A DNA stretch of 64,000 nucleotides from NCBI GenBank assembly GCA_009782775.1, contig WRIL01000006.1:20730-84729 (forward strand). Reading direction: 5' to 3'. Positions 1-64,000 of the stretch are shown one piece after another. How positions within the stretch are numbered: the stretch's first letter is position 1; each line of letters begins with the position of its first letter. The notes beneath the pieces were generated by a model. The model searched no databases, was not told the DNA's origin, and was given only the letters and a program-made list of their open reading frames with translations. Source of the stretch: Desulfovibrionaceae bacterium (GTDB lineage Bacteria; Desulfobacterota; Desulfovibrionia; Desulfovibrionales; Desulfovibrionaceae). A program made the position numbers and the translations under genes.

Positions 1-703
1 TGTCGGTCACAAAGGTCAGGCTGACGGTGCCTATACCCAGGCCCATGGGATAGCACCAGGCCCGGGTGACCCCGGACACCTCCCGCGCCCAGGCCTCGTA
101 GTCGCTCTTGGAACCCCCGCGCGGGGGGCGGCGCAGGCGGTCCAGCAGGCGGCGGCGCAAGTCTTCGTCATTTTCCTCGTCCGTGCCCCCGCTGATTCCG
201 TCGGGCATGACCGTGCCGTTAGAGGTCACCCCCTCGCGGGGGGCGATCAGGGTTATCGCCGCGCCCGGCGGCAGGTTGGCGGCGGCGCCGGGGGTGACAG
301 CCCGGATATTTACGGAAATAACGCCGTCCAGGGCAGGAGCGTCCGCCTGGACCGCGTAGGTCTGGTTGGTGGACTGACGTTGGATGAGGGCGCCGGCGGG
401 GATGAGGCTCCCGGCCTGTCCGGCAAATTCCGCCGGACCGGCCGCGCGTTCGGCCTCCTTGCGGAATTTGCCCCAGATGCGCGCCCAGCGCTCCAAGTAA
501 GGTCCTTCGGCGGTGTCCGCAAAGACCTGCAGGAAAATCCAGGCCAGCAGGCCGTGCATCATGTGACAGGCCCCGGCCCAGACCTTGCTGAATACGGCGA
601 TGACCGAGCGCGAAAGCACCCTGCCGCCGTCCAGCAGGCGGCCGGAAAAATCCCGGGAGATACGCTCATAGAGCTGCTGCAACGTGGGGCGGTTCCAGGG
701 CAT
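1..703 (-). CDS. Baseplate J/gp47-like protein, partial (continues past the left edge)
   Basis: Minus-strand translation from ATG at 703: MPWNRPTLQQLYERISRDFSGRLLDGG...[38 protein letters not shown], typical of gp47/baseplate J. Confidence 0.85.
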   Translation of the reverse strand, partial: MPWNRPTLQQLYERISRDFSGRLLDGGRVLSRSVIAVFSKVWAGACHMMHGLLAWIFLQVFADTAEGPYLERWARIWGKFRKEAERAAGPAEFAGQAGSLIPAGALIQRQSTNQTYAVQADAPALDGVISVNIRAVTPGAAANLPPGAAITLIAPREGVTSNGTVMPDGISGGTDEENDEDLRRRLLDRLRRPPRGGSKSDYEAWAREVSGVTRAWCYPMGLGIGTVSLTFVTD

Positions 704-712
704 ATAAGCTCC

Positions 713-1240
713 TTACGCGGCCAGGCCGAAGCCGGACCTGACGCTCACCGGCGCGGCGTTTACATAGTCATAGACGAAGTTCCATTCCCGGGTCTTTTCA
801 TCCACCCCGGGCAGGGGCAGGGCCTGAATATCGATGCCCAGCCAGCCCGGAGCCTCCCGGAAGGCGTTGACGCGCAGCTCCGTCGCCAGCCGGTCGCGGA
901 CGATCCAGGCCAGGGCCTCTTCGGCGTATTGCCTGGCCCGCTCCACCACCGCGTCCATGTCCTTTTCCCGGTTTAGCAGCCAGAGGCGGGAGCCCGTGAG
1001 GTCACGGGCATCTTCCTCCAAGATATGATCGCCCCACCAGCCGCGCCGGTCCGATGACACGCCCACGCGCTCGTCGGGCAGAGGATCGTCCGGAGCCGCC
1101 CGGCGGTCGGTAAAGAGGCTGACGATCACGGCGGCGAGCAGGCCGGCGTCGCCCTGCAGATCACGATTCCCGCCGTCCTCGGCCAGGACCAGGTCAAAAG
1201 CCATGAGCTCGTGATCAAAGGCCAGAGAGATATCCATCAC
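713..1240 (-). CDS. Phage GP46-family protein
   Basis: 175 aa; position between gp45-like and gp47-like genes; MMDISLAFDHELMAFDLVLAEDGG... Confidence 0.75.
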   Translation of the reverse strand: MMDISLAFDHELMAFDLVLAEDGGNRDLQGDAGLLAAVIVSLFTDRRAAPDDPLPDERVGVSSDRRGWWGDHILEEDARDLTGSRLWLLNREKDMDAVVERARQYAEEALAWIVRDRLATELRVNAFREAPGWLGIDIQALPLPGVDEKTREWNFVYDYVNAAPVSVRSGFGLAA

Positions 1241-1250
1241 AGCTCTCCCT

Positions 1251-1925
1251 TCACCCGTTCGGCGGATTGGTGACGCCGCCCTCGGAGCTGTAATTGTGCG
1301 TGTGCCTTACGAGGGATACGCCGGAGGCGCTCACGTCTCCGCTAACCACCAGGTCGCCTTCCAGGATGGCGGTCCCGGCCCCGCCGCCGGCCCCGCTCAC
1401 GCTGAGAGCGCCGGCGAGCTTGATCACCGGCGCGGCGATGCTGGCGGATACTTTTGCGCTTACCTCGCAGGTATCGCACCGCACCGAACAGTTTTTGGAG
1501 ACAACCGCGCAACTGTCTTCGGCCTCCACCACGGCGTGTCCGGTCTTGACCTCGATCCGCTTGCCGCGCTTCAGAGTTATACTGTCGCCCTCGTCGGTAT
1601 AGATGCATACTTCTCCCGGTTGCAGGCTTCGGACGCGGAAACGCCGGTCATCCACGGCCAGGATGACGGGGTGCTCGCGCCCGGCCCCGACGAAGGCCGC
1701 GAAACACTCGGCCCCCGGCTGAGGGTTGGAACTGAAACCATAGGGCTGGGGGCGCTCGGCCCCATCGATCAGCTCGCCGTCCAGGAGACGGACCTGCTGC
1801 TCCTGCATCTTGCGCGCGTCGTCCACCATGACCACCACCCCACGGGCCACGATATTGCGCAGCCTACGGGCCTGGCGCTCAAAGAGGCGGTCTATGTAGC
1901 GCCTGGCTTCGGCGTTCATGGTCAT
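1251..1925 (-). CDS. Phage baseplate assembly protein V / Mu gp45-like spike
   Basis: 224 aa; beta-rich C-terminus ending in HTHNYSSEGGVTNPPNG; synteny. Confidence 0.8.
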   Translation of the reverse strand: MTMNAEARRYIDRLFERQARRLRNIVARGVVVMVDDARKMQEQQVRLLDGELIDGAERPQPYGFSSNPQPGAECFAAFVGAGREHPVILAVDDRRFRVRSLQPGEVCIYTDEGDSITLKRGKRIEVKTGHAVVEAEDSCAVVSKNCSVRCDTCEVSAKVSASIAAPVIKLAGALSVSGAGGGAGTAILEGDLVVSGDVSASGVSLVRHTHNYSSEGGVTNPPNG

Positions 1926-3082
1926 GGACGCCCCTCCAGGATCTGCCCGTTCTGCCTCTCGGCATGCTCCAGCTGCCGGGCCAGCAAGTCCTTTTCAGCC
2001 TCAACCCGGTAATCCCACAAAGGCGCGGGCTCCTGGATTTTCGGCTCCGGCCTGAAGGAAGCGGGATCTTTCAGCTCCAAAACCGTAACGCTGCCGGAGG
2101 AATCGTCGCGCCGGCAGGTGATCCTGGTGACCAGCAACTCCTGGCGCAGGCGCAAATAGGGGATATCCACGCTGGTCAGGGCATTGAGCCGCCAGAGCGG
2201 GCCTTCCAGGCTGCCGACCGCGCCCTGGCGGAAGCCCGGCACGGTTACGGTCACAGTCACCGAGCGGGCCGCGCGCACGGCTCTCTCCCAGGCGGCCCGC
2301 TGTTGGGCGGCTCCGGAGTCCACCGCGTTCTCGGCCCGGATAATCAGGGGGCGATAGCGCCGGACCGCGGCGTCCCTGGCCGAGGCATGGACGGCGCTGG
2401 CCTCCAGGCCGAAAAGATCGTCGCTGCCGGGCTGCTGCCCCAGCACCAGGTAGTCGGAAAAACGGTCGGTCAAGTCATAGTCCACCGAGGCGGCCAGGAT
2501 ATTTTCACCCTGTTTCAAAACGGTCCGGTTGCGCCTTCCCCCTACCTTGAGCAGCGCGAGGCCACCGGCGCCGTCCGGACAGGCGAGCAGCTCGCGCAGC
2601 TTGAGGGCGCGGTTCAGGGCCTCAAAGGCGGTCTCTCCCTGTTCCAGCTTAAAGCTGGGGATGGGCGCGCCGATATCGCCCTCGGCATATACCGGCACGC
2701 CGAAAGGCCCGGCCAGCTCGCGGGCCAGCCGCAAAACGTCAATATTCATCCAGTGGCCGGGGCTGTGCACGGCCGAGCAGTCCACCAGATCCGCGCTGCG
2801 ATCCCGGCCGCTGACGCCGATGCCGTGGTCGGAGGCGGAAAGGGCCGGAGCGGCCTTGTCAATATAGCCCAGGATGACCGGGTCTTTGCCGATAAGCAGC
2901 GCGCACTTCATGCCGGCGGCCAGGGGCATGGCCTCGCCGCCTTCGGCGGCCCACCTGTCGGCCAGGGAAATGGAAAAAGCCCCGGAGATGGCGTCAATCT
3001 GCCGGGTGATCTCCGCGCTTTTCCAGTATGACCAGTCCACCCACCCCGCCGGGGCATGAACGCGCAGGGTAATCTTATCCAT
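1922..3082 (-). CDS. Mu gp44/gpP-like baseplate hub protein
   Basis: 386 aa; MDKITLRVHAPAGWVDWSYWKSAEITRQIDAISGAFSISLADRW; synteny. Confidence 0.8.
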   Translation of the reverse strand: MDKITLRVHAPAGWVDWSYWKSAEITRQIDAISGAFSISLADRWAAEGGEAMPLAAGMKCALLIGKDPVILGYIDKAAPALSASDHGIGVSGRDRSADLVDCSAVHSPGHWMNIDVLRLARELAGPFGVPVYAEGDIGAPIPSFKLEQGETAFEALNRALKLRELLACPDGAGGLALLKVGGRRNRTVLKQGENILAASVDYDLTDRFSDYLVLGQQPGSDDLFGLEASAVHASARDAAVRRYRPLIIRAENAVDSGAAQQRAAWERAVRAARSVTVTVTVPGFRQGAVGSLEGPLWRLNALTSVDIPYLRLRQELLVTRITCRRDDSSGSVTVLELKDPASFRPEPKIQEPAPLWDYRVEAEKDLLARQLEHAERQNGQILEGRP

Positions 3083-4274
3083 AGGCCAGCGCCTCCAGGG
3101 GCTCCGCCGGCACGAACCCGGGGTGGATTATGCGATTCCTGGCCAGGAGGTCGGCCTCCGGGGCGATATCTCCGGAAATACGATAACAGAGCGCCAGGGA
3201 GGGCAATACCGCGACTGGGACATAGGTGACGATGTCGGGGGCGGAACGGGCGGCCTCGGCCAGGGCGGCCAGGGTGGCGGCCCGCATGTCCGCCAGGGCT
3301 GCAAAAAAATCCTCCTGCGTGCCGCTCCTGTCCTCCAGCGCGGCCTGCACGGCGTCCATGACGTCCACAAAGCTCTCGCGCAGGACGCGGGCCTCGGCGC
3401 GGGAGGCAGGTTCGGCCAGGGCCAGGCCGGCGGCCGCTTCCACGGTGGCGATTTGCCTAATAAAGAGCCGCACGGCCAAATCATTTTCGGCGACGCGCTC
3501 CCGGAGCGAGCCAGGAGCCTCTATTAACGGCCGGGGAACTCCCTGCCCGGCCAAATTCAGCCAGCCGGCCGCCCGATTTGCCGGCGATCCCCCGGCGGCA
3601 TCGCCCAAACCCTGGAAGCCGGCCCATAAACGCCGCCCCACGGACAGCCAGGGGAGAAAATCATGGCCGGTCGCGGCCCCCAGCATACCGGCAATCACCC
3701 CGGCATTGCCGCCCAGAGCGGCCTGCGCCCGCGACATAGCGGAAGTGACGGCCAGGTAGGCCTGGTCAAGCACAAAAACTCCCTGATTGGCCAGGGCAAA
3801 AGCGGAGTCAAAGGCGTCGCAGGCGAGAATACCGGCTTCCCCGCTCCTGGAGAGGGCGCGATCCCGGGCGTTGACGCCGGAATCCGGGCTGGAGGGCGCG
3901 CCGTCCCGGACAAAGGACAGGGTAAATACGGCCATGCCGCCGTCATCGGCGCTATGGCGCACCCGGTAAGGGGCGAATTGCGAAACGGTTATCTCGCCGT
4001 ACCAGGGGTGGACCAGGGTCCCGGAACCGGGCTCGTCCAGGGCGCGTTCCAGGGCATCGCGCCTGTCCATGTAATCCTGGCCGAGCACAAAGGCCTGCAC
4101 GGTAAAACGCTGGCTGGCGGCCCCCAAATCTTCAACATAGACCTCGTCGCGCTGCGGGAATTCGTGGACCACGGTACGGCGTCCGCCGGCCTTGTCGTCG
4201 CCGCGGACCCCGAAGGGCGCCCCCCTGAAGGAAGCCGGCCGGATGCGCTCTTTCCAGGACATCTCAGTACCCAT
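3075..4274 (-). CDS. DNA circularization/gp43-like tail protein
   Basis: 399 aa; WKERIRPASFRGAPFGVRGDDKAGGRRTVVHEFPQRDEVYVEDLG N-terminal motif. Confidence 0.8.
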   Translation of the reverse strand: MGTEMSWKERIRPASFRGAPFGVRGDDKAGGRRTVVHEFPQRDEVYVEDLGAASQRFTVQAFVLGQDYMDRRDALERALDEPGSGTLVHPWYGEITVSQFAPYRVRHSADDGGMAVFTLSFVRDGAPSSPDSGVNARDRALSRSGEAGILACDAFDSAFALANQGVFVLDQAYLAVTSAMSRAQAALGGNAGVIAGMLGAATGHDFLPWLSVGRRLWAGFQGLGDAAGGSPANRAAGWLNLAGQGVPRPLIEAPGSLRERVAENDLAVRLFIRQIATVEAAAGLALAEPASRAEARVLRESFVDVMDAVQAALEDRSGTQEDFFAALADMRAATLAALAEAARSAPDIVTYVPVAVLPSLALCYRISGDIAPEADLLARNRIIHPGFVPAEPLEALAYG

Positions 4275-5940
4275 ACCCCAGGTAGCCGATCTGCATGGAC
4301 GCCCCGTCCTGGCGCACGCCGCCGGCCGGCCCGCTTACCTGCATGCCCCAGTCATCCGGAGGCACCAGAATGACACGATTCTCTTGCCTTTCCACATGCT
4401 CGCTCCGCGTCGCCGCCAGTTCCCTGGAGGCCAGCGCCCCCGAGCCAACCCCTTCGCCCGACTGGGCAAGGGCTGGCTCTTTGCTGCCGATGCCCAGGAA
4501 AGATTTGACCCTGTCCGGTATCCAGGCGGTCAACTGCTCCCCCCAGCGCTTGCCGAGGCTTTCAAAGAAATTGAAACCCGTGAAATAGGCGATCAGCTCG
4601 TTCATGCCCTTCAGGATGAGGCGCAGGGGGTTGAAGTCCCATAGCGTCTTAAGAATGCCCAGCAGGAAATTTTCGGAGAAGGCCTCCTGGACGCCCTTCC
4701 AGAGGTTTTTGAAATAGGCCACAAAACCGTCCCAGTTCCGGTAGATGGCATAGGCAATAGTGCTCAGAATGGTCAGGAAGGCCAAGGGACTGCTCGCTTG
4801 GAGCGCCCAAAAGGCCTTGCTCAGGGCCGTGAAGCCGGAGCCGGCGAGAAACGAGGCCTTGAAAATCCCCCCGAGAAGCGGGGCAAAGGGCGAAAGCGCC
4901 TTAAACACACCCAGCAGGGAAAACAAAAACCTCCCGCCCATAAAAAGGGCCAGGCCCTTCATGACATCGCCCCAGCCGCCGAAAAACCGCGCCCCGCGAT
5001 TGACCCCTTGCGCCAACTCTTTCAGGGTGACCAGGAAATTTTCAATGTCCTTCCATAGCTCGTCGATATTCAAGCCCTCGATCCAGGCCGCGAAATCCCC
5101 GGTGCCGATGAGCTGGCGCTGGGTCTCAATCCACTCCCCGAATTTTTCCATGAGTTTGGAAATGGCCGGCAGGGCGATCTGAAACATGGAACGCCCGAAA
5201 CCGCGCAGCATGGAAAGGATGTCCGTAAAAGAGGATAAAAAGGAACCCGAGGTCTCCACGCTCTCTTCGCCGAAGACCAGGTTCAGCTCGTGCGCGCGTA
5301 GGCGCATCTCCTCCAGGTGTCCGCTACCCTTTTCCAGGAGCGGCAGCATGGAAGACAGTCCGAGGTGCTTGGCGAGACCGGCGGCCTTGGCGTCCTCGCC
5401 GGCCTCTTTCAAGGCCTTTATCCGGTCCGCCAGCTTGCTGAGCACAACCGAAGAGGCCTGCACCCTGCCTTCCACGGTCTGGGGATCCAGCCCCAGGCTC
5501 TTCAGAAGCTGGGTGCTATCAGCGTCCCCCCTGGCGGCGCCGAGCGCCCTTTCCTGCAGCGAATTCAGCGCGTTTTCAAGATCCCCGGTGGAGATCCCGG
5601 CGCGCTCGGCGGCGTAGGCATACTCCTGCCAGGTCTTCAGGTGCATGCCTACGCGGGAGGCGGCGTTCGCCGATTCCTTGACCGCCCCCCCAAGGTGCTT
5701 GGTCAGGGTAAAAAGGCCGCCCCCGGTTCCGAAAGTCAGGGCCAGGCCCTTCCCTATGCCGGAAAAAGTAGAGAGCAGCCCGTCGCCGGCCCGTCCCAGG
5801 TTGCGCCAGGCCCGTCCCAGGTTGCGCATGTCCTTTTGCGCCCTGCCCAGCGAGCCGGAAAAGCGGCCGAATACGCCGGAGAAGGCGTCTTTGGCGCCGA
5901 TGGTCAGTCTGAAACCGGCCTGCTTGCCTTTTCCCGCCAC
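4264..5940 (-). CDS. Phage tail tape measure protein (GTG start)
   Basis: 558 aa with hydrophobic segments; position between tail chaperone and gp43-like genes. Confidence 0.8.
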   Translation of the reverse strand: MAGKGKQAGFRLTIGAKDAFSGVFGRFSGSLGRAQKDMRNLGRAWRNLGRAGDGLLSTFSGIGKGLALTFGTGGGLFTLTKHLGGAVKESANAASRVGMHLKTWQEYAYAAERAGISTGDLENALNSLQERALGAARGDADSTQLLKSLGLDPQTVEGRVQASSVVLSKLADRIKALKEAGEDAKAAGLAKHLGLSSMLPLLEKGSGHLEEMRLRAHELNLVFGEESVETSGSFLSSFTDILSMLRGFGRSMFQIALPAISKLMEKFGEWIETQRQLIGTGDFAAWIEGLNIDELWKDIENFLVTLKELAQGVNRGARFFGGWGDVMKGLALFMGGRFLFSLLGVFKALSPFAPLLGGIFKASFLAGSGFTALSKAFWALQASSPLAFLTILSTIAYAIYRNWDGFVAYFKNLWKGVQEAFSENFLLGILKTLWDFNPLRLILKGMNELIAYFTGFNFFESLGKRWGEQLTAWIPDRVKSFLGIGSKEPALAQSGEGVGSGALASRELAATRSEHVERQENRVILVPPDDWGMQVSGPAGGVRQDGASMQIGYLGYGY

Positions 5941-5959
5941 CTGTTATACCTCTCTTATC

Positions 5960-6112
5960 ATGGAAAACACCCTGGCCCGTCTCTCTTTCGCCGTAGATGT
6001 CTGCCTGGCCGTGCTGGAAGGGCTGTTCAGCCTGGCCTACGGCATCATCATCGGAACTTTCGCCCTGGCGGTCATGGCCGTCTGTCTCAAGAGCTTCTTA
6101 AGAGCCTTTTGA
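5960..6112 (+). CDS. Possible 50-aa hydrophobic small protein on the opposite strand of the tail operon
   Basis: MENTLARLSFAVDVCLAVLEGLFSLAYGIIIGTFALAVMAVCLKSFLRAF occupies the gap between the chaperone and the tape measure gene; no clear SD. Confidence 0.3.
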   Translation: MENTLARLSFAVDVCLAVLEGLFSLAYGIIIGTFALAVMAVCLKSFLRAF

Positions 6113-6507
6113 CCTGAGAAGCCGGTTCAGATATTCCGCCCTTTCGTCCCAAAACAGCAAATCCTCCGCCGACATGGCCTCCAACGATTCCGGAGACCAG
6201 TGGAAGACATAGGCTAAAAGGGCTATTCGCTCCCGCCAGTCTCCCGGAAAACTGACAAAAAATCCTGAATCTCCCTCCAGACTCTGGAAAAATCAGCAAA
6301 AGACATCTTCTGGATCACCGGCAGCGGCTGGGAAACAAGGCGGGAGACAATCGTCGCCAAATCGTCAAAGGTCAGCAAATCCTCGTTCAGCTTGATCCCG
6401 CGTACATCACCCACCTTGATAGGGCGGCTGATGGTCAGCTCGGCAATCTCTTCCTTGCCGAGCATAACCGGATCTTCCAGGGCAATGGTGACTGGTTCAA
6501 ACGCCAT
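6098..6507 (-). CDS. Tail assembly chaperone, -1 frameshift-extended product
   Basis: Slippery T TTT TTG at 6262..6256 (minus). The -1 frame reads VSFPGDWRERIALLAYVFHWSPESLEAMSAEDLLFWDERAEYLNRLLRSKGS and stops at 6098. Confidence 0.75.
6223..6507 (-). CDS. Phage tail assembly chaperone, 0-frame product
   Basis: 94 aa; MAFEPVTIALEDPVMLGKEEIAELTISRPIKVGDVRGIKLNEDLL; position between tube and tape measure. Confidence 0.8.
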   Translation of the reverse strand: MAFEPVTIALEDPVMLGKEEIAELTISRPIKVGDVRGIKLNEDLLTFDDLATIVSRLVSQPLPVIQKMSFADFSRVWREIQDFLSVFRETGGSE

Positions 6508-6519
6508 ACATACTCCTCC

Positions 6520-6897
6520 TTAGTTGCTTTCCACCGCCGGGGTGCGCGATTCCCAGCGCACGGCGATCTCCGCCTCTTCCGTGGTCACCGTGCCCTCGCC
6601 AGCGAACCAGGCGTTGGCCAGGACGATGACCTTGCCGTTGACCAGCTCCAGGGTGACGGTGACATTGTCGCCCTTGACCAGGGCCTCCAAATCCAGATCC
6701 CCCCGGTCGGTGATCGCTCCCTCGATGAAGGGGATCTGCGGGGTATCCCGGTAGCCGTGAATGCCGTCGGCGCCGGGGAGGGCGTCGCGCTTGTCATGCC
6801 CCAGGTTGTAGGAAAAAGAGCCCTTGGCGTCCTGCAGGGCTCCGTCAACTTTCAGATAGATCCGCCCGGCGCGGCGGTTGTTGCTTCCCAATGCCAT
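6520..6897 (-). CDS. Phage tail tube protein (Mu gpM-like)
   Basis: 125 aa; follows the sheath gene; GRIYLKVDGALQDAKGSFSYNLG. Confidence 0.85.
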   Translation of the reverse strand: MALGSNNRRAGRIYLKVDGALQDAKGSFSYNLGHDKRDALPGADGIHGYRDTPQIPFIEGAITDRGDLDLEALVKGDNVTVTLELVNGKVIVLANAWFAGEGTVTTEEAEIAVRWESRTPAVESN

Positions 6898-6908
6898 CTC
6901 GACCTCCC

Positions 6909-8384
6909 TTATACGATATGCCGGAAGAGCGTTCCGGCGACTTCAAACTGGTTCATCAAATCCGGCCGCAACAGCCAGTCCAGGCGGTTCTCGTTGACGG
7001 AGCTGCGCTCGCAGACCAGATCCCGCTTGAACTGGCCGGAGCCCTCCACCAGGCCCATGGGCAGCCAGACGTCCATAAAGCGGGCGATGGCTTCGGCCCG
7101 GCCCAGCTTGGGGGTCATGATCGGCTGGGTGGCGTCGTAGCTCTTGGCGTCTTCGTCTCCGGCCAGCTTGTGGCGCGGGTACTTGAGCCGCAGGTAGTTA
7201 TTCCAGTCGTAGCGCAGATAGCTCAAGGTCAGCGGGCTGTTCAGGGATAGAAAAGAACGGTCTTCCGCGCCCAGGGGGTTGATCCGGTAGGTGGTGATGA
7301 GCTTCTGGAAGCGCAGGGTGCCGTCCGGCGCCACATAGCGGGTTGATACCCCCTCGAAAAGCCCCTGGTTTTTCTCCGGAAAGTCCGGCCAGAGGTCGGC
7401 CTTGGCCGGGGCCAGCACCCCCGGGATAAGGAGCGTATTGAAGCCGCGAGCCGGGTCGGACTGGGCGTAATAGGCGATGACGCCCACAGAGGCCGCAGCG
7501 TCCACCCAGGGAGAGGTCGGGCTGTTTTCCGAGGGCAGGACGGTCAGGTGCTTGTCGTTGCGGGCCGAGGCAAAGGTGGTGACCTGACCGAAGCTGCCGC
7601 GCCGGATGACGATAGCCTGGCCGTCGATCTGGCGTAGCGGCCCCCAGCGTTCGTCCAGCTCGTCGCGCAGGGCGTTCAGAGAAAAGGTATCCAGCCAGGG
7701 CCAGGCGATGACGTGATATTGATTGCCGCCCATGGCCGCGATGATCTCCGCTGGGTCCGGATTGCCTGCGCCGCCGGAGAACGGCGTAAAGGCAAACTGC
7801 AGGCCGCCGGGCACCGGCTCGTCCAGATGCGACAGGCGCACGTCGATGTCATTGCCGCACTCGCCCTTGTGTTTGGCGGTCAGGGTAATCTGCCCCAGGG
7901 AGAAAGTCGCATTTACCGGCAGATCCGGATTGGCATTGACGGCGGTGGCGATGTTTTCGGCCACATCGGCCGCGGTCATGCCCAGGGTGGCGGCCGCGCG
8001 CACCAGCGCGCCTCCGACATAAAGGCTTACCGGCGCGGAATTGGTGACCGTGCCGGTGATATTGACGCCGCTCTCGGCCGCGACCCCGATCTCGGCGTCC
8101 AGGGTGGGAATGGCCAGCATGCGGGTCATCGGGTTGGCCTTCAGGTAGGCCGCGGCCATGGCCGCCAGCATGCTGCCCTGCCCGAAGAGCGCGTCCGCCT
8201 GGGCCTTGGACATGGGCCGCTGCACGCTATAGGGCTCGGCCGAGCCCTCCGGCAGCATCTGCCCGGCCAGCAGCACGGTATAGGGCATGAGGGAAGGCCC
8301 CTCGGAGGCCCCGGTGGGGTCAAACTCCGCCCAGGCAAAGGGCAGGCGCGTGGTTGTCGGGAGAGATGGAAAAGATACGGGCAT
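6909..8384 (-). CDS. Phage tail sheath protein (Mu gpL-like)
   Basis: 491 aa; ...LPTTTRLPFAWAEFDPTGAS...YLRYDWNNYLRLKYPRHKLAGDE. Confidence 0.9.
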   Translation of the reverse strand: MPVSFPSLPTTTRLPFAWAEFDPTGASEGPSLMPYTVLLAGQMLPEGSAEPYSVQRPMSKAQADALFGQGSMLAAMAAAYLKANPMTRMLAIPTLDAEIGVAAESGVNITGTVTNSAPVSLYVGGALVRAAATLGMTAADVAENIATAVNANPDLPVNATFSLGQITLTAKHKGECGNDIDVRLSHLDEPVPGGLQFAFTPFSGGAGNPDPAEIIAAMGGNQYHVIAWPWLDTFSLNALRDELDERWGPLRQIDGQAIVIRRGSFGQVTTFASARNDKHLTVLPSENSPTSPWVDAAASVGVIAYYAQSDPARGFNTLLIPGVLAPAKADLWPDFPEKNQGLFEGVSTRYVAPDGTLRFQKLITTYRINPLGAEDRSFLSLNSPLTLSYLRYDWNNYLRLKYPRHKLAGDEDAKSYDATQPIMTPKLGRAEAIARFMDVWLPMGLVEGSGQFKRDLVCERSSVNENRLDWLLRPDLMNQFEVAGTLFRHIV

Positions 8385-8387
8385 GGT

Positions 8388-8606
8388 CTACTCCTTCTTT
8401 TCGCCCGGCTTGGGGGCGGCTTTTTTTGGCGCGGCGGGCACGGAGGGGGCTTCGGCCAGAACGACGTCGCCGGCCTTCAGGCGGCGCAGCCAGTAGCCGG
8501 ATCTGGGGACCAGCCTGCCCTGCTCCGGCAGGCAGTCGCCGCTTGCCGGGTCGGGGATGCGCAGGCCGGGGGCGGGCTTGACGAAAAAGGCGGCGGGATG
8601 GGACAT
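8388..8606 (-). CDS. DUF2635-like small phage protein
   Basis: 72 aa immediately upstream of the sheath gene; GLRIPDPASGDCLPEQGRLVPRSGYWLRRLKAGDVV. Confidence 0.7.
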   Translation of the reverse strand: MSHPAAFFVKPAPGLRIPDPASGDCLPEQGRLVPRSGYWLRRLKAGDVVLAEAPSVPAAPKKAAPKPGEKKE

Positions 8607-8609
8607 GCT

Positions 8610-9263
8610 CTACTCCTTGGTTGACGGGTCAAATTCCACCCGGCTCTCCATATCGGCCTTTCCATCCGCGGGAACGACGTCCCAGGCGGAGGCGGCCAGG
8701 AGAAAATCCGGTAACGCGGGCGGGAAATCCGAAAGCGCGTAATCCAAATCGAAATTCAGGACAGCCACGCCGATCTGCCGGTTGCCGTCCACGGCGATGC
8801 CCAGCTCGGTGCTCTTAAGGGTCAGGGACAGCAGGGTATCCACGGCGCTGCTGCGGGGGATGCCGTTAATGGTCGCCGGCGGCAGAGGATCTTTCCCCGC
8901 GGCGGCAAGCGCCTTGTTGACCAGGGCCGTCATGGCCGCGCCTACGGGTCCAAGCGCCGCGAGGGCCATTTCCACGGCCCAGGCCAGTTCATCCAGCTTG
9001 TCGTCGGCTTTCTCGGCCATGCGGACCAGCGCCTCCACGATCAGCGAGATGCGCCGCTCCCGCGGGTCCGGTGAAATGTCCGTATCCAGCACCTCTTCGG
9101 ACAGGGCATAGACGCCGATGGCCGGGAGTTCGCCGGCCAGCCAATGCTCCTCACGGTTGGGGAAAACCCGGCCGCCGGTCAGAGCCGCGAGTCCGGCGTC
9201 CTCTTTGAGCACACAGACGACAGCGTGGCGGATCAAGGCGCGGCGGGGATTACGCATCTTCAT
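8610..9263 (-). CDS. Phage tail terminator/gp37-like protein
   Basis: 217 aa; synteny between the head-tail joining and sheath genes. Confidence 0.6.
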   Translation of the reverse strand: MKMRNPRRALIRHAVVCVLKEDAGLAALTGGRVFPNREEHWLAGELPAIGVYALSEEVLDTDISPDPRERRISLIVEALVRMAEKADDKLDELAWAVEMALAALGPVGAAMTALVNKALAAAGKDPLPPATINGIPRSSAVDTLLSLTLKSTELGIAVDGNRQIGVAVLNFDLDYALSDFPPALPDFLLAASAWDVVPADGKADMESRVEFDPSTKE

Positions 9264-9606
9264 CCTCCAGGAGCTTGCAGGCGATCATCCCGAAACCGTC
9301 CGGGAGCGGCTGCTCCACCCGGTAAATCCGGCCGCGCACGATAAAGCGGTCGCGCCTGGAAAGAGGCCTGTCCAGGGCCGCCTGCACCAGGCTGACCTGG
9401 ATGTGCAGCAGCGGAGCCGTGCTCAGTACCGGGGCATGGGAGGTTCCGGGGGTGACGTCCAGGCCGGCTTGCTCGAAAAATCCGCGCAAGGGCCGGGCCG
9501 CGCCTTCTGGGGTCAGCAGAGTCACCGGCAGGCCGGGGCCATGGCTGTCCTGGACCACCCGGGTGGTGTCGGCGTCAAGCGCGGCTTCAAAAGGGGTGAG
9601 GTCCAT
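9250..9606 (-). CDS. Head-tail joining/attachment-like protein
   Basis: MDLTPFEAALDADTTRVVQDSHGPG...; synteny. Confidence 0.5.
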   Translation of the reverse strand: MDLTPFEAALDADTTRVVQDSHGPGLPVTLLTPEGAARPLRGFFEQAGLDVTPGTSHAPVLSTAPLLHIQVSLVQAALDRPLSRRDRFIVRGRIYRVEQPLPDGFGMIACKLLEDEDA

Positions 9607-9616
9607 ATGGCATCCT

Positions 9617-10219
9617 CTATTGGAGAACTTGATCCGCGTAATACCGCAGGCGATTCGTAAAACGGTCACGGACCCTGGTCTCCAGACGCCGGCGCACATC
9701 CTCATTGGAGAGCCTAGTCAAAAAGCTGGGACCCCAGAGCCTCTGTATCGGGTTTTCGCTGTCGTCCACCCGCGCAAAAACGTGCCCCTTGGCTATCCAG
9801 GTGGCCGAAACCCGGCGTTTTTTGGTGGCCAGGATACCCTGCTTGCCGCCGGGACGGATGGCGGAGCGTCTGGAGCTTTTCAGCACCTTCACGGTCACGC
9901 CGGATTTGCCCGGCCGCGCGCCGTAGTGGATGAGCTCCACGCTCATGCGGCCCTTCAGGGTCAGCACGGCCTGCAAATGGCGCTGGCGGGCCTTTTTGAG
10001 CGTCATGGCGTTTTTAATTTTGCCGGCGGGCGCGTTGTATTCCTCGCGGATGGCCCGGACGGCTTCGGCCTGGGCCGTCTTCAGGGCGTCATTCTGGGCG
10101 CGGGCGATAATTTTTGGGATATCGCCGCGGGAGGCCAGTTTTAAGGCCAGACTGTCAAGGAAGCGCAGGGCTTCGGCGTCATCCAGGGCGACATGCAGCG
10201 AAGATTCACGGCTGGCCAT
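9617..10219 (-). CDS. Minor tail protein Z-like
   Basis: 200 aa; basic central region NAMTLKKARQRHLQAVLTLKGRMSVELIHYGARP. Confidence 0.65.
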   Translation of the reverse strand: MASRESSLHVALDDAEALRFLDSLALKLASRGDIPKIIARAQNDALKTAQAEAVRAIREEYNAPAGKIKNAMTLKKARQRHLQAVLTLKGRMSVELIHYGARPGKSGVTVKVLKSSRRSAIRPGGKQGILATKKRRVSATWIAKGHVFARVDDSENPIQRLWGPSFLTRLSNEDVRRRLETRVRDRFTNRLRYYADQVLQ

Positions 10220-10526
10220 GGAACGCCCTCCCGAACAGATACATGATTCCCGCGCCCAACGCGCCGCCGCCGGTCAGCAGGCCGAGCAGAGCGGCCTTGC
10301 CGCCCTTCGCCCTGTGTATTTCCGCCTCAACCGTTCCGATGCGCGCGCCCATGCCGGACTGGCTGGCTTCAAGGCGATCCACGCGCTCCTTCATCACGCC
10401 CCGATACTCGGCATTATGCTCGGCCAGGGTTTCAAGCTGGTTTTCTATGCGCTGCAAACCGCCATTGAGCCGCTCCTCAAAACGCGCCTGGTTCGTTTCA
10501 ATGCGCGCCAGCCGATCTTCCGTCAT
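10206..10526 (-). CDS. Coiled-coil protein with C-terminal TM segment, lysis-associated
   Basis: MTEDRLARIETNQARFEERLNGGLQRIENQLETLAEHN...ALLGLLTGGGALGAGIMYLFG. Confidence 0.6.
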   Translation of the reverse strand: MTEDRLARIETNQARFEERLNGGLQRIENQLETLAEHNAEYRGVMKERVDRLEASQSGMGARIGTVEAEIHRAKGGKAALLGLLTGGGALGAGIMYLFGRAFHGQP

Positions 10527-10543
10527 TGACTTGCCCTCCGGAT

Positions 10544-11155
10544 TCATTTTTGCTTTTTGACCACGTCAATGGCGAAATTGGAAAGTTTGGACGAACCGAA
10601 CCACCAGCTGATCAAGGTGGTGGCCAACACAAAAATAAACTGCAAGGCTGTCTCCCAGGTTTTCAGGGCTGTATTGATGTCCGTGCCGGCCAGCCCGCAT
10701 TGCTCCAGGATGATCCAGGCCTTGTAAGACACCCAGGTGGCCAAGATGGTCATATAAATGGTCAGGGCCGGACGGATGAACGCGGACAGCACGTCACAGC
10801 TGCCAAGAAGGAAGGCCAGGATCTCACCCAGGATTCCGGCCAGGCCGCCGCGCTTGATCATGGTCTCGATCACCCCGTCGCCGAGGTTGCGCCTGCAAGC
10901 CTCTTTCTGAGATTCGGCAAAGGCGCGGGCCGCTTCCAAGTCAGCGGCGCCCGCGGCCTGGATCTCGCTGATCCGGATATTGGCTTCCACTTCAGCCATC
11001 ATGGCCTGGGTGCGGGCCTGAAGCATGGCCAACTCGTGGCCGCGCTCCCGTTCCTTCTCCTGGGCCGCCAGCTGCTGCATTTTATAGTTCTGGAAACTGG
11101 TGATGATCGAGCCGAAGATTCCAGCCACCGGCCCCATGAGCGCCTCAAGCAACAT
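10544..11155 (-). CDS. 3TM-type phage holin-like protein
   Basis: 203 aa; GPVAGIFGSIITSFQNYKMQQLAAQEKERERGHELAMLQARTQAMMAEVEANIRISEIQAAGAADL plus hydrophobic C-terminus. Confidence 0.7.
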   Translation of the reverse strand: MLLEALMGPVAGIFGSIITSFQNYKMQQLAAQEKERERGHELAMLQARTQAMMAEVEANIRISEIQAAGAADLEAARAFAESQKEACRRNLGDGVIETMIKRGGLAGILGEILAFLLGSCDVLSAFIRPALTIYMTILATWVSYKAWIILEQCGLAGTDINTALKTWETALQFIFVLATTLISWWFGSSKLSNFAIDVVKKQK

Positions 11156-11567
11156 CGCGTACCTCCAGGGGGATCTTTTCTTTCTTCAAAGCCTCAAAAA
11201 ATTTGCAAAGTTCGGCCAGAACCAACAGAGAAGCGGCGATGCCCGGCTGGTCAATAATTACGCCGCGGGCCTGTCCCACGAGGACGCAACCGTTGGAATT
11301 GCAGCGCAGGCCAATTAGTTTATCCCCGGCCCAGTTGCCCTGGTGCACCAGGATCCCTTCCCGGCCCGGCACGTTGGTAATGTGCAGAGCCTGGCGATAG
11401 GTCTTGCTGCTCCAGGGCTCCACCATATAATCCCCAGCCGGGATGCAGGAGAGGCCCTGCGCGTTGCCGCGCCAAGGCGGCTCCAGGGAAAAGCACCTGA
11501 AGCCGCCCAGGGCGAGTATACCGAAGGTCCCGTAGTCCGAGGATTCCAGCCGGGTTATCTTCATCAT
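11145..11567 (-). CDS. DUF5675-like protein
   Basis: 140 aa; MMKITRLESSDYGTFGILALGGFRCFSLEPPWRGNAQGLSCIPAGDYMV. Confidence 0.65.
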   Translation of the reverse strand: MMKITRLESSDYGTFGILALGGFRCFSLEPPWRGNAQGLSCIPAGDYMVEPWSSKTYRQALHITNVPGREGILVHQGNWAGDKLIGLRCNSNGCVLVGQARGVIIDQPGIAASLLVLAELCKFFEALKKEKIPLEVRDVA

Positions 11568-11583
11568 GCGGAATCGGGCTCCC

Positions 11584-11970
11584 TTACGCGTTGATCTTCA
11601 CCGCGACGACGTCGGCGGATCCGGCGGCCTCGCTCCAGGCCACCCCGGCCCGGAGCGCGCCTTCTCCGGCGGTGGCGGTTACGGAAGCGCCGTTGGCGGC
11701 GACAAAAACCGCCTGGCCCTGGGCCAGGGCGGTGCTGTCCTTAGGCAGCTCAAACACGCCTTCGGCCTCGCAGGCGCCGAGAGCGCCGGCCGGGATGTCG
11801 GTGGAAGCCACGGCCACCATGGCCGGGAAGACAACCAGGTCGCCTCCCTTGACGTCATCGGTGGGGGTGTAGTCGATGCTGCGGCCTTGTCTTACGCTGT
11901 TTTGCATATCATCCTCGCTGGTTATGGCCTCCGCTACGGCGGGAGCCGGGTTTTTGGATTTGCGGGCCAT
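11584..11970 (-). CDS. DUF2190-like capsid cement/decoration protein
   Basis: 128 aa; MQNSVRQGRSIDYTPTDDVKGGDLVVFPAMVAVASTDIPAGALG. Confidence 0.8.
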   Translation of the reverse strand: MARKSKNPAPAVAEAITSEDDMQNSVRQGRSIDYTPTDDVKGGDLVVFPAMVAVASTDIPAGALGACEAEGVFELPKDSTALAQGQAVFVAANGASVTATAGEGALRAGVAWSEAAGSADVVAVKINA

Positions 11971-13649
11971 TACGCTGTCGCCTTGGCCAGGGTCACCCAG
12001 CGCATGGCCTTGGCGCCCACGTCCATGCGCACCTTGGACTCGAAGCCGTCGGTGTCGAAGTTGGTCTGTTCCTCGATGTAGGGGGACTGCACGCCGCCCA
12101 GGAAGTAAACCACCACCGTTCCGCGCTGCGCGGCCAGGATCCAGGCGCTGGGGCTGGCCGCGTCCATACGGCGGTCGTAAACCCGGCGGAAATAGTTGCC
12201 GCCATAGGGGTTATTGGTCAGGGGGTTGGCCTGGTTTCCGAGGATCGGCCCGGCGCCCTGGAGCTGGGTGTTGAAGAACTGCTCGCTGGCCACTTCCAGG
12301 GCCACCGGCGCCAGGTAGATCTTCGGCTGGACGGTGATGACGTTGCCGAAAGAGTCCTTTTGCAGCTTCATGGCCGTGACCACCGCCCCCAGGTTTTCCA
12401 CCGTGGGCGCGCCGCCCTTGCCGGCGAAGAGGTTGCGGTGGACCGAATTAAAGAGGGGCTTGCCGTCGCCCATGAGGTTGGGCGTATCCAGCAGGGCCGC
12501 GTAGGCCACATCTCCGACCATCACGGCCGTCTGCTCGCCGTACATGCGCGGCAGGGCGGTCAGGGCGTTCAGGTCGTCATTGATGATCGCCTGGCGGGAA
12601 ATGACCATCTTGCGCCCGAAAGTGTTGATCTTGTATTCCTCGGCGTTCTCGGCCAGGCGGCCTTCGGTGTATTCGCCATATTCCGGTATGAGCCTGGGCT
12701 TGACCTCGCCCTCCAGACCCACGGCCGTGGACTTTTTGAAGTCCGTGGCGATGCCGGTCCCCGCCCAGTCCGGCCAGGTCTCCGGCGCCATTTCAAAAGC
12801 TTCCATCAGGGCGCGGCGGCTGGTCTCCACCAGCAGCACCGGCAGATCCGTGGTGGTCAAAGCCCGGCCGACAATGCCCCGAATATCGTCCGGCACGCGC
12901 TGGCCGGAGCGCAGCAGGGCCTCCCTGGCCAGCATGGACATGGGCATGGCAAGTAGCTCCTGCGCTCCGGGCACGGCTTCGCGCAGTTCGCGCTTGCCGG
13001 GGGCTTCGGCGCGGAATTCCCGGCTGTCCGGGGCGTGTTTCAGGATGGGCAGGCCGCAGCGCAGCAGCAGGGTATCCTGCAGGGCGCCGCGGAATTTTTC
13101 CCGCTCGGTCTCGCCCTGGCTTACATGGAAGCCGGGGCCGGCATTGGCGGCATTGCGCTGCTGGGTCATGTCGAGCACCTGGGCCTTGGCCGCGGTCAGC
13201 CCCACGCCGCTGCCGATAAGTTTCTCTTCTATCTCCGGGGCGAGATTATGGGCCTGGGCCAGGTTGCGGATGCCGGCGATGCGGGCGCGTTCCGCCAGCG
13301 CGGCCTGGGACGGCGAGATCTTGCGGCCGGAAGGCAGGACGAGGCCGCGGCTGCCCGGCTTTTTTGAGGCCGCGCGCTGGAGGTCATCTTCTCCCTCGCC
13401 TCCCTGGGCGTCCAGTTCGGCCTCGGCCTCGGCCAGAACGCTGTCCAGTTCCTCGACCACGCTGACCAGCTCCTCCTCGGTGAGGTCGGCGGGGACGATG
13501 GGGTTGCCTTCGGCATCCGTCAGGAACACGTCCTGGCGCCCGTCTTCGGTTTCGTCGTCCTGGGCGCGCAAGCCGAGAGCGACCAAAATGGAGCGCAGGC
13601 GGGCCAGGAGTCCGGCCCTTTTTTCTTTTTTGGGTTGAGTAGCGGGCAT
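11970..13649 (-). CDS. Candidate nested scaffold-capsid product from an internal in-frame start
   Basis: ATG at 13649 preceded by GGAGAAAAAAGGAGAAAAAAGCT; in frame with the fusion (208 codons downstream of 14273). Confidence 0.5.
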   Translation of the reverse strand: MPATQPKKEKRAGLLARLRSILVALGLRAQDDETEDGRQDVFLTDAEGNPIVPADLTEEELVSVVEELDSVLAEAEAELDAQGGEGEDDLQRAASKKPGSRGLVLPSGRKISPSQAALAERARIAGIRNLAQAHNLAPEIEEKLIGSGVGLTAAKAQVLDMTQQRNAANAGPGFHVSQGETEREKFRGALQDTLLLRCGLPILKHAPDSREFRAEAPGKRELREAVPGAQELLAMPMSMLAREALLRSGQRVPDDIRGIVGRALTTTDLPVLLVETSRRALMEAFEMAPETWPDWAGTGIATDFKKSTAVGLEGEVKPRLIPEYGEYTEGRLAENAEEYKINTFGRKMVISRQAIINDDLNALTALPRMYGEQTAVMVGDVAYAALLDTPNLMGDGKPLFNSVHRNLFAGKGGAPTVENLGAVVTAMKLQKDSFGNVITVQPKIYLAPVALEVASEQFFNTQLQGAGPILGNQANPLTNNPYGGNYFRRVYDRRMDAASPSAWILAAQRGTVVVYFLGGVQSPYIEEQTNFDTDGFESKVRMDVGAKAMRWVTLAKATA

Positions 13650-14273
13650 AGCTTTTTTCTCCTTTTTTCTCCGCCCGGCGAGAGGCGCGGACGGCGCGTT
13701 TTTTGTGGATCGTATTTTCGCATTGGCGTCAGCGCCAATGGGACACAAGGAAAGTTCGGCCAGGGACCAGTCGGTGACAATGCGCAAGGGGCCGGTGAAG
13801 GACTTGCCCTCCACAACAGTGGACTCGCCCTCCTTCAGCCAGATATGGGCCTTCACTTCATAACCCACGGAGACATCGGTGGCGTGCCCCTCCCTGACCA
13901 GAATGAAGGCTTCGTCCGCCTCCTTGACCGTGGAAAAATGGCAGCGCCCGACAAGGGCGGGGCCGAGTTCCGTGGCGGACACATGCACGCCCCGGAAAGA
14001 TCCGAGAACATTTGAAAAACTTTCCCGGCTATGGGCGTCCAGCAGGGGGACCTGCCCGGATGCCGGGATGCGCACGCCGGACATGAGCAAAACTTCCGGC
14101 ACCACTTCCCAGCGATCCCAGTCCATGACCATGGCCGGGGCCTCGGTGGAGGCGATGACCTCCACGCTGCGGGACGCTTCATCCAGGCTCAGAGGGAGGC
14201 CCGCGGCATCCAGATTCAGGGCCAGGGCGCGGGAGGCCTTGTACGATTCGCGGATGGTGATGGGCTTAGGCAT
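11970..14273 (-). CDS. Prohead protease / major capsid protein fusion
   Basis: N-terminal HK97-like protease (VPLLDAHSRESFSNVLGS...GHATDVSVGYEV...LAELSLCPIGADANA), acidic linker, Mu gpT-like capsid domain. ATG at 14273 overlaps the portal 3' end. Confidence 0.87.
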   Translation of the reverse strand: MPKPITIRESYKASRALALNLDAAGLPLSLDEASRSVEVIASTEAPAMVMDWDRWEVVPEVLLMSGVRIPASGQVPLLDAHSRESFSNVLGSFRGVHVSATELGPALVGRCHFSTVKEADEAFILVREGHATDVSVGYEVKAHIWLKEGESTVVEGKSFTGPLRIVTDWSLAELSLCPIGADANAKIRSTKNAPSAPLAGRRKKEKKAMPATQPKKEKRAGLLARLRSILVALGLRAQDDETEDGRQDVFLTDAEGNPIVPADLTEEELVSVVEELDSVLAEAEAELDAQGGEGEDDLQRAASKKPGSRGLVLPSGRKISPSQAALAERARIAGIRNLAQAHNLAPEIEEKLIGSGVGLTAAKAQVLDMTQQRNAANAGPGFHVSQGETEREKFRGALQDTLLLRCGLPILKHAPDSREFRAEAPGKRELREAVPGAQELLAMPMSMLAREALLRSGQRVPDDIRGIVGRALTTTDLPVLLVETSRRALMEAFEMAPETWPDWAGTGIATDFKKSTAVGLEGEVKPRLIPEYGEYTEGRLAENAEEYKINTFGRKMVISRQAIINDDLNALTALPRMYGEQTAVMVGDVAYAALLDTPNLMGDGKPLFNSVHRNLFAGKGGAPTVENLGAVVTAMKLQKDSFGNVITVQPKIYLAPVALEVASEQFFNTQLQGAGPILGNQANPLTNNPYGGNYFRRVYDRRMDAASPSAWILAAQRGTVVVYFLGGVQSPYIEEQTNFDTDGFESKVRMDVGAKAMRWVTLAKATA

Positions 14274-15852
14274 ATTCGGGTTCCTCTCCGTCGGTGTCTT
14301 GGTCCGGATTATTGGTGACCGGCGGCTCAAACGGCTCCACAGCCCCGAGCTTGGCCGGGTTGGAGGCTAGGGAGGTGGAGACGCCGCCGGTGGTGGCGTC
14401 CACCCCGTAGGCCTCGCACAGACGCTTCCACTCGGCGCGCTGGATGACCACCTGTTCGGGATCGTTCCCTTGGCCGAGAATGACCATTTGCGGCGACCTG
14501 ATGCCGCCGGTGATGGCGTCCAGATCCGCCTTGCCGTCGCGCAGGGGATCCACGCTGGGCATGCCGGCCGGAATCCACATGGCTTTGCGGAAACGGTCCG
14601 GGTTCAGGAAGTAACCTTTCAGGTAATCCTGGGTCAGGGCCTCGGTATCCAGCCAGCGGTGAAAAACCGGGCGGATGAAATGGGCTTCCAGGCGGAAATG
14701 GTGCGGCACCAGAAACATGGAGAAATCATTGCGGCTGGCCTTGCTGGTGGAATAGTTGATGCCCTTGTAGTCGCCGGAAAGGATTTCGTAGGGCAGGTTC
14801 ATGGTGATGGCCACCATGCGCAGGATGAAGCCGGTGGTGCGGTCAAAGGCGTCGCCGGGACGCTGGGAGCCGGGGGCGATCTTGATATCCTCGCCAACGC
14901 GCAGGTATTCGATGGCGGCATTTTCCAGCCAGTCTATATCCTGGCGCTCCGGCCGCGCGCCGCCCTGCCCGACCAGGCCGGGGGGGCGGGCGCCCTGATA
15001 CATCTCCGGATTGGGCGAGGTCACAAAGGCCAGCCACTTGGCGGCCATCTTGGCGGCGTCGATCTCCGCGCCCATGTAATCGCCCATGTCCCTGGCCAGC
15101 ATGACGGCCGGGGCAAAGGGGGTGACCCCGCGGAGTTGCCCGGGCCTGTGCATGTCGAAGCCGTGCAGCACGTTCGCGGCCGGCTCCCGCCAGTTGGCCA
15201 GATTCTGCCAGGAGTAGGAGGTCTGGAAATGGTAGGCCGCCGGCTCGCCGGTATAGATGTCGTATTCCACGCCCTGGAATATATCGGTGTCTTTGGCCCG
15301 CTCCCCGGCCAGCCAGGCGGAGAGGCTCTCGGATTCGAGCATCTGGATGGCCAAGGGCTGCCGACGGCGGCGCGGGGCGGTGAAACGGGCGATGTATTCG
15401 CCGCTCTCGCATTCCTGGCGCTTGGCCAGCTGCTGCAGCTCGTAAAAGTGCAGCTTGCCGGCGACATCCGCGGTATCCATCCAGGCGCGGAAACGATCTT
15501 CAATCTTGCGGCGCGCCTGGAGATCCGGCTCGCCGTTGGGCAATACCGCCAGGGACTGGAAGCGCGAGCCCTTGCCCACGGTAAAGGCGACAACGCCGTT
15601 GACCGCCCGGATAAAAGGCGGGAAGTTGCGCACCAGATCGCGCACCCGGGCGCGCAGGCTGGGGGAAGCCGTGGCGATGAGGGCGTTGACGTCCAGGCCG
15701 CCCGGCCACCAGTCGCCGGTGAGCCGGGAAGAGCCCGCGCCGTCGTAGCCTTGGCGGGCGGCGGAAATGGCGGCTGCCCGCAAAAATTTGCGGCGCATGC
15801 CGGACATCGGGATGCGACGCGCGGGGGCCAGCCGGGAGGTGTTCGGCGTCAT
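14266..15852 (-). CDS. Phage portal protein, lambda family
   Basis: MTPNTSRLAPARRIPMSGMRRKFLRAAAISAARQ...SGDYKGINYSTSKASRNDFSMFLVPHHFRLEAHFIRPVFHRWL. Confidence 0.9.
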   Translation of the reverse strand: MTPNTSRLAPARRIPMSGMRRKFLRAAAISAARQGYDGAGSSRLTGDWWPGGLDVNALIATASPSLRARVRDLVRNFPPFIRAVNGVVAFTVGKGSRFQSLAVLPNGEPDLQARRKIEDRFRAWMDTADVAGKLHFYELQQLAKRQECESGEYIARFTAPRRRRQPLAIQMLESESLSAWLAGERAKDTDIFQGVEYDIYTGEPAAYHFQTSYSWQNLANWREPAANVLHGFDMHRPGQLRGVTPFAPAVMLARDMGDYMGAEIDAAKMAAKWLAFVTSPNPEMYQGARPPGLVGQGGARPERQDIDWLENAAIEYLRVGEDIKIAPGSQRPGDAFDRTTGFILRMVAITMNLPYEILSGDYKGINYSTSKASRNDFSMFLVPHHFRLEAHFIRPVFHRWLDTEALTQDYLKGYFLNPDRFRKAMWIPAGMPSVDPLRDGKADLDAITGGIRSPQMVILGQGNDPEQVVIQRAEWKRLCEAYGVDATTGGVSTSLASNPAKLGAVEPFEPPVTNNPDQDTDGEEPEYA

Positions 15853-16118
15853 CCCCGCCCCCTTTGCCCGGCATAAGTGCGGCCGCGATACGACGGAACG
15901 CCGTCTTCCAGGTCCGCCTGGCCCTTGACCCATTCCAGAATCTTGATGAAATCGCCCAGGCTACGGTAATTGAAGGTGCGCCCCGACACGATATAGCCGT
16001 CAAAGCGCATGAAGGTGCCGTCATCCAAGGCGGCGAGCATGCTGTTGTGGAGCTGGCGCCAGAAACCTTTCTGGCCGGGAAGGAAGATGATACCGTTGCC
16101 GTTTGGAGCCTGGGACAT
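15849..16118 (-). CDS. gpW-like head-tail joining protein
   Basis: 89 aa between TerL and portal; ...RTFNYRSLGDFIKILEWVKGQAD. Confidence 0.6.
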   Translation of the reverse strand: MSQAPNGNGIIFLPGQKGFWRQLHNSMLAALDDGTFMRFDGYIVSGRTFNYRSLGDFIKILEWVKGQADLEDGVPSYRGRTYAGQRGRG

Positions 16119-16122
16119 GCAA

Positions 16123-16164
16123 AATCCTCACGCGAAAATTTCAGAGGGCTTTCGCGTGAGGATT
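16123..16164 (-). promoter_or_regulatory. 15-bp perfect hairpin that includes the SD of the gpW-like gene
   Basis: AATCCTCACGCGAAA (16123..16137) / TTTCGCGTGAGGATT (16150..16164), 12-nt loop; minus strand reads ...GTGAGGATTTTGCATG. Confidence 0.7.
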
Positions 16165-16236
16165 ACACGGGGTTTTTTTGGATGGGAACCCCACTTGGGA
16201 TTTTTGTGGCTTTTTGCGTCTTTTTGCGTGTTTATA

Positions 16237-16497
16237 TCAAGATACCTTGATATAGTTTCCCAAAATCCGCGCTCCCACGCGCCACCCAGCCAAGCTTTCC
16301 ACATCCGCCTCCCAGCCGCCGCCGACCTTGGCGGCCGGCAGGGCATTTTCGCGGATATACTTGGCGACCGTATTCTCCGAGACCCCCAAATAATCGCCGA
16401 TGGCTTTGAGCCCGCGCAGGTAACGCCGGCCCGCCTCCGGACCGGACCGGCCCGCCGCCATGCCGGAGGCGTGTTGATCCGTGGTCGCAAACACCAT
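16237..16497 (-). CDS. Small HTH/excisionase-like DNA-binding protein
   Basis: 86 aa; YLRGLKAIGDYLGVSENTVAKYIRENALPAAKVGGGWEADVESLAGW. Confidence 0.75.
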   Translation of the reverse strand: MVFATTDQHASGMAAGRSGPEAGRRYLRGLKAIGDYLGVSENTVAKYIRENALPAAKVGGGWEADVESLAGWRVGARILGNYIKVS

Positions 16498-16507
16498 AAA
16501 AACCTCC

Positions 16508-18445
16508 TTATCCCCAGCGCCGCCGCGATTCCGGGCGTTCCTTCCTCTTGACGGTCCGGGCCTGGACCGCGCCCTCCTTGGCCGCCTGCTGAAGCTGCAA
16601 AACGTACAAAGGCAGGGAGGGCGTCCAGGAGGCGTCGGCGCAGGCCGCCGAGAGCATCAGGCAGTCCAGCAAGTGGTTCTGTCCGCCCTTGCGCTCCCAG
16701 ACCAGCCTGCCGCCCTTGCGCACCTGGCGCTCGGAGGAAAGCTGCGCCGCCAGATCCGGCCCGCAGCCGGCGGACAGGCGCAGGGGCTGGCTGCTCTCCG
16801 GGTTGAGCAGACGGGAAAAATCAATGGTCTTCAGGCTCCCGGTATCCAGCATATACAACGGGAGATGCCCGGGGATGGGCCGCCCGGTATGCGGATAACG
16901 CTCGCGGATGACCCGGCGCACATAGGCGGTCTGGGCGTGGCTCGCGCCCTTGCAGGCATGGACCACCCCGCTGCCGTGCCCCCGCACCCACATGTAAACC
17001 TCCTCGGTGCGGGTGAAGACTCCCTCGGTCTCCGTGCCGCCGGAATCCATGGCCGCCCGCCAGATAGGCATGACCTCGCCGGTAATCCTCTCCAGGGGGA
17101 TAGCCGCCCGCTCCGGGGTCCAGTCCGGAACCCCGCCTTCGGCCAACACCGGGTAGACGGTGGTAAAAAGCAAATCCTCTATCTGCCGCCATTCCTCCAG
17201 GCTCCCGTAGTCGATGACATAGGAGGCCAGGCTGGGCATCCAGGCGCGCACCAGATACCAAAAGCCGCGCTTCTGCACGTCGATGCCGCAGGTCAAGGCC
17301 ACGGCCCCGAAGGGCACGCTCCGTGGGGGGAGCCAGGCCTCGCGCAGGGCCAGCAGGCGCTCTTCGTCCGTGGCCAGCTCCACCGGGGTGTAGGGCAGGC
17401 CCAGCTCGTCGTTGGCGAACTGCATTTTTACGCGGGCGTCGTCGGAGGCCTCGGCGAGGATGCGCCTGGAAAGCAGCGCGGAAAGGGAAACGGAACGGGC
17501 CAGGATGGCCGGAAGATGGAAACCGGCGATCTCCGGGTCTTCCACCGCCTCCGCCGCCGGGGAAAAGCCGCGCTCCTCGCTGTGCTGGTACGGCGCCCAA
17601 CCTCCGCCGTTCACGGCCAGATCCCGGAAGTGATCCGTCCACAGGTGGCCGCAGAGCGGGCAACGGTAGCGCCCGAGCTTTTTCCGGCGCACCGCCAGGG
17701 GATCCTTTTCGCCGTCCAGGGCCACGAGGTTCTCCAGGTCCGGCAGGTGCCGCCGTCCGCAGGCCGGGCAACGCGCTTCATAGCAGTAAAGCTGGTCCAC
17801 CTGGGAGACCAGGGCCACCCAGATGCTGGAGGATATATCACCCTTGACCTGCGAGACGCGCAGGATCTTGGACATATCGCCCATGGAGCGGGTGCGGGCC
17901 TCAAAATCCTCCACCGGGTTGCCGGAACCGGAGGCGGCGTAAAGACTCTCTTCGTCCAGAAAAAGCTCGTGCACGGTGATAGAGGCGCGCTGCGAAGGGC
18001 TTTCGGCGGTGGAGAGCCAGATGCGCGTGCCGTTTTTCAGGGTGATGTTATCGGTGCGCTCCCTGGCGATCTGGCGGCGCAGCAGGGGGCTGCCCTTGAG
18101 CAGGGGGAGCAGCTTATCTTTTTTCACGCGGTCCCGCGTCTCCTTGGTGGGCATGGCCAGCATCTTGGTGCCGGGCCGGTAGTCCATGCACCAGCCCAGG
18201 CAGATGTAAAGAATCAGCGTTTTGCCGGTCTGCGGTGAACCGCCGACCACCACCTTGCGCACGCGCTTTTTGGCGTACATATCCAGGATGCCGGGCATGT
18301 AAGGGGAGACGTCCATGCGCGCCGGCGACCCGGCATAGGGGCCATCCTGCACGATGACGTGCCGGGCGGCCCAACGGGAGGGAGGCAGGATTTCGCGTCT
18401 GGCGAAAATCTCCCGCTCGCCGGAGGTGAAACGGAAAGCGCTCAT
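16508..18445 (-). CDS. Phage terminase large subunit, GpA family
   Basis: 645 aa; KVVVGGSPQTGKTLILYICLGWCMDY (ATPase), CPACGRRHL zinc-like motif, GIDVQKRGFWYLVRAW. Confidence 0.92.
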   Translation of the reverse strand: MSAFRFTSGEREIFARREILPPSRWAARHVIVQDGPYAGSPARMDVSPYMPGILDMYAKKRVRKVVVGGSPQTGKTLILYICLGWCMDYRPGTKMLAMPTKETRDRVKKDKLLPLLKGSPLLRRQIARERTDNITLKNGTRIWLSTAESPSQRASITVHELFLDEESLYAASGSGNPVEDFEARTRSMGDMSKILRVSQVKGDISSSIWVALVSQVDQLYCYEARCPACGRRHLPDLENLVALDGEKDPLAVRRKKLGRYRCPLCGHLWTDHFRDLAVNGGGWAPYQHSEERGFSPAAEAVEDPEIAGFHLPAILARSVSLSALLSRRILAEASDDARVKMQFANDELGLPYTPVELATDEERLLALREAWLPPRSVPFGAVALTCGIDVQKRGFWYLVRAWMPSLASYVIDYGSLEEWRQIEDLLFTTVYPVLAEGGVPDWTPERAAIPLERITGEVMPIWRAAMDSGGTETEGVFTRTEEVYMWVRGHGSGVVHACKGASHAQTAYVRRVIRERYPHTGRPIPGHLPLYMLDTGSLKTIDFSRLLNPESSQPLRLSAGCGPDLAAQLSSERQVRKGGRLVWERKGGQNHLLDCLMLSAACADASWTPSLPLYVLQLQQAAKEGAVQARTVKRKERPESRRRWG

Positions 18446-19206
18446 TCCGCGCTCTCCTCCGCCGCTTCGGACCCGGCGTCCGTGGCTTCCTCATCCTCGT
18501 TTTCCTCCGGGGTAAAGAACTCCCGATCCATAGCCCAGGCGTTCATCCAGTCGGCGGTGGCCTCTTCCCAAAAGGCGACCAGATCCGGCAGGCGTTTTTC
18601 GTCGCCGCCGACCAGGTGGATAGTACCCGGCCCGTGCAGACGGATGAAGTTTTCCACCTCGCGCCGGAAAAAAAGCGCCCGGGCCGCGAGATCGCTTTCA
18701 TGGTCCGCCCTGGCCATGAGGCGGCCCTGCTCTTTTTCCAGGCGCAGCTTCTGCCGGGCCGCCTGGATGCTCTTGAGCTCCGCGTCCGCCGAAAGGCGAT
18801 CCATGCTGGCCGTGGCCAGGGCCTTGTTCTCCACTTTGGCCGTGGCTTCCTTCAGGCCCACGGCGTAGGCCAGCAGAGCGTTTTCCTCAAAATGCCCGTT
18901 GGCGTCGGTGGAAAGCTTGCCGGCCTTCAAGTCCCGGCAGAAGGCGGACTTGGAGACCTTGAAGCCGCGATCCGCCAGAAAGGCCACGGCCTCCCGCTGG
19001 GTTTTGCACACGCGCAGGGGGGAAGGGGCGGCGACCCTGGAGGTCTCCGCACTCACCGCATCCCGCGCCCGCTTGAAAGCGGAGATGTTTTCAGGACTGG
19101 GGTTTTCTTTCATTCTTTTTTTGGCTTGTTCCTTGGCCTGCAGCAGAAAAACGAAATCGGTCTCCGCACTCTTTTCAGCCAGGGCCAGCAAATCAGATCC
19201 GCTCAT
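18442..19206 (-). CDS. Terminase small subunit-like DNA-binding protein
   Basis: 254 aa immediately upstream of terL; KTQREAVAFLADRGFKVSKSAFCRDLKAGKLSTDANG HTH-like region. Confidence 0.65.
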   Translation of the reverse strand: MSGSDLLALAEKSAETDFVFLLQAKEQAKKRMKENPSPENISAFKRARDAVSAETSRVAAPSPLRVCKTQREAVAFLADRGFKVSKSAFCRDLKAGKLSTDANGHFEENALLAYAVGLKEATAKVENKALATASMDRLSADAELKSIQAARQKLRLEKEQGRLMARADHESDLAARALFFRREVENFIRLHGPGTIHLVGGDEKRLPDLVAFWEEATADWMNAWAMDREFFTPEENEDEEATDAGSEAAEESAE

Positions 19207-19225
19207 ACATCGCCTCCGGCTGTTT

Positions 19226-20590
19226 TTATGCGTCCAGCCCCCCCCCGCGCTCCGCCATGACCTTGCTGAAGGGTTTGCCGTCCGCCTGCAAGACGGCTTC
19301 GGCTCCTGACATTTCCTGCCAGCGCAGGATGATCACATCGCAAAACTTAGGGTCCAGTTCCAAGATACGGCAGACCCTTCCCAGGCGCTCGCAGGCTATG
19401 AGGGTGGAGCCGGATCCGCCGAAGGGATCCAGTACGATATCTCCCCGGCTGCTGGAATTCACAAGCATGCCCTCAATGAGGGCCACCGGCTTCATGGTGG
19501 GATGCTGCGCCGACACCTGGGGCTTGGGGGCATGAATGACGGAGGAGGCCAGCTCTTCCACCAACGCATCCTTTCCGGTGATACGCAGCAGGCGGTCGCC
19601 GGCGGATACCTGCCAGCCGTTTCCATCCGGCAGAGGCACGGCTGTGGGAAAGGCGTCCATGACCGTGGTCTGCCGCCTGTCGCCGCGCCAGCGGTGCGCC
19701 GCCCCCGGCAGCCAGCCATAGAGAATGGGTTCGTGCTGCCAATGGTAATCAGCCCTGGAAAGCACGGCCTGGTTCTTATGCCAGACCAGGCAGGAAGCCA
19801 GCTTAAAACCGGCCCCCAGGAAAGCCTTGCGGAAGGTTAGGCCACAGGAGCCGCCATCGGCATGGGCGACGTAGACCGCGCCGCCCGGACTGAGACAGCC
19901 GGCCATCTGCCCGAAGGCGAGAGTCAGGAAATAGATAAAATTGTCATCGGGCATGTCGTCGTTTTTGATGCCGCCGGCCTTGCCTTCATAGGCCACGTTA
20001 TAAGGCGGATCCGTCCAGACCATCTCCGCCCTTTCATCTCCCATGAGTTGCTGATAGGGCGGCCAGGCGGTCGCATCGCCACAGACCAGTCGATGGGGGC
20101 CGAGCAGCCAGAGATCTGCCTCCCTGCTTACCGGAACGTCAGGGGCATCTGGCGCCGCATCGGGGTCGGCCTCTTCGCGCTGCAACAAAGCGCGCAAGAG
20201 GCGGTCAATCTCCCCGGAACCAAACCCCGTGACCGCGAGATCAACGTCTAAATCGCGCAGGGCGGCCAGTTCAACAGCCACGGCCCCTTCATTCCATTCC
20301 GCCCAGGTGGCCGAACGGTTCACCAGCAAACGGAAGGCGCGGATCTGTTCATCACTCATGCCTTCGGCGGGCAATACCGGAACCTCGGCTAGGCCTAGAC
20401 GTCGGGCCGCCTTCAGGCGCAAGTGCCCATCCACCACTTCACCATCGCGCCCGGCCAGGATCGGAACACGAAAACCGTAATGACGTATGGCCTCCGTCAT
20501 GCGTTCCACGCAATCATCGTTGCGCCGTAGCGCCTTTTCACAGGGCCGTAGCTTCTCCACCGGCCAGTATTCAAGGTTCAGCTTTTCCAT
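19226..20590 (-). CDS. ParB N-terminal-domain DNA methyltransferase
   Basis: VVDGHLRLKAARRLG (ParB-like), TDPPYNV, VLDPFGGSGSTLIACERLGR. ATG at 20590 used because the longer ORF overlaps the primase gene. Confidence 0.88.
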   Translation of the reverse strand: MEKLNLEYWPVEKLRPCEKALRRNDDCVERMTEAIRHYGFRVPILAGRDGEVVDGHLRLKAARRLGLAEVPVLPAEGMSDEQIRAFRLLVNRSATWAEWNEGAVAVELAALRDLDVDLAVTGFGSGEIDRLLRALLQREEADPDAAPDAPDVPVSREADLWLLGPHRLVCGDATAWPPYQQLMGDERAEMVWTDPPYNVAYEGKAGGIKNDDMPDDNFIYFLTLAFGQMAGCLSPGGAVYVAHADGGSCGLTFRKAFLGAGFKLASCLVWHKNQAVLSRADYHWQHEPILYGWLPGAAHRWRGDRRQTTVMDAFPTAVPLPDGNGWQVSAGDRLLRITGKDALVEELASSVIHAPKPQVSAQHPTMKPVALIEGMLVNSSSRGDIVLDPFGGSGSTLIACERLGRVCRILELDPKFCDVIILRWQEMSGAEAVLQADGKPFSKVMAERGGGLDA

Positions 20591-20604
20591 CCGCAGGTTT
20601 CCTG

Positions 20605-22116
20605 TTATGCCTCTACTGCTGCCATGCAGTATGAGGGTTGGGAATGCTCCTGGTCGGATGACTCCGCATCCGGTCTCCCCGCGGAGTTGTCGCTCCGTGG
20701 GGAAACCCTCGCCCTTTCCATCAAGGCCAACACAAGCAAATCCTGATATTCCGCGCTCCAAAGCTCCATGGCCACGCGCTCGTCCTCGGAGAGCAAATCC
20801 GTCCCCTGGAGGATGAAGCCGCCCTGGAACGGTTCCAGCGCGCCCCCCCAGCGGCCCAGCATGTCCCAAGCCTCTTGCGGGCTCAGCGGCGCGTAAAGCC
20901 CCAGGGATGTCAAAGCCGCGGCCAACCGCGCTTCGTGCCCCGAGACATTCGGCAAACCAGAAAGCCAACGTCCCACGGGCATGGATTGCCGGGAATGGAC
21001 GGCCCTGGGAGCGGGCAAGGTCAGGACCGGCGGCAGCCCGGCCTTGATCCAGACGGCCAAATCCACGCCCAGGGAGGCGGCCTCGCCTGGATCCTTGCCC
21101 TGGGGGACCGGCCAGCGGACGGCCTGCCGGTAGGTTTTTCGCCACCAGGGGAAGCCCTCGGCCCCCGGACGGCGGCCGTCTTTATCCGGAGTATCATAGT
21201 CCAGGGCCACCAGGACGGCCGCGCTTTCAGACAAAACCGCATGGGCGGCCGCGTCCGGCTTGCCCCGGTTGGTGCCCACGGCCAGCGCGCCTACGGGCAG
21301 CCCGGCCCTTTCCGCGGCCCAGACGCAGGCCATGGCGTCCAGCTCGCCCTCCACCACCACCCAGGCGCGGGTTTCACCGGCAGGGGCTGCCGGAGACAGG
21401 CGCAACGTCCCCATGAAACTGCCCGGAAGCACATAAAACTTCATGTCCCGCAAAAACCGCTCCCGGTCCGCGTCCGGCCGGCGGACGCGCAGACGCAACG
21501 CTTCGCCGCTCTCGCCCAGGAAAGGGACCAGCAGCCCGCGCGGAATCCAGAGCTTTTTGGGCTGGCCCTTGTCGTCCTTTTCCTCGGGCAACCCCCAGGC
21601 CACCCGGCCCCGATGGTAGCAGTTATTTTTCCCCTCCCCTGGAAGCCATCCAAGCCGGAAACGCGCAACCGTCTCACGGGGCAAGCCCCGGGCCTCCAGC
21701 CGGGCCAGTTCGCCGGGGTTGCCGAGGAGTTGTTCCTGGGCAAAGGTCAGGAGCGCCTCGGCCTTGCTCCGCCAGACCCGCGCCGGATCGGCGTGCTCCT
21801 TGGGGATGAATGCCTCCGGGCGCTTGGCCCTGGGCAGGATCAGAGGACGGCGGCTGCGCTCCCTGGCGGCAACCCCCAGCTGGGCGCAGGCCTCGGCATA
21901 GGACAGACCGCTAAAAACACGCAGGAACTCAATGGCGTCGCCGCCCTTGTTACAGCTCCTGCACCACCAGGTGCCGCGCTCGCCCTGCTCCGGCCAGCAC
22001 TTGAAGCGGTCTTTCCCGCCGCAGGCAGGGCAGGGGCAGGCGTATTCCCCTCCTTTGCTTCCGGCGATTTTCCTGGGTTCCAGACCGCGGCGATAGAGCA
22101 AATCCAGCAGGACCAT
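20605..22116 (-). CDS. Phage DNA primase with zinc finger and TOPRIM-like region
   Basis: CPCPACGGKDRFKCWPEQGERGTWWCRSCNKGGDAIEFL; VVVEGELDAMACVWAAERAG. Confidence 0.85.
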   Translation of the reverse strand: MVLLDLLYRRGLEPRKIAGSKGGEYACPCPACGGKDRFKCWPEQGERGTWWCRSCNKGGDAIEFLRVFSGLSYAEACAQLGVAARERSRRPLILPRAKRPEAFIPKEHADPARVWRSKAEALLTFAQEQLLGNPGELARLEARGLPRETVARFRLGWLPGEGKNNCYHRGRVAWGLPEEKDDKGQPKKLWIPRGLLVPFLGESGEALRLRVRRPDADRERFLRDMKFYVLPGSFMGTLRLSPAAPAGETRAWVVVEGELDAMACVWAAERAGLPVGALAVGTNRGKPDAAAHAVLSESAAVLVALDYDTPDKDGRRPGAEGFPWWRKTYRQAVRWPVPQGKDPGEAASLGVDLAVWIKAGLPPVLTLPAPRAVHSRQSMPVGRWLSGLPNVSGHEARLAAALTSLGLYAPLSPQEAWDMLGRWGGALEPFQGGFILQGTDLLSEDERVAMELWSAEYQDLLVLALMERARVSPRSDNSAGRPDAESSDQEHSQPSYCMAAVEA

Positions 22117-22120
22117 TATT

Positions 22121-22153
22121 TATGGTCCTGGCATGGTCTTGGCATGGTCTTGG
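22121..22153. repeat. Three tandem 11-bp iteron-like repeats
   Basis: TATGGTCCTGG / CATGGTCTTGG / CATGGTCTTGG, contiguous. Confidence 0.7.
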
Positions 22154-22369
22154 GTAATAAATACATATAATTATTAATCTTTTTCTTGTTTTAGGACCAT
22201 AGGACCTTTGACACACAAACACATGTATAAACCCCCCCCCGCGCACACGTTTTAAATAGATCCGAAAATGGTCCCATGGGCATGGCTCCCCGTAAAACCC
22301 ACGCCGACCAAGGGATAAAAGGCAGGACAAAAGACAAAAAAGCCCGGGACTGTCCTGCAATGGTCCTGC

Positions 22370-24028
22370 CTAGAAGTCGTCCTGATCCTCCTTGTCCTGA
22401 TCCTTCAGCTTTGACCGCACCGACTGCAAAACGCGCAGGCCGTAGTAATAGTAATGCCCCCCGACCCGCTCCCTTCGGAAGCGTTCTTTCATCAGCTTAC
22501 CGAAGGCCTTCTGGGAAAAGTCTTTTTTGGCGCTGATATTGGCGCGGAACCAGAGCATGAACGTGTCATAAAGCTCGCTGGCCAAGGTGCGCATAGAATC
22601 CGGGTTGTCCTTGATCAGCTCGCAGCAGTCCTCCAGGAATTCACCCAGGAGATCCTCGGACTTGCGATATTCGGCCACCGCCTCCAATACCTTCAACGGG
22701 GGCGCCAGGCCGACCTTCTGCCACTCCAGGCAGCCGCGGACCAGCCAGGCCAGGATGCCGGGCAGCTCCTGGCGTAGCCGTTCGGACAGGGCTTTATCCA
22801 CCGCCCGCTCTTTCGCTCCCTGGGGCTTTCGGTCCACGAAGGATATGGGGAAGTCCACCAGGAGCAAACGCTCCCAGAAGGCGAAATCTGTGGCCGGCGC
22901 ATGCGGTTTATTGTTGGTCAGCAGACAGAGCAGGTGCGTCGGGTCAAATGTGATATCACGCTTGTCATGCGGGTAGCGGCCGGTAAGCTTGTCCCCCCCG
23001 GAAAGCCATTTCACCCGTGCAGCCGAGAAGCGCTGCCCTTCGTCCGTTTCCGAGGCGAAGGCCAGGCGCATGCCGCGCAGGGACATTATATCAGGCGATG
23101 GCCCGGCCGAGCTGCGAACTTTCCCCTGATCCAGCAACATCTCCGACTGGATGACCCTGGCCAGGGCGCTGAAGGGATTGGTGCCCCCCAGCACGTCCAT
23201 GATGATATCCGTGATAATGCTTTTGCCGTTGCGCCCCTTGCCGTACAGTACCAAAAATTTATGCTCGGATACCAGCCCGGTTAGACCGTAACCGAAGATC
23301 CGGCGCAGGAACTCGACCATTTCCCGATCTTCGTCCATGATCTCCAGGAGGGCTTTTTCCCAGGCTGGGCATGGCTCGTCAATGCTCCGCCATTCCACCG
23401 GCGAGGCCCTCATCAAATACTCTTCCGGCCGGCCGGGCCGTAAGAGGCCGGTTTTGAGATCCAGCACCCCGTTGGCCACCGGCAAAGCCCAGGGGTCACG
23501 ATCAAACTCATCCCCGCGGATGGCCAGAGGGGCATCGCGGTTGGTCTTGGCGAAATTCAGACAGTTTAGACGGCCGGTCTTGGAACGGAGCTTGTTGATC
23601 CTGCCCTTCAAGGCCTCGCACTTGGCCTTTAGGCGCTTGGCTGTTTCTCCGTCTCCGCTCTCTTCCGCCTCCTTGCTCGCCTGGAAGTAATGATCACGGG
23701 TGCGCTGATAGGCCTCGACCACACCTTCGACGTCGGCCTGGGCCAGGTGAGCGTTATCGATATCGTCTATCCTCCAGTGATGGCCGCGCCAAGTCATCCA
23801 CTCGCCGGCCTGGCCAACATAGGCATGCCTAAGGCGAAAGAGCGCGGCAAAGAGCATGCCGTCGCCCAGCTCGTTGGCGTACAGGCACTGCATCACGAAA
23901 TCATGAGTCAGCTCGGGAGCCGCCACACCGGAGGATTCACCCCGAGCGGCGGCCTCTTCTTCCTCCTGGCGCGCTCTGGCCATAACCTGCTCGCGTATGA
24001 CATTTTCATCCTTTTTTTCATCTGCCAT
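22370..24028 (-). CDS. Phage/plasmid primase-helicase, P4 family (D5-like)
   Basis: 552 aa; LYGKGRNGKSIITDIIMDVLG Walker A; TGRYPHDKRDITFDPTHLLCLLTNNKPHAPATDFAFWERLLLVDFP. Confidence 0.92.
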   Translation of the reverse strand: MADEKKDENVIREQVMARARQEEEEAAARGESSGVAAPELTHDFVMQCLYANELGDGMLFAALFRLRHAYVGQAGEWMTWRGHHWRIDDIDNAHLAQADVEGVVEAYQRTRDHYFQASKEAEESGDGETAKRLKAKCEALKGRINKLRSKTGRLNCLNFAKTNRDAPLAIRGDEFDRDPWALPVANGVLDLKTGLLRPGRPEEYLMRASPVEWRSIDEPCPAWEKALLEIMDEDREMVEFLRRIFGYGLTGLVSEHKFLVLYGKGRNGKSIITDIIMDVLGGTNPFSALARVIQSEMLLDQGKVRSSAGPSPDIMSLRGMRLAFASETDEGQRFSAARVKWLSGGDKLTGRYPHDKRDITFDPTHLLCLLTNNKPHAPATDFAFWERLLLVDFPISFVDRKPQGAKERAVDKALSERLRQELPGILAWLVRGCLEWQKVGLAPPLKVLEAVAEYRKSEDLLGEFLEDCCELIKDNPDSMRTLASELYDTFMLWFRANISAKKDFSQKAFGKLMKERFRRERVGGHYYYYGLRVLQSVRSKLKDQDKEDQDDF

Positions 24029-24419
24029 ATCAGCTCCCTATGTTTACAGGTCCGGAACCGACGCGTCCGCCGGCGTTCCAAAATTCCACGGATTTATCCC
24101 AAAAAATTCCACACCTTTTGGGGTCGGAAACCCCCGCATTAGATTGGAGGCCAGAGAGGACCCAGAATTTATTCCGAGCGCAAAACCGCCATAGGACCAT
24201 TCTGGATAGATTTTGAAAAAGAGGGGGTAAGGAGGGTGTGGACGGTTCCCCGAAGAGCGGGCTACACCCGCTGTAGGAGGCGGCCGCAATCACTATCTGG
24301 AGGCTGTGACGGACGCCTCGCTTTTCCCATTGTTGAGGAGATTGCGACCGCTCTCCCCTAGATGCAGTCCAGGGTGGAAAATGCGATGATGATAGCGGGA
24401 TGATAGCGGCAAAGAAAAT

Positions 24420-24448
24420 GGCATTATCTCCAAACTGAAGATAATGCC
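24420..24448 (-). terminator. Rho-independent terminator downstream of tRNA-Arg
   Basis: GGCATTATCT / AGATAATGCC 10-bp stem followed on the minus strand by ATTTTCTTT. Confidence 0.8.
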
Positions 24449-24458
24449 CTGATTTTTG

Positions 24459-24535
24459 TGGTGTCCCCGGCGTGAGTCGAACACGCGGCCTACAGCTTAG
24501 GAGGCTGTCGCTCTATCCTGCTGAGCTACGAGGAC
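24459..24535 (-). tRNA. tRNA-Arg(CCT), CCA encoded
   Basis: Cloverleaf: GTCCTCG acceptor, D-arm TAGCTCAGCAGGATAGAGC, anticodon arm ACAGC-CTCCTAA-GCTGT, T-arm with GTTCGACTC, CGGGGAC-A-CCA. Confidence 0.95.
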
Positions 24536-24775
24536 ACTTGGTTTCTGCGACACCAGGTTTTTTGCCGTAATTTCTGCCGAAAACTTAATATTTCCTGGCA
24601 ACTCCGGTATTGCCTCTACCACGGCTCTTTTCCTCGCGTCAACAACGTGCTGGTGATGCTCCAATATCGTCTTGGGATCATTACCCATAATCTGGGCTAC
24701 CGTGCCAACATCCGCGCCCGCCGCAATGGCCTTATCCGTGTCGTGCTCGTGGAATTTTTGCCATATGCCCTCCAT
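24497..24775 (-). pseudogene. Fossil C-terminus of a tyrosine integrase, running into the tRNA-Arg 5' half
   Basis: [46 protein letters not shown] resembles an integrase C-terminus; the ORF end [12 protein letters not shown] is tRNA sequence. Confidence 0.8.
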
Positions 24776-24825
24776 GTTCGGTATGACCTATGGCGTCCGT
24801 TTTTTCCAGCCTACCTCACGGATCT

Positions 24826-25234
24826 GTCATCCAAGCCCAACCGCAAAACATTGACGGCCTCTGTGGAAGACGCTATCAAAGTCGGGGCGGACGACGTTGC
24901 CATCCATATCAACCTTGGAGATCCGGATGAGGCCGAAATGCTCAGAGATTTCGGCAAGGTCGCCCGCGACGCCGAGGAATGGGACATACCCCTTCTGGCC
25001 ATGGTCTATGGACGCGGGCCCCAAATCACCAACAGCCTGGATCCGTGGATCGTCGCCCACTGCGCCAGGGTAGAGGTGGAACTTGGCGCGGATATGGCCG
25101 GTTCCGCCGGACTGTCAGTGGGACGTAATATTTTTCAACATCCCTCCCCCAGCCTGATGTCTATAGCCCTTGCCGGCCTTGTGCACGAAAACTGGAGCGT
25201 GGAAGAGGTCATGAACAAAATGGGGGAAAAATAA
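24826..25234 (+). pseudogene. Decayed 2-amino-3,7-dideoxy-D-threo-hept-6-ulosonate (ADH) synthase
   Basis: [32 protein letters not shown]...[10 protein letters not shown]...ELGAD then directly [13 protein letters not shown]-terminus absent and internal segment missing. Confidence 0.8.
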
Positions 25235-25237
25235 GCC

Positions 25238-26227
25238 ATGCCGGTGATCTTTTTTCTGGCGGATCCTTATACCCTGGGAAACATGACCGCAGCCCTTGAG
25301 GCCGGGGCGGACAATTTCATTGTGCCGCCGGAGCATTTGCCCCAAGCTGAAAACTTGGCCCGCTGCCATTTCACCGCTTCTTCCTCCTTCACCTTCATTT
25401 CTCTGGCCTCCAAGGAGGACGAACGCCGTACCGCGGATCTTCTGCGCAACGGTGTTTCAGTGCTCCTGCGGCATGGTTGGGAGGTTATTCCGGTAGAAAA
25501 CCTCCTGGCGCATTTGCAGGGAACCCCCCAGGGGGGAGAATTGCTTCTGGAGGTTGTTTCGCCTGAAGAGACGCAACTGGCCTTCGGTATCCTGGAAAAA
25601 GGCGTGCACGGTGTAGCCGTGCCGCCTGCGGCCTTGGATAAACTTAAACAGATTTTAAATACCTCGCATAGCAATCAAGCCATCATTCCCCTAAGTGAGG
25701 CGCGGATCCTTGAAATTTCTCCAACAGGCATGGGGCACCGGGTTTGCGTGGATACCCTTTCCAACCTTGGCAAGGGGCAGGGGCTCCTGGTGGGCAATTC
25801 CGCAACCTTTACTTTTTTGGTGAACGCCGAGACCGAACGGAATGAATATGCGCCCCCGCGCCCATTTCGCATAAATGCAGGAGCCGTGCACGCCTATACC
25901 TTCCTGCCAGGCGATTCCACGGCCTATCTGGAAGAATTGCGCGCCGGTTCGGGGGTACTGATTGTCGATTCCCATGGCCGCACAGAGACAGCCGTGGCCG
26001 GACGGATCAAGGTGGAAAGGCGGCCCATGCTGCTTATCCGGGCGGAGGCTGAAGGACGGGAAGGCACAATTTTTTTGCAGAACGCCGAAACCATACACCT
26101 GGTGACCCCGGAAGGAGAAGCCAAGAGCGTGGTGGCGCTTGCCCCCGGAGACAGGGTGCTTTGCCGTCTAGATCAGGCCGGCCGGCATTTTGGCGTACGT
26201 ATAAATGAAAATATCGACGAAAAATGA
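25238..26227 (+). CDS. 3-dehydroquinate synthase II (archaeal type)
   Basis: 329 aa; GHRVCVDTLSNLGKGQGLLVGNSATFTFLVNAETERNEYAPPRPFRINAGAVHAY...FLQNAETIHLV. Confidence 0.93.
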   Translation: MPVIFFLADPYTLGNMTAALEAGADNFIVPPEHLPQAENLARCHFTASSSFTFISLASKEDERRTADLLRNGVSVLLRHGWEVIPVENLLAHLQGTPQGGELLLEVVSPEETQLAFGILEKGVHGVAVPPAALDKLKQILNTSHSNQAIIPLSEARILEISPTGMGHRVCVDTLSNLGKGQGLLVGNSATFTFLVNAETERNEYAPPRPFRINAGAVHAYTFLPGDSTAYLEELRAGSGVLIVDSHGRTETAVAGRIKVERRPMLLIRAEAEGREGTIFLQNAETIHLVTPEGEAKSVVALAPGDRVLCRLDQAGRHFGVRINENIDEK

Positions 26228-27348
26228 GGCCGGCCATGACTATTCCCCAAGCTGAGGCAGATGAAGAAAAACTTCTCGAACCGATTCGCGCGGAAATTAA
26301 TCGCCTGGATGCGGAACTCCTCGTATTGCTCAACCAGCGCGCCGCTTGTAGCCTTAAAGTCGGCGCCATCAAAAAAAAATTCCAAACTCCGGTATTCAAG
26401 CCTGGACGCGAGCAGAGCCTTCTTCGCAAACTAAGCGCGGCCAACCGGGGGCCGCTTGGCGAACGGCAACTGCTGACCATCTACCGGGAAATTTTCTCCG
26501 TCTCCAGGGATTTGCAGCGCCAACCCAGCATTGCCTACCTGGGACCGGAAGGCGCTTTTTCCCATATCGCCTGCCTGGAATATTTCGGTAAGTTGAGTTG
26601 CCTTCTCCCCAAGGATTCTTTCGGAGATATTTTTGAGGCGGTGGAGAGGCGCATCTGTGATTTGGGGGTTATCCCCATGGAAAACTCGTTGCACGGCGCC
26701 ATGTGGCAATGCCTAGATCTTTTCACCACCCATGAGGTTTATGTGCAGGCCGAATGGATCAATCGCATACACCTGAGTCTTATCTCCAGGGAAAACTCCC
26801 TGTCTCCCATCAGAGTGGTCTATTCCCATGCCCAGCCCCTGGGGCAATGCGCGCGCTGGTTGCGCAAAAATCTCCCCGGCGCGGAGCAGGTTTTGGTGGA
26901 GAGTAGCGCCGCCGCCGTACGGCGGGTGACGGACGAAGCCAACAGCGCGGCCATAGGACATGCCGGTCTGGCTGAACGCCTGGATCTGCACGTGCTGGCC
27001 GTGAACCTGGAAGATTCTTCCGACAACTGGACGCGCTTTTTCGCCATTGGCCCGGAACCGGGCGACTGGGCGGAGGCCGACAGATCTTCCATTATTTTCG
27101 CCCTGGGCAAACGTCCCGGCGCCTTGTCGGCGGTGCTGGACGTTTTCGCCGGGGCCGGGATAAACATGAGCAAGCTGGAATCCAGACCTTTGCGCGGCGA
27201 ACGCTGGCATTACATCTTTTTTACGGACCTGGATTGCAATATCCTCGCCCCGGAGCATCAAGCCATTCTGGAACAGGTTCGGGAGCACTGCGACAACCTG
27301 AAGGTCATCGGCGCTTATATGGAGGACAAACATGTCCGCGCCGTATGA
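26224..27348 (+). CDS. pheA: Bifunctional chorismate mutase/prephenate dehydratase
   Basis: 374 aa; chorismate mutase N-term, AYLGPEGAFSHIA, DNWTRFFAIG, ACT domain. Confidence 0.95.
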   Translation: MRPAMTIPQAEADEEKLLEPIRAEINRLDAELLVLLNQRAACSLKVGAIKKKFQTPVFKPGREQSLLRKLSAANRGPLGERQLLTIYREIFSVSRDLQRQPSIAYLGPEGAFSHIACLEYFGKLSCLLPKDSFGDIFEAVERRICDLGVIPMENSLHGAMWQCLDLFTTHEVYVQAEWINRIHLSLISRENSLSPIRVVYSHAQPLGQCARWLRKNLPGAEQVLVESSAAAVRRVTDEANSAAIGHAGLAERLDLHVLAVNLEDSSDNWTRFFAIGPEPGDWAEADRSSIIFALGKRPGALSAVLDVFAGAGINMSKLESRPLRGERWHYIFFTDLDCNILAPEHQAILEQVREHCDNLKVIGAYMEDKHVRAV

Positions 27349-27721
27349 ATTTCAGCATTTGGCAGTGGTCGGAAACCCTTGGGTGGTCGTTCCTCTACTT
27401 GCCATGGAACAAGTCCTGATGGACATCGCCTCGGTCAAAACCGAACCCATGTGGTTCACGGAAGAGAGCTTTTCCGGCGCGGTCATCGGTAGCCACCACC
27501 TTTTCAGGCCTTGCCCGGAACCACTGGAGGCCGCACAAAGAAGCCGGACGGAAAACGCGGGCATGTTTTGCGAATTTACGGCCATGAATCCATATTTCCA
27601 AAATATTCTCGGGCATTATGAAAAAATCCTGCATGAAGCCACGCCTTTCTCCCAGGCAGGCGAGCCGGACGGACTGAACCTGCTGGCCCGCGAGACCGCG
27701 ACCTGGTATGCCGGATGGTGA
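27332..27721 (+). pseudogene. tyrA: Shrunken prephenate dehydrogenase remnant
   Basis: 129 aa; LAVVG / VVVPLLAMEQVL / DIASVKTEPM / GAVIGSHHLFRPCPEP / LEAAQRSRTENAGMFCEFTAMNPYFQ segments in TyrA order, with the Rossmann core and central domain missing. Confidence 0.7.
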
Positions 27722-29013
27722 AATCCATGCAATATACCGTGCACTCCTCCAGCATAAACGGCAGTCTGAGCGTGCCCGCCTCCAAATCACACAGCCTGCG
27801 AGCCATTCTTATGGCCTCCCTGGCCGATGGCATAAGCCGCATCCGCGCCTCGCTGCCATCCCCGGATACCCTGGCCATGATCCAGGCTTGCCGCGCCCTG
27901 GGAGCAGAAATCCTTGAAAAAGGCCCGAATTTGGAAGTGCGCGGACTTGGTGGCCGGCCAAAGATTCCGGATCAGGTGATTGACGTGGGCAATTCCGGCC
28001 AGGTCCTGCGTTTTGTGGCGGCTCTGGCCGCGCTTCTGCCACAATACACAATTTTTACCGGCGATGCCTCCATCCGCTCCATCCGGCCGGTACAACCCCT
28101 GCTGGATGCCCTTTCCGGCCTAGGCGCCTTTGCCGTGTCCAGCAAAGGAGACGGGCACGCCCCCATCATCGTGCGCGGCCCCGCCAAGGCCGGGAATACG
28201 CGCCTGGACGGGGCGGATTCACAACCGGTATCAGCCATGCTTTTCCTGGCCTCCTTTCTGGAAGGCAAGACTACCATCCTGGTGGACAACCCCGGAGAAC
28301 AACCCTGGATCGATCTCACTCTGCACTGGTTGGAACGCCTTGGGATACCCTGCCGACATGATAATTATCGCGAATATACGGTGCGCGGTCCGGCTGGCTA
28401 TTCCGGATTTGATTATACCGTTCCCGGGGACTGGAGTTCCGCCACCTTTCCCCTGGTCGCTGCTCTGATCCAAAATCAGCCTCTGGAACTGCAAAACCTT
28501 GATTTCCATGACCCTCAGGGCGATAAAGCCATTCTGGATGTCCTACGGGCTATGGGCGCGAATTTTATAGCACATGAAGAGGAAAAACGTCTGGAAGTGC
28601 GTTCCCATAACGGTTTGCGTGGTCTGGAGGCCGATCTGAACCACATTATTGACGCCGTGCCCGCGCTGGCCGCCCTAGCCTGTTTCGCCCAAAGCCCAAG
28701 CCTGTTCCGTGGGGTGGAGATCGCCAGGCATAAAGAATGTGACCGCCTGCGGGCCATTGCCTGCGAATTGGGCAAAATGGGCGGCCTGGTGGAAGAATTG
28801 CCCGACGGTCTACGGATCACCCCGGCCAGGTTGCATGGCGCTCTTACAGAAAGCTGGCGGGATCATCGCATCGCCATGTCCATCGCGGTGGCGGCTTTAA
28901 GTTGCGGTGAAACCGTAATTCGGGATAGCGCATGCGTGGCCAAAAGCTTTCCGAGTTTTGTCCGAGCCATGTCCGCTTTGGGCGCGCGCATTGAAGAAAG
29001 CGGCTCTTCATGA
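27715..29013 (+). CDS. aroA: 3-phosphoshikimate 1-carboxyvinyltransferase
   Basis: 432 aa; SLSVPASKSHSLRAILMASLADG, DVGNSGQVLRF, RHKECDRLRAIACELGKMGG, DHRIAMS. Confidence 0.96.
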   Translation: MVKSMQYTVHSSSINGSLSVPASKSHSLRAILMASLADGISRIRASLPSPDTLAMIQACRALGAEILEKGPNLEVRGLGGRPKIPDQVIDVGNSGQVLRFVAALAALLPQYTIFTGDASIRSIRPVQPLLDALSGLGAFAVSSKGDGHAPIIVRGPAKAGNTRLDGADSQPVSAMLFLASFLEGKTTILVDNPGEQPWIDLTLHWLERLGIPCRHDNYREYTVRGPAGYSGFDYTVPGDWSSATFPLVAALIQNQPLELQNLDFHDPQGDKAILDVLRAMGANFIAHEEEKRLEVRSHNGLRGLEADLNHIIDAVPALAALACFAQSPSLFRGVEIARHKECDRLRAIACELGKMGGLVEELPDGLRITPARLHGALTESWRDHRIAMSIAVAALSCGETVIRDSACVAKSFPSFVRAMSALGARIEESGSS

Positions 29014-29546
29014 ATATAATTTTGCTGGGATTCAAGGCCAGCGGTAAAAGCACCCTGGGCCGGACATTGGCTCAAATTTTAGGCCGGAAATTCCTGGATA
29101 CGGATATCCTTGCCGAAGACTTGTACGCAACGGAACACCCTGGAAAACACCCCGATTTCCGGAGCATCAGCCGCGCCCACGGAATGAAAGCTCTACGCGA
29201 TCTTGAGGCCAGGGTCATTCAGGGGTTGCGTTCCGCCGCCTTCAGAGGCGACGAGATCATCGCTACTGGCGGCGGCATTATCCTACGGGAAAAAAATATG
29301 GAAATTTTGGGTTCTCTGGGACCACGCGTTTTTTTGGACACATCCATGCCCCTGCTGGAAGAGCGGCTACGCGGCCAGGATTCTCCGCTCTTTGCCGACA
29401 AAAGCGTGGCGGAACTACACTGGGAACGCTACCCTCTTTACCTGCGTTTTTCAGATTTGCGTTTGCCCATTGCCAGGAATCTGCCGCCTGAAGAATTATC
29501 CTGGCAGCTACTTGATCTGTTACAGGAGGCGGGTTATGGCCAGTAA
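29010..29546 (+). CDS. aroK: Shikimate kinase family protein
   Basis: 178 aa; ILLGFKASGKSTLGR Walker A, FLDTDILAE, ATGGGIILRE; LID region reads DSPLF. Confidence 0.8.
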   Translation: MNIILLGFKASGKSTLGRTLAQILGRKFLDTDILAEDLYATEHPGKHPDFRSISRAHGMKALRDLEARVIQGLRSAAFRGDEIIATGGGIILREKNMEILGSLGPRVFLDTSMPLLEERLRGQDSPLFADKSVAELHWERYPLYLRFSDLRLPIARNLPPEELSWQLLDLLQEAGYGQ

Positions 29547-30672
29547 CGCTTTTGGTCTCTTTTTCCGTTATACCAGTTGGGGAGAATCCCACGGACAGGC
29601 TGTCGGGGTGGTGGTAGACGGCTGCCCGGCCGGAATTCCCCTGGACGAGAAAATGCTGAACGAGGCCTTGGCCCGGCGTGCGCCGGGACGAAATTACTTT
29701 ACCTCCCCCAGGCGGGAAGAGGATCAGGGACGGCTCCTTTCCGGCGTATTTGAAGGGCGCACTACCGGCACCCCCATCAGCATCCTGATCACCAACCGTG
29801 ATGCCCGATCTTCGGCCTATGAACTAATTGCCCCCCTGCTGCGCCCTGGTCATGCCAACTTTACCTATCTCGCCAAATACGGCTATTTCGACCACCAGGG
29901 CGGCGGCCGAGCATCGGCCAGGGAAACAACGGCCAGAGTAGCCGCAGGAGTGGTGGCTCGACAGTTTGCCTCAGAAACCGGAAGTCGGGTTCTTGCTTAC
30001 CTGGGAGAATTGGGAACCAGTCAGGCCACACCGGTAGAGGACCCGGAAACAGCGGCGGCCTATGCCCTCCAAAGTCCGGTGCATGCCCCAGACGTATCTT
30101 CCGAAGCCGCATTCATGGAAGAATTACGCCTAGTCATGGAGGAAAAGGATTCCACGGGTGGGGTAGCGCATTTTCACATCCTGAACACGCCTGTTGGCTT
30201 GGGCGACCCGGTGTATGAAAAATTTCACGCCCGGCTGGCCTATGCCCTTATGAGCATTCCGGCCAGCAAGGGTTTTGAGATCGGCGCGGGCTTCGCAGCC
30301 GCCGCCGGGCGCGGCTCCCGTCTCAATGATTCCTTCGGACTCCGTGAAGGCGTGGTTGTGCCGGCGGGCAACAACGCCGGCGGCGTTCTAGGCGGCATCA
30401 CCACCGGCGAAACGGTTTACGGGCGGGTAGCATTCAAACCGACCTCCAGTATCGGCTTACCGCAAAACACTTTGGATTTGCAAGGGAAACCGGCCACCTT
30501 CCAGTTGCCCGAAGGCTCCCGCCACGATCCCTGTGTGGCCGTCAGAGCCGTGCCGGTGGTGGAGGCCATGTGCTGGCTGGTTCTGGCAGATGCCTTGCTC
30601 ATGCAAAAGGCTGTTGCCTCGCAAAACTCCCGGCCGGTCGCCGCTTTGCCTTTTGCCGGCGATGGGTTATAG
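29536..30672 (+). CDS. aroC: Chorismate synthase
   Basis: 378 aa; FRYTSWGESHGQAVGVVVDGCPAG, GGGRASARETTARVAAG, DPCVAVRAVPVVEAM. Confidence 0.97.
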   Translation: MASNAFGLFFRYTSWGESHGQAVGVVVDGCPAGIPLDEKMLNEALARRAPGRNYFTSPRREEDQGRLLSGVFEGRTTGTPISILITNRDARSSAYELIAPLLRPGHANFTYLAKYGYFDHQGGGRASARETTARVAAGVVARQFASETGSRVLAYLGELGTSQATPVEDPETAAAYALQSPVHAPDVSSEAAFMEELRLVMEEKDSTGGVAHFHILNTPVGLGDPVYEKFHARLAYALMSIPASKGFEIGAGFAAAAGRGSRLNDSFGLREGVVVPAGNNAGGVLGGITTGETVYGRVAFKPTSSIGLPQNTLDLQGKPATFQLPEGSRHDPCVAVRAVPVVEAMCWLVLADALLMQKAVASQNSRPVAALPFAGDGL

Positions 30673-30701
30673 AAAAACAGAAAGCAACCAAGGAGCAGGC
30701 A

Positions 30702-31124
30702 ATGGCTTATACATGGGATTCAAGTCTGGAAACAGGAAATACAGCTATTGACAACCAGCATAAGCAACTTTTCGCCGCGGTGAATGCCTTGTACGACGCG
30801 CACAAGGAAGGCAAAGGCCAGGCGGAGGTGGAAAAAACCATGGATTTTTTGCTGGCCTATACCATCAAACACTTCGCGGACGAGGAAAAACTTCAGGAAA
30901 AATACCTGTATCCGGGGTTTTTGGCCCATAGGCAGACCCATGTAGATTTCAAAACCACGGCCAGCCGGCTGGCGCGGGAATTGTCCGAAACCGGGCCGAC
31001 GGATGAATATATCAGCCGAGTTTATGCGCTTATCGGCGATTGGCTGGTCAACCATATCAAGGGTGATGACTTCGGAATGGCTGCCTTTGTGCGGAACAAG
31101 GAAAAAGAAGCCATCGGCAAGTAA
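30702..31124 (+). CDS. Bacteriohemerythrin
   Basis: 140 aa; iron-ligand pattern DNQHKQLF, KHFADEE, HRQTHVDF, HIKGDD. Confidence 0.93.
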   Translation: MAYTWDSSLETGNTAIDNQHKQLFAAVNALYDAHKEGKGQAEVEKTMDFLLAYTIKHFADEEKLQEKYLYPGFLAHRQTHVDFKTTASRLARELSETGPTDEYISRVYALIGDWLVNHIKGDDFGMAAFVRNKEKEAIGK

Positions 31125-31144
31125 ACGCGTTTTTATTTGCAAGC

Positions 31145-32161
31145 ATGCTGGCTCTGTCTGATACGGATCCGCCTCTCCGGGCCTGCCGCCTTTGCGGGCG
31201 TTCCTGCCGGGCCTGCCGTCATGGTTCCGGCGCTGGACACTGTGGGGCGGGAACAGGCATAACTTTGTCTTCGTCCTTGATCCATCACGGCGAAGAACCG
31301 CCCATTTCCGGCCAAAACCTTTCCGGCTCCGAGCGCGGTTCGGGAACTATTTTTTTTGCCCGTTGCCCCCTGCACTGCGTGTTTTGCCAGAACTGGCAGA
31401 TCTCCCAAGCTATTACCGGGACGAAAAACCCCACCAGAGCCTCCGTCTCCCATCGGGAGAGCCATCCGGAGGAACTGGCCGGGATTATGTTGGATCTCGA
31501 GGCGCGAGGAGCGCTGAATATCAACCTGATTTCCCCCACGCCCTATGTACCACAGATCGTCATGGCCTTGCGCCAAGCCAAGACTGCCGGCCTGAACCTG
31601 CCCATCGTATATAACAGCGGAGGGTATGATTCGCTGGAGGCCCTGCGTCTGCTGGACGGCCTCATTGATATTTACCTGCCGGACGCCAAACTGGCCCCGG
31701 AAAGCAAGGCCTCGTCCACGGAAGATGACCTCTTGGCGGCGCGTCTCTTGGGCGTCTCCAATTATGTGCGGGTCAACCGCACGGCCCTTTGGGAAATGTT
31801 CCGGCAATGCGGACATCTGCGCTTGGATGAGCGGGGGGTGGCCTGTCGGGGAGTGCTTATCCGTCACTTGGTGTTGCCGGGCAACCTGGCCCGCACCAGA
31901 CAGTTGATCCCCTGGCTGGCTGAAAATTTTGGCCCGGATTTATGCCTCAGCCTTATGGCCCAATACCAGCCCCTGTACCTGGTACACAACCGCCCGAAGG
32001 ACTTCAGGGATTTGCCGGATCTGAGCCGGACCCTGCGGGAAGAAGAATACGATGAGGCCGTGGACTTGGCCATGGAATACGGACTTACCCGGACCTTTAT
32101 CCAAGAATTGGCCTCAGCCGGGGAATACCTGCCGAATTTCACCCGCCGTAAAGTTTTCTGA
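31145..32161 (+). CDS. Radical SAM protein (PflA-like activase family)
   Basis: ARCPLHCVFCQNWQIS (Cx3Cx2C); upstream CRLCGRSCRACRHGSGAGHC cysteine motif. Confidence 0.88.
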   Translation: MLALSDTDPPLRACRLCGRSCRACRHGSGAGHCGAGTGITLSSSLIHHGEEPPISGQNLSGSERGSGTIFFARCPLHCVFCQNWQISQAITGTKNPTRASVSHRESHPEELAGIMLDLEARGALNINLISPTPYVPQIVMALRQAKTAGLNLPIVYNSGGYDSLEALRLLDGLIDIYLPDAKLAPESKASSTEDDLLAARLLGVSNYVRVNRTALWEMFRQCGHLRLDERGVACRGVLIRHLVLPGNLARTRQLIPWLAENFGPDLCLSLMAQYQPLYLVHNRPKDFRDLPDLSRTLREEEYDEAVDLAMEYGLTRTFIQELASAGEYLPNFTRRKVF

Positions 32162-32228
32162 CCCGTCCTCTTAAGACTGATCCCAGGCCAAATTGTCAAC
32201 GATTTAATCTTGGATTATAGGTTAGCCT

Positions 32229-33317
32229 ATGCGTCCGAAAAGAGAAATCCACGTCACCCGCCCCTGGTTGCCCCCCAAGGAAAATTTTTTGCGTTACGTG
32301 GATGAAATTTACGCCAGCCGCCAGTTGACCAACCGGGGACCGTTGCACGACGAACTGGAACGCAAGCTGGGGGAGCGGCTGGAAACCGAAAAGCCCCTGC
32401 TCACGGCCAACGCCACCCTGGGGCTTATCCTGGCCCTGCATGCCCTGGACATCAGCGAAGGCGAAGTCATCACCACCCCTTTTTCTTACGCGGCCACGGT
32501 GAATGCGGTTTTGTGGGAACGCTGCCTTCCGGTTTTCGCGGATATCCGGGCCGACAACCTGACCCTGGACCCGGACAAAGTGGAACAGGCCATCACCAGG
32601 CGCACCAGAGCCATTTTGCCAGTGCATGTCTATGGCATCCCCTGCGCCATGGAGCCCATCCAATACCTTGCCGACAAACATGGCCTTAAGGTCATCTATG
32701 ACGCGGCACACGCCTTTGGAGTAAAGTTAGGGGGCAAATCCCTGCTGGCCAACGGAGATGTGAGCGTCTGTTCCCTGCATGCCACCAAGCTTTTTAATAC
32801 GGCTGAAGGCGGCTTGATCCTAGTCCGGGATCCACAGACGCGCCATAGGCTGGAACTGCTGCGCCGCTTCGGTCATCATTATGACGATTACCAGGAGCCG
32901 GGAATCAATGCCAAATTCTCCGAACCGCACGCCGCCCTGGGACTGGCGTGCCTGGATCATCTGGGAGAAATCATTGCGTCTAGGCGGGAGTTAACCGCTT
33001 GGTACGATCAGCGTCTGATCGGGCTGCTCCAACGTCCTTCCTGGCCCGCGGACTTGGAATATAACTACGCTTACTACCCGGTGCTGTTCAAAGATGAAGA
33101 ACAGCTTCTGCGCGTTTTCCAGGCCCTGGCCGACATCGGGGTTTACCCCAGGCGCTACTTTTTCCCTTCGCTGAACACCTTGCCCTATCTTAACGGTGCG
33201 GCCGCCTGCCCGGTGTCGGAACGGTCCGCCCGCCTGGCGGCTTGCCTACCTCTTTTCCCAGGTTTACTGGAAGAAGAAATAGAGGAAATCTGCCGGGTGA
33301 TTAAAGAGCGGCTCTGA
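32229..33317 (+). CDS. DegT/DnrJ/EryC1/StrS sugar aminotransferase
   Basis: 362 aa; YDAAHAFGV, SLHATKLFNTAEGG (PLP lysine). Confidence 0.93.
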   Translation: MRPKREIHVTRPWLPPKENFLRYVDEIYASRQLTNRGPLHDELERKLGERLETEKPLLTANATLGLILALHALDISEGEVITTPFSYAATVNAVLWERCLPVFADIRADNLTLDPDKVEQAITRRTRAILPVHVYGIPCAMEPIQYLADKHGLKVIYDAAHAFGVKLGGKSLLANGDVSVCSLHATKLFNTAEGGLILVRDPQTRHRLELLRRFGHHYDDYQEPGINAKFSEPHAALGLACLDHLGEIIASRRELTAWYDQRLIGLLQRPSWPADLEYNYAYYPVLFKDEEQLLRVFQALADIGVYPRRYFFPSLNTLPYLNGAAACPVSERSARLAACLPLFPGLLEEEIEEICRVIKERL

Positions 33318-33337
33318 AGCAAGCCCCGGAGAAACAC

Positions 33338-34471
33338 GTGCCCCCGAAACTGACCATACTCTGCCTTGCTTTCAACCAAGCCGCCTTCTTGTCGCAGACC
33401 CTGGAAGGCTTTGTCAGCCAGAAGACCAACTTCCCCTACGAGGCGATCGTCGCCGATGACTGCTCCACTGACGGCAGCGCGGCAATTATCCTTGAGTACG
33501 CCCGCATATATCCGCGAATCATCAGGCCGGTGTTGCGCGAGCGCAACTTGGGCATCCAAAAAAATCTTACTGAAACCTTCAGCCTTGCCCAATCGGAATA
33601 TGTGGCCCTGTGCGAAGGGGATGATTACTGGACAGATCCGGAAAAATTACAGTCACAGGTGAATCACCTGGAGACCCACCCTGGAGACGCTCTTTGCTTT
33701 CACTACACCACTTTGCAATACGAGGACGGTGGACGTACAGGAGAGAGCTCCATATATCCGGCGGGCCTCCCGCATCAGCCGCCCTTGTTTCTGGAAGATC
33801 TCCTGCTGGGCAATTTCATGCACACGGCCTCGGTGGTCTACCGCTGGCGCTTTCGAAGTGAGAAACTGCGAGAGGCGCTCCCTCCGGACATCCTGCCCCT
33901 GGACTGGTTTTTGCACTTGCTGCATGCCGAACGTGGGAGCATCGGATTTATTCCCAGGAACATGGCGGTTTACCGCCGCCACGCCGGCGGCTGTTGGTGG
34001 GATGAAAACCAGGGCGAATTCCTGCGTAAAAACGGCCCGGCCCAAATCCGCTGTTACCAGGCGGTCAGACGGCATTTCGGCTTTCACGGCGAAACCCTGG
34101 ACATTTTGCTCTACTGCTGCCTGCTGAGTTTTACGTTGGCCGGGGATCGTGAACGCCTACGGGAAACCTGCGCTTTGTACACGGAAATTTACCAGAAGAC
34201 GCTCCAAAGGGAAGACGCGGAGAGACGCTCCCCGGCCTTCAACGCGGCGGTGCGCAAGCTTCTCGAAAAAATTCTGGACGGCTTGGCCGCCAGGAATAAA
34301 GAGGAACAGATGCTTTCTATTCTGGAGCTTTACGCCCGCGCATACAGCGGCCTTAATGGCCTGGTAGAGGAAGACGAGGCCGGACGCCGGCATTTTTTTC
34401 TTCTGCACCGGGATCTGCGCCGCAAGATCAAAACCCAAAGACAGGACAGAACTAATGGCCGGACATGCTGA
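33338..34471 (+). CDS. Glycosyltransferase family 2 (GTG start)
   Basis: EAIVADDCSTDGS...ALCEGDDYWTDPEKLQ. Confidence 0.92.
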   Translation: MPPKLTILCLAFNQAAFLSQTLEGFVSQKTNFPYEAIVADDCSTDGSAAIILEYARIYPRIIRPVLRERNLGIQKNLTETFSLAQSEYVALCEGDDYWTDPEKLQSQVNHLETHPGDALCFHYTTLQYEDGGRTGESSIYPAGLPHQPPLFLEDLLLGNFMHTASVVYRWRFRSEKLREALPPDILPLDWFLHLLHAERGSIGFIPRNMAVYRRHAGGCWWDENQGEFLRKNGPAQIRCYQAVRRHFGFHGETLDILLYCCLLSFTLAGDRERLRETCALYTEIYQKTLQREDAERRSPAFNAAVRKLLEKILDGLAARNKEEQMLSILELYARAYSGLNGLVEEDEAGRRHFFLLHRDLRRKIKTQRQDRTNGRTC

Positions 34472-36206
34472 GGCGGCCGTCCAGGCGCGCATCCACCTAA
34501 CGCCCTGCCCCAAAACCTATACGCGAGATTTGGATAAGGCCGCGCCCCCGGCGGAGACCATCACCCGCGTCCGGAAACGCTTGGCCGCCCTGGATTTGGA
34601 CATTCTTACGGAAACACGGCGGGTGGATAGGGGCCGCCTGGGCATTCCCGTATATATGAGCGTTTGCGGCACGGACGCGCGCCGGGTAATCCCAGCCCGC
34701 AAACAAATGGGCAAAGGTTCCTCGCCAGAGCAGGCCGAAGCCTCGGCCCTCATGGAACTCATTGAACGTTACTCCTTTTTTTCTTTCTGGCGGCGTAGGC
34801 CGCATATGTTGCGCTTCACTTGGTCCGAGGCCGAAGCTAGTTTCGGTGAGGAATTGCTGCCCCTTGCCGTCATGTTGCAATCGGTGCAAGAAAACGATCT
34901 GGAGCCGGATCTGGCCCGCCGCGTACTGGATCTTGTGTCCTGGAGCTTTTACCCTGCCACCGGTCTGCCGGATGAGCAAACCTTCTGGCTGCCTCTGGAC
35001 TGGTTCAAACTCCTGGGTGAATTCAACGGCGCTTCCGCCGGAAACACGCCGGAAGAGTCCTTGCTCCATGGCTTGGGCGAATTGGTGGAACGCCATGTCT
35101 GCTGCCTGGCGGATCGGCGCCATAAGCCTTTACCGACCATTGTGGGGAACGGCGGCGATGAGGTTCTGGCCGAACTTGGAAAATCCTTTGAACGAAATGG
35201 CGTACGCCTCATCCTCAAAGATTTTTCCCTGGGCCTGCCCTTGCCCACTGTGGCCGCCCTGGCCTGGGATCCGGCCACCTTTCCGGAAAGCTCGGAAATA
35301 GTCTTCACCGCCGGCACAGCCTCCACTCCGGCCAAGGCGGCCATCCGGGCCGTAACCGAGGTGGCGCAACTGGCCGGAGATTTTTGCGGAGGCTCCTGTT
35401 ATGAAGCCTCCGGTCTGCCCAAATTCGGCAACCTGGAAGAAGCCGCCTGGCTCATGCCGGGACCGACTGTTTCACTGGCCCAACTGCCGGACATCGGCAG
35501 GAACGATTTTTACGAAGAACTCCTGGTGACGGCCAAGGGCCTTGCTCCTCTGAAAGTCTACGCAGTTGATACAACCCATCCGCAAATCGGCATCCCGGCG
35601 CATTATAGCCTAATTCCAGGCCTGCATTTCCGGGAGCGTGACCGCAACCAGAGCCTGGGACTATTCGTGGGGCGCAAACTCACCGAAGATGGCACGGATG
35701 ATGAAATAGCCGCCGGACTGAACGTGCTGGCTGGGTGTTACCCCAAGGCGCATTTTCTCCCTTTTTTCCAAGGTATGCTGGATGTGCGCGGGCGGCGTTT
35801 TGTTTTGGCCAGGGAAAATTTTCTCCAGGCCCTGTCCATGCAACCAGAGGCGGAGAGCGCGGCCATGTCCGCCTTTTACGCCGGTTATGCCGCCACCCTC
35901 ATGGAAGACTGGTCAGGCGCCCTGCCTCAACTCGCGCAGGCCCTGGAACTTTGCCCGGAAATGAAAGAATACGCCAGTTTTCTGGGTGTAGCCCATTTCA
36001 AGACCGGCGACTATGCGGAAGCGGCCCACGCCTTTACGACCGCGCTCAAAATCGACAAAGGTTCGGCCGTGGATCTGGCCAACCTGGGCCTGTGCCGGAA
36101 ATTCATGGGGGAAAAAAACGAAGCGGTCAGCTTGCTCAGGGCCGCCCTGGAACTGGATCCTGGCCTGGGTTTTGCCCATGAACAACTGCTGGAATTGGAG
36201 AATTAA
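34455..36206 (+). CDS. YcaO-domain protein with C-terminal TPR repeats
   Basis: GKGSSPEQAEASALMELIERYS and NTPEESLLHGLGELVERH YcaO motifs; TPR-like repeats from about residue 430. Confidence 0.92.
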   Translation: MAGHAEAAVQARIHLTPCPKTYTRDLDKAAPPAETITRVRKRLAALDLDILTETRRVDRGRLGIPVYMSVCGTDARRVIPARKQMGKGSSPEQAEASALMELIERYSFFSFWRRRPHMLRFTWSEAEASFGEELLPLAVMLQSVQENDLEPDLARRVLDLVSWSFYPATGLPDEQTFWLPLDWFKLLGEFNGASAGNTPEESLLHGLGELVERHVCCLADRRHKPLPTIVGNGGDEVLAELGKSFERNGVRLILKDFSLGLPLPTVAALAWDPATFPESSEIVFTAGTASTPAKAAIRAVTEVAQLAGDFCGGSCYEASGLPKFGNLEEAAWLMPGPTVSLAQLPDIGRNDFYEELLVTAKGLAPLKVYAVDTTHPQIGIPAHYSLIPGLHFRERDRNQSLGLFVGRKLTEDGTDDEIAAGLNVLAGCYPKAHFLPFFQGMLDVRGRRFVLARENFLQALSMQPEAESAAMSAFYAGYAATLMEDWSGALPQLAQALELCPEMKEYASFLGVAHFKTGDYAEAAHAFTTALKIDKGSAVDLANLGLCRKFMGEKNEAVSLLRAALELDPGLGFAHEQLLELEN

Positions 36207-36208
36207 CC

Positions 36209-36877
36209 ATGGAAATTCCTTTGGCGGTTTATGGAGCGGGCGGCGCGGGCCGAGAGCTGCGCGATTTGGCCATGCAAATGGATGTCTTCGCCGGACGGGA
36301 GCGGGAAATTATCTTTGTGGACGATCTGCTTAACGGGCCTCTGTTTGAGGAAAGCCGGCTATACTCTTTCACCAAAGCGCAAGAACTCTTTTCGCCGCCG
36401 GACTTGCGCTTTGTCATCGGTCTAGGCGAACCGGAGGAACGAGCTTCCCTGGCCGAAAAGGTCCTGGCCGCCGGCTACGGCCTGGAGAACCTGATCCACC
36501 CCTCGGCGCGCCCGCCGGATTCCGCCCGCCTTGGACGAGGAGTGGCGCTTTATCCAGGCGTGTTCCTGGCCTGCGATGTCTGCCTGGAAGATAATGTCCT
36601 GCTCATGGCCTCAGTGGCGGTGAGCCATGATGCGTATGTTGGCGCTCACAGCGTATGCGCCGCAGGGGCTAAAATAGCCGGGCATTGCCTGGTGGGTCGG
36701 CGTTGTTTTTTGGGCATGAACTGCGCTGTCCGTGAAAATACCAGCATCGGCGACGGCGGCGTCATCGGCATGGGGGCGGTGGTTTTGGAAAACGTGGGGG
36801 AAAATATGCTGGTTACAGGCAACCCGGGCCGAGCCAAGCCGAAACCGGCGGGTTTCCGGGTATTCGGGAGAGAATAG
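36209..36877 (+). CDS. NeuD-like sugar O/N-acyltransferase (left-handed beta-helix)
   Basis: Hexapeptide repeats; MEIPLAVYGAGGAGRELRDLAMQM N-term; NTSIGDGGVIGMGAVVLENVGENMLVTGNPGR. Confidence 0.9.
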   Translation: MEIPLAVYGAGGAGRELRDLAMQMDVFAGREREIIFVDDLLNGPLFEESRLYSFTKAQELFSPPDLRFVIGLGEPEERASLAEKVLAAGYGLENLIHPSARPPDSARLGRGVALYPGVFLACDVCLEDNVLLMASVAVSHDAYVGAHSVCAAGAKIAGHCLVGRRCFLGMNCAVRENTSIGDGGVIGMGAVVLENVGENMLVTGNPGRAKPKPAGFRVFGRE

Positions 36878-36879
36878 AT

Positions 36880-37872
36880 TTGATCCCACGCGGCCGCTTC
36901 GCCCCCAGTCCCACCGGTTTCGTGCACCTGGGCAATGCCTGGTCCTTTCTTTGCGCCTGGCTGGGAATCCGCTCCACCCGCGGCGATCTTATCCTGCGTA
37001 TTGAAGATGTGGATGTGATCCGCTCGCGGTCGGAATACACTCTTTCCCTGCAAGAAGACATGCGCTGGCTGGGTCTTGATTGGGATTACGGACCGGATAG
37101 CCCTTTGCGTTCAGACTTGGGTTCCTGTGTGCAAAGCCGGCGTCTGGAATACTACGCCTCCTGCGTCCGGCGTCTGGAGGCACTGGGGTTAGTCTATCCC
37201 TGTTTTTGCTCCCGCCGCGAATTGCGTTCCATAGCTGCCGCTCCCCAGCTTGGAGACATGGCCGGAGACTGGAATTATCCGGGGACCTGCCGATCCATGT
37301 CCGTAGAGGAAAGAAAAAAACGCCTGGACAGAGGCGACCGCCATTCCTTGCGTCTGCGTTTCCAGGAAGAACGGAAAAAATACCTGGAATTTGAGGACCT
37401 CTGCCAGGGACGGCACATCCTGACCATGGGCGAGGCCGGTGGAGATTTCGCCCTGCGCCGCTCCGACGGGGTTTATGCCTACCAGTTGGCCGTGGTCATG
37501 GATGACATCGCCATGGGCGTCAACCAGGTGGTCCGTGGTCTGGACATTGTGGAAAGCGTACCACGCCAGGGTTTTCTCTATGATTGTTTCGGGGCTGAGC
37601 CGCCGCGCTATGCCCATGTGCCACTGATGCTGGATCACGAAGGTTGCCGTCTGGCCAAACGCCACGGTTCCATTTCTTTGCGCGCCTTACGGGAAGATGG
37701 CGTACGGCCGGAGCGGATTGTGGGTTTTTTGGCCTGGTGGAGCGGTCTGCGTGAACGTTGCGAACCCTGCTCCCCCTGGGATTTGCTGGAGGGGTTTTCC
37801 TTCGGCCGCATCCGCCGGGACGCGCCCTGGCTGCCAGCCAACATCGGCGATATTTTACGGAGCGGAACATGA
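36880..37872 (+). CDS. gluQ: Glutamyl-Q tRNA(Asp) synthetase (TTG start)
   Basis: RGRFAPSPTGFVHLGNAW, IEDVD, CFCSRRE...YPGTCR, KRHGS; no anticodon-binding domain. Confidence 0.92.
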   Translation: MIPRGRFAPSPTGFVHLGNAWSFLCAWLGIRSTRGDLILRIEDVDVIRSRSEYTLSLQEDMRWLGLDWDYGPDSPLRSDLGSCVQSRRLEYYASCVRRLEALGLVYPCFCSRRELRSIAAAPQLGDMAGDWNYPGTCRSMSVEERKKRLDRGDRHSLRLRFQEERKKYLEFEDLCQGRHILTMGEAGGDFALRRSDGVYAYQLAVVMDDIAMGVNQVVRGLDIVESVPRQGFLYDCFGAEPPRYAHVPLMLDHEGCRLAKRHGSISLRALREDGVRPERIVGFLAWWSGLRERCEPCSPWDLLEGFSFGRIRRDAPWLPANIGDILRSGT

Positions 37873-38666
37873 ACGAATATCTTTTGGCTTCCATTCTCGG
37901 CGTGGTGCAAGGGTTTACGGAATTTCTGCCGGTCTCCTCCTCCGGACATCTCATCCTGGTCAGCGCCTTGTTGGGCGAAGGAGATGAGCGCATAAAAACC
38001 TTTGAGGTGGTCATCCAGTTCGGCTCCATCCTGGCGGTGGTCTGGCTGTATTGGCCGCGCTTTTGGGGCTTGCTGAAACCCTTGGCTGGCAGGGCCTTTT
38101 CCGGACCACGCGGCCTTTTTCTGCTTTTTCTCACCTGTCTGCCCGCCAGTCTGCTGGGGCTTTTTGCCCGTGGTTTTATTAAAACTTATCTGTTCGACCC
38201 CCTGAGTGTGGCTCTGGCCCTGGCCGTGGGCGGACTGTGCATGTTGGCGGTAGAAGCCGTGAAGCCGCGTCCGCGTTATGCCTCTCTGGATGATCTCACT
38301 CCGGCGGCAGCCCTGGGCATAGGGTTTTGCCAATGCCTGTCCCTCTGGCCGGGCTTTTCCCGATCCGCTTCCACCATCATGGGAGGAATGATCCTGGGCG
38401 CTCCCAGAGCCTTGGCCGCGGAATATTCCTTCATCGCCGCCGTACCCATAATGACCGCGGCCACTTCTTACGACCTATTCAAATCTCTGCCTCTGCTGGG
38501 AACGGCGGACATCCCCTTCTTTCTTGTGGGCACTGTTATTTCTTTCCTGGCCGCCCTGGCGGCGATAAAAGTTTTCATCGGGCTGGTCAGCCGGATAACC
38601 CTGCGGCCTTTCGCCTTTTACCGCTTGCTTCTGGCCCCGCTGGTCTTCTGGTTTTTTCAGGGGTAA
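37869..38666 (+). CDS. uppP: Undecaprenyl-diphosphatase
   Basis: GVVQGFTEFLPVSSSGHLIL...IGFCQCLSLWPGFSRSASTIMGGMILG. Confidence 0.97.
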   Translation: MNEYLLASILGVVQGFTEFLPVSSSGHLILVSALLGEGDERIKTFEVVIQFGSILAVVWLYWPRFWGLLKPLAGRAFSGPRGLFLLFLTCLPASLLGLFARGFIKTYLFDPLSVALALAVGGLCMLAVEAVKPRPRYASLDDLTPAAALGIGFCQCLSLWPGFSRSASTIMGGMILGAPRALAAEYSFIAAVPIMTAATSYDLFKSLPLLGTADIPFFLVGTVISFLAALAAIKVFIGLVSRITLRPFAFYRLLLAPLVFWFFQG

Positions 38667-38690
38667 GGGTTGCGCTTTTCCAAGGAGTGA

Positions 38691-39062
38691 ATGATGAACA
38701 AGCAGGACCAAGAACAAATCGAACGGATAATCCGCACCAGGAAGTCGGCACATGCCTATTACCTGAAAAAATCCAAAGTGTACCGGGCCTTTGTGGAAAT
38801 GGAAGGGAAAACCTACACGGACGGCGCCCTGAGCAAGACCCAGAAAGAACTTGTCGCCGTCGGTGTTTCCGTGGCGATCAACTGTGAATCCTGCATGGAA
38901 TGGCATATCCAGCAGGCTCTGGAAGGCGGGGCCGCGTATGAAGAGGTGCTGGAAGCCGTGGAGGTGGGCATGGAGATGGCTGGCGGCCCGGGGACGGTCG
39001 CGGCCCGTTTTGCCATGAATGTGCTGGAATACTACAGCGCCTCCTCCATTGATTCCCGGTAA
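38691..39062 (+). CDS. Carboxymuconolactone decarboxylase/AhpD-like protein
   Basis: CESCMEWHIQQALEGGA. Confidence 0.88.
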   Translation: MMNKQDQEQIERIIRTRKSAHAYYLKKSKVYRAFVEMEGKTYTDGALSKTQKELVAVGVSVAINCESCMEWHIQQALEGGAAYEEVLEAVEVGMEMAGGPGTVAARFAMNVLEYYSASSIDSR

Positions 39063-39087
39063 AAAACGCGAGATGAGGCGCTCCGGA

Positions 39088-39116
39088 TTGTCTTTTATGC
39101 CGCCTGGCTGTATAAT
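39088..39116 (+). promoter_or_regulatory. Candidate sigma70 promoter of the aldo/keto reductase gene
   Basis: TTGTCT-17 bp-TATAAT; palindrome TATAATC-acga-GATTATA overlaps the -10. Confidence 0.65.
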
Positions 39117-39179
39117 CACGAGATTATACTGCTTAGCCGCCGGTATATCCGGTATATTCAAAAGATAAGGAATCCGATA

Positions 39180-40214
39180 ATGGATAAAATTCGTCTGGGC
39201 CGCACCGGTCTTGAGGTCAGTTCAGTCAGCTTCGGCGTTTTGCCGCTGCAGCGCACGCCCATGCCCGAGGCAACAAAAATTCTGCGCCGCGCCTATGAGG
39301 GCGGAATAAATTATTACGATACGGCCAGGATGTACAGCGATAGCGAGGAAAAGCTAGGCGCCGCCTTTGCGGGTATGCGCGGAAAGGTCATCATCTCCAC
39401 AAAGAGCATGGGCAAATCCGGCCAGGAAATGACCAAAGAGCTGGAAAACAGCCTGAAAAACCTGAAAACCGACTACATCGACATCTGGCAAACACATAAC
39501 CCGGCCAAGGTTCCTGTGCCCGATGACGGTAGCGGCATTTACGAGGCCATGCTGACGGCCCAAAAATCAGGCAAGACGCGCTTCATCGGCCTGACCAATC
39601 ATCTTGCCGGAAACGCCGTACAGGCGGTGGAAAGCGGCCTTTACGACACCCTGCAGTTTCCCTTCAGCCTGCTTGCCTACGGCGAAGACCTGCGTATGCC
39701 GGCCTTGTGCCGGGAGGCGGACATGGGCTTCATCGCCATGAAAGCCCTGGCCGGAGGACTCATCCGCAATGTGCCGGCGGCCTTTGCTTTTATCCGCCTC
39801 CACCCCAATGCCGTGCCCATCTGGGGGATACAGCGCCTGGAAGAACTGGAAGAATTCCTGGCCCTGGAAGCCAATCCCCCGCCTTGGGATACAGCCATGG
39901 CCACGACGGCGGAAAAAGAACGCGCGGAACTGGGTGGCGAATTTTGCCGGGGTTGCGGTTACTGCCTGCCCTGTCCGGCGGAAATTCCCATCCACTGGCT
40001 GGCCCGCATGATCCCGCTCCTTAGCCGCAGCCCTTGGAAGGCGCAATATACCCCAAAAGCCATGGAGGAATATAACCGGGCGGCTAATTGCACCCATTGC
40101 GGAAACTGCGCTTCCCGTTGCCCTTATCACCTGGACACCCCCAGGCTGGTGGAAACCAATTATAAATTCTACCTGAGTTTCCTAAAGGAAAAACAGGCCA
40201 AGGGCGAAATTTAG
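39180..40214 (+). CDS. Aldo/keto reductase with C-terminal 4Fe-4S ferredoxin motifs
   Basis: AKR N-term MDKIRLGRTGLEVSSVSFGVLPL; CRGCGYCLPC and CTHCGNCASRCP. Confidence 0.92.
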   Translation: MDKIRLGRTGLEVSSVSFGVLPLQRTPMPEATKILRRAYEGGINYYDTARMYSDSEEKLGAAFAGMRGKVIISTKSMGKSGQEMTKELENSLKNLKTDYIDIWQTHNPAKVPVPDDGSGIYEAMLTAQKSGKTRFIGLTNHLAGNAVQAVESGLYDTLQFPFSLLAYGEDLRMPALCREADMGFIAMKALAGGLIRNVPAAFAFIRLHPNAVPIWGIQRLEELEEFLALEANPPPWDTAMATTAEKERAELGGEFCRGCGYCLPCPAEIPIHWLARMIPLLSRSPWKAQYTPKAMEEYNRAANCTHCGNCASRCPYHLDTPRLVETNYKFYLSFLKEKQAKGEI

Positions 40215-40230
40215 AGGACGCTAATCAGCC

Positions 40231-41544
40231 ATGATTACCTTTGCTTCTCTGGAAAACAAAAAAACCTTCGTGGCGGTGGTCGGCCTTGGTTATGTGGGAC
40301 TGCCTCTAGCCGTGGCCCTGGCGGAAAAATTCGGAGTCATAGGGTTTGATATAAATAAGGAACGAGTGGCCGGGCTAAATTCCGGGCGCGATCATACGGG
40401 CGAAGTTTCCTTTAAGGATTTATCCTGTAGCGCGATCCGCTTTACCAGTGACCCGTCTTCCCTGTCGGAGGCCGGCCTGTTCATTATTGCCGTGCCTACC
40501 CCCATTGACACGCATCGAAATCCGGATCTACGCGCGCTCCTCTCTGCCTCCAACCTGGTGGGAGCAAACATGAGCCGGGGATGCGTGGTGGTATATGAAT
40601 CCACAGTATATCCCGGCGTGACGGAAGATATCTGCCTGCCAATTTTGGAACAGGCCTCCGGGCTACGTTGCGGCCAGGATTTCCATCTGGGTTATTCGCC
40701 TGAACGCATCAATCCCGGTGACAAGGAACATACCTTGAGCAACGTAATCAAGGTGGTCTCCGCTTCCGACGGGGCATCCTTGGAATTGCTGGCGAAAGTT
40801 TACGGATGTCTGACCAGGGCCGGGGTGCATAAGGCCGCGTCCATAAAAGTGGCTGAGGCGGCCAAGGTCATCGAAAACACGCAGCGTGACATAAATATCG
40901 CCCTGATGAACGAATTGGCCCTGATCTTCGGTAAAATGGGCATTGCCACGAGGGAAGTGCTGGAAGCCGCCGGCACCAAGTGGAACTTTCTCCCCTTCAA
41001 GCCGGGATTGGTGGGCGGGCATTGCATCGGCGTGGATCCTTATTACCTCACTTATAAGGCGGAAGAACTGGGCTATCATCCGGAAGTGATTCTGGCCGGA
41101 CGGCGGATTAATGATTCCATGGGTAGCCTGGTGGCCGGACAATGCGTCAAGCTGATCAACAGGCAGGGAGTCTCAATGGCCTCGGCTGATATCGGCGTTT
41201 TGGGATTCACTTTCAAAGAAAACGTGCCTGATATAAGGAATACCCGGGTAGTGGATATTGTGCGGGAACTCGAGGGTCACGGCGCTTGTGTCTGGGTGCA
41301 TGATCCTTTGGCCGATCCCTCTGAGTCACTGACCGAATATGGTTTAAAGCTCTTTCCCTTGAATGCCCTACAAAACCTGGACGCACTGGTGATGGCCGTA
41401 CCCCATGCCGCTTTCAGGGATTTAGCCCTGGAAAGTTTGGTCAGTCGCTTCAAACCTGGTTCTCCTATGCTGCTGTTTGACATAAAGAATTTTTGGAACA
41501 GGGATGAAGCCCGACATTTGGGATATACATATTGGAGCCTGTAA
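40231..41544 (+). CDS. UDP-N-acetyl-hexosamine dehydrogenase (TviB/WbpA-like)
   Basis: VAVVGLGYVGLPLAVALAEKF; GGHCIGVDPYYL. Confidence 0.93.
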   Translation: MITFASLENKKTFVAVVGLGYVGLPLAVALAEKFGVIGFDINKERVAGLNSGRDHTGEVSFKDLSCSAIRFTSDPSSLSEAGLFIIAVPTPIDTHRNPDLRALLSASNLVGANMSRGCVVVYESTVYPGVTEDICLPILEQASGLRCGQDFHLGYSPERINPGDKEHTLSNVIKVVSASDGASLELLAKVYGCLTRAGVHKAASIKVAEAAKVIENTQRDINIALMNELALIFGKMGIATREVLEAAGTKWNFLPFKPGLVGGHCIGVDPYYLTYKAEELGYHPEVILAGRRINDSMGSLVAGQCVKLINRQGVSMASADIGVLGFTFKENVPDIRNTRVVDIVRELEGHGACVWVHDPLADPSESLTEYGLKLFPLNALQNLDALVMAVPHAAFRDLALESLVSRFKPGSPMLLFDIKNFWNRDEARHLGYTYWSL

Positions 41545-42600
41545 ATGACCGCTTATGCCGAATTGTTAAAAACTTTCACCGAAAAAAAGGAAACTTGGCT
41601 GGTGACCGGGGCGGCCGGCTTTATCGGCTCCCACCTGGTGGAAACCCTGTTGCGCCATGGGCAAAAGGTTCGCGGCCTGGATAATTTTTCCACCGGACAT
41701 AAGAAAAACCTGGATGAGGTAAAAGAAAAAATAGGCGCGGCCGCCTGGGCCGGTTTTGCATTTACAGAAGGAGATATCCGCGATGCGCGAACCTGTCTGG
41801 AGACTTGCCGGGGGGTAGATTTCGTCCTGCACCAGGCCGCCCTGGGTTCCGTGCCGCGTTCGCTGGAAGACCCACTTACGACAAATCAGGCCAATGTAAA
41901 CGGTTTTCTGAACATGCTGGAAGCGGCCCGCCGGACTGAAATCAGCGGTTTTGTCTATGCCTCTTCAAGCGCAGTATATGGCGATTCGCCGGAACTGCCC
42001 AAACTGGAAGGAAAGATCGGAAGCCCCCTCTCGCCTTATGCCGTGACCAAGGCGGTCAATGAATTATATGCCCGGGTCTTTGCCCTGAACTACAAATTTC
42101 GCAGTATCGGCTTGCGCTACTTCAACGTGTTCGGCGCAAGACAAGACCCGGAAGGAGCGTATGCGGCGGTTATTCCCAAATGGTTCGCCGCCGCCATACA
42201 GGGTAAGGACATCCATATATATGGCGATGGGAAAACTTCCCGTGATTTCTGCTTTATAGAAAACTGCGTACAGGCCAACTTGCTCGCCGCCAAAGCGGCT
42301 CATCCGGAATCCTGGAACAAGGTTTACAATGTGGCCGTGGGGCAGACCACGGATTTGAATGAACTTTGCGCCCTGATCCGCCGCGAGGCGGCCGCCTTTT
42401 CTCCTTCGGCCGCGAAGTCCGCCGCCGTATACGGCGATTTCCGTCCCGGCGACGTGCGCCATTCCCTAGCGGATATAAGCCTGGCGCGACGGCTGTTGGG
42501 CTATACGCCGGAATATGACCTCGCCGGGGGCCTAGCTGTTTGTTCCGGCTGGTATGCCCAAGCTCTGCTAAAGGTGCGGCATACGCGCCGCAAAACCTGA
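41545..42600 (+). CDS. UDP-N-acetylglucosamine 4-epimerase-type SDR (TviC/WbpP-like)
   Basis: [41 protein letters not shown]...[11 protein letters not shown]. Confidence 0.93.
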
Positions 42601-42608
42601 TGACGCGC

Positions 42609-44180
42609 TTATAACGGAAGCCTCCCGTAAACCGCGCACAGGTCATGCAACCGCTGAAACCCCGGCGGCACGGATTTTTTCACCTCTTCCTCCAATGTTT
42701 CTTCATCCTCCACAGGTCTGAAAAGATTCCAATCCGCCTCGCTCAAACGCCATTCCCAATTACCCCGCCCCACTGACGGCGTATTCATGCGCCCTTCACT
42801 TCCCAAACCCAGGATATCCTGCATAGGAATCACGGCCAGATCCGCCGGGCTCCCCAAGGCCAGGCGCAACATGCCTTCCAGGGCCTCTTCCGGGGTCAAG
42901 ATCCGCCCCAGGTACCTTGACAGGTTATCACGCTCCAGGACCGGAGCAGTCCTGAACCAGTCCAGGGTGGTGGTGTTGTCATGGGTTCCGGTATAGGCCA
43001 CGCTGTTCCGCTGGTGACGGAAAGGCGCGTCCGGGTTCAGGGCTGGAGTATCCCCGCCAAAGGCGAACTGCAAGACCTTCATCCCCGGCAGATCAAAAGA
43101 ACGCATCACGGCGCGCACATCATCGGTGATTACCCCCAGATCCTCGGCGATGAGCGGCAGATTTTCTCCAAAATGGGCTTGCATGGCCTTGAAAAAAGTT
43201 TCTCCCGGCCCCTTTACCCACTCGCCGTTCACCGCAGTGCTTTCCTCAGCCGGAATGGCCCAGTAACCGCAAAAACCCCGAAAATGATCCAGACGGACCA
43301 GATCGGCCAGATGCAAATTATGCTCCAGACGCTTAATCCACCAGGAAAAACCATCCCGGCTCATGGCCTCCCAGTCATATACCGGATTCCCCCAACGCTG
43401 TCCGGTGGCGCTGAAATAATCCGGAGGAACACCGGCAACTTTCAGAGGGCACCCTTTTTCATCCAATTGAAACAGGTTTTGGTTGGCCCAGACATCGGAA
43501 CTGTCATGGGTTACATAAATGGGCAGATCTCCGATAAGGTCCAGGCCGGCAAGGCGGCAGTGCCGGCGCAAGGACCGCCATTGACGGAAAAAGATATACT
43601 GAATGAACTTATGCCTGAGCACGCTACGCCGGTGCTCCAGCTCCCAAATTCTCAGGGCGTCCGGATCCCGGTTCTTGAGTTTTTCCGGCCAGTCCACCCA
43701 GCTTTCGCCCGTATGCTCGTCCTTGATGGAGGCAAAAAGGGCATAATCATCCAGCCAACCAGCCTCGGCCCGGCAAAAAAACGCGAAATTCTCCTGTTTT
43801 TCCAGATCCGCGCAACGTTCGTAGGCCGCATGCAAAATCGCCCGCCGCTGGGCGCCAGCCCCGGCGTAATCCGCCAGTCCGCGCTTTACTCCAGCGCGGG
43901 ACAAGGAATCATCCAGATCCGCCGGAGAAATCCACCCTTCTTCTAATAAAAGCTCCGGACTGATGAACAACGGATTTCCAGCAAAGGCCGAAGGACTGGA
44001 ATAAGGCGAATTGCCTAAAAATTCCTCAGTCTGGGTCAACGGCAACATCTGCCAGTAACTTACCCCGGCCGCCGCCAGACCGGAAGCAAAACTCCTGGCC
44101 GCGGGACCGAGGTCGCCGATGCCGAAAGGGGCGGGCAGGGACGAGATATGTAGCAATACGCCGCAACTTCTTTCGCGCAT
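42609..44180 (-). CDS. malQ: 4-alpha-glucanotransferase
   Basis: 523 aa; RSCGVLLHISSLPAPFGIGDLG; RLDHFRGFCGYWAIP; AEDLGVIT; GTHDNTTTLDW. Confidence 0.95.
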   Translation of the reverse strand: MRERSCGVLLHISSLPAPFGIGDLGPAARSFASGLAAAGVSYWQMLPLTQTEEFLGNSPYSSPSAFAGNPLFISPELLLEEGWISPADLDDSLSRAGVKRGLADYAGAGAQRRAILHAAYERCADLEKQENFAFFCRAEAGWLDDYALFASIKDEHTGESWVDWPEKLKNRDPDALRIWELEHRRSVLRHKFIQYIFFRQWRSLRRHCRLAGLDLIGDLPIYVTHDSSDVWANQNLFQLDEKGCPLKVAGVPPDYFSATGQRWGNPVYDWEAMSRDGFSWWIKRLEHNLHLADLVRLDHFRGFCGYWAIPAEESTAVNGEWVKGPGETFFKAMQAHFGENLPLIAEDLGVITDDVRAVMRSFDLPGMKVLQFAFGGDTPALNPDAPFRHQRNSVAYTGTHDNTTTLDWFRTAPVLERDNLSRYLGRILTPEEALEGMLRLALGSPADLAVIPMQDILGLGSEGRMNTPSVGRGNWEWRLSEADWNLFRPVEDEETLEEEVKKSVPPGFQRLHDLCAVYGRLPL

Positions 44181-44291
44181 GAATAGATTCCCCCCATAAG
44201 GTATAACTGCTCTTGCCCCAAGGCTGAAGTTTTAGCAACCATATTTGCAAAAAAGCGCTCCCTGGGGTAGACATTTTCACAGGGAGAACAC

Positions 44292-44852
44292 ATGTCTGAC
44301 GCAAGTCCGATGGCCCCAAATTCCATCCCCGAACGGGCCTGCCTGATCCTCATCGGCATGGCTGGAGCCGGAAAAACCAAAATGGGTCTGGAATTGGCCC
44401 GTCTGCTGAACTGGGCGCATGTGGACGCGGATAGCCTCATTGAGGCGGCCTACGGGACAAACCTGCAACGCCTGGTGGACCGGGTGGACCGGGAAACCTT
44501 TCTGGACATGGAAGCCGCAATCATCCAAAGTATCCGCCTGCAACGCTGCGTTATCTCCACCGGAGGGAGCGTGGTTTACCGGGAAAAATCCATGAAATAC
44601 CTGCACGGCCTGGGGCCGGTCATGAGACTGGATGTGCCCATGAACATCATCCTGGAGCGCATCGCCCGCAGGCCGGATCGCGGTCTGGTCATAGGGCTTG
44701 GGCAGACTGTGGAAGGCCTCTTCCATGAACGCCGCCTGCTCTATAAAAAATACTCTTCCTTGGCTATCGTTGGCGGAAACAGGCCAGCGCAGGATTACGC
44801 CCGGCAGGCCATGCCAGAAGTCCTTGAAGCCCTGCGCCGCTGGGCAGCGTAA
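44292..44852 (+). CDS. Shikimate kinase-family P-loop kinase (second paralogue)
   Basis: LIGMAGAGKTKMGLELARLL; VDADSLIE; STGGSVVYREKSM. Confidence 0.8.
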   Translation: MSDASPMAPNSIPERACLILIGMAGAGKTKMGLELARLLNWAHVDADSLIEAAYGTNLQRLVDRVDRETFLDMEAAIIQSIRLQRCVISTGGSVVYREKSMKYLHGLGPVMRLDVPMNIILERIARRPDRGLVIGLGQTVEGLFHERRLLYKKYSSLAIVGGNRPAQDYARQAMPEVLEALRRWAA

Positions 44853-44859
44853 CTCCACT

Positions 44860-45336
44860 TCAAAATTTCCGTAACGCCTTCCCTAGGTAAGGGGAATCTT
44901 CCATAACCCGGCTCAAGCCTAAATCCAGGGCCAGATCCGCCGCCGCTTCTCCCTTGAAAATTTTTCGCCTGGACAGGGCGAGGGCGAGGCGGAGCAGACG
45001 CGCGCGCGTTCGCCCTTCTTCCATAGCCGGCGGGAGTTCCGGCGACGCCGGAACATCCGTGACGGACGCATCAAGCGCCAGATAGCCGCTGTTCTTGAGA
45101 ATGGTATAAGCCATGCGCTGATCCGGGGGAAGATTAAGACTGTCGTCAGGAAGCATCGGACGACCCGCGCCCGGCAACCCATCAAAAGCCCCCTGGCGCT
45201 GGGCTTCCAGGATTTTTTCTTCCGCCACCAAGGATATGGCTGAAAACACGTCCAAACCAAACAATCTCACTTGCGTCCCGGCAGGACGGAACGAGACACG
45301 CACGGCAACAATGACGCCTTTCGGCCTGAACGGCAC
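44860..45336 (-). CDS. DnaJ-homologue DUF1992 protein
   Basis: ISLVAEEKILEAQRQGAFDGLPGAGRPM...PPDQRMAYTILKNSGY; start codon uncertain. Confidence 0.8.
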   Translation of the reverse strand: MPFRPKGVIVAVRVSFRPAGTQVRLFGLDVFSAISLVAEEKILEAQRQGAFDGLPGAGRPMLPDDSLNLPPDQRMAYTILKNSGYLALDASVTDVPASPELPPAMEEGRTRARLLRLALALSRRKIFKGEAAADLALDLGLSRVMEDSPYLGKALRKF

Positions 45337-45342
45337 AACTCC

Positions 45343-45747
45343 CTAGCGTTCGTCATGCGCCTGGACGCGGGTCATGGCCCGCCGCAAGGCGATTCTGGCC
45401 CTTTCCATATTCACCTTGTCGGCCTGACTGGCTAGGCGTTCCTCCGCCCGGCGCTTGGCCGCCATCGCCCTGGCCAGATCGATGTTATCGGCCAACTCCG
45501 CGGACTCGGCCAGAATAATCACCTTATCGCCGGCGACATCGGCCACCCCGCCGCTGACAAAGGCCTTTTGACGTTTGCCGTTCACGGTGTAAACCAATTT
45601 GCCCACATCCAAGGAAGCCAGCATGGGAACATGGCCGGGCAGGACTCCGAAATACCCCTCTACCCCGCAAACGCTCACATACTCCACCCGTTCACTCAGC
45701 ACCAGTTTATCCGGGGTAACTATGTCGAGCTGGAGAGTTTTGTCCAT
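45343..45747 (-). CDS. atpC: F1Fo ATP synthase epsilon subunit
   Basis: 134 aa; EGYFGVLPGHVPMLASL. Confidence 0.95.
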   Translation of the reverse strand: MDKTLQLDIVTPDKLVLSERVEYVSVCGVEGYFGVLPGHVPMLASLDVGKLVYTVNGKRQKAFVSGGVADVAGDKVIILAESAELADNIDLARAMAAKRRAEERLASQADKVNMERARIALRRAMTRVQAHDER

Positions 45748-45762
45748 GCGGATCTCCTGCGC

Positions 45763-48107
<2,345 letters not shown>

Positions 48108-48124
48108 GTCACCCTCCGCCCGGC

Positions 48125-49637
<1,513 letters not shown>

Positions 49638-49645
<8 letters not shown>

Positions 49646-50189
49646 CCCTCTTGATCTGTTCTTTCAGGATGGAAAGCTGCGCCCGCAGGCTCGCATCCAG
49701 CACCCGGTCCTCCACCTTCAGCACCACTCCGCCCAAAATGGAAGAATCCACCGCATAACCCAGAACCAACTGACGTCCGGTTTGCTGGATCAGTTTTTCC
49801 AGCACCCGCCGGCGTTTGTTTTCATCCAGTTCCACCGCGCTGATCAGTTCACCGCGCAAAATCCCTTTTTTTTCATCCAGCAGGCGGTCAAAATGAGCCG
49901 CAATGGCCGGCAGAACCGCCAGCCGCCCTTTTTCGGACAGCAGACGGCAAAAATTCCGCACCTTCTCCCCAATCCCCAGACGGGATGCAATAGTGGAAAT
50001 AACCCCGGACTTGTCCGCCGGGCTGAACACCGGACTGCGGCACAATTTGACCAGGGCGGGGGAGTCCAGGAGCGCCCGGCTCAATAGCGCAAGCTCCTCC
50101 GAAAAACGCTCCAGTTCCGGCAGGCCGGTTTTTCCGCCCACCGCGAACAAGGCGCCAGCATACCTGCGGGCCGCTATATCACCGCTCAA
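49638..50189 (-). CDS. atpH: ATP synthase delta subunit
   Basis: 183 aa; synteny; [13 protein letters not shown]. Confidence 0.93.
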
Positions 50190-50746
50190 TTCAGCACCAC
50201 CTTGCTTAAACTTTTGTCCATCAGCTTTTCATGGGCCTGTCCGTCAAGTTTTTTGCGCAATAAGGATTCGGCGGTAGAAAAAATCTCTTCGGCTATTTCA
50301 GAACGCATATCCTGCATGGCCTTATCCACCTCGTTCTGGGCGGTCAGCTTGGCCTGGGCGATAATCTGGCGGGCGTTCTTCTCCGCCTTGACAATGATTT
50401 CAGACTTAAGAGCTTCTCCCTGCGCTTTATAAGCGATCAAAAGCGCTTGGCGTTCCTTGTCCAAATTGACGATTTTGGCTTCCACCTCTTTCAGGCGCCT
50501 GGAAGCCTGGACTTTTGCCTTTTCCAAATTTGCCAATTCCGCCGCGATCCTTTCACTGCGCCCGTTCAAAAAGCCTTTTACCCTGTCCCCTGCGGCCAGC
50601 CAGATCAAGGCGATGAAAAGTGTGAACGTCAGCAGACGGAAGCAGAAATCAACCCACCGGCTACCCGTGCCGTATCCAAAATAGAAAGCCGCGAGGCATA
50701 AAATAATCCCACCCGCGGCTAGAAGTCTGGTTCTGGATTTGCCCAT
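50186..50746 (-). CDS. atpF: ATP synthase b subunit
   Basis: 186 aa; TM segment followed by long charged helix; synteny. Confidence 0.92.
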   Translation of the reverse strand: MGKSRTRLLAAGGIILCLAAFYFGYGTGSRWVDFCFRLLTFTLFIALIWLAAGDRVKGFLNGRSERIAAELANLEKAKVQASRRLKEVEAKIVNLDKERQALLIAYKAQGEALKSEIIVKAEKNARQIIAQAKLTAQNEVDKAMQDMRSEIAEEIFSTAESLLRKKLDGQAHEKLMDKSLSKVVLN

Positions 50747-50757
50747 AACTATGGCCT

Positions 50758-51180
50758 CTACTCTATAATCCTGGATACCGCTCTATCGGCCAGGACGCTT
50801 ATCTTGCCGCGCAGGGCGCGCCTGAGCGTCTCCACTTCCTGTTCCATTTCCTTGCGCGAACGCTGTAAAAAAAGGCCAGCCTCGCTCTGGGCGCCCTCCA
50901 GAATGGAGCGCCCCGCTTCCTGGGCCTGAACCCTGACTGTCTCCCGCTGTCCGGCGGCCTGCGCTCTGGCTGTTTCCAGTTCAGACTCATAACGGGCGAG
51001 CCGCAGGTCCGCTTCATTCGCAAACCTGCCCGCATCTTTAGTCAATTTATCGGACAGGTCCAGACGTTGGCGGATAATCCCCCGCACGGGACGGATAATC
51101 AACAGGTTGATGACCACCAGCCCCACAATAAAATTCACTATCTGAATGACCAGGGTAATATTTAAATCAACACTAACCAT
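50758..51180 (-). CDS. ATP synthase b' subunit
   Basis: 140 aa; second b-type subunit; N-terminal TM then helix. Confidence 0.9.
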   Translation of the reverse strand: MVSVDLNITLVIQIVNFIVGLVVINLLIIRPVRGIIRQRLDLSDKLTKDAGRFANEADLRLARYESELETARAQAAGQRETVRVQAQEAGRSILEGAQSEAGLFLQRSRKEMEQEVETLRRALRGKISVLADRAVSRIIE

Positions 51181-51273
51181 AAGAACCCCCGTCCGCGTTC
51201 ATCATGATCCTGAAATAACCCTGTAAAAATTCGCGCGGAACAACTTTCAGCAAAAATGAAGCCAAAACGGGAA

Positions 51274-51687
51274 TTATTCTGACAAAACCGATGAATCGGC
51301 CAATTGCGCTCTGGGCACGGTCTGAAACCTGGTCCCTTCCGGCAAGGGATCTTTGGTCATCTGCACCGTGCCTTGCAAGGTGGCGCCTTCTTCCATCACC
51401 AGGATGGGTGTGACGATGTTGCCGGTAAGAAAAGCGGTTTTGTGCATGGTGGTCTGCTTGCTGACAAAAATATCCCCGTCAATCTTGCCGCTCAAAATAA
51501 GCTGAGACACGTTGATACGACCGGAAACACGGGCATCCTTACCCAAAATCAAAGTGCCCTCGGAGGAGATTTCACCGGTGAATTCGCCGTCAATACGCAC
51601 CGAGCCGGCAAAGGAAAGCTGGCCGTTATAGGAGGTATCCGTACCCAAAAAAGCGTTAAACTTGGATTCGTCTTTGTTATTATTCAT
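51274..51687 (-). CDS. Bactofilin
   Basis: FLGTDTSYNGQLSFAGSVRIDGEFTGEISSEGTLILGKDARVSGRI. Confidence 0.93.
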   Translation of the reverse strand: MNNNKDESKFNAFLGTDTSYNGQLSFAGSVRIDGEFTGEISSEGTLILGKDARVSGRINVSQLILSGKIDGDIFVSKQTTMHKTAFLTGNIVTPILVMEEGATLQGTVQMTKDPLPEGTRFQTVPRAQLADSSVLSE

Positions 51688-51741
51688 AATGAAAACTCCA
51701 GTGCGGACATTGTAATGTAAAGCACGCCATAAACCAAACTA

Positions 51742-51784
51742 TTTTTTTGCCTGACGGCAAAAAAACCATCCCGTTTTCAACGGG
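51742..51784 (-). terminator. Terminator at the end of the rod-shape operon
   Basis: CCCGTT-loop-AACGGG then T7 on the minus strand, plus TTTTTTTGCC-TGAC-GGCAAAAAAA inverted repeat. Confidence 0.8.
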
Positions 51785-51786
51785 TG

Positions 51787-52914
51787 CTAAACCACCCTGA
51801 AAACATAGCGGTGCATGGAGATATTCAAAAGCAGCCCGACCATGCAAAAATTAACCAGGGTGGCGCTCCCGCCATAGCTGATAAAGGGCAAAGGTATGCC
51901 CACCACGGGCATAATTCCCAGCACCATGCCCATGTTGATCAGCACCTGCCAGAAAAAATAAAAAAATATCCCGGCCCCGAGCATGCCGCCGAACCTGTCT
52001 CCGGCCGAGCTGACCGTGGCGTATATGCTTAGCAAAAATATACAGAACAAGACGACCAGAGTCACACTCCCCACAAAGCCCCATTCCTCGCCGAACACGG
52101 CCATGGCAAAGTCCGTATGCTTGGCCGGAATGAAACGCAATTTACTCTGGGTTCCTTCCAGGTAGCCACGCCCCCGGATCTGCCCCGACCCCACCGCGAT
52201 CTTGGACTGCTCACTTTGGTATACAGATTTTGGCGAGGCCTTGTCTGGAGAAACAAACCCGATAAGGCGATCCCGCTGATAATCCAGAAGGTTCGGAAGC
52301 ACAAGCTTGGCCAACGCCAAAGGACTGAACACCAAAAATACCAAACCGACCTTGACAATTGACACCTTGACCCCCCTGAAGAGGATCATCCCGCCCAAAA
52401 TCAGCATGATAATCATGGCGGTGCCGAGATCCGGCTGTTTCAGCACCAGGATGGCCGGAACAAGGCCGATACAGACGATTATGCCGAATTCTTTCCAGCC
52501 TAGCGGATTTTTTCCCCTGGACAGCATTTTGGCCGCAAGCAGCATTACGCTGATCTTCACCGCTTCGCTGGGTTGAAAATTCACCGCTCCAAGAGGATAC
52601 CAACGCTTGATGGCGTTATCCGGATAGAGCAAAAAGAGCGCCGCCAGCAGCGCCACGGACAGAATCAGAAATAACTCCGCAGAAGAAATCAGGCGGCGAT
52701 AGTCCAAAAACATGCAGCCCAGCATGCAAAGCACCCCCAACCCCACCCACAGGCATTGGCGATGAAAATAAGGCGCGAGGCTGATGCCTTCGCCCAGCCG
52801 GATCACGCTGGCCGAATACAGGTTAAGGAGCCCAATAACCGACAGGACGACCGTAAAAAACAACAACGCCCAGTTGGCCTTCCAGATATGTCTCTCTTCC
52901 ATGCCCTGAGTCAT
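51787..52914 (-). CDS. rodA: Rod shape-determining glycosyltransferase RodA
   Basis: 375 aa SEDS protein; GVVGIPLPFISYGGSATLVNF-type C-term motif (reads VVGIPLPFISYGGSATLVNF). Confidence 0.97.
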   Translation of the reverse strand: MTQGMEERHIWKANWALLFFTVVLSVIGLLNLYSASVIRLGEGISLAPYFHRQCLWVGLGVLCMLGCMFLDYRRLISSAELFLILSVALLAALFLLYPDNAIKRWYPLGAVNFQPSEAVKISVMLLAAKMLSRGKNPLGWKEFGIIVCIGLVPAILVLKQPDLGTAMIIMLILGGMILFRGVKVSIVKVGLVFLVFSPLALAKLVLPNLLDYQRDRLIGFVSPDKASPKSVYQSEQSKIAVGSGQIRGRGYLEGTQSKLRFIPAKHTDFAMAVFGEEWGFVGSVTLVVLFCIFLLSIYATVSSAGDRFGGMLGAGIFFYFFWQVLINMGMVLGIMPVVGIPLPFISYGGSATLVNFCMVGLLLNISMHRYVFRVV

Positions 52915-52935
52915 GCCCGGCCCGCCTGAGACATT

Positions 52936-54849
52936 TTATTTCGATCCTTCAATAAATTCGACCCATTGGGTGGAAGCCCGAATCGCCTCGTCCAGACCGC
53001 TGTCATCCTGCGGGCGCACCACATAACCGGAGGCCGCGACCTGCCTGGGGACGGAACGCGGTTTTACCGCGCCGAAAAGGTAATCGTACACCGCCACAGC
53101 CACCGGACCGGCCGAGGCGCTTCCCCCTCCGCCATGTTCCACCATCACCACCACCACATAACGCTGCTCGCCTTTAAGCCCCCAAGTGGCTATCCAGGCG
53201 TGATCCCTATGCTCATAAAGCGTATCTTCCACCCGCTGACGGACATCTTTCAGAGCCACCACCTGGGCGGTTCCGGTTTTGGCGCCGATGACCGCGTCCC
53301 TGCGTCCGAGCCTCTGGGCCGTACCCTGGCGGTCTTCCACCACCCGGCGCATGGCCTGGACGATAAAGGCCCGTTCCTCTTCCGTTGAAGGCGTACGCCC
53401 AAAGGCCTCCGGCCGCGCACCATCCAGGAGGAGGGGTTTAAACAGCAGACCGCCGTTAAGCAGCGAACTCACATACACGGCCATCTGCACCGGAGTGACC
53501 AGGGTATAGCCCTGGCCTATGGAGGCATTGACGGTCTCGCCCCGCTGCCAAGGCTCGCCGCGCATGGTTGCCTTCCACTCTCGCCCGGGAACCACTCCGG
53601 GTTTCTCCGAAGGCAGATCAATGCCGGTCAGTCTGCCGAACCCCGAAGACAGGGCAAAAGAGGTGAGCTTGTCGATGCCCACGCGATCCGCCATCTGGTA
53701 ATAATAAACATCGCAGGATTCCACCAGGGAGCGGAGCATGTCCACCCTGCCGTGCCCCCCGCTTCGCCAGCAGCGGAACGAACGGTTGCCAAGCTTGAAT
53801 TCGCCGGTACAGGCCACTGTTTCTCCCGGCTTAATTCCCTCACGCAAAAACATGGCCGCCATCATCAACTTCCAGACCGAACCCGGAGGATAGACACTCT
53901 GGATAGCCCGATTCTGCAAAGGATGACGCTCGTCATCGCGCAACTTGCCCCAATCCTCAGCGGAAAGACGGCCGGTGAACAGGTTGTTGTCGTATGAAGG
54001 GGCGGTGACCAGGGCCAAGAGCTTCCCCGTATCCGGATCCATAACCACAATGCAGCCGGAATGTCCGCCCAGGGCCAGGGCGGCGGCTTCCTGCAAGTCC
54101 GCATCCAGAGAAAGCCGGACATCTTCACCGCTGTGGGGGCGGTTTTTATTTTCACGAACCAACGGACGCCCCAAGGCATCCACCTCCTGCATTTCCAATC
54201 CCTTGGCTCCGCGCAGACGATTCTCTTGGATCAGCTCAACTCCCCGCTTGCCCACGCTGTCGCCCCGGAACAAGTCCTTGTAATCGCGCAATTCGGCGGC
54301 GTTGGCCAAGGCCACATAACCGAGCACATGAGAAAATTTGGCTCCGTGCGTATAAAACCTGCGCTGCTGCGCAACCACCGTCACCCCCGGCCAGTTGAGC
54401 GCCTCGCTCTCCAACCAGGCCACCCGCCCGAACTTTACGTCATGGGCCAGAATCACCGGGTTGAAACCGGGAACGCCTTCCAGCAGGGAATTTTGATAGC
54501 GCCGCTCCAGTTTGCTCAAAGCTTCCCCGGTCCACTGGCTGATCTTGGCCAGAGTGGAAGGGATGTCAGGGCAATCTTCCCTGGTCAGAGCCACCGCGTA
54601 TGAAGGACGGTTTTCCGCAAGAATGACGCCCTGATCGTCCAGCACCAGACCGCGGTTGGCGTAGATCTGCCTCTCCCGCCAGCGGTTGGCCTGGGCCCTC
54701 TGCAAATTCAAATCCCCCTGGACAATCTGCAGATGCCAAAGACGAAAAACCAGCACGCAAAAAAGCAAGGCGAGCAATACCTGGAGCATGATCAAACCGT
54801 GCTTCGGCGGCTGATAACCTTCGGATTCAATACTGATTCGCATCGCCAA
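52936..54849 (-). CDS. mrdA: Penicillin-binding protein 2
   Basis: 637 aa; SVYPPGSVWKLMMA (SxxK), KTGTAQV. Confidence 0.96.
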   Translation of the reverse strand: MAMRISIESEGYQPPKHGLIMLQVLLALLFCVLVFRLWHLQIVQGDLNLQRAQANRWRERQIYANRGLVLDDQGVILAENRPSYAVALTREDCPDIPSTLAKISQWTGEALSKLERRYQNSLLEGVPGFNPVILAHDVKFGRVAWLESEALNWPGVTVVAQQRRFYTHGAKFSHVLGYVALANAAELRDYKDLFRGDSVGKRGVELIQENRLRGAKGLEMQEVDALGRPLVRENKNRPHSGEDVRLSLDADLQEAAALALGGHSGCIVVMDPDTGKLLALVTAPSYDNNLFTGRLSAEDWGKLRDDERHPLQNRAIQSVYPPGSVWKLMMAAMFLREGIKPGETVACTGEFKLGNRSFRCWRSGGHGRVDMLRSLVESCDVYYYQMADRVGIDKLTSFALSSGFGRLTGIDLPSEKPGVVPGREWKATMRGEPWQRGETVNASIGQGYTLVTPVQMAVYVSSLLNGGLLFKPLLLDGARPEAFGRTPSTEEERAFIVQAMRRVVEDRQGTAQRLGRRDAVIGAKTGTAQVVALKDVRQRVEDTLYEHRDHAWIATWGLKGEQRYVVVVMVEHGGGGSASAGPVAVAVYDYLFGAVKPRSVPRQVAASGYVVRPQDDSGLDEAIRASTQWVEFIEGSK

Positions 54850-55294
54850 ACCTTACGGATCTGCTTTTTTGGGCGGCCCACCAAAGCAGTGGGGTAAAAA
54901 ACGTCTGCAACAAAAAGATCCACAGCATTCCCTGCGGCGTCATGGATGCGCCCCGCAGAAAATCCATCAGCAGCATAAAACCCAGTCGTCCGAGGCCAAG
55001 GGAGAGAGAAAGAAGCGCGATGAACACCAGGTTTCCGGACATAAACAGCCAGACGCCCATGTAATACAGGAGCAACACAACACCGTGCCAGAGAATGGAG
55101 AGGCCGAAAGGGAGCGTGCCGGCTCCTTCCTGGATAATTACGCTCAACAGCACGATAACGGCGGTCTGTTGCCTATTTTTCTCATGCAGGCATATTATAA
55201 ACCCGGGGATCAGGGCGTCCAGGCCGGGAAAAAACTTCTGCAGCCAGATGCCCGCCACCATATACCCGATCCACCACAAAACATTGCCCAACAT
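54827..55294 (-). CDS. mreD: Rod shape-determining protein MreD
   Basis: 155 aa hydrophobic protein in mreC-mreD-mrdA order. Confidence 0.85.
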   Translation of the reverse strand: MLGNVLWWIGYMVAGIWLQKFFPGLDALIPGFIICLHEKNRQQTAVIVLLSVIIQEGAGTLPFGLSILWHGVVLLLYYMGVWLFMSGNLVFIALLSLSLGLGRLGFMLLMDFLRGASMTPQGMLWIFLLQTFFTPLLWWAAQKSRSVRFGDANQY

Positions 55295-55298
55295 CGGA

Positions 55299-56228
55299 TC
55301 ATCGCTCCGTTTCCCCGATCTGTTCCTCGGCGGTCAGCGCGTCAAATTCAGGCACATCCGGCAAAAGATCAACATCGCGGAAAGGTTCGTACAGCAGGGC
55401 ATCCGGCCTCATTCCCCTGGGCGGGATGAGCACCAGCACCTCTTCCAGGCGGGACAGTTCCGCCAGAGGCAGAGAGGTAATCTGGGGAAAAAAGGCGTCC
55501 TTGTCATAACGCGCGAAATTCACCCTGGCCGCCGGAACCCCCTTGGGCATAACGCCGTCCAGCCCGGAACAGATCAAAAGCTCACCCGGCTTCATATTGG
55601 TATTGGGGGCCACATATTGCACCAACAAAGGCTTTCCCGCCCCCGCTCCGGCGAGAATGCCCTGGGCGCGGCTCTCCTGCCCCACCACCGCCACACGGAA
55701 AGACGGGTCTGTGAGCAACAGCACCGTGGAACTATGGGGGGCAGTATGATAGACGCGTCCCACCACCCCCTGAACGCTGATCACCGGCGCCCCCGGCAAG
55801 GCTCCGCCAAGAAAACCCTTGTTCAGCATCACGCTGTTCAGCAGCGCCTGCGGGCCGAACTTTCCGGCAATCACTCTGGCCCCGGTCTTGCCCCAAGGAG
55901 AAACCGGCGGCAGAGCCAGCATTTTTTGCAGCCGGGCAAGCTCCCGCTGGTCTTCCTTGGCCTGCTCCAAATCCTGGCTGACCAGGCTCAAGGACTCGGT
56001 CAAACGGGCATTCTCCCCGGCCACCTCAACCAGGGCCAGATAATTGTCCACAAACTGCGCGGCTCGTTCCTTGATCCAGATCCCCGGATAAATAACCTGG
56101 CCGACAATTTCCAGGCCGCTCAGGCTGGAAAAACGGGCCAGGCGGCCAGTTCGGGCGTCCCAAGCGTAAAGCGCCAGGAAGCTGAGCAGGGCCAGGCCGA
56201 AAATGACCAGCATGCGTACAGGATTCAC
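55299..56228 (-). CDS. mreC: Rod shape-determining protein MreC
   Basis: 309 aa; N-term TM, MreC-type beta domain; synteny. Confidence 0.95.
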   Translation of the reverse strand: MNPVRMLVIFGLALLSFLALYAWDARTGRLARFSSLSGLEIVGQVIYPGIWIKERAAQFVDNYLALVEVAGENARLTESLSLVSQDLEQAKEDQRELARLQKMLALPPVSPWGKTGARVIAGKFGPQALLNSVMLNKGFLGGALPGAPVISVQGVVGRVYHTAPHSSTVLLLTDPSFRVAVVGQESRAQGILAGAGAGKPLLVQYVAPNTNMKPGELLICSGLDGVMPKGVPAARVNFARYDKDAFFPQITSLPLAELSRLEEVLVLIPPRGMRPDALLYEPFRDVDLLPDVPEFDALTAEEQIGETER

Positions 56229-56229
56229 G

Positions 56230-57324
<1,095 letters not shown>

Positions 57325-60300
57325 TTACAACCGTAAACCCCGTTCCCAGCCTTCCAGATCCGCGTCCAAATCCAGGCCCGGTTTTAGCCTATAGGCAGGC
57401 AGACGCATCAGGCACTGCCTGTCCTGGCCGCACAAGAGCAACCGTAGTTCAACCCCGTCCCGATCCGTGGCGTGACGCAACAAAATGTCCTTAAGATCAT
57501 CCATGTTTTTTTCTTCTAAATCCTCCAGCCCGCACTCCACCTGCCAGGGAGTGGGATCGCTCCGCACTGCCTCCGCCAGCGGGCGCATGGACAGGGCCTT
57601 AAGCTTGATCTCCCTGGGAAGCGTCTCTTCCTCTTCTTCAAAGGCGGACGCTTCTTCCAGCCTGTCCGCCAGGACCACGGCTGTAAGCTCAAAGGGAACG
57701 CCCGGCCTAAAAACCGGCGCGGCCGCCTTGCTCTGAATCTTGGATGTGGATGGCGCGGACCTCAGCAAAGGCGCCTCCGGAGTGAGCAGGAAAGCGGAGG
57801 GCGATGGCCTGGACAAGGCGGTTTCTACCCCGCGCAGGGCGGGATCCGCCCCGGCCGCGGCCCCTTCCTCAAACAACAGTCTGGCCTCTTCCGCCAAATC
57901 GGCGAAAAACAGGCATTCCCCGCTGGAGGTAAAATCGCTCACCCGGCAATTCGCCATATACTTGCCGCTCTTTTTAGCGCGTTTTCCGGCGAAATCACTC
58001 ATCAAGACCGCGGTCTTGATGACCTCTCCCGGCGCGAATTCGCGCGCTTCCTCCAGGGGCAGAAGCCCGAGCCGGTTCATAATCCTCCGGAAAGGGCTCA
58101 AGGGATGCCCGGAAAGGAAAAAACCCAGGGCTTCCTTCTCATGGTGCAGTTTTTCCTCGTCCGGCCATTCTTCCAGCGCCTGTTCCGGCAAATCCATTCC
58201 CAGCCCTCCGTTGCCGGAAAGGCGGACGGGCGGGGCCAGGGCCAGCATGGACAATTGCCCGGAACCGGCCTCTTTTTGTTTTTTCTGAGCCAGGGTCAGC
58301 GCCTGCCCCAAAGTCTCGTGCATGACCCGGCGCGGACAGCCGAATACATCCATTGCCCCGCTCTTGATCAGATGTTCCAGGGATCGTCTGGTCACCTTGC
58401 GCAGATTCACCCTGGAACATAAATCCAACAACGAGGCGAAAGCGCCGTTCTTCTCCCGTTCCTCAACAATCTCACGGATAGCCTCCCCCCCGACATTCCT
58501 GACTCCTCCGAGGCCAAAGAGGATATTGCCGTTACGCACGGAAAAGGCGTACCCGCTTTCCTGCACCGAAGGCCTTTCCACCCGCAGGCTTAAATCCCGG
58601 CAGGCGTCCATATACTTGAGAAGCCTGTCCTGGTTGCCGATTTCCGAACTCAGCAGGGCGGCCATGAATTCAGGGGCATAATGGGCCTTGAGGTAGGCGG
58701 TTTGGTAAGAAATGAGGGCATAGGCCACAGAATGGGATTTATTGAAGCCGTAACGGGCAAACTTTTCGATCAACCCGAAAATTTCAGCGGCCTTGCCCTC
58801 GGGCACGCCGCCCTTCCTGGCCCCCTCCATGAATTTATTACGCTGGGCCAGCATGATCTCTTTATTCTTACCGCCTATGGCCTTACGCAAATCATCCGCC
58901 TCACCCTGGGTAAAGCCGGCTACCAGCCTGGCGATCTGCATGGCCTGTTCCTGATAGACGATCACCCCGTAAGTGGATTTCAGGCAATCTTCCAGGATGG
59001 GCAAGGGATAGACCACCTCGGTCGTTCCATGCTTGCATTCAATGAAATAATCCACCATGCCGCCTTCCAGTGGACCTGGGCGGTACAAGGCGATCATGGC
59101 GATTATATCCTCAAGGCGGGTAGGTCTTAGTTTACGCAGATAGCGGCGCATTCCGTCGCTTTCCACCTGGAAAATGCCGTCGGTATTTCCTGAAGAATAC
59201 AGGTGGTAAGTCGCCTGGTCATCCAGGGGCAAATCCTCCAAATCCGGCGCCCGCCCATGTCTGGAACGAATGAGATCCAAAGCGTCGTGCAGCACGGTCA
59301 TGGTGCGCAGACCCAGGAAATCGAACTTGACCAGGCCGATCTGCTCCACATTCTTCATATCATACTGGGTGACCAATTCATCGTGCTTGCCGCGGTAAAG
59401 CGGCAGATATTCCACCATGGGACGATCGGAAATCACCACCGCCGAGGCGTGGGTGGAGGCATGGCGGGAGAGACCCTCCAGACGCTTGGAAATATCCAGG
59501 AGTTTACGCAGGGACGAACCTTCCGCGCTCTGGTCGTATAATTCCTTGAGCCTGGGCGAATATTTCATGGCCAGAGTCATATTCAGCTTGATTTCTTCCT
59601 CGCCGGCGGGCAAGGCCTTATTCAGACGCCGGATCTCCCGTTCCGCCTCGCCCACCAGGGCGGCCAGGCGGTTGGTCTCTTCAAAGTCCAGCCCCAGAGC
59701 GCGGCCCACATCTTTGATTACCGCCTTGGTTTTCAAGGTGCCGAAGGTGGTAATCTGGGCCACCGCGTCCGCGCCGTAGCGTTCACCTATGTATTGCAGC
59801 ACCAGGGGACGCTTGCGTTCACAAAAATCCACGTCGATGTCGGGCAGTTTTTTACGATCCGGGTTGAGGAAGCGCTCAAAAAGCAGATTATAGGCTATAG
59901 GGTCAAGATTGGTTATGCCCAAGGCCCAGGCAACCAGCGACCCGGCCGCGCTCCCCCGCCCGGGTCCCACCGGCACGCCGTTGCGCTTGGCCCAGTCTAT
60001 AAAGTCGCGCACAATCAGGAAATAGCTCTGGTAACCCATCCTGCTGATGACCTCCAGCTCCATTTCCAACCTGGCCTGGTATTCTCCAGGATCCGCCCCT
60101 TCCGACAGCTTTTCCAAGCGAATCTCCAAGCCGGCGCTGGCCAGACGGCGAAATTCCTCATCCAGGGAAACTCCCGCCGGCGTCTCAAAACGCGGGAAAT
60201 AATAAACCCCTTTGGGAGTCAGAGCCGCCGTGTAATCTTCGCATAAGTCCGCGATGCGCCCGGCATTGTCCAAGGCCTCCGGCGCCCAGGCGAAGGCTTT

Positions 60301-61050
60301 TTCCATTTCCGCCGGAGATTTGTAATACAATTCATCCGTATCCATGCGCATACGCCGGATTTCATCCACCTTGACCTTATTCTGGATGCACAGCAGAAGA
60401 TCGTGCGCCTCGGCGTCCTCCCGGTTCAGGTAGTGGCAATCATTGGTGGCCACCAGCGGCAGACCGGAAAGGCGGGAAAGGTCAAGCAGTTTTTTATTCA
60501 GTTCATCCTGGACCTTCAGCCCGTTGGCCTGCACCTCCAGGAAAAAACGCCCCGGAAAAATATCCGCGTATTCCCGGCACAGCTCCTGGGCGGCTTCAAG
60601 GCCTTTTTCCTGCAAGGCCATGGGAATTTCCCCTTGCAGACAGGCGGAAAGGGCGATCAGCCCCTCGCTGCGGGCGCGCAAAATTTTCTTGTCCACCCTG
60701 GGTTTATAATAAAAACCTTCCAAGGCCCCCAGAGTGACTATCTCCACCAGGTTGCGGTAACCGCGCAGATTCTGGGCCAATAATACCAGATGCCACCGAA
60801 TCTTGCCGCTTTCCGGGTTTCTGTCGGTATGATCCGGGCAAACATAAACCTCACAGCCGATAATCGGTTTAATTTTATGCTTCGCCGCTTCGTTGCACAG
60901 GTAAAGCGCGCCGTGCAGGGTGCCGTGATCGGTCACGGCCGCGGCCGTCATACCCAGCTCCATCGCCCGCCTGCACAAATCCCGAATCCGTAGCGAACCG
61001 TCCAGCAGGCTGTACTCACTATGGCAATGCAAGTGTACGAAATCGGACAT
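57325..61050 (-). CDS. dnaE: DNA polymerase III alpha subunit
   Basis: PHP domain [57 protein letters not shown]. Confidence 0.98.
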   Translation of the reverse strand: [1241 protein letters not shown]

Positions 61051-61209
61051 AGGCTGAACAACAGTTAGCAAGTTTAGAAAAGCTGTAAAAAAAATCCAAA
61101 AGTGGACATAGCAGTTTTTTCCCCGCCAGGCAAGGCATAATCAACGGAATCACCGGAATATTATAAATCCGTTTTGAGGGTGCGCCCCCTTGAAAGGAAG
61201 TCTCGAAAA

Positions 61210-61238
61210 TTGACAAAAATGCCGGCCGGCAATATAAT
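61210..61238 (+). promoter_or_regulatory. Perfect consensus sigma70 promoter
   Basis: TTGACA (61210..61215), 17-bp spacer, TATAAT (61233..61238); upstream of the HD-domain gene. Confidence 0.75.
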
Positions 61239-61356
61239 GACGCTTATTTATCATGCTGAATAGTCCGCCTTTTGGGGAAGACCGTGACCCTGCGGGAAAA
61301 TTCTAAAAAAAATCCAGAAAAGGAAGTCTTTGCCGCTAATTCCGCCATAGGCCAGA

Positions 61357-62154
61357 ATGCGGCCTGCTGAAATAATGCGAAAATTCCCAGGCAAAGAAAT
61401 CCAGTCGTTCACTGCCTACACGCGAGGTTTCCGAAGCGGAGACCCCGTCCGGGACAAACACCTGAACCTGAAATACGCGCACAGCCTGCGAGTGTTGCGT
61501 AACGCCAGAATCATCGCCAAGCAGGAAGAAGCCTTCCGCCGTTACCCCCAGGCGAAGCGCGCCCTGAACCTCGCCGCCCTTTACCATGATCTTGGACGTT
61601 TTGAACAACTGAAACGCTTCGGCACCTTCCGGGATGCCGATTCCGTCAACCACGGACTCCTTGGCGCGAAGCTCCTGGCGAAACAAGGCTTTTTGGCCGA
61701 TGAAACCCCTGAACTGCGCCGGTTAACGCGTTGCGCGGTCCTCTGGCACAACCGCCTGGCCCTGCCGGACGGTTTGCCTGAAGAATTCGCCCTGGTGAGC
61801 CGGGCTATACGCGATGCGGATAAAATTGACATCATCGGCGTGCTGAACAGGGAGTTCCAGCCCGGCCGACAACCGGACAAAACCATTGTGCTGGAGCTGC
61901 GGAACGAGACAGGAGCTTACAGCCCCAAAGCTTTGGAAGCGGTACTGGCCGGGCGCACCGTGCTCTACGACGACATGCGGGTAATCAACGACTTCCGCCT
62001 GCTCCTGTGCAGCTGGGTCTTCGGTCTGGAATTCACCGCCTCCCGCCGCCTCCTGGCGCAAAGCGGCCTGCTGGAGGAAACGCTGGCCGGCCTGCCCGCC
62101 GGCGCGGACCTGGACAAGGCGCGCGCCCGCGTGCGGGGCAGGCTGAACGAATAA
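61357..62154 (+). CDS. HD-domain hydrolase
   Basis: YARSLRVLRNARII, ALYHDLGRFEQ, VLWHNRLALP, IRDADKIDII. Confidence 0.9.
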   Translation: MRPAEIMRKFPGKEIQSFTAYTRGFRSGDPVRDKHLNLKYAHSLRVLRNARIIAKQEEAFRRYPQAKRALNLAALYHDLGRFEQLKRFGTFRDADSVNHGLLGAKLLAKQGFLADETPELRRLTRCAVLWHNRLALPDGLPEEFALVSRAIRDADKIDIIGVLNREFQPGRQPDKTIVLELRNETGAYSPKALEAVLAGRTVLYDDMRVINDFRLLLCSWVFGLEFTASRRLLAQSGLLEETLAGLPAGADLDKARARVRGRLNE

Positions 62155-62187
62155 AAAATACGGCTCAATCCGGCTTTGCCAGCAAGC

Positions 62188-63570
62188 TTATTTTTTGATC
62201 TTTTTGATAAAGTCCGCCAAAATATCGTCCAGGTCCGGACGGCCGATTTCCTGCAGGCTGTATTCCACCCGCGTGCTTGGCTTGCTGATCTTTACTACCC
62301 GTTCCAAGTCAATAGGCGTAGCTATGACCACCGCGTCGCAATCCACGCGATCGATAGTGGCGCTCAGATCGCTCATCTGCTGTTCGCCATAGCCCATGGC
62401 CGGGAGTATGCCCTTGGCGTTGGGGTACTTCTTGTAGGTAGCGTCGATGGAGGCCACGGCGTAGGGGGTGGGGTCGACGATTTCGGCCACGCCTACGTTT
62501 TTGGCGGCCACCACCCCGGCGCCAAAGGACATGGAGCCGTGGGTGAGCGTTGGGCCGTCCTCAATCACGAGCACCTTTTTGCCCTTGACCAATTCGGGGT
62601 TTTCGGTGGTGACCGGGCTGTTGGCGCGGATGACCGTAGCCTTGGGGTTATACTTGGCTGCGTTTGCCTCAATCGACTTGATGTCTTCTTCCTTGGCGCT
62701 ATCGCACTTGTTAATCAGGATGATGTCGGCGCGGAGGAAGTTTGTCTGGCCGGGGTAATAGGACAATTCATGCCCAGGGCGCAGAGGGTCGGGGATGACA
62801 ACGTGTACATCGCTAACATAGAACGGCAGGTCATTGTTCCCTCCGTCCCAGAGAATGACTTCGGCTTCCTTTTCTGCCTCGCGGAGTATTTTTTCGTAGT
62901 CGACACCGGAATAGATGATGAAGCCGTGGTCGATGTGGGGCTCGTATTCTTCGCGCTCTTCGATGGTGCACTTATGCTTGTCGAGGTCGGCGTATGTCTC
63001 GAAGCGTTGGCAGGCCTGTTTTGCCAGGTCGCCGTAGGGCATCGGGTGCCTGATTGCCACGACCTTTTTGCCCATGTCTTTGAGTATCTTGCTGATATAG
63101 CGTGTAGTCTGGCTCTTGCCGCAGCCAGTCCGCACGGCGGTGATGGCGATAACGGGCTTGGTGGACTTGATCATGGTGCTGTTGCAGCCCATCAGCCTGA
63201 AATCCGCGCCCGCCGCCATGCACGAGCTCGCGAGGTGCATCACGTAGTCATTGGTAACGTCCGAATAGGCGAACACGCACTCGTCTACTTTTTCCCGCTT
63301 GATGACGTCGACGGCCTCGGATTCCTCATAGATGGGGATGCCGGCCGGGTAAAGTTTCCCTGCAAGCTCCACAGGGTATTTGCGCCCGGCTATGTCCGGT
63401 ATCTGCGTGGCGGTGAAGGCCACGACCGTATACGCCTCGTTGTCGCGGTAGTAGGTGTTGAAGTTGTGGAAGTCCCTCCCGGCGGCTCCGAGGATGAGGA
63501 CGCGTTTTGGTGTCGACATTAAATGCTCCGAAAATTGCGAAGGCCCGCCACTGCGGCCCCGGCACGCCAT
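62188..63570 (-). CDS. Cyclic 2,3-diphosphoglycerate synthetase-like GTPase
   Basis: ITAVRTGCGKSQTTRYISKILKDMGKKVVAIRHPMPYGDLAKQACQRF; IEEREEYEPHI. Confidence 0.88.
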   Translation of the reverse strand: MACRGRSGGPSQFSEHLMSTPKRVLILGAAGRDFHNFNTYYRDNEAYTVVAFTATQIPDIAGRKYPVELAGKLYPAGIPIYEESEAVDVIKREKVDECVFAYSDVTNDYVMHLASSCMAAGADFRLMGCNSTMIKSTKPVIAITAVRTGCGKSQTTRYISKILKDMGKKVVAIRHPMPYGDLAKQACQRFETYADLDKHKCTIEEREEYEPHIDHGFIIYSGVDYEKILREAEKEAEVILWDGGNNDLPFYVSDVHVVIPDPLRPGHELSYYPGQTNFLRADIILINKCDSAKEEDIKSIEANAAKYNPKATVIRANSPVTTENPELVKGKKVLVIEDGPTLTHGSMSFGAGVVAAKNVGVAEIVDPTPYAVASIDATYKKYPNAKGILPAMGYGEQQMSDLSATIDRVDCDAVVIATPIDLERVVKISKPSTRVEYSLQEIGRPDLDDILADFIKKIKK

Positions 63571-63725
63571 CGGGCCGGGGTGGGCCAGTCATGTATTCGA
63601 TGATAGCTTGAGACTGGCCTGGTTTCAAGTTTTGCCGTCTGATACCAAATTGCGATCAACGGAGCATCGTTGTGCGAGACCCAACTGGCCCCGGGACAAC
63701 CCGCCTGCTCCCCCCCTGTGGGCAC

Positions 63726-64000
63726 CTACAGCTGTTTCAGGGCCTTCACCTCTGGGGGGGTCAGATAACGCCAGGCGCCCGGCTTGAGGCCGGGGTCGCC
63801 CAGTGGGCCGAATTGGACCCGCTTCAGTTTGTGCACCGGGTGCCCTATGGCGGCGAACATCTTCCTGATCTGCTGGTTTTTGCCCTCGACGAGTGTCACT
63901 CTGAACCAGGGGTTGCCCTGCCTTTCGGCCACTTCTATCTGGCAGGGCTTAAGCCGCCTGCCGTCGAGGCGGAAGCCGTCCCTGAGCTCCTGGAGGGCCT
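63726..64000 (-). CDS. RluB/RsuA-type pseudouridine synthase, partial C-terminus
   Basis: FRVTLVEGKNQQIRKMFAAIGHPVHKLKRVQFGPLGDPGLKPGAWRYLTPPEVKAL. Confidence 0.9.
   Translation of the reverse strand, partial: ALQELRDGFRLDGRRLKPCQIEVAERQGNPWFRVTLVEGKNQQIRKMFAAIGHPVHKLKRVQFGPLGDPGLKPGAWRYLTPPEVKALKQL

Follow-up and report, generated by a model that had tools for sequence, protein, structure and literature searches.

The enzyme 2-amino-3,7-dideoxy-D-threo-hept-6-ulosonate (ADH) synthase catalyses step one of the archaeal-type (DKFP/ADH) aromatic pathway, an aldol reaction between DKFP and aspartate semialdehyde. Its MJ0400 type is represented by the curated family TIGR01949 and by the MJ0400 structure itself (PDB 2qjg). 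Enzymes of this class rely for catalysis on a Schiff-base lysine and a general-base aspartate (PMC2728841). Two termite-gut Desulfovibrio ectosymbionts, 'Ca. Desulfovibrio trichonymphae' Rs-N31 and phylotype ZnDsv-02, have been described as having reduced genomes with many pseudogenes and lipopolysaccharide gene losses, and both were reported to retain the synthesis of all 20 amino acids (PMC7608387). The genome considered here (G000) is a 1.74-Mb draft in 36 contigs, 84.6% complete, from which a stretch of 64,000 nucleotides (the window; C6:20730-84729) was analysed. It resembles these ectosymbionts in being a small Desulfovibrio-type genome and in that KdsA was not found in it, and if the loss described below is real, its lineage differs from theirs, since those two keep all their amino acid pathways, whereas here aromatic synthesis itself erodes. 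As regards KdsA, no PF00793 gene is present in the draft, whereas one occurs in each of the six congeners and in D. cuneatus; it is possible that KDO/LPS synthesis has been lost or that the gene fell into an assembly gap. The nearest relatives are Desulfovibrionaceae, several of them recorded only as metagenome-assembled genomes, which we take from isolate naming to be of termite-gut origin, and it is only from these relatives that we infer a termite host for the present genome.

The best explanation of the locus, to which we assign a probability of approximately 0.82, is that it contains a non-functional ADH synthase remnant in an operon under piecemeal decay, and that aromatic biosynthesis is being lost stepwise in what is probably a gut-associated, small-genome lineage of the Desulfovibrionaceae. 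The features at the centre of this reading are the following:

24818-25234, plus strand: remnant of an ADH synthase of the MJ0400 type (translation, orthologue alignment, NCBIfam)
25087-25095, plus strand: scar of a 141-bp in-frame deletion, with a single CGCGGATAT remaining (comparison with L032)

The open reading frame spans 24647-25234, and homology to ADH synthase starts only at 24818, as seen in both the translation and the orthologue alignment. Lesions were defined against L032, the closest full-length relative, of whose 267 residues the remnant retains 84 to ~135 and the last ~90 minus the deleted block. The first match is to residue 84, so that 83 N-terminal residues are missing, and a further 141 bp have been lost internally without a change of frame. 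In L032, CGCGGACAT is present at both edges of the stretch deleted in the window, where one such motif is left; because the two copies bracket that stretch, slippage between these short (9-bp) direct repeats is suggested. Alignment of L032 to MJ0400, from which the MJ0400 residue numbers were counted, places K184 and the VVAGGP strand within the internal deletion and D33 in the lost N-terminus. The proton-donor Y153 is kept in AMVYGRG in the orthologue and MJ0400 alignments, and this region and the C-terminal GRNIFQH motif still align with the family. Lacking D33, K184 and the AGGP strand, the remnant is predicted not to be a working member of it, and loss of activity, judged from sequence, is well supported by the absence of both the Schiff-base lysine and the general-base aspartate.

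These results bear out most of what an earlier note had read from the translation, namely an abrupt start of homology, ELGAD joined directly to the downstream motif, the disappearance of the lysine segment and the AGGP strand without a frameshift, and an enzyme that should be dead; the N-terminal loss it described is likewise real, and only its extent, put at ~90 residues, was overstated. The deleted segment is directly visible in 12 of 12 aligned orthologues, and more than 80% of 66 orthologues have residues at the core columns gapped in the remnant, which excludes the possibility that functional relatives lack the segment as well. The similarity is not due to chance (up to 78% identity to orthologues, E 1e-43; 78% to L032 over the first segment), and among curated families the remnant matches NF005556 and TIGR01949 best, with 151.9 bits, far below the cut-off of 299.45. 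Otherwise invariant columns are altered in 3 of 43 cases, more than in any orthologue (n=66). First- and second-position changes show no overall excess in the remnant relative to an intact orthologue, and since its overall substitution pattern is thus not accelerated, the inactivation looks recent.

The DNA on the left of the remnant contains three further features:

24557-24775, minus strand: decayed C-terminus of a tyrosine recombinase, cut off near the ADH synthase junction (recombinase match)
24459-24535, minus strand: tRNA-Arg (CCT), of which 24459-24503 recurs at contig C6:8080-8124 as the att site
1-24503 of the window plus C6:8080-20729: prophage of ~37 kb with a contractile tail, inserted in tRNA-Arg(CCT) and lying left of it, delimited by the 45-bp att repeat

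The recombinase tail has no Pfam or PHROG match; its similarity (36.5% identity, E 3e-4) is to a tyrosine recombinase ORF of 357 aa that lacks annotation and lies on a plasmid of Nitratidesulfovibrio vulgaris (NZ_CP116247.1; L185 473-1546). The junction DNA had earlier been called integrase-derived, which this decayed C-terminus supports, with the qualification that it is not part of the neighbouring prophage. It is the 3' 45 bp of the tRNA gene that are repeated, the two copies bounding the tailed prophage, and since the prophage stops at this att site and carries an intact integrase of its own, the truncation of the ADH synthase lies outside it. Prophage genes include those for tail sheath, portal, terminase gpA, primase and a ParB-methyltransferase fusion, and the intact tyrosine integrase is found at the far end.

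On the other side, the remnant is followed by the remainder of an aro operon, and further lesions were found in a trp operon on another contig:

25238-26227, plus strand: 3-dehydroquinate synthase II (DHQS II, PF01959), full length (Pfam and alignment)
26224-27348, plus strand: pheA, chorismate mutase - prephenate dehydratase - ACT, full length (domain search, alignment)
27332-27721, plus strand: tyrA (prephenate dehydrogenase) remnant, 129 aa (comparison with relatives)
27715-29013, plus strand: aroA (EPSP synthase), intact (domain search, alignment, NCBIfam)
29010-29546, plus strand: aroK-like shikimate kinase, operon copy (domain search, NCBIfam)
29536-30672, plus strand: aroC (chorismate synthase), intact (NCBIfam, locus comparison)
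44292-44852: homoserine kinase of the Desulfovibrio shikimate-kinase-like type, a separate ORF (NF040667 over cut-off)
G000:C2:100926-106890 (L166 5930-11890): trp operon with trpG missing and trpE-trpD fused

The order of genes from the remnant to aroC matches that in L036 (Iy174_bin20), where ADH synthase and tyrA are intact. DHQS II aligns with positions 19-344 of the 344 in the PF01959 profile (321.5 bits) with no gapped core columns, in agreement with the earlier view that it is full length; it departs from 3 of 98 invariant columns, a level of change also seen among orthologues, and scores 420 against an NCBIfam equivalog cut-off of 508, under which intact relatives also fall (464 and 477). 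In pheA all core columns are present with few changes at invariant ones, aroA is unchanged at every invariant column (the gapped columns in its alignment are due to distant rows that belong to another subfamily), and both aroA and aroC pass their NCBIfam equivalog cut-offs. The pathway is therefore not dead throughout. By contrast with these genes, tyrA has lost ~55 codons of the NAD-binding region, a loss whose boundary is weakly anchored, and ~79 codons of the central region, again with the frame kept. AroDE, which follows aroC in G001, G004 and G025, is absent from that place here. Both the source of the DHQS II substrate, ADH synthase, and the consumer of its product, AroDE, are missing from the draft. 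Further along the window, genes for radical SAM, aminotransferase, glycosyltransferase, YcaO-TPR and hexapeptide-transferase proteins lie in a row (31145-36877).

The trp operon retains trpD, C, F, B and A, and trpE and trpD form an in-frame fusion of 855 codons in which the TrpE motifs GTRxRG, VDLGRNDLG and SGAPK, kept by relatives, are eroded; the TrpE score is 289 bits vs 386 for G001. In the close relative G004, trpE and trpG are likewise absent upstream of trpD. Pathway loss had already been proposed as one reading of the locus, and the tyrA remnant, the missing AroDE, the lost trpG and the eroded TrpE motifs are lesions beyond those on which that proposal was based. In G001, tyrA seems to encode chorismate mutase fused to prephenate dehydrogenase (G001:C73; L133 7404-8552), and no separate pheA was seen in the operon that carries it.

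A first alternative would be that steps 1 and 3-4 have been lost permanently, and that AroK, AroA and AroC, together with PheA, stay under selection, with shikimate or a relative of it imported from the gut and still turned into chorismate. This would account for the intact state of these four genes alongside a dead ADH synthase and an absent AroDE, and the same split in a more advanced state is seen in G002 (96% complete), where ADH synthase, DHQS II and AroE are all absent while AroC (over its curated cut-off) and an AroA-like protein are retained. The one PF01791 protein considered as a hidden ADH synthase in G002 is of the LsrF type (NF006081 over cut-off). We nevertheless consider this alternative unlikely because the tyrosine and tryptophan branches are damaged too: with TrpE/TrpG eroded or lost and TyrA lost, no fewer than two routes out of chorismate are closed. 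Furthermore, DHQS II would be useless yet looks intact, no transporter was identified, and AroDE might be encoded in the 15% of the genome that is missing. Menaquinone synthesis was considered as a reason for keeping chorismate and rejected, as PF02621 was not found in the draft, and a search of the draft for the aromatic amino acid permease PF03222 found none, which speaks against the preferred reading of stepwise loss.

It is also rather doubtful that the remnant is itself being kept, as a short peptide or as a translated leader coupling translation to DHQS II. Its open frame is stop-free, its TAA sits 3 nt before the DHQS II ATG, and cistrons overlap or abut throughout the operon, with ATGA stop/start pairs. 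Each of the three deletions inside pathway genes, one in ADH synthase and two in tyrA, has kept the frame, an outcome with a chance of ~1/27 if they are independent and neutral. Open frames are, however, to be expected in recent remnants, and neither ribosome-binding nor promoter evidence emerged, the single weak match to a promoter being no better than expected by chance.

Still less probable is that an intact ADH synthase resides in the unassembled 15% of the genome, leaving the remnant as a redundant relic. As the draft is 84.6% complete, a second ADH synthase or AroDE may indeed belong to what is missing, which could also explain some of the negative searches, and functions were assigned by homology; many more distant relatives have at least two matches to the ADH synthase family per genome, and the intact DHQS II would also fit. 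Against this, G001, G003 and G004 each have a single PF01791 gene, adjoining DHQS II, and the tyrA and trpE/trpG lesions and the absence of AroDE would be left unexplained. Within the draft, the remnant is the sole PF01791 gene; DAHP synthase (no PF00793 protein) and AroB were not found, nor was an AroE domain, nor AroDE by protein search at E<=1. The suggestion that ADH comes from another locus is accordingly disfavoured. The PF00793 match in G003 (L112), considered as a DAHP synthase, is KdsA by its sequence and by its KDO-phosphatase and pyrG neighbours.

An assembly artefact, in which unrelated DNA was joined at 24818 and the gene collapsed at ~25090, is very improbable, for although the genome is a draft in 36 contigs and neither junction was found elsewhere (a weak test, covering viral contigs only), a 9-bp repeat is probably too short for assembler collapse, the frame is kept and comparable lesions are seen in tyrA and at trpE-trpD, the latter on another contig.

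Under stepwise loss of aromatic biosynthesis, the junction with the dead integrase tail would have taken the N-terminal third of the ADH synthase and presumably the upstream region of the operon, and the 141-bp deletion between the direct repeats removed, as the alignment shows, the segment with the catalytic lysine; the sequence of these two events is one that we infer. Because ADH could then not be made, the organism would most likely have to take up aromatic amino acids, or late precursors, from its environment. Frame-keeping deletions may have been tolerated because the downstream cistrons overlap or abut, and frameshifts would disturb genes among them that are still needed; the in-frame deletions and the in-frame trpE-trpD fusion are weak evidence that this coupling constrains decay. 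With neither the enzyme that supplies DHQS II nor the one that uses its product present in the draft, recency or coupling best explains why the DHQS II gene is intact.

The process, ordinary gene loss caught partway, is already known, and the example is new. Should the reading with imported shikimate prove true, it would suggest that a pathway intermediate is cross-fed in the gut. On the preferred reading of stepwise loss, the locus would be a snapshot of the dismantling of a coupled operon, in which the committing enzyme and one terminal branch go first, the frame is kept and the middle steps linger, and the genus offers genomes with intact, partial and completely lost pathways for comparison.
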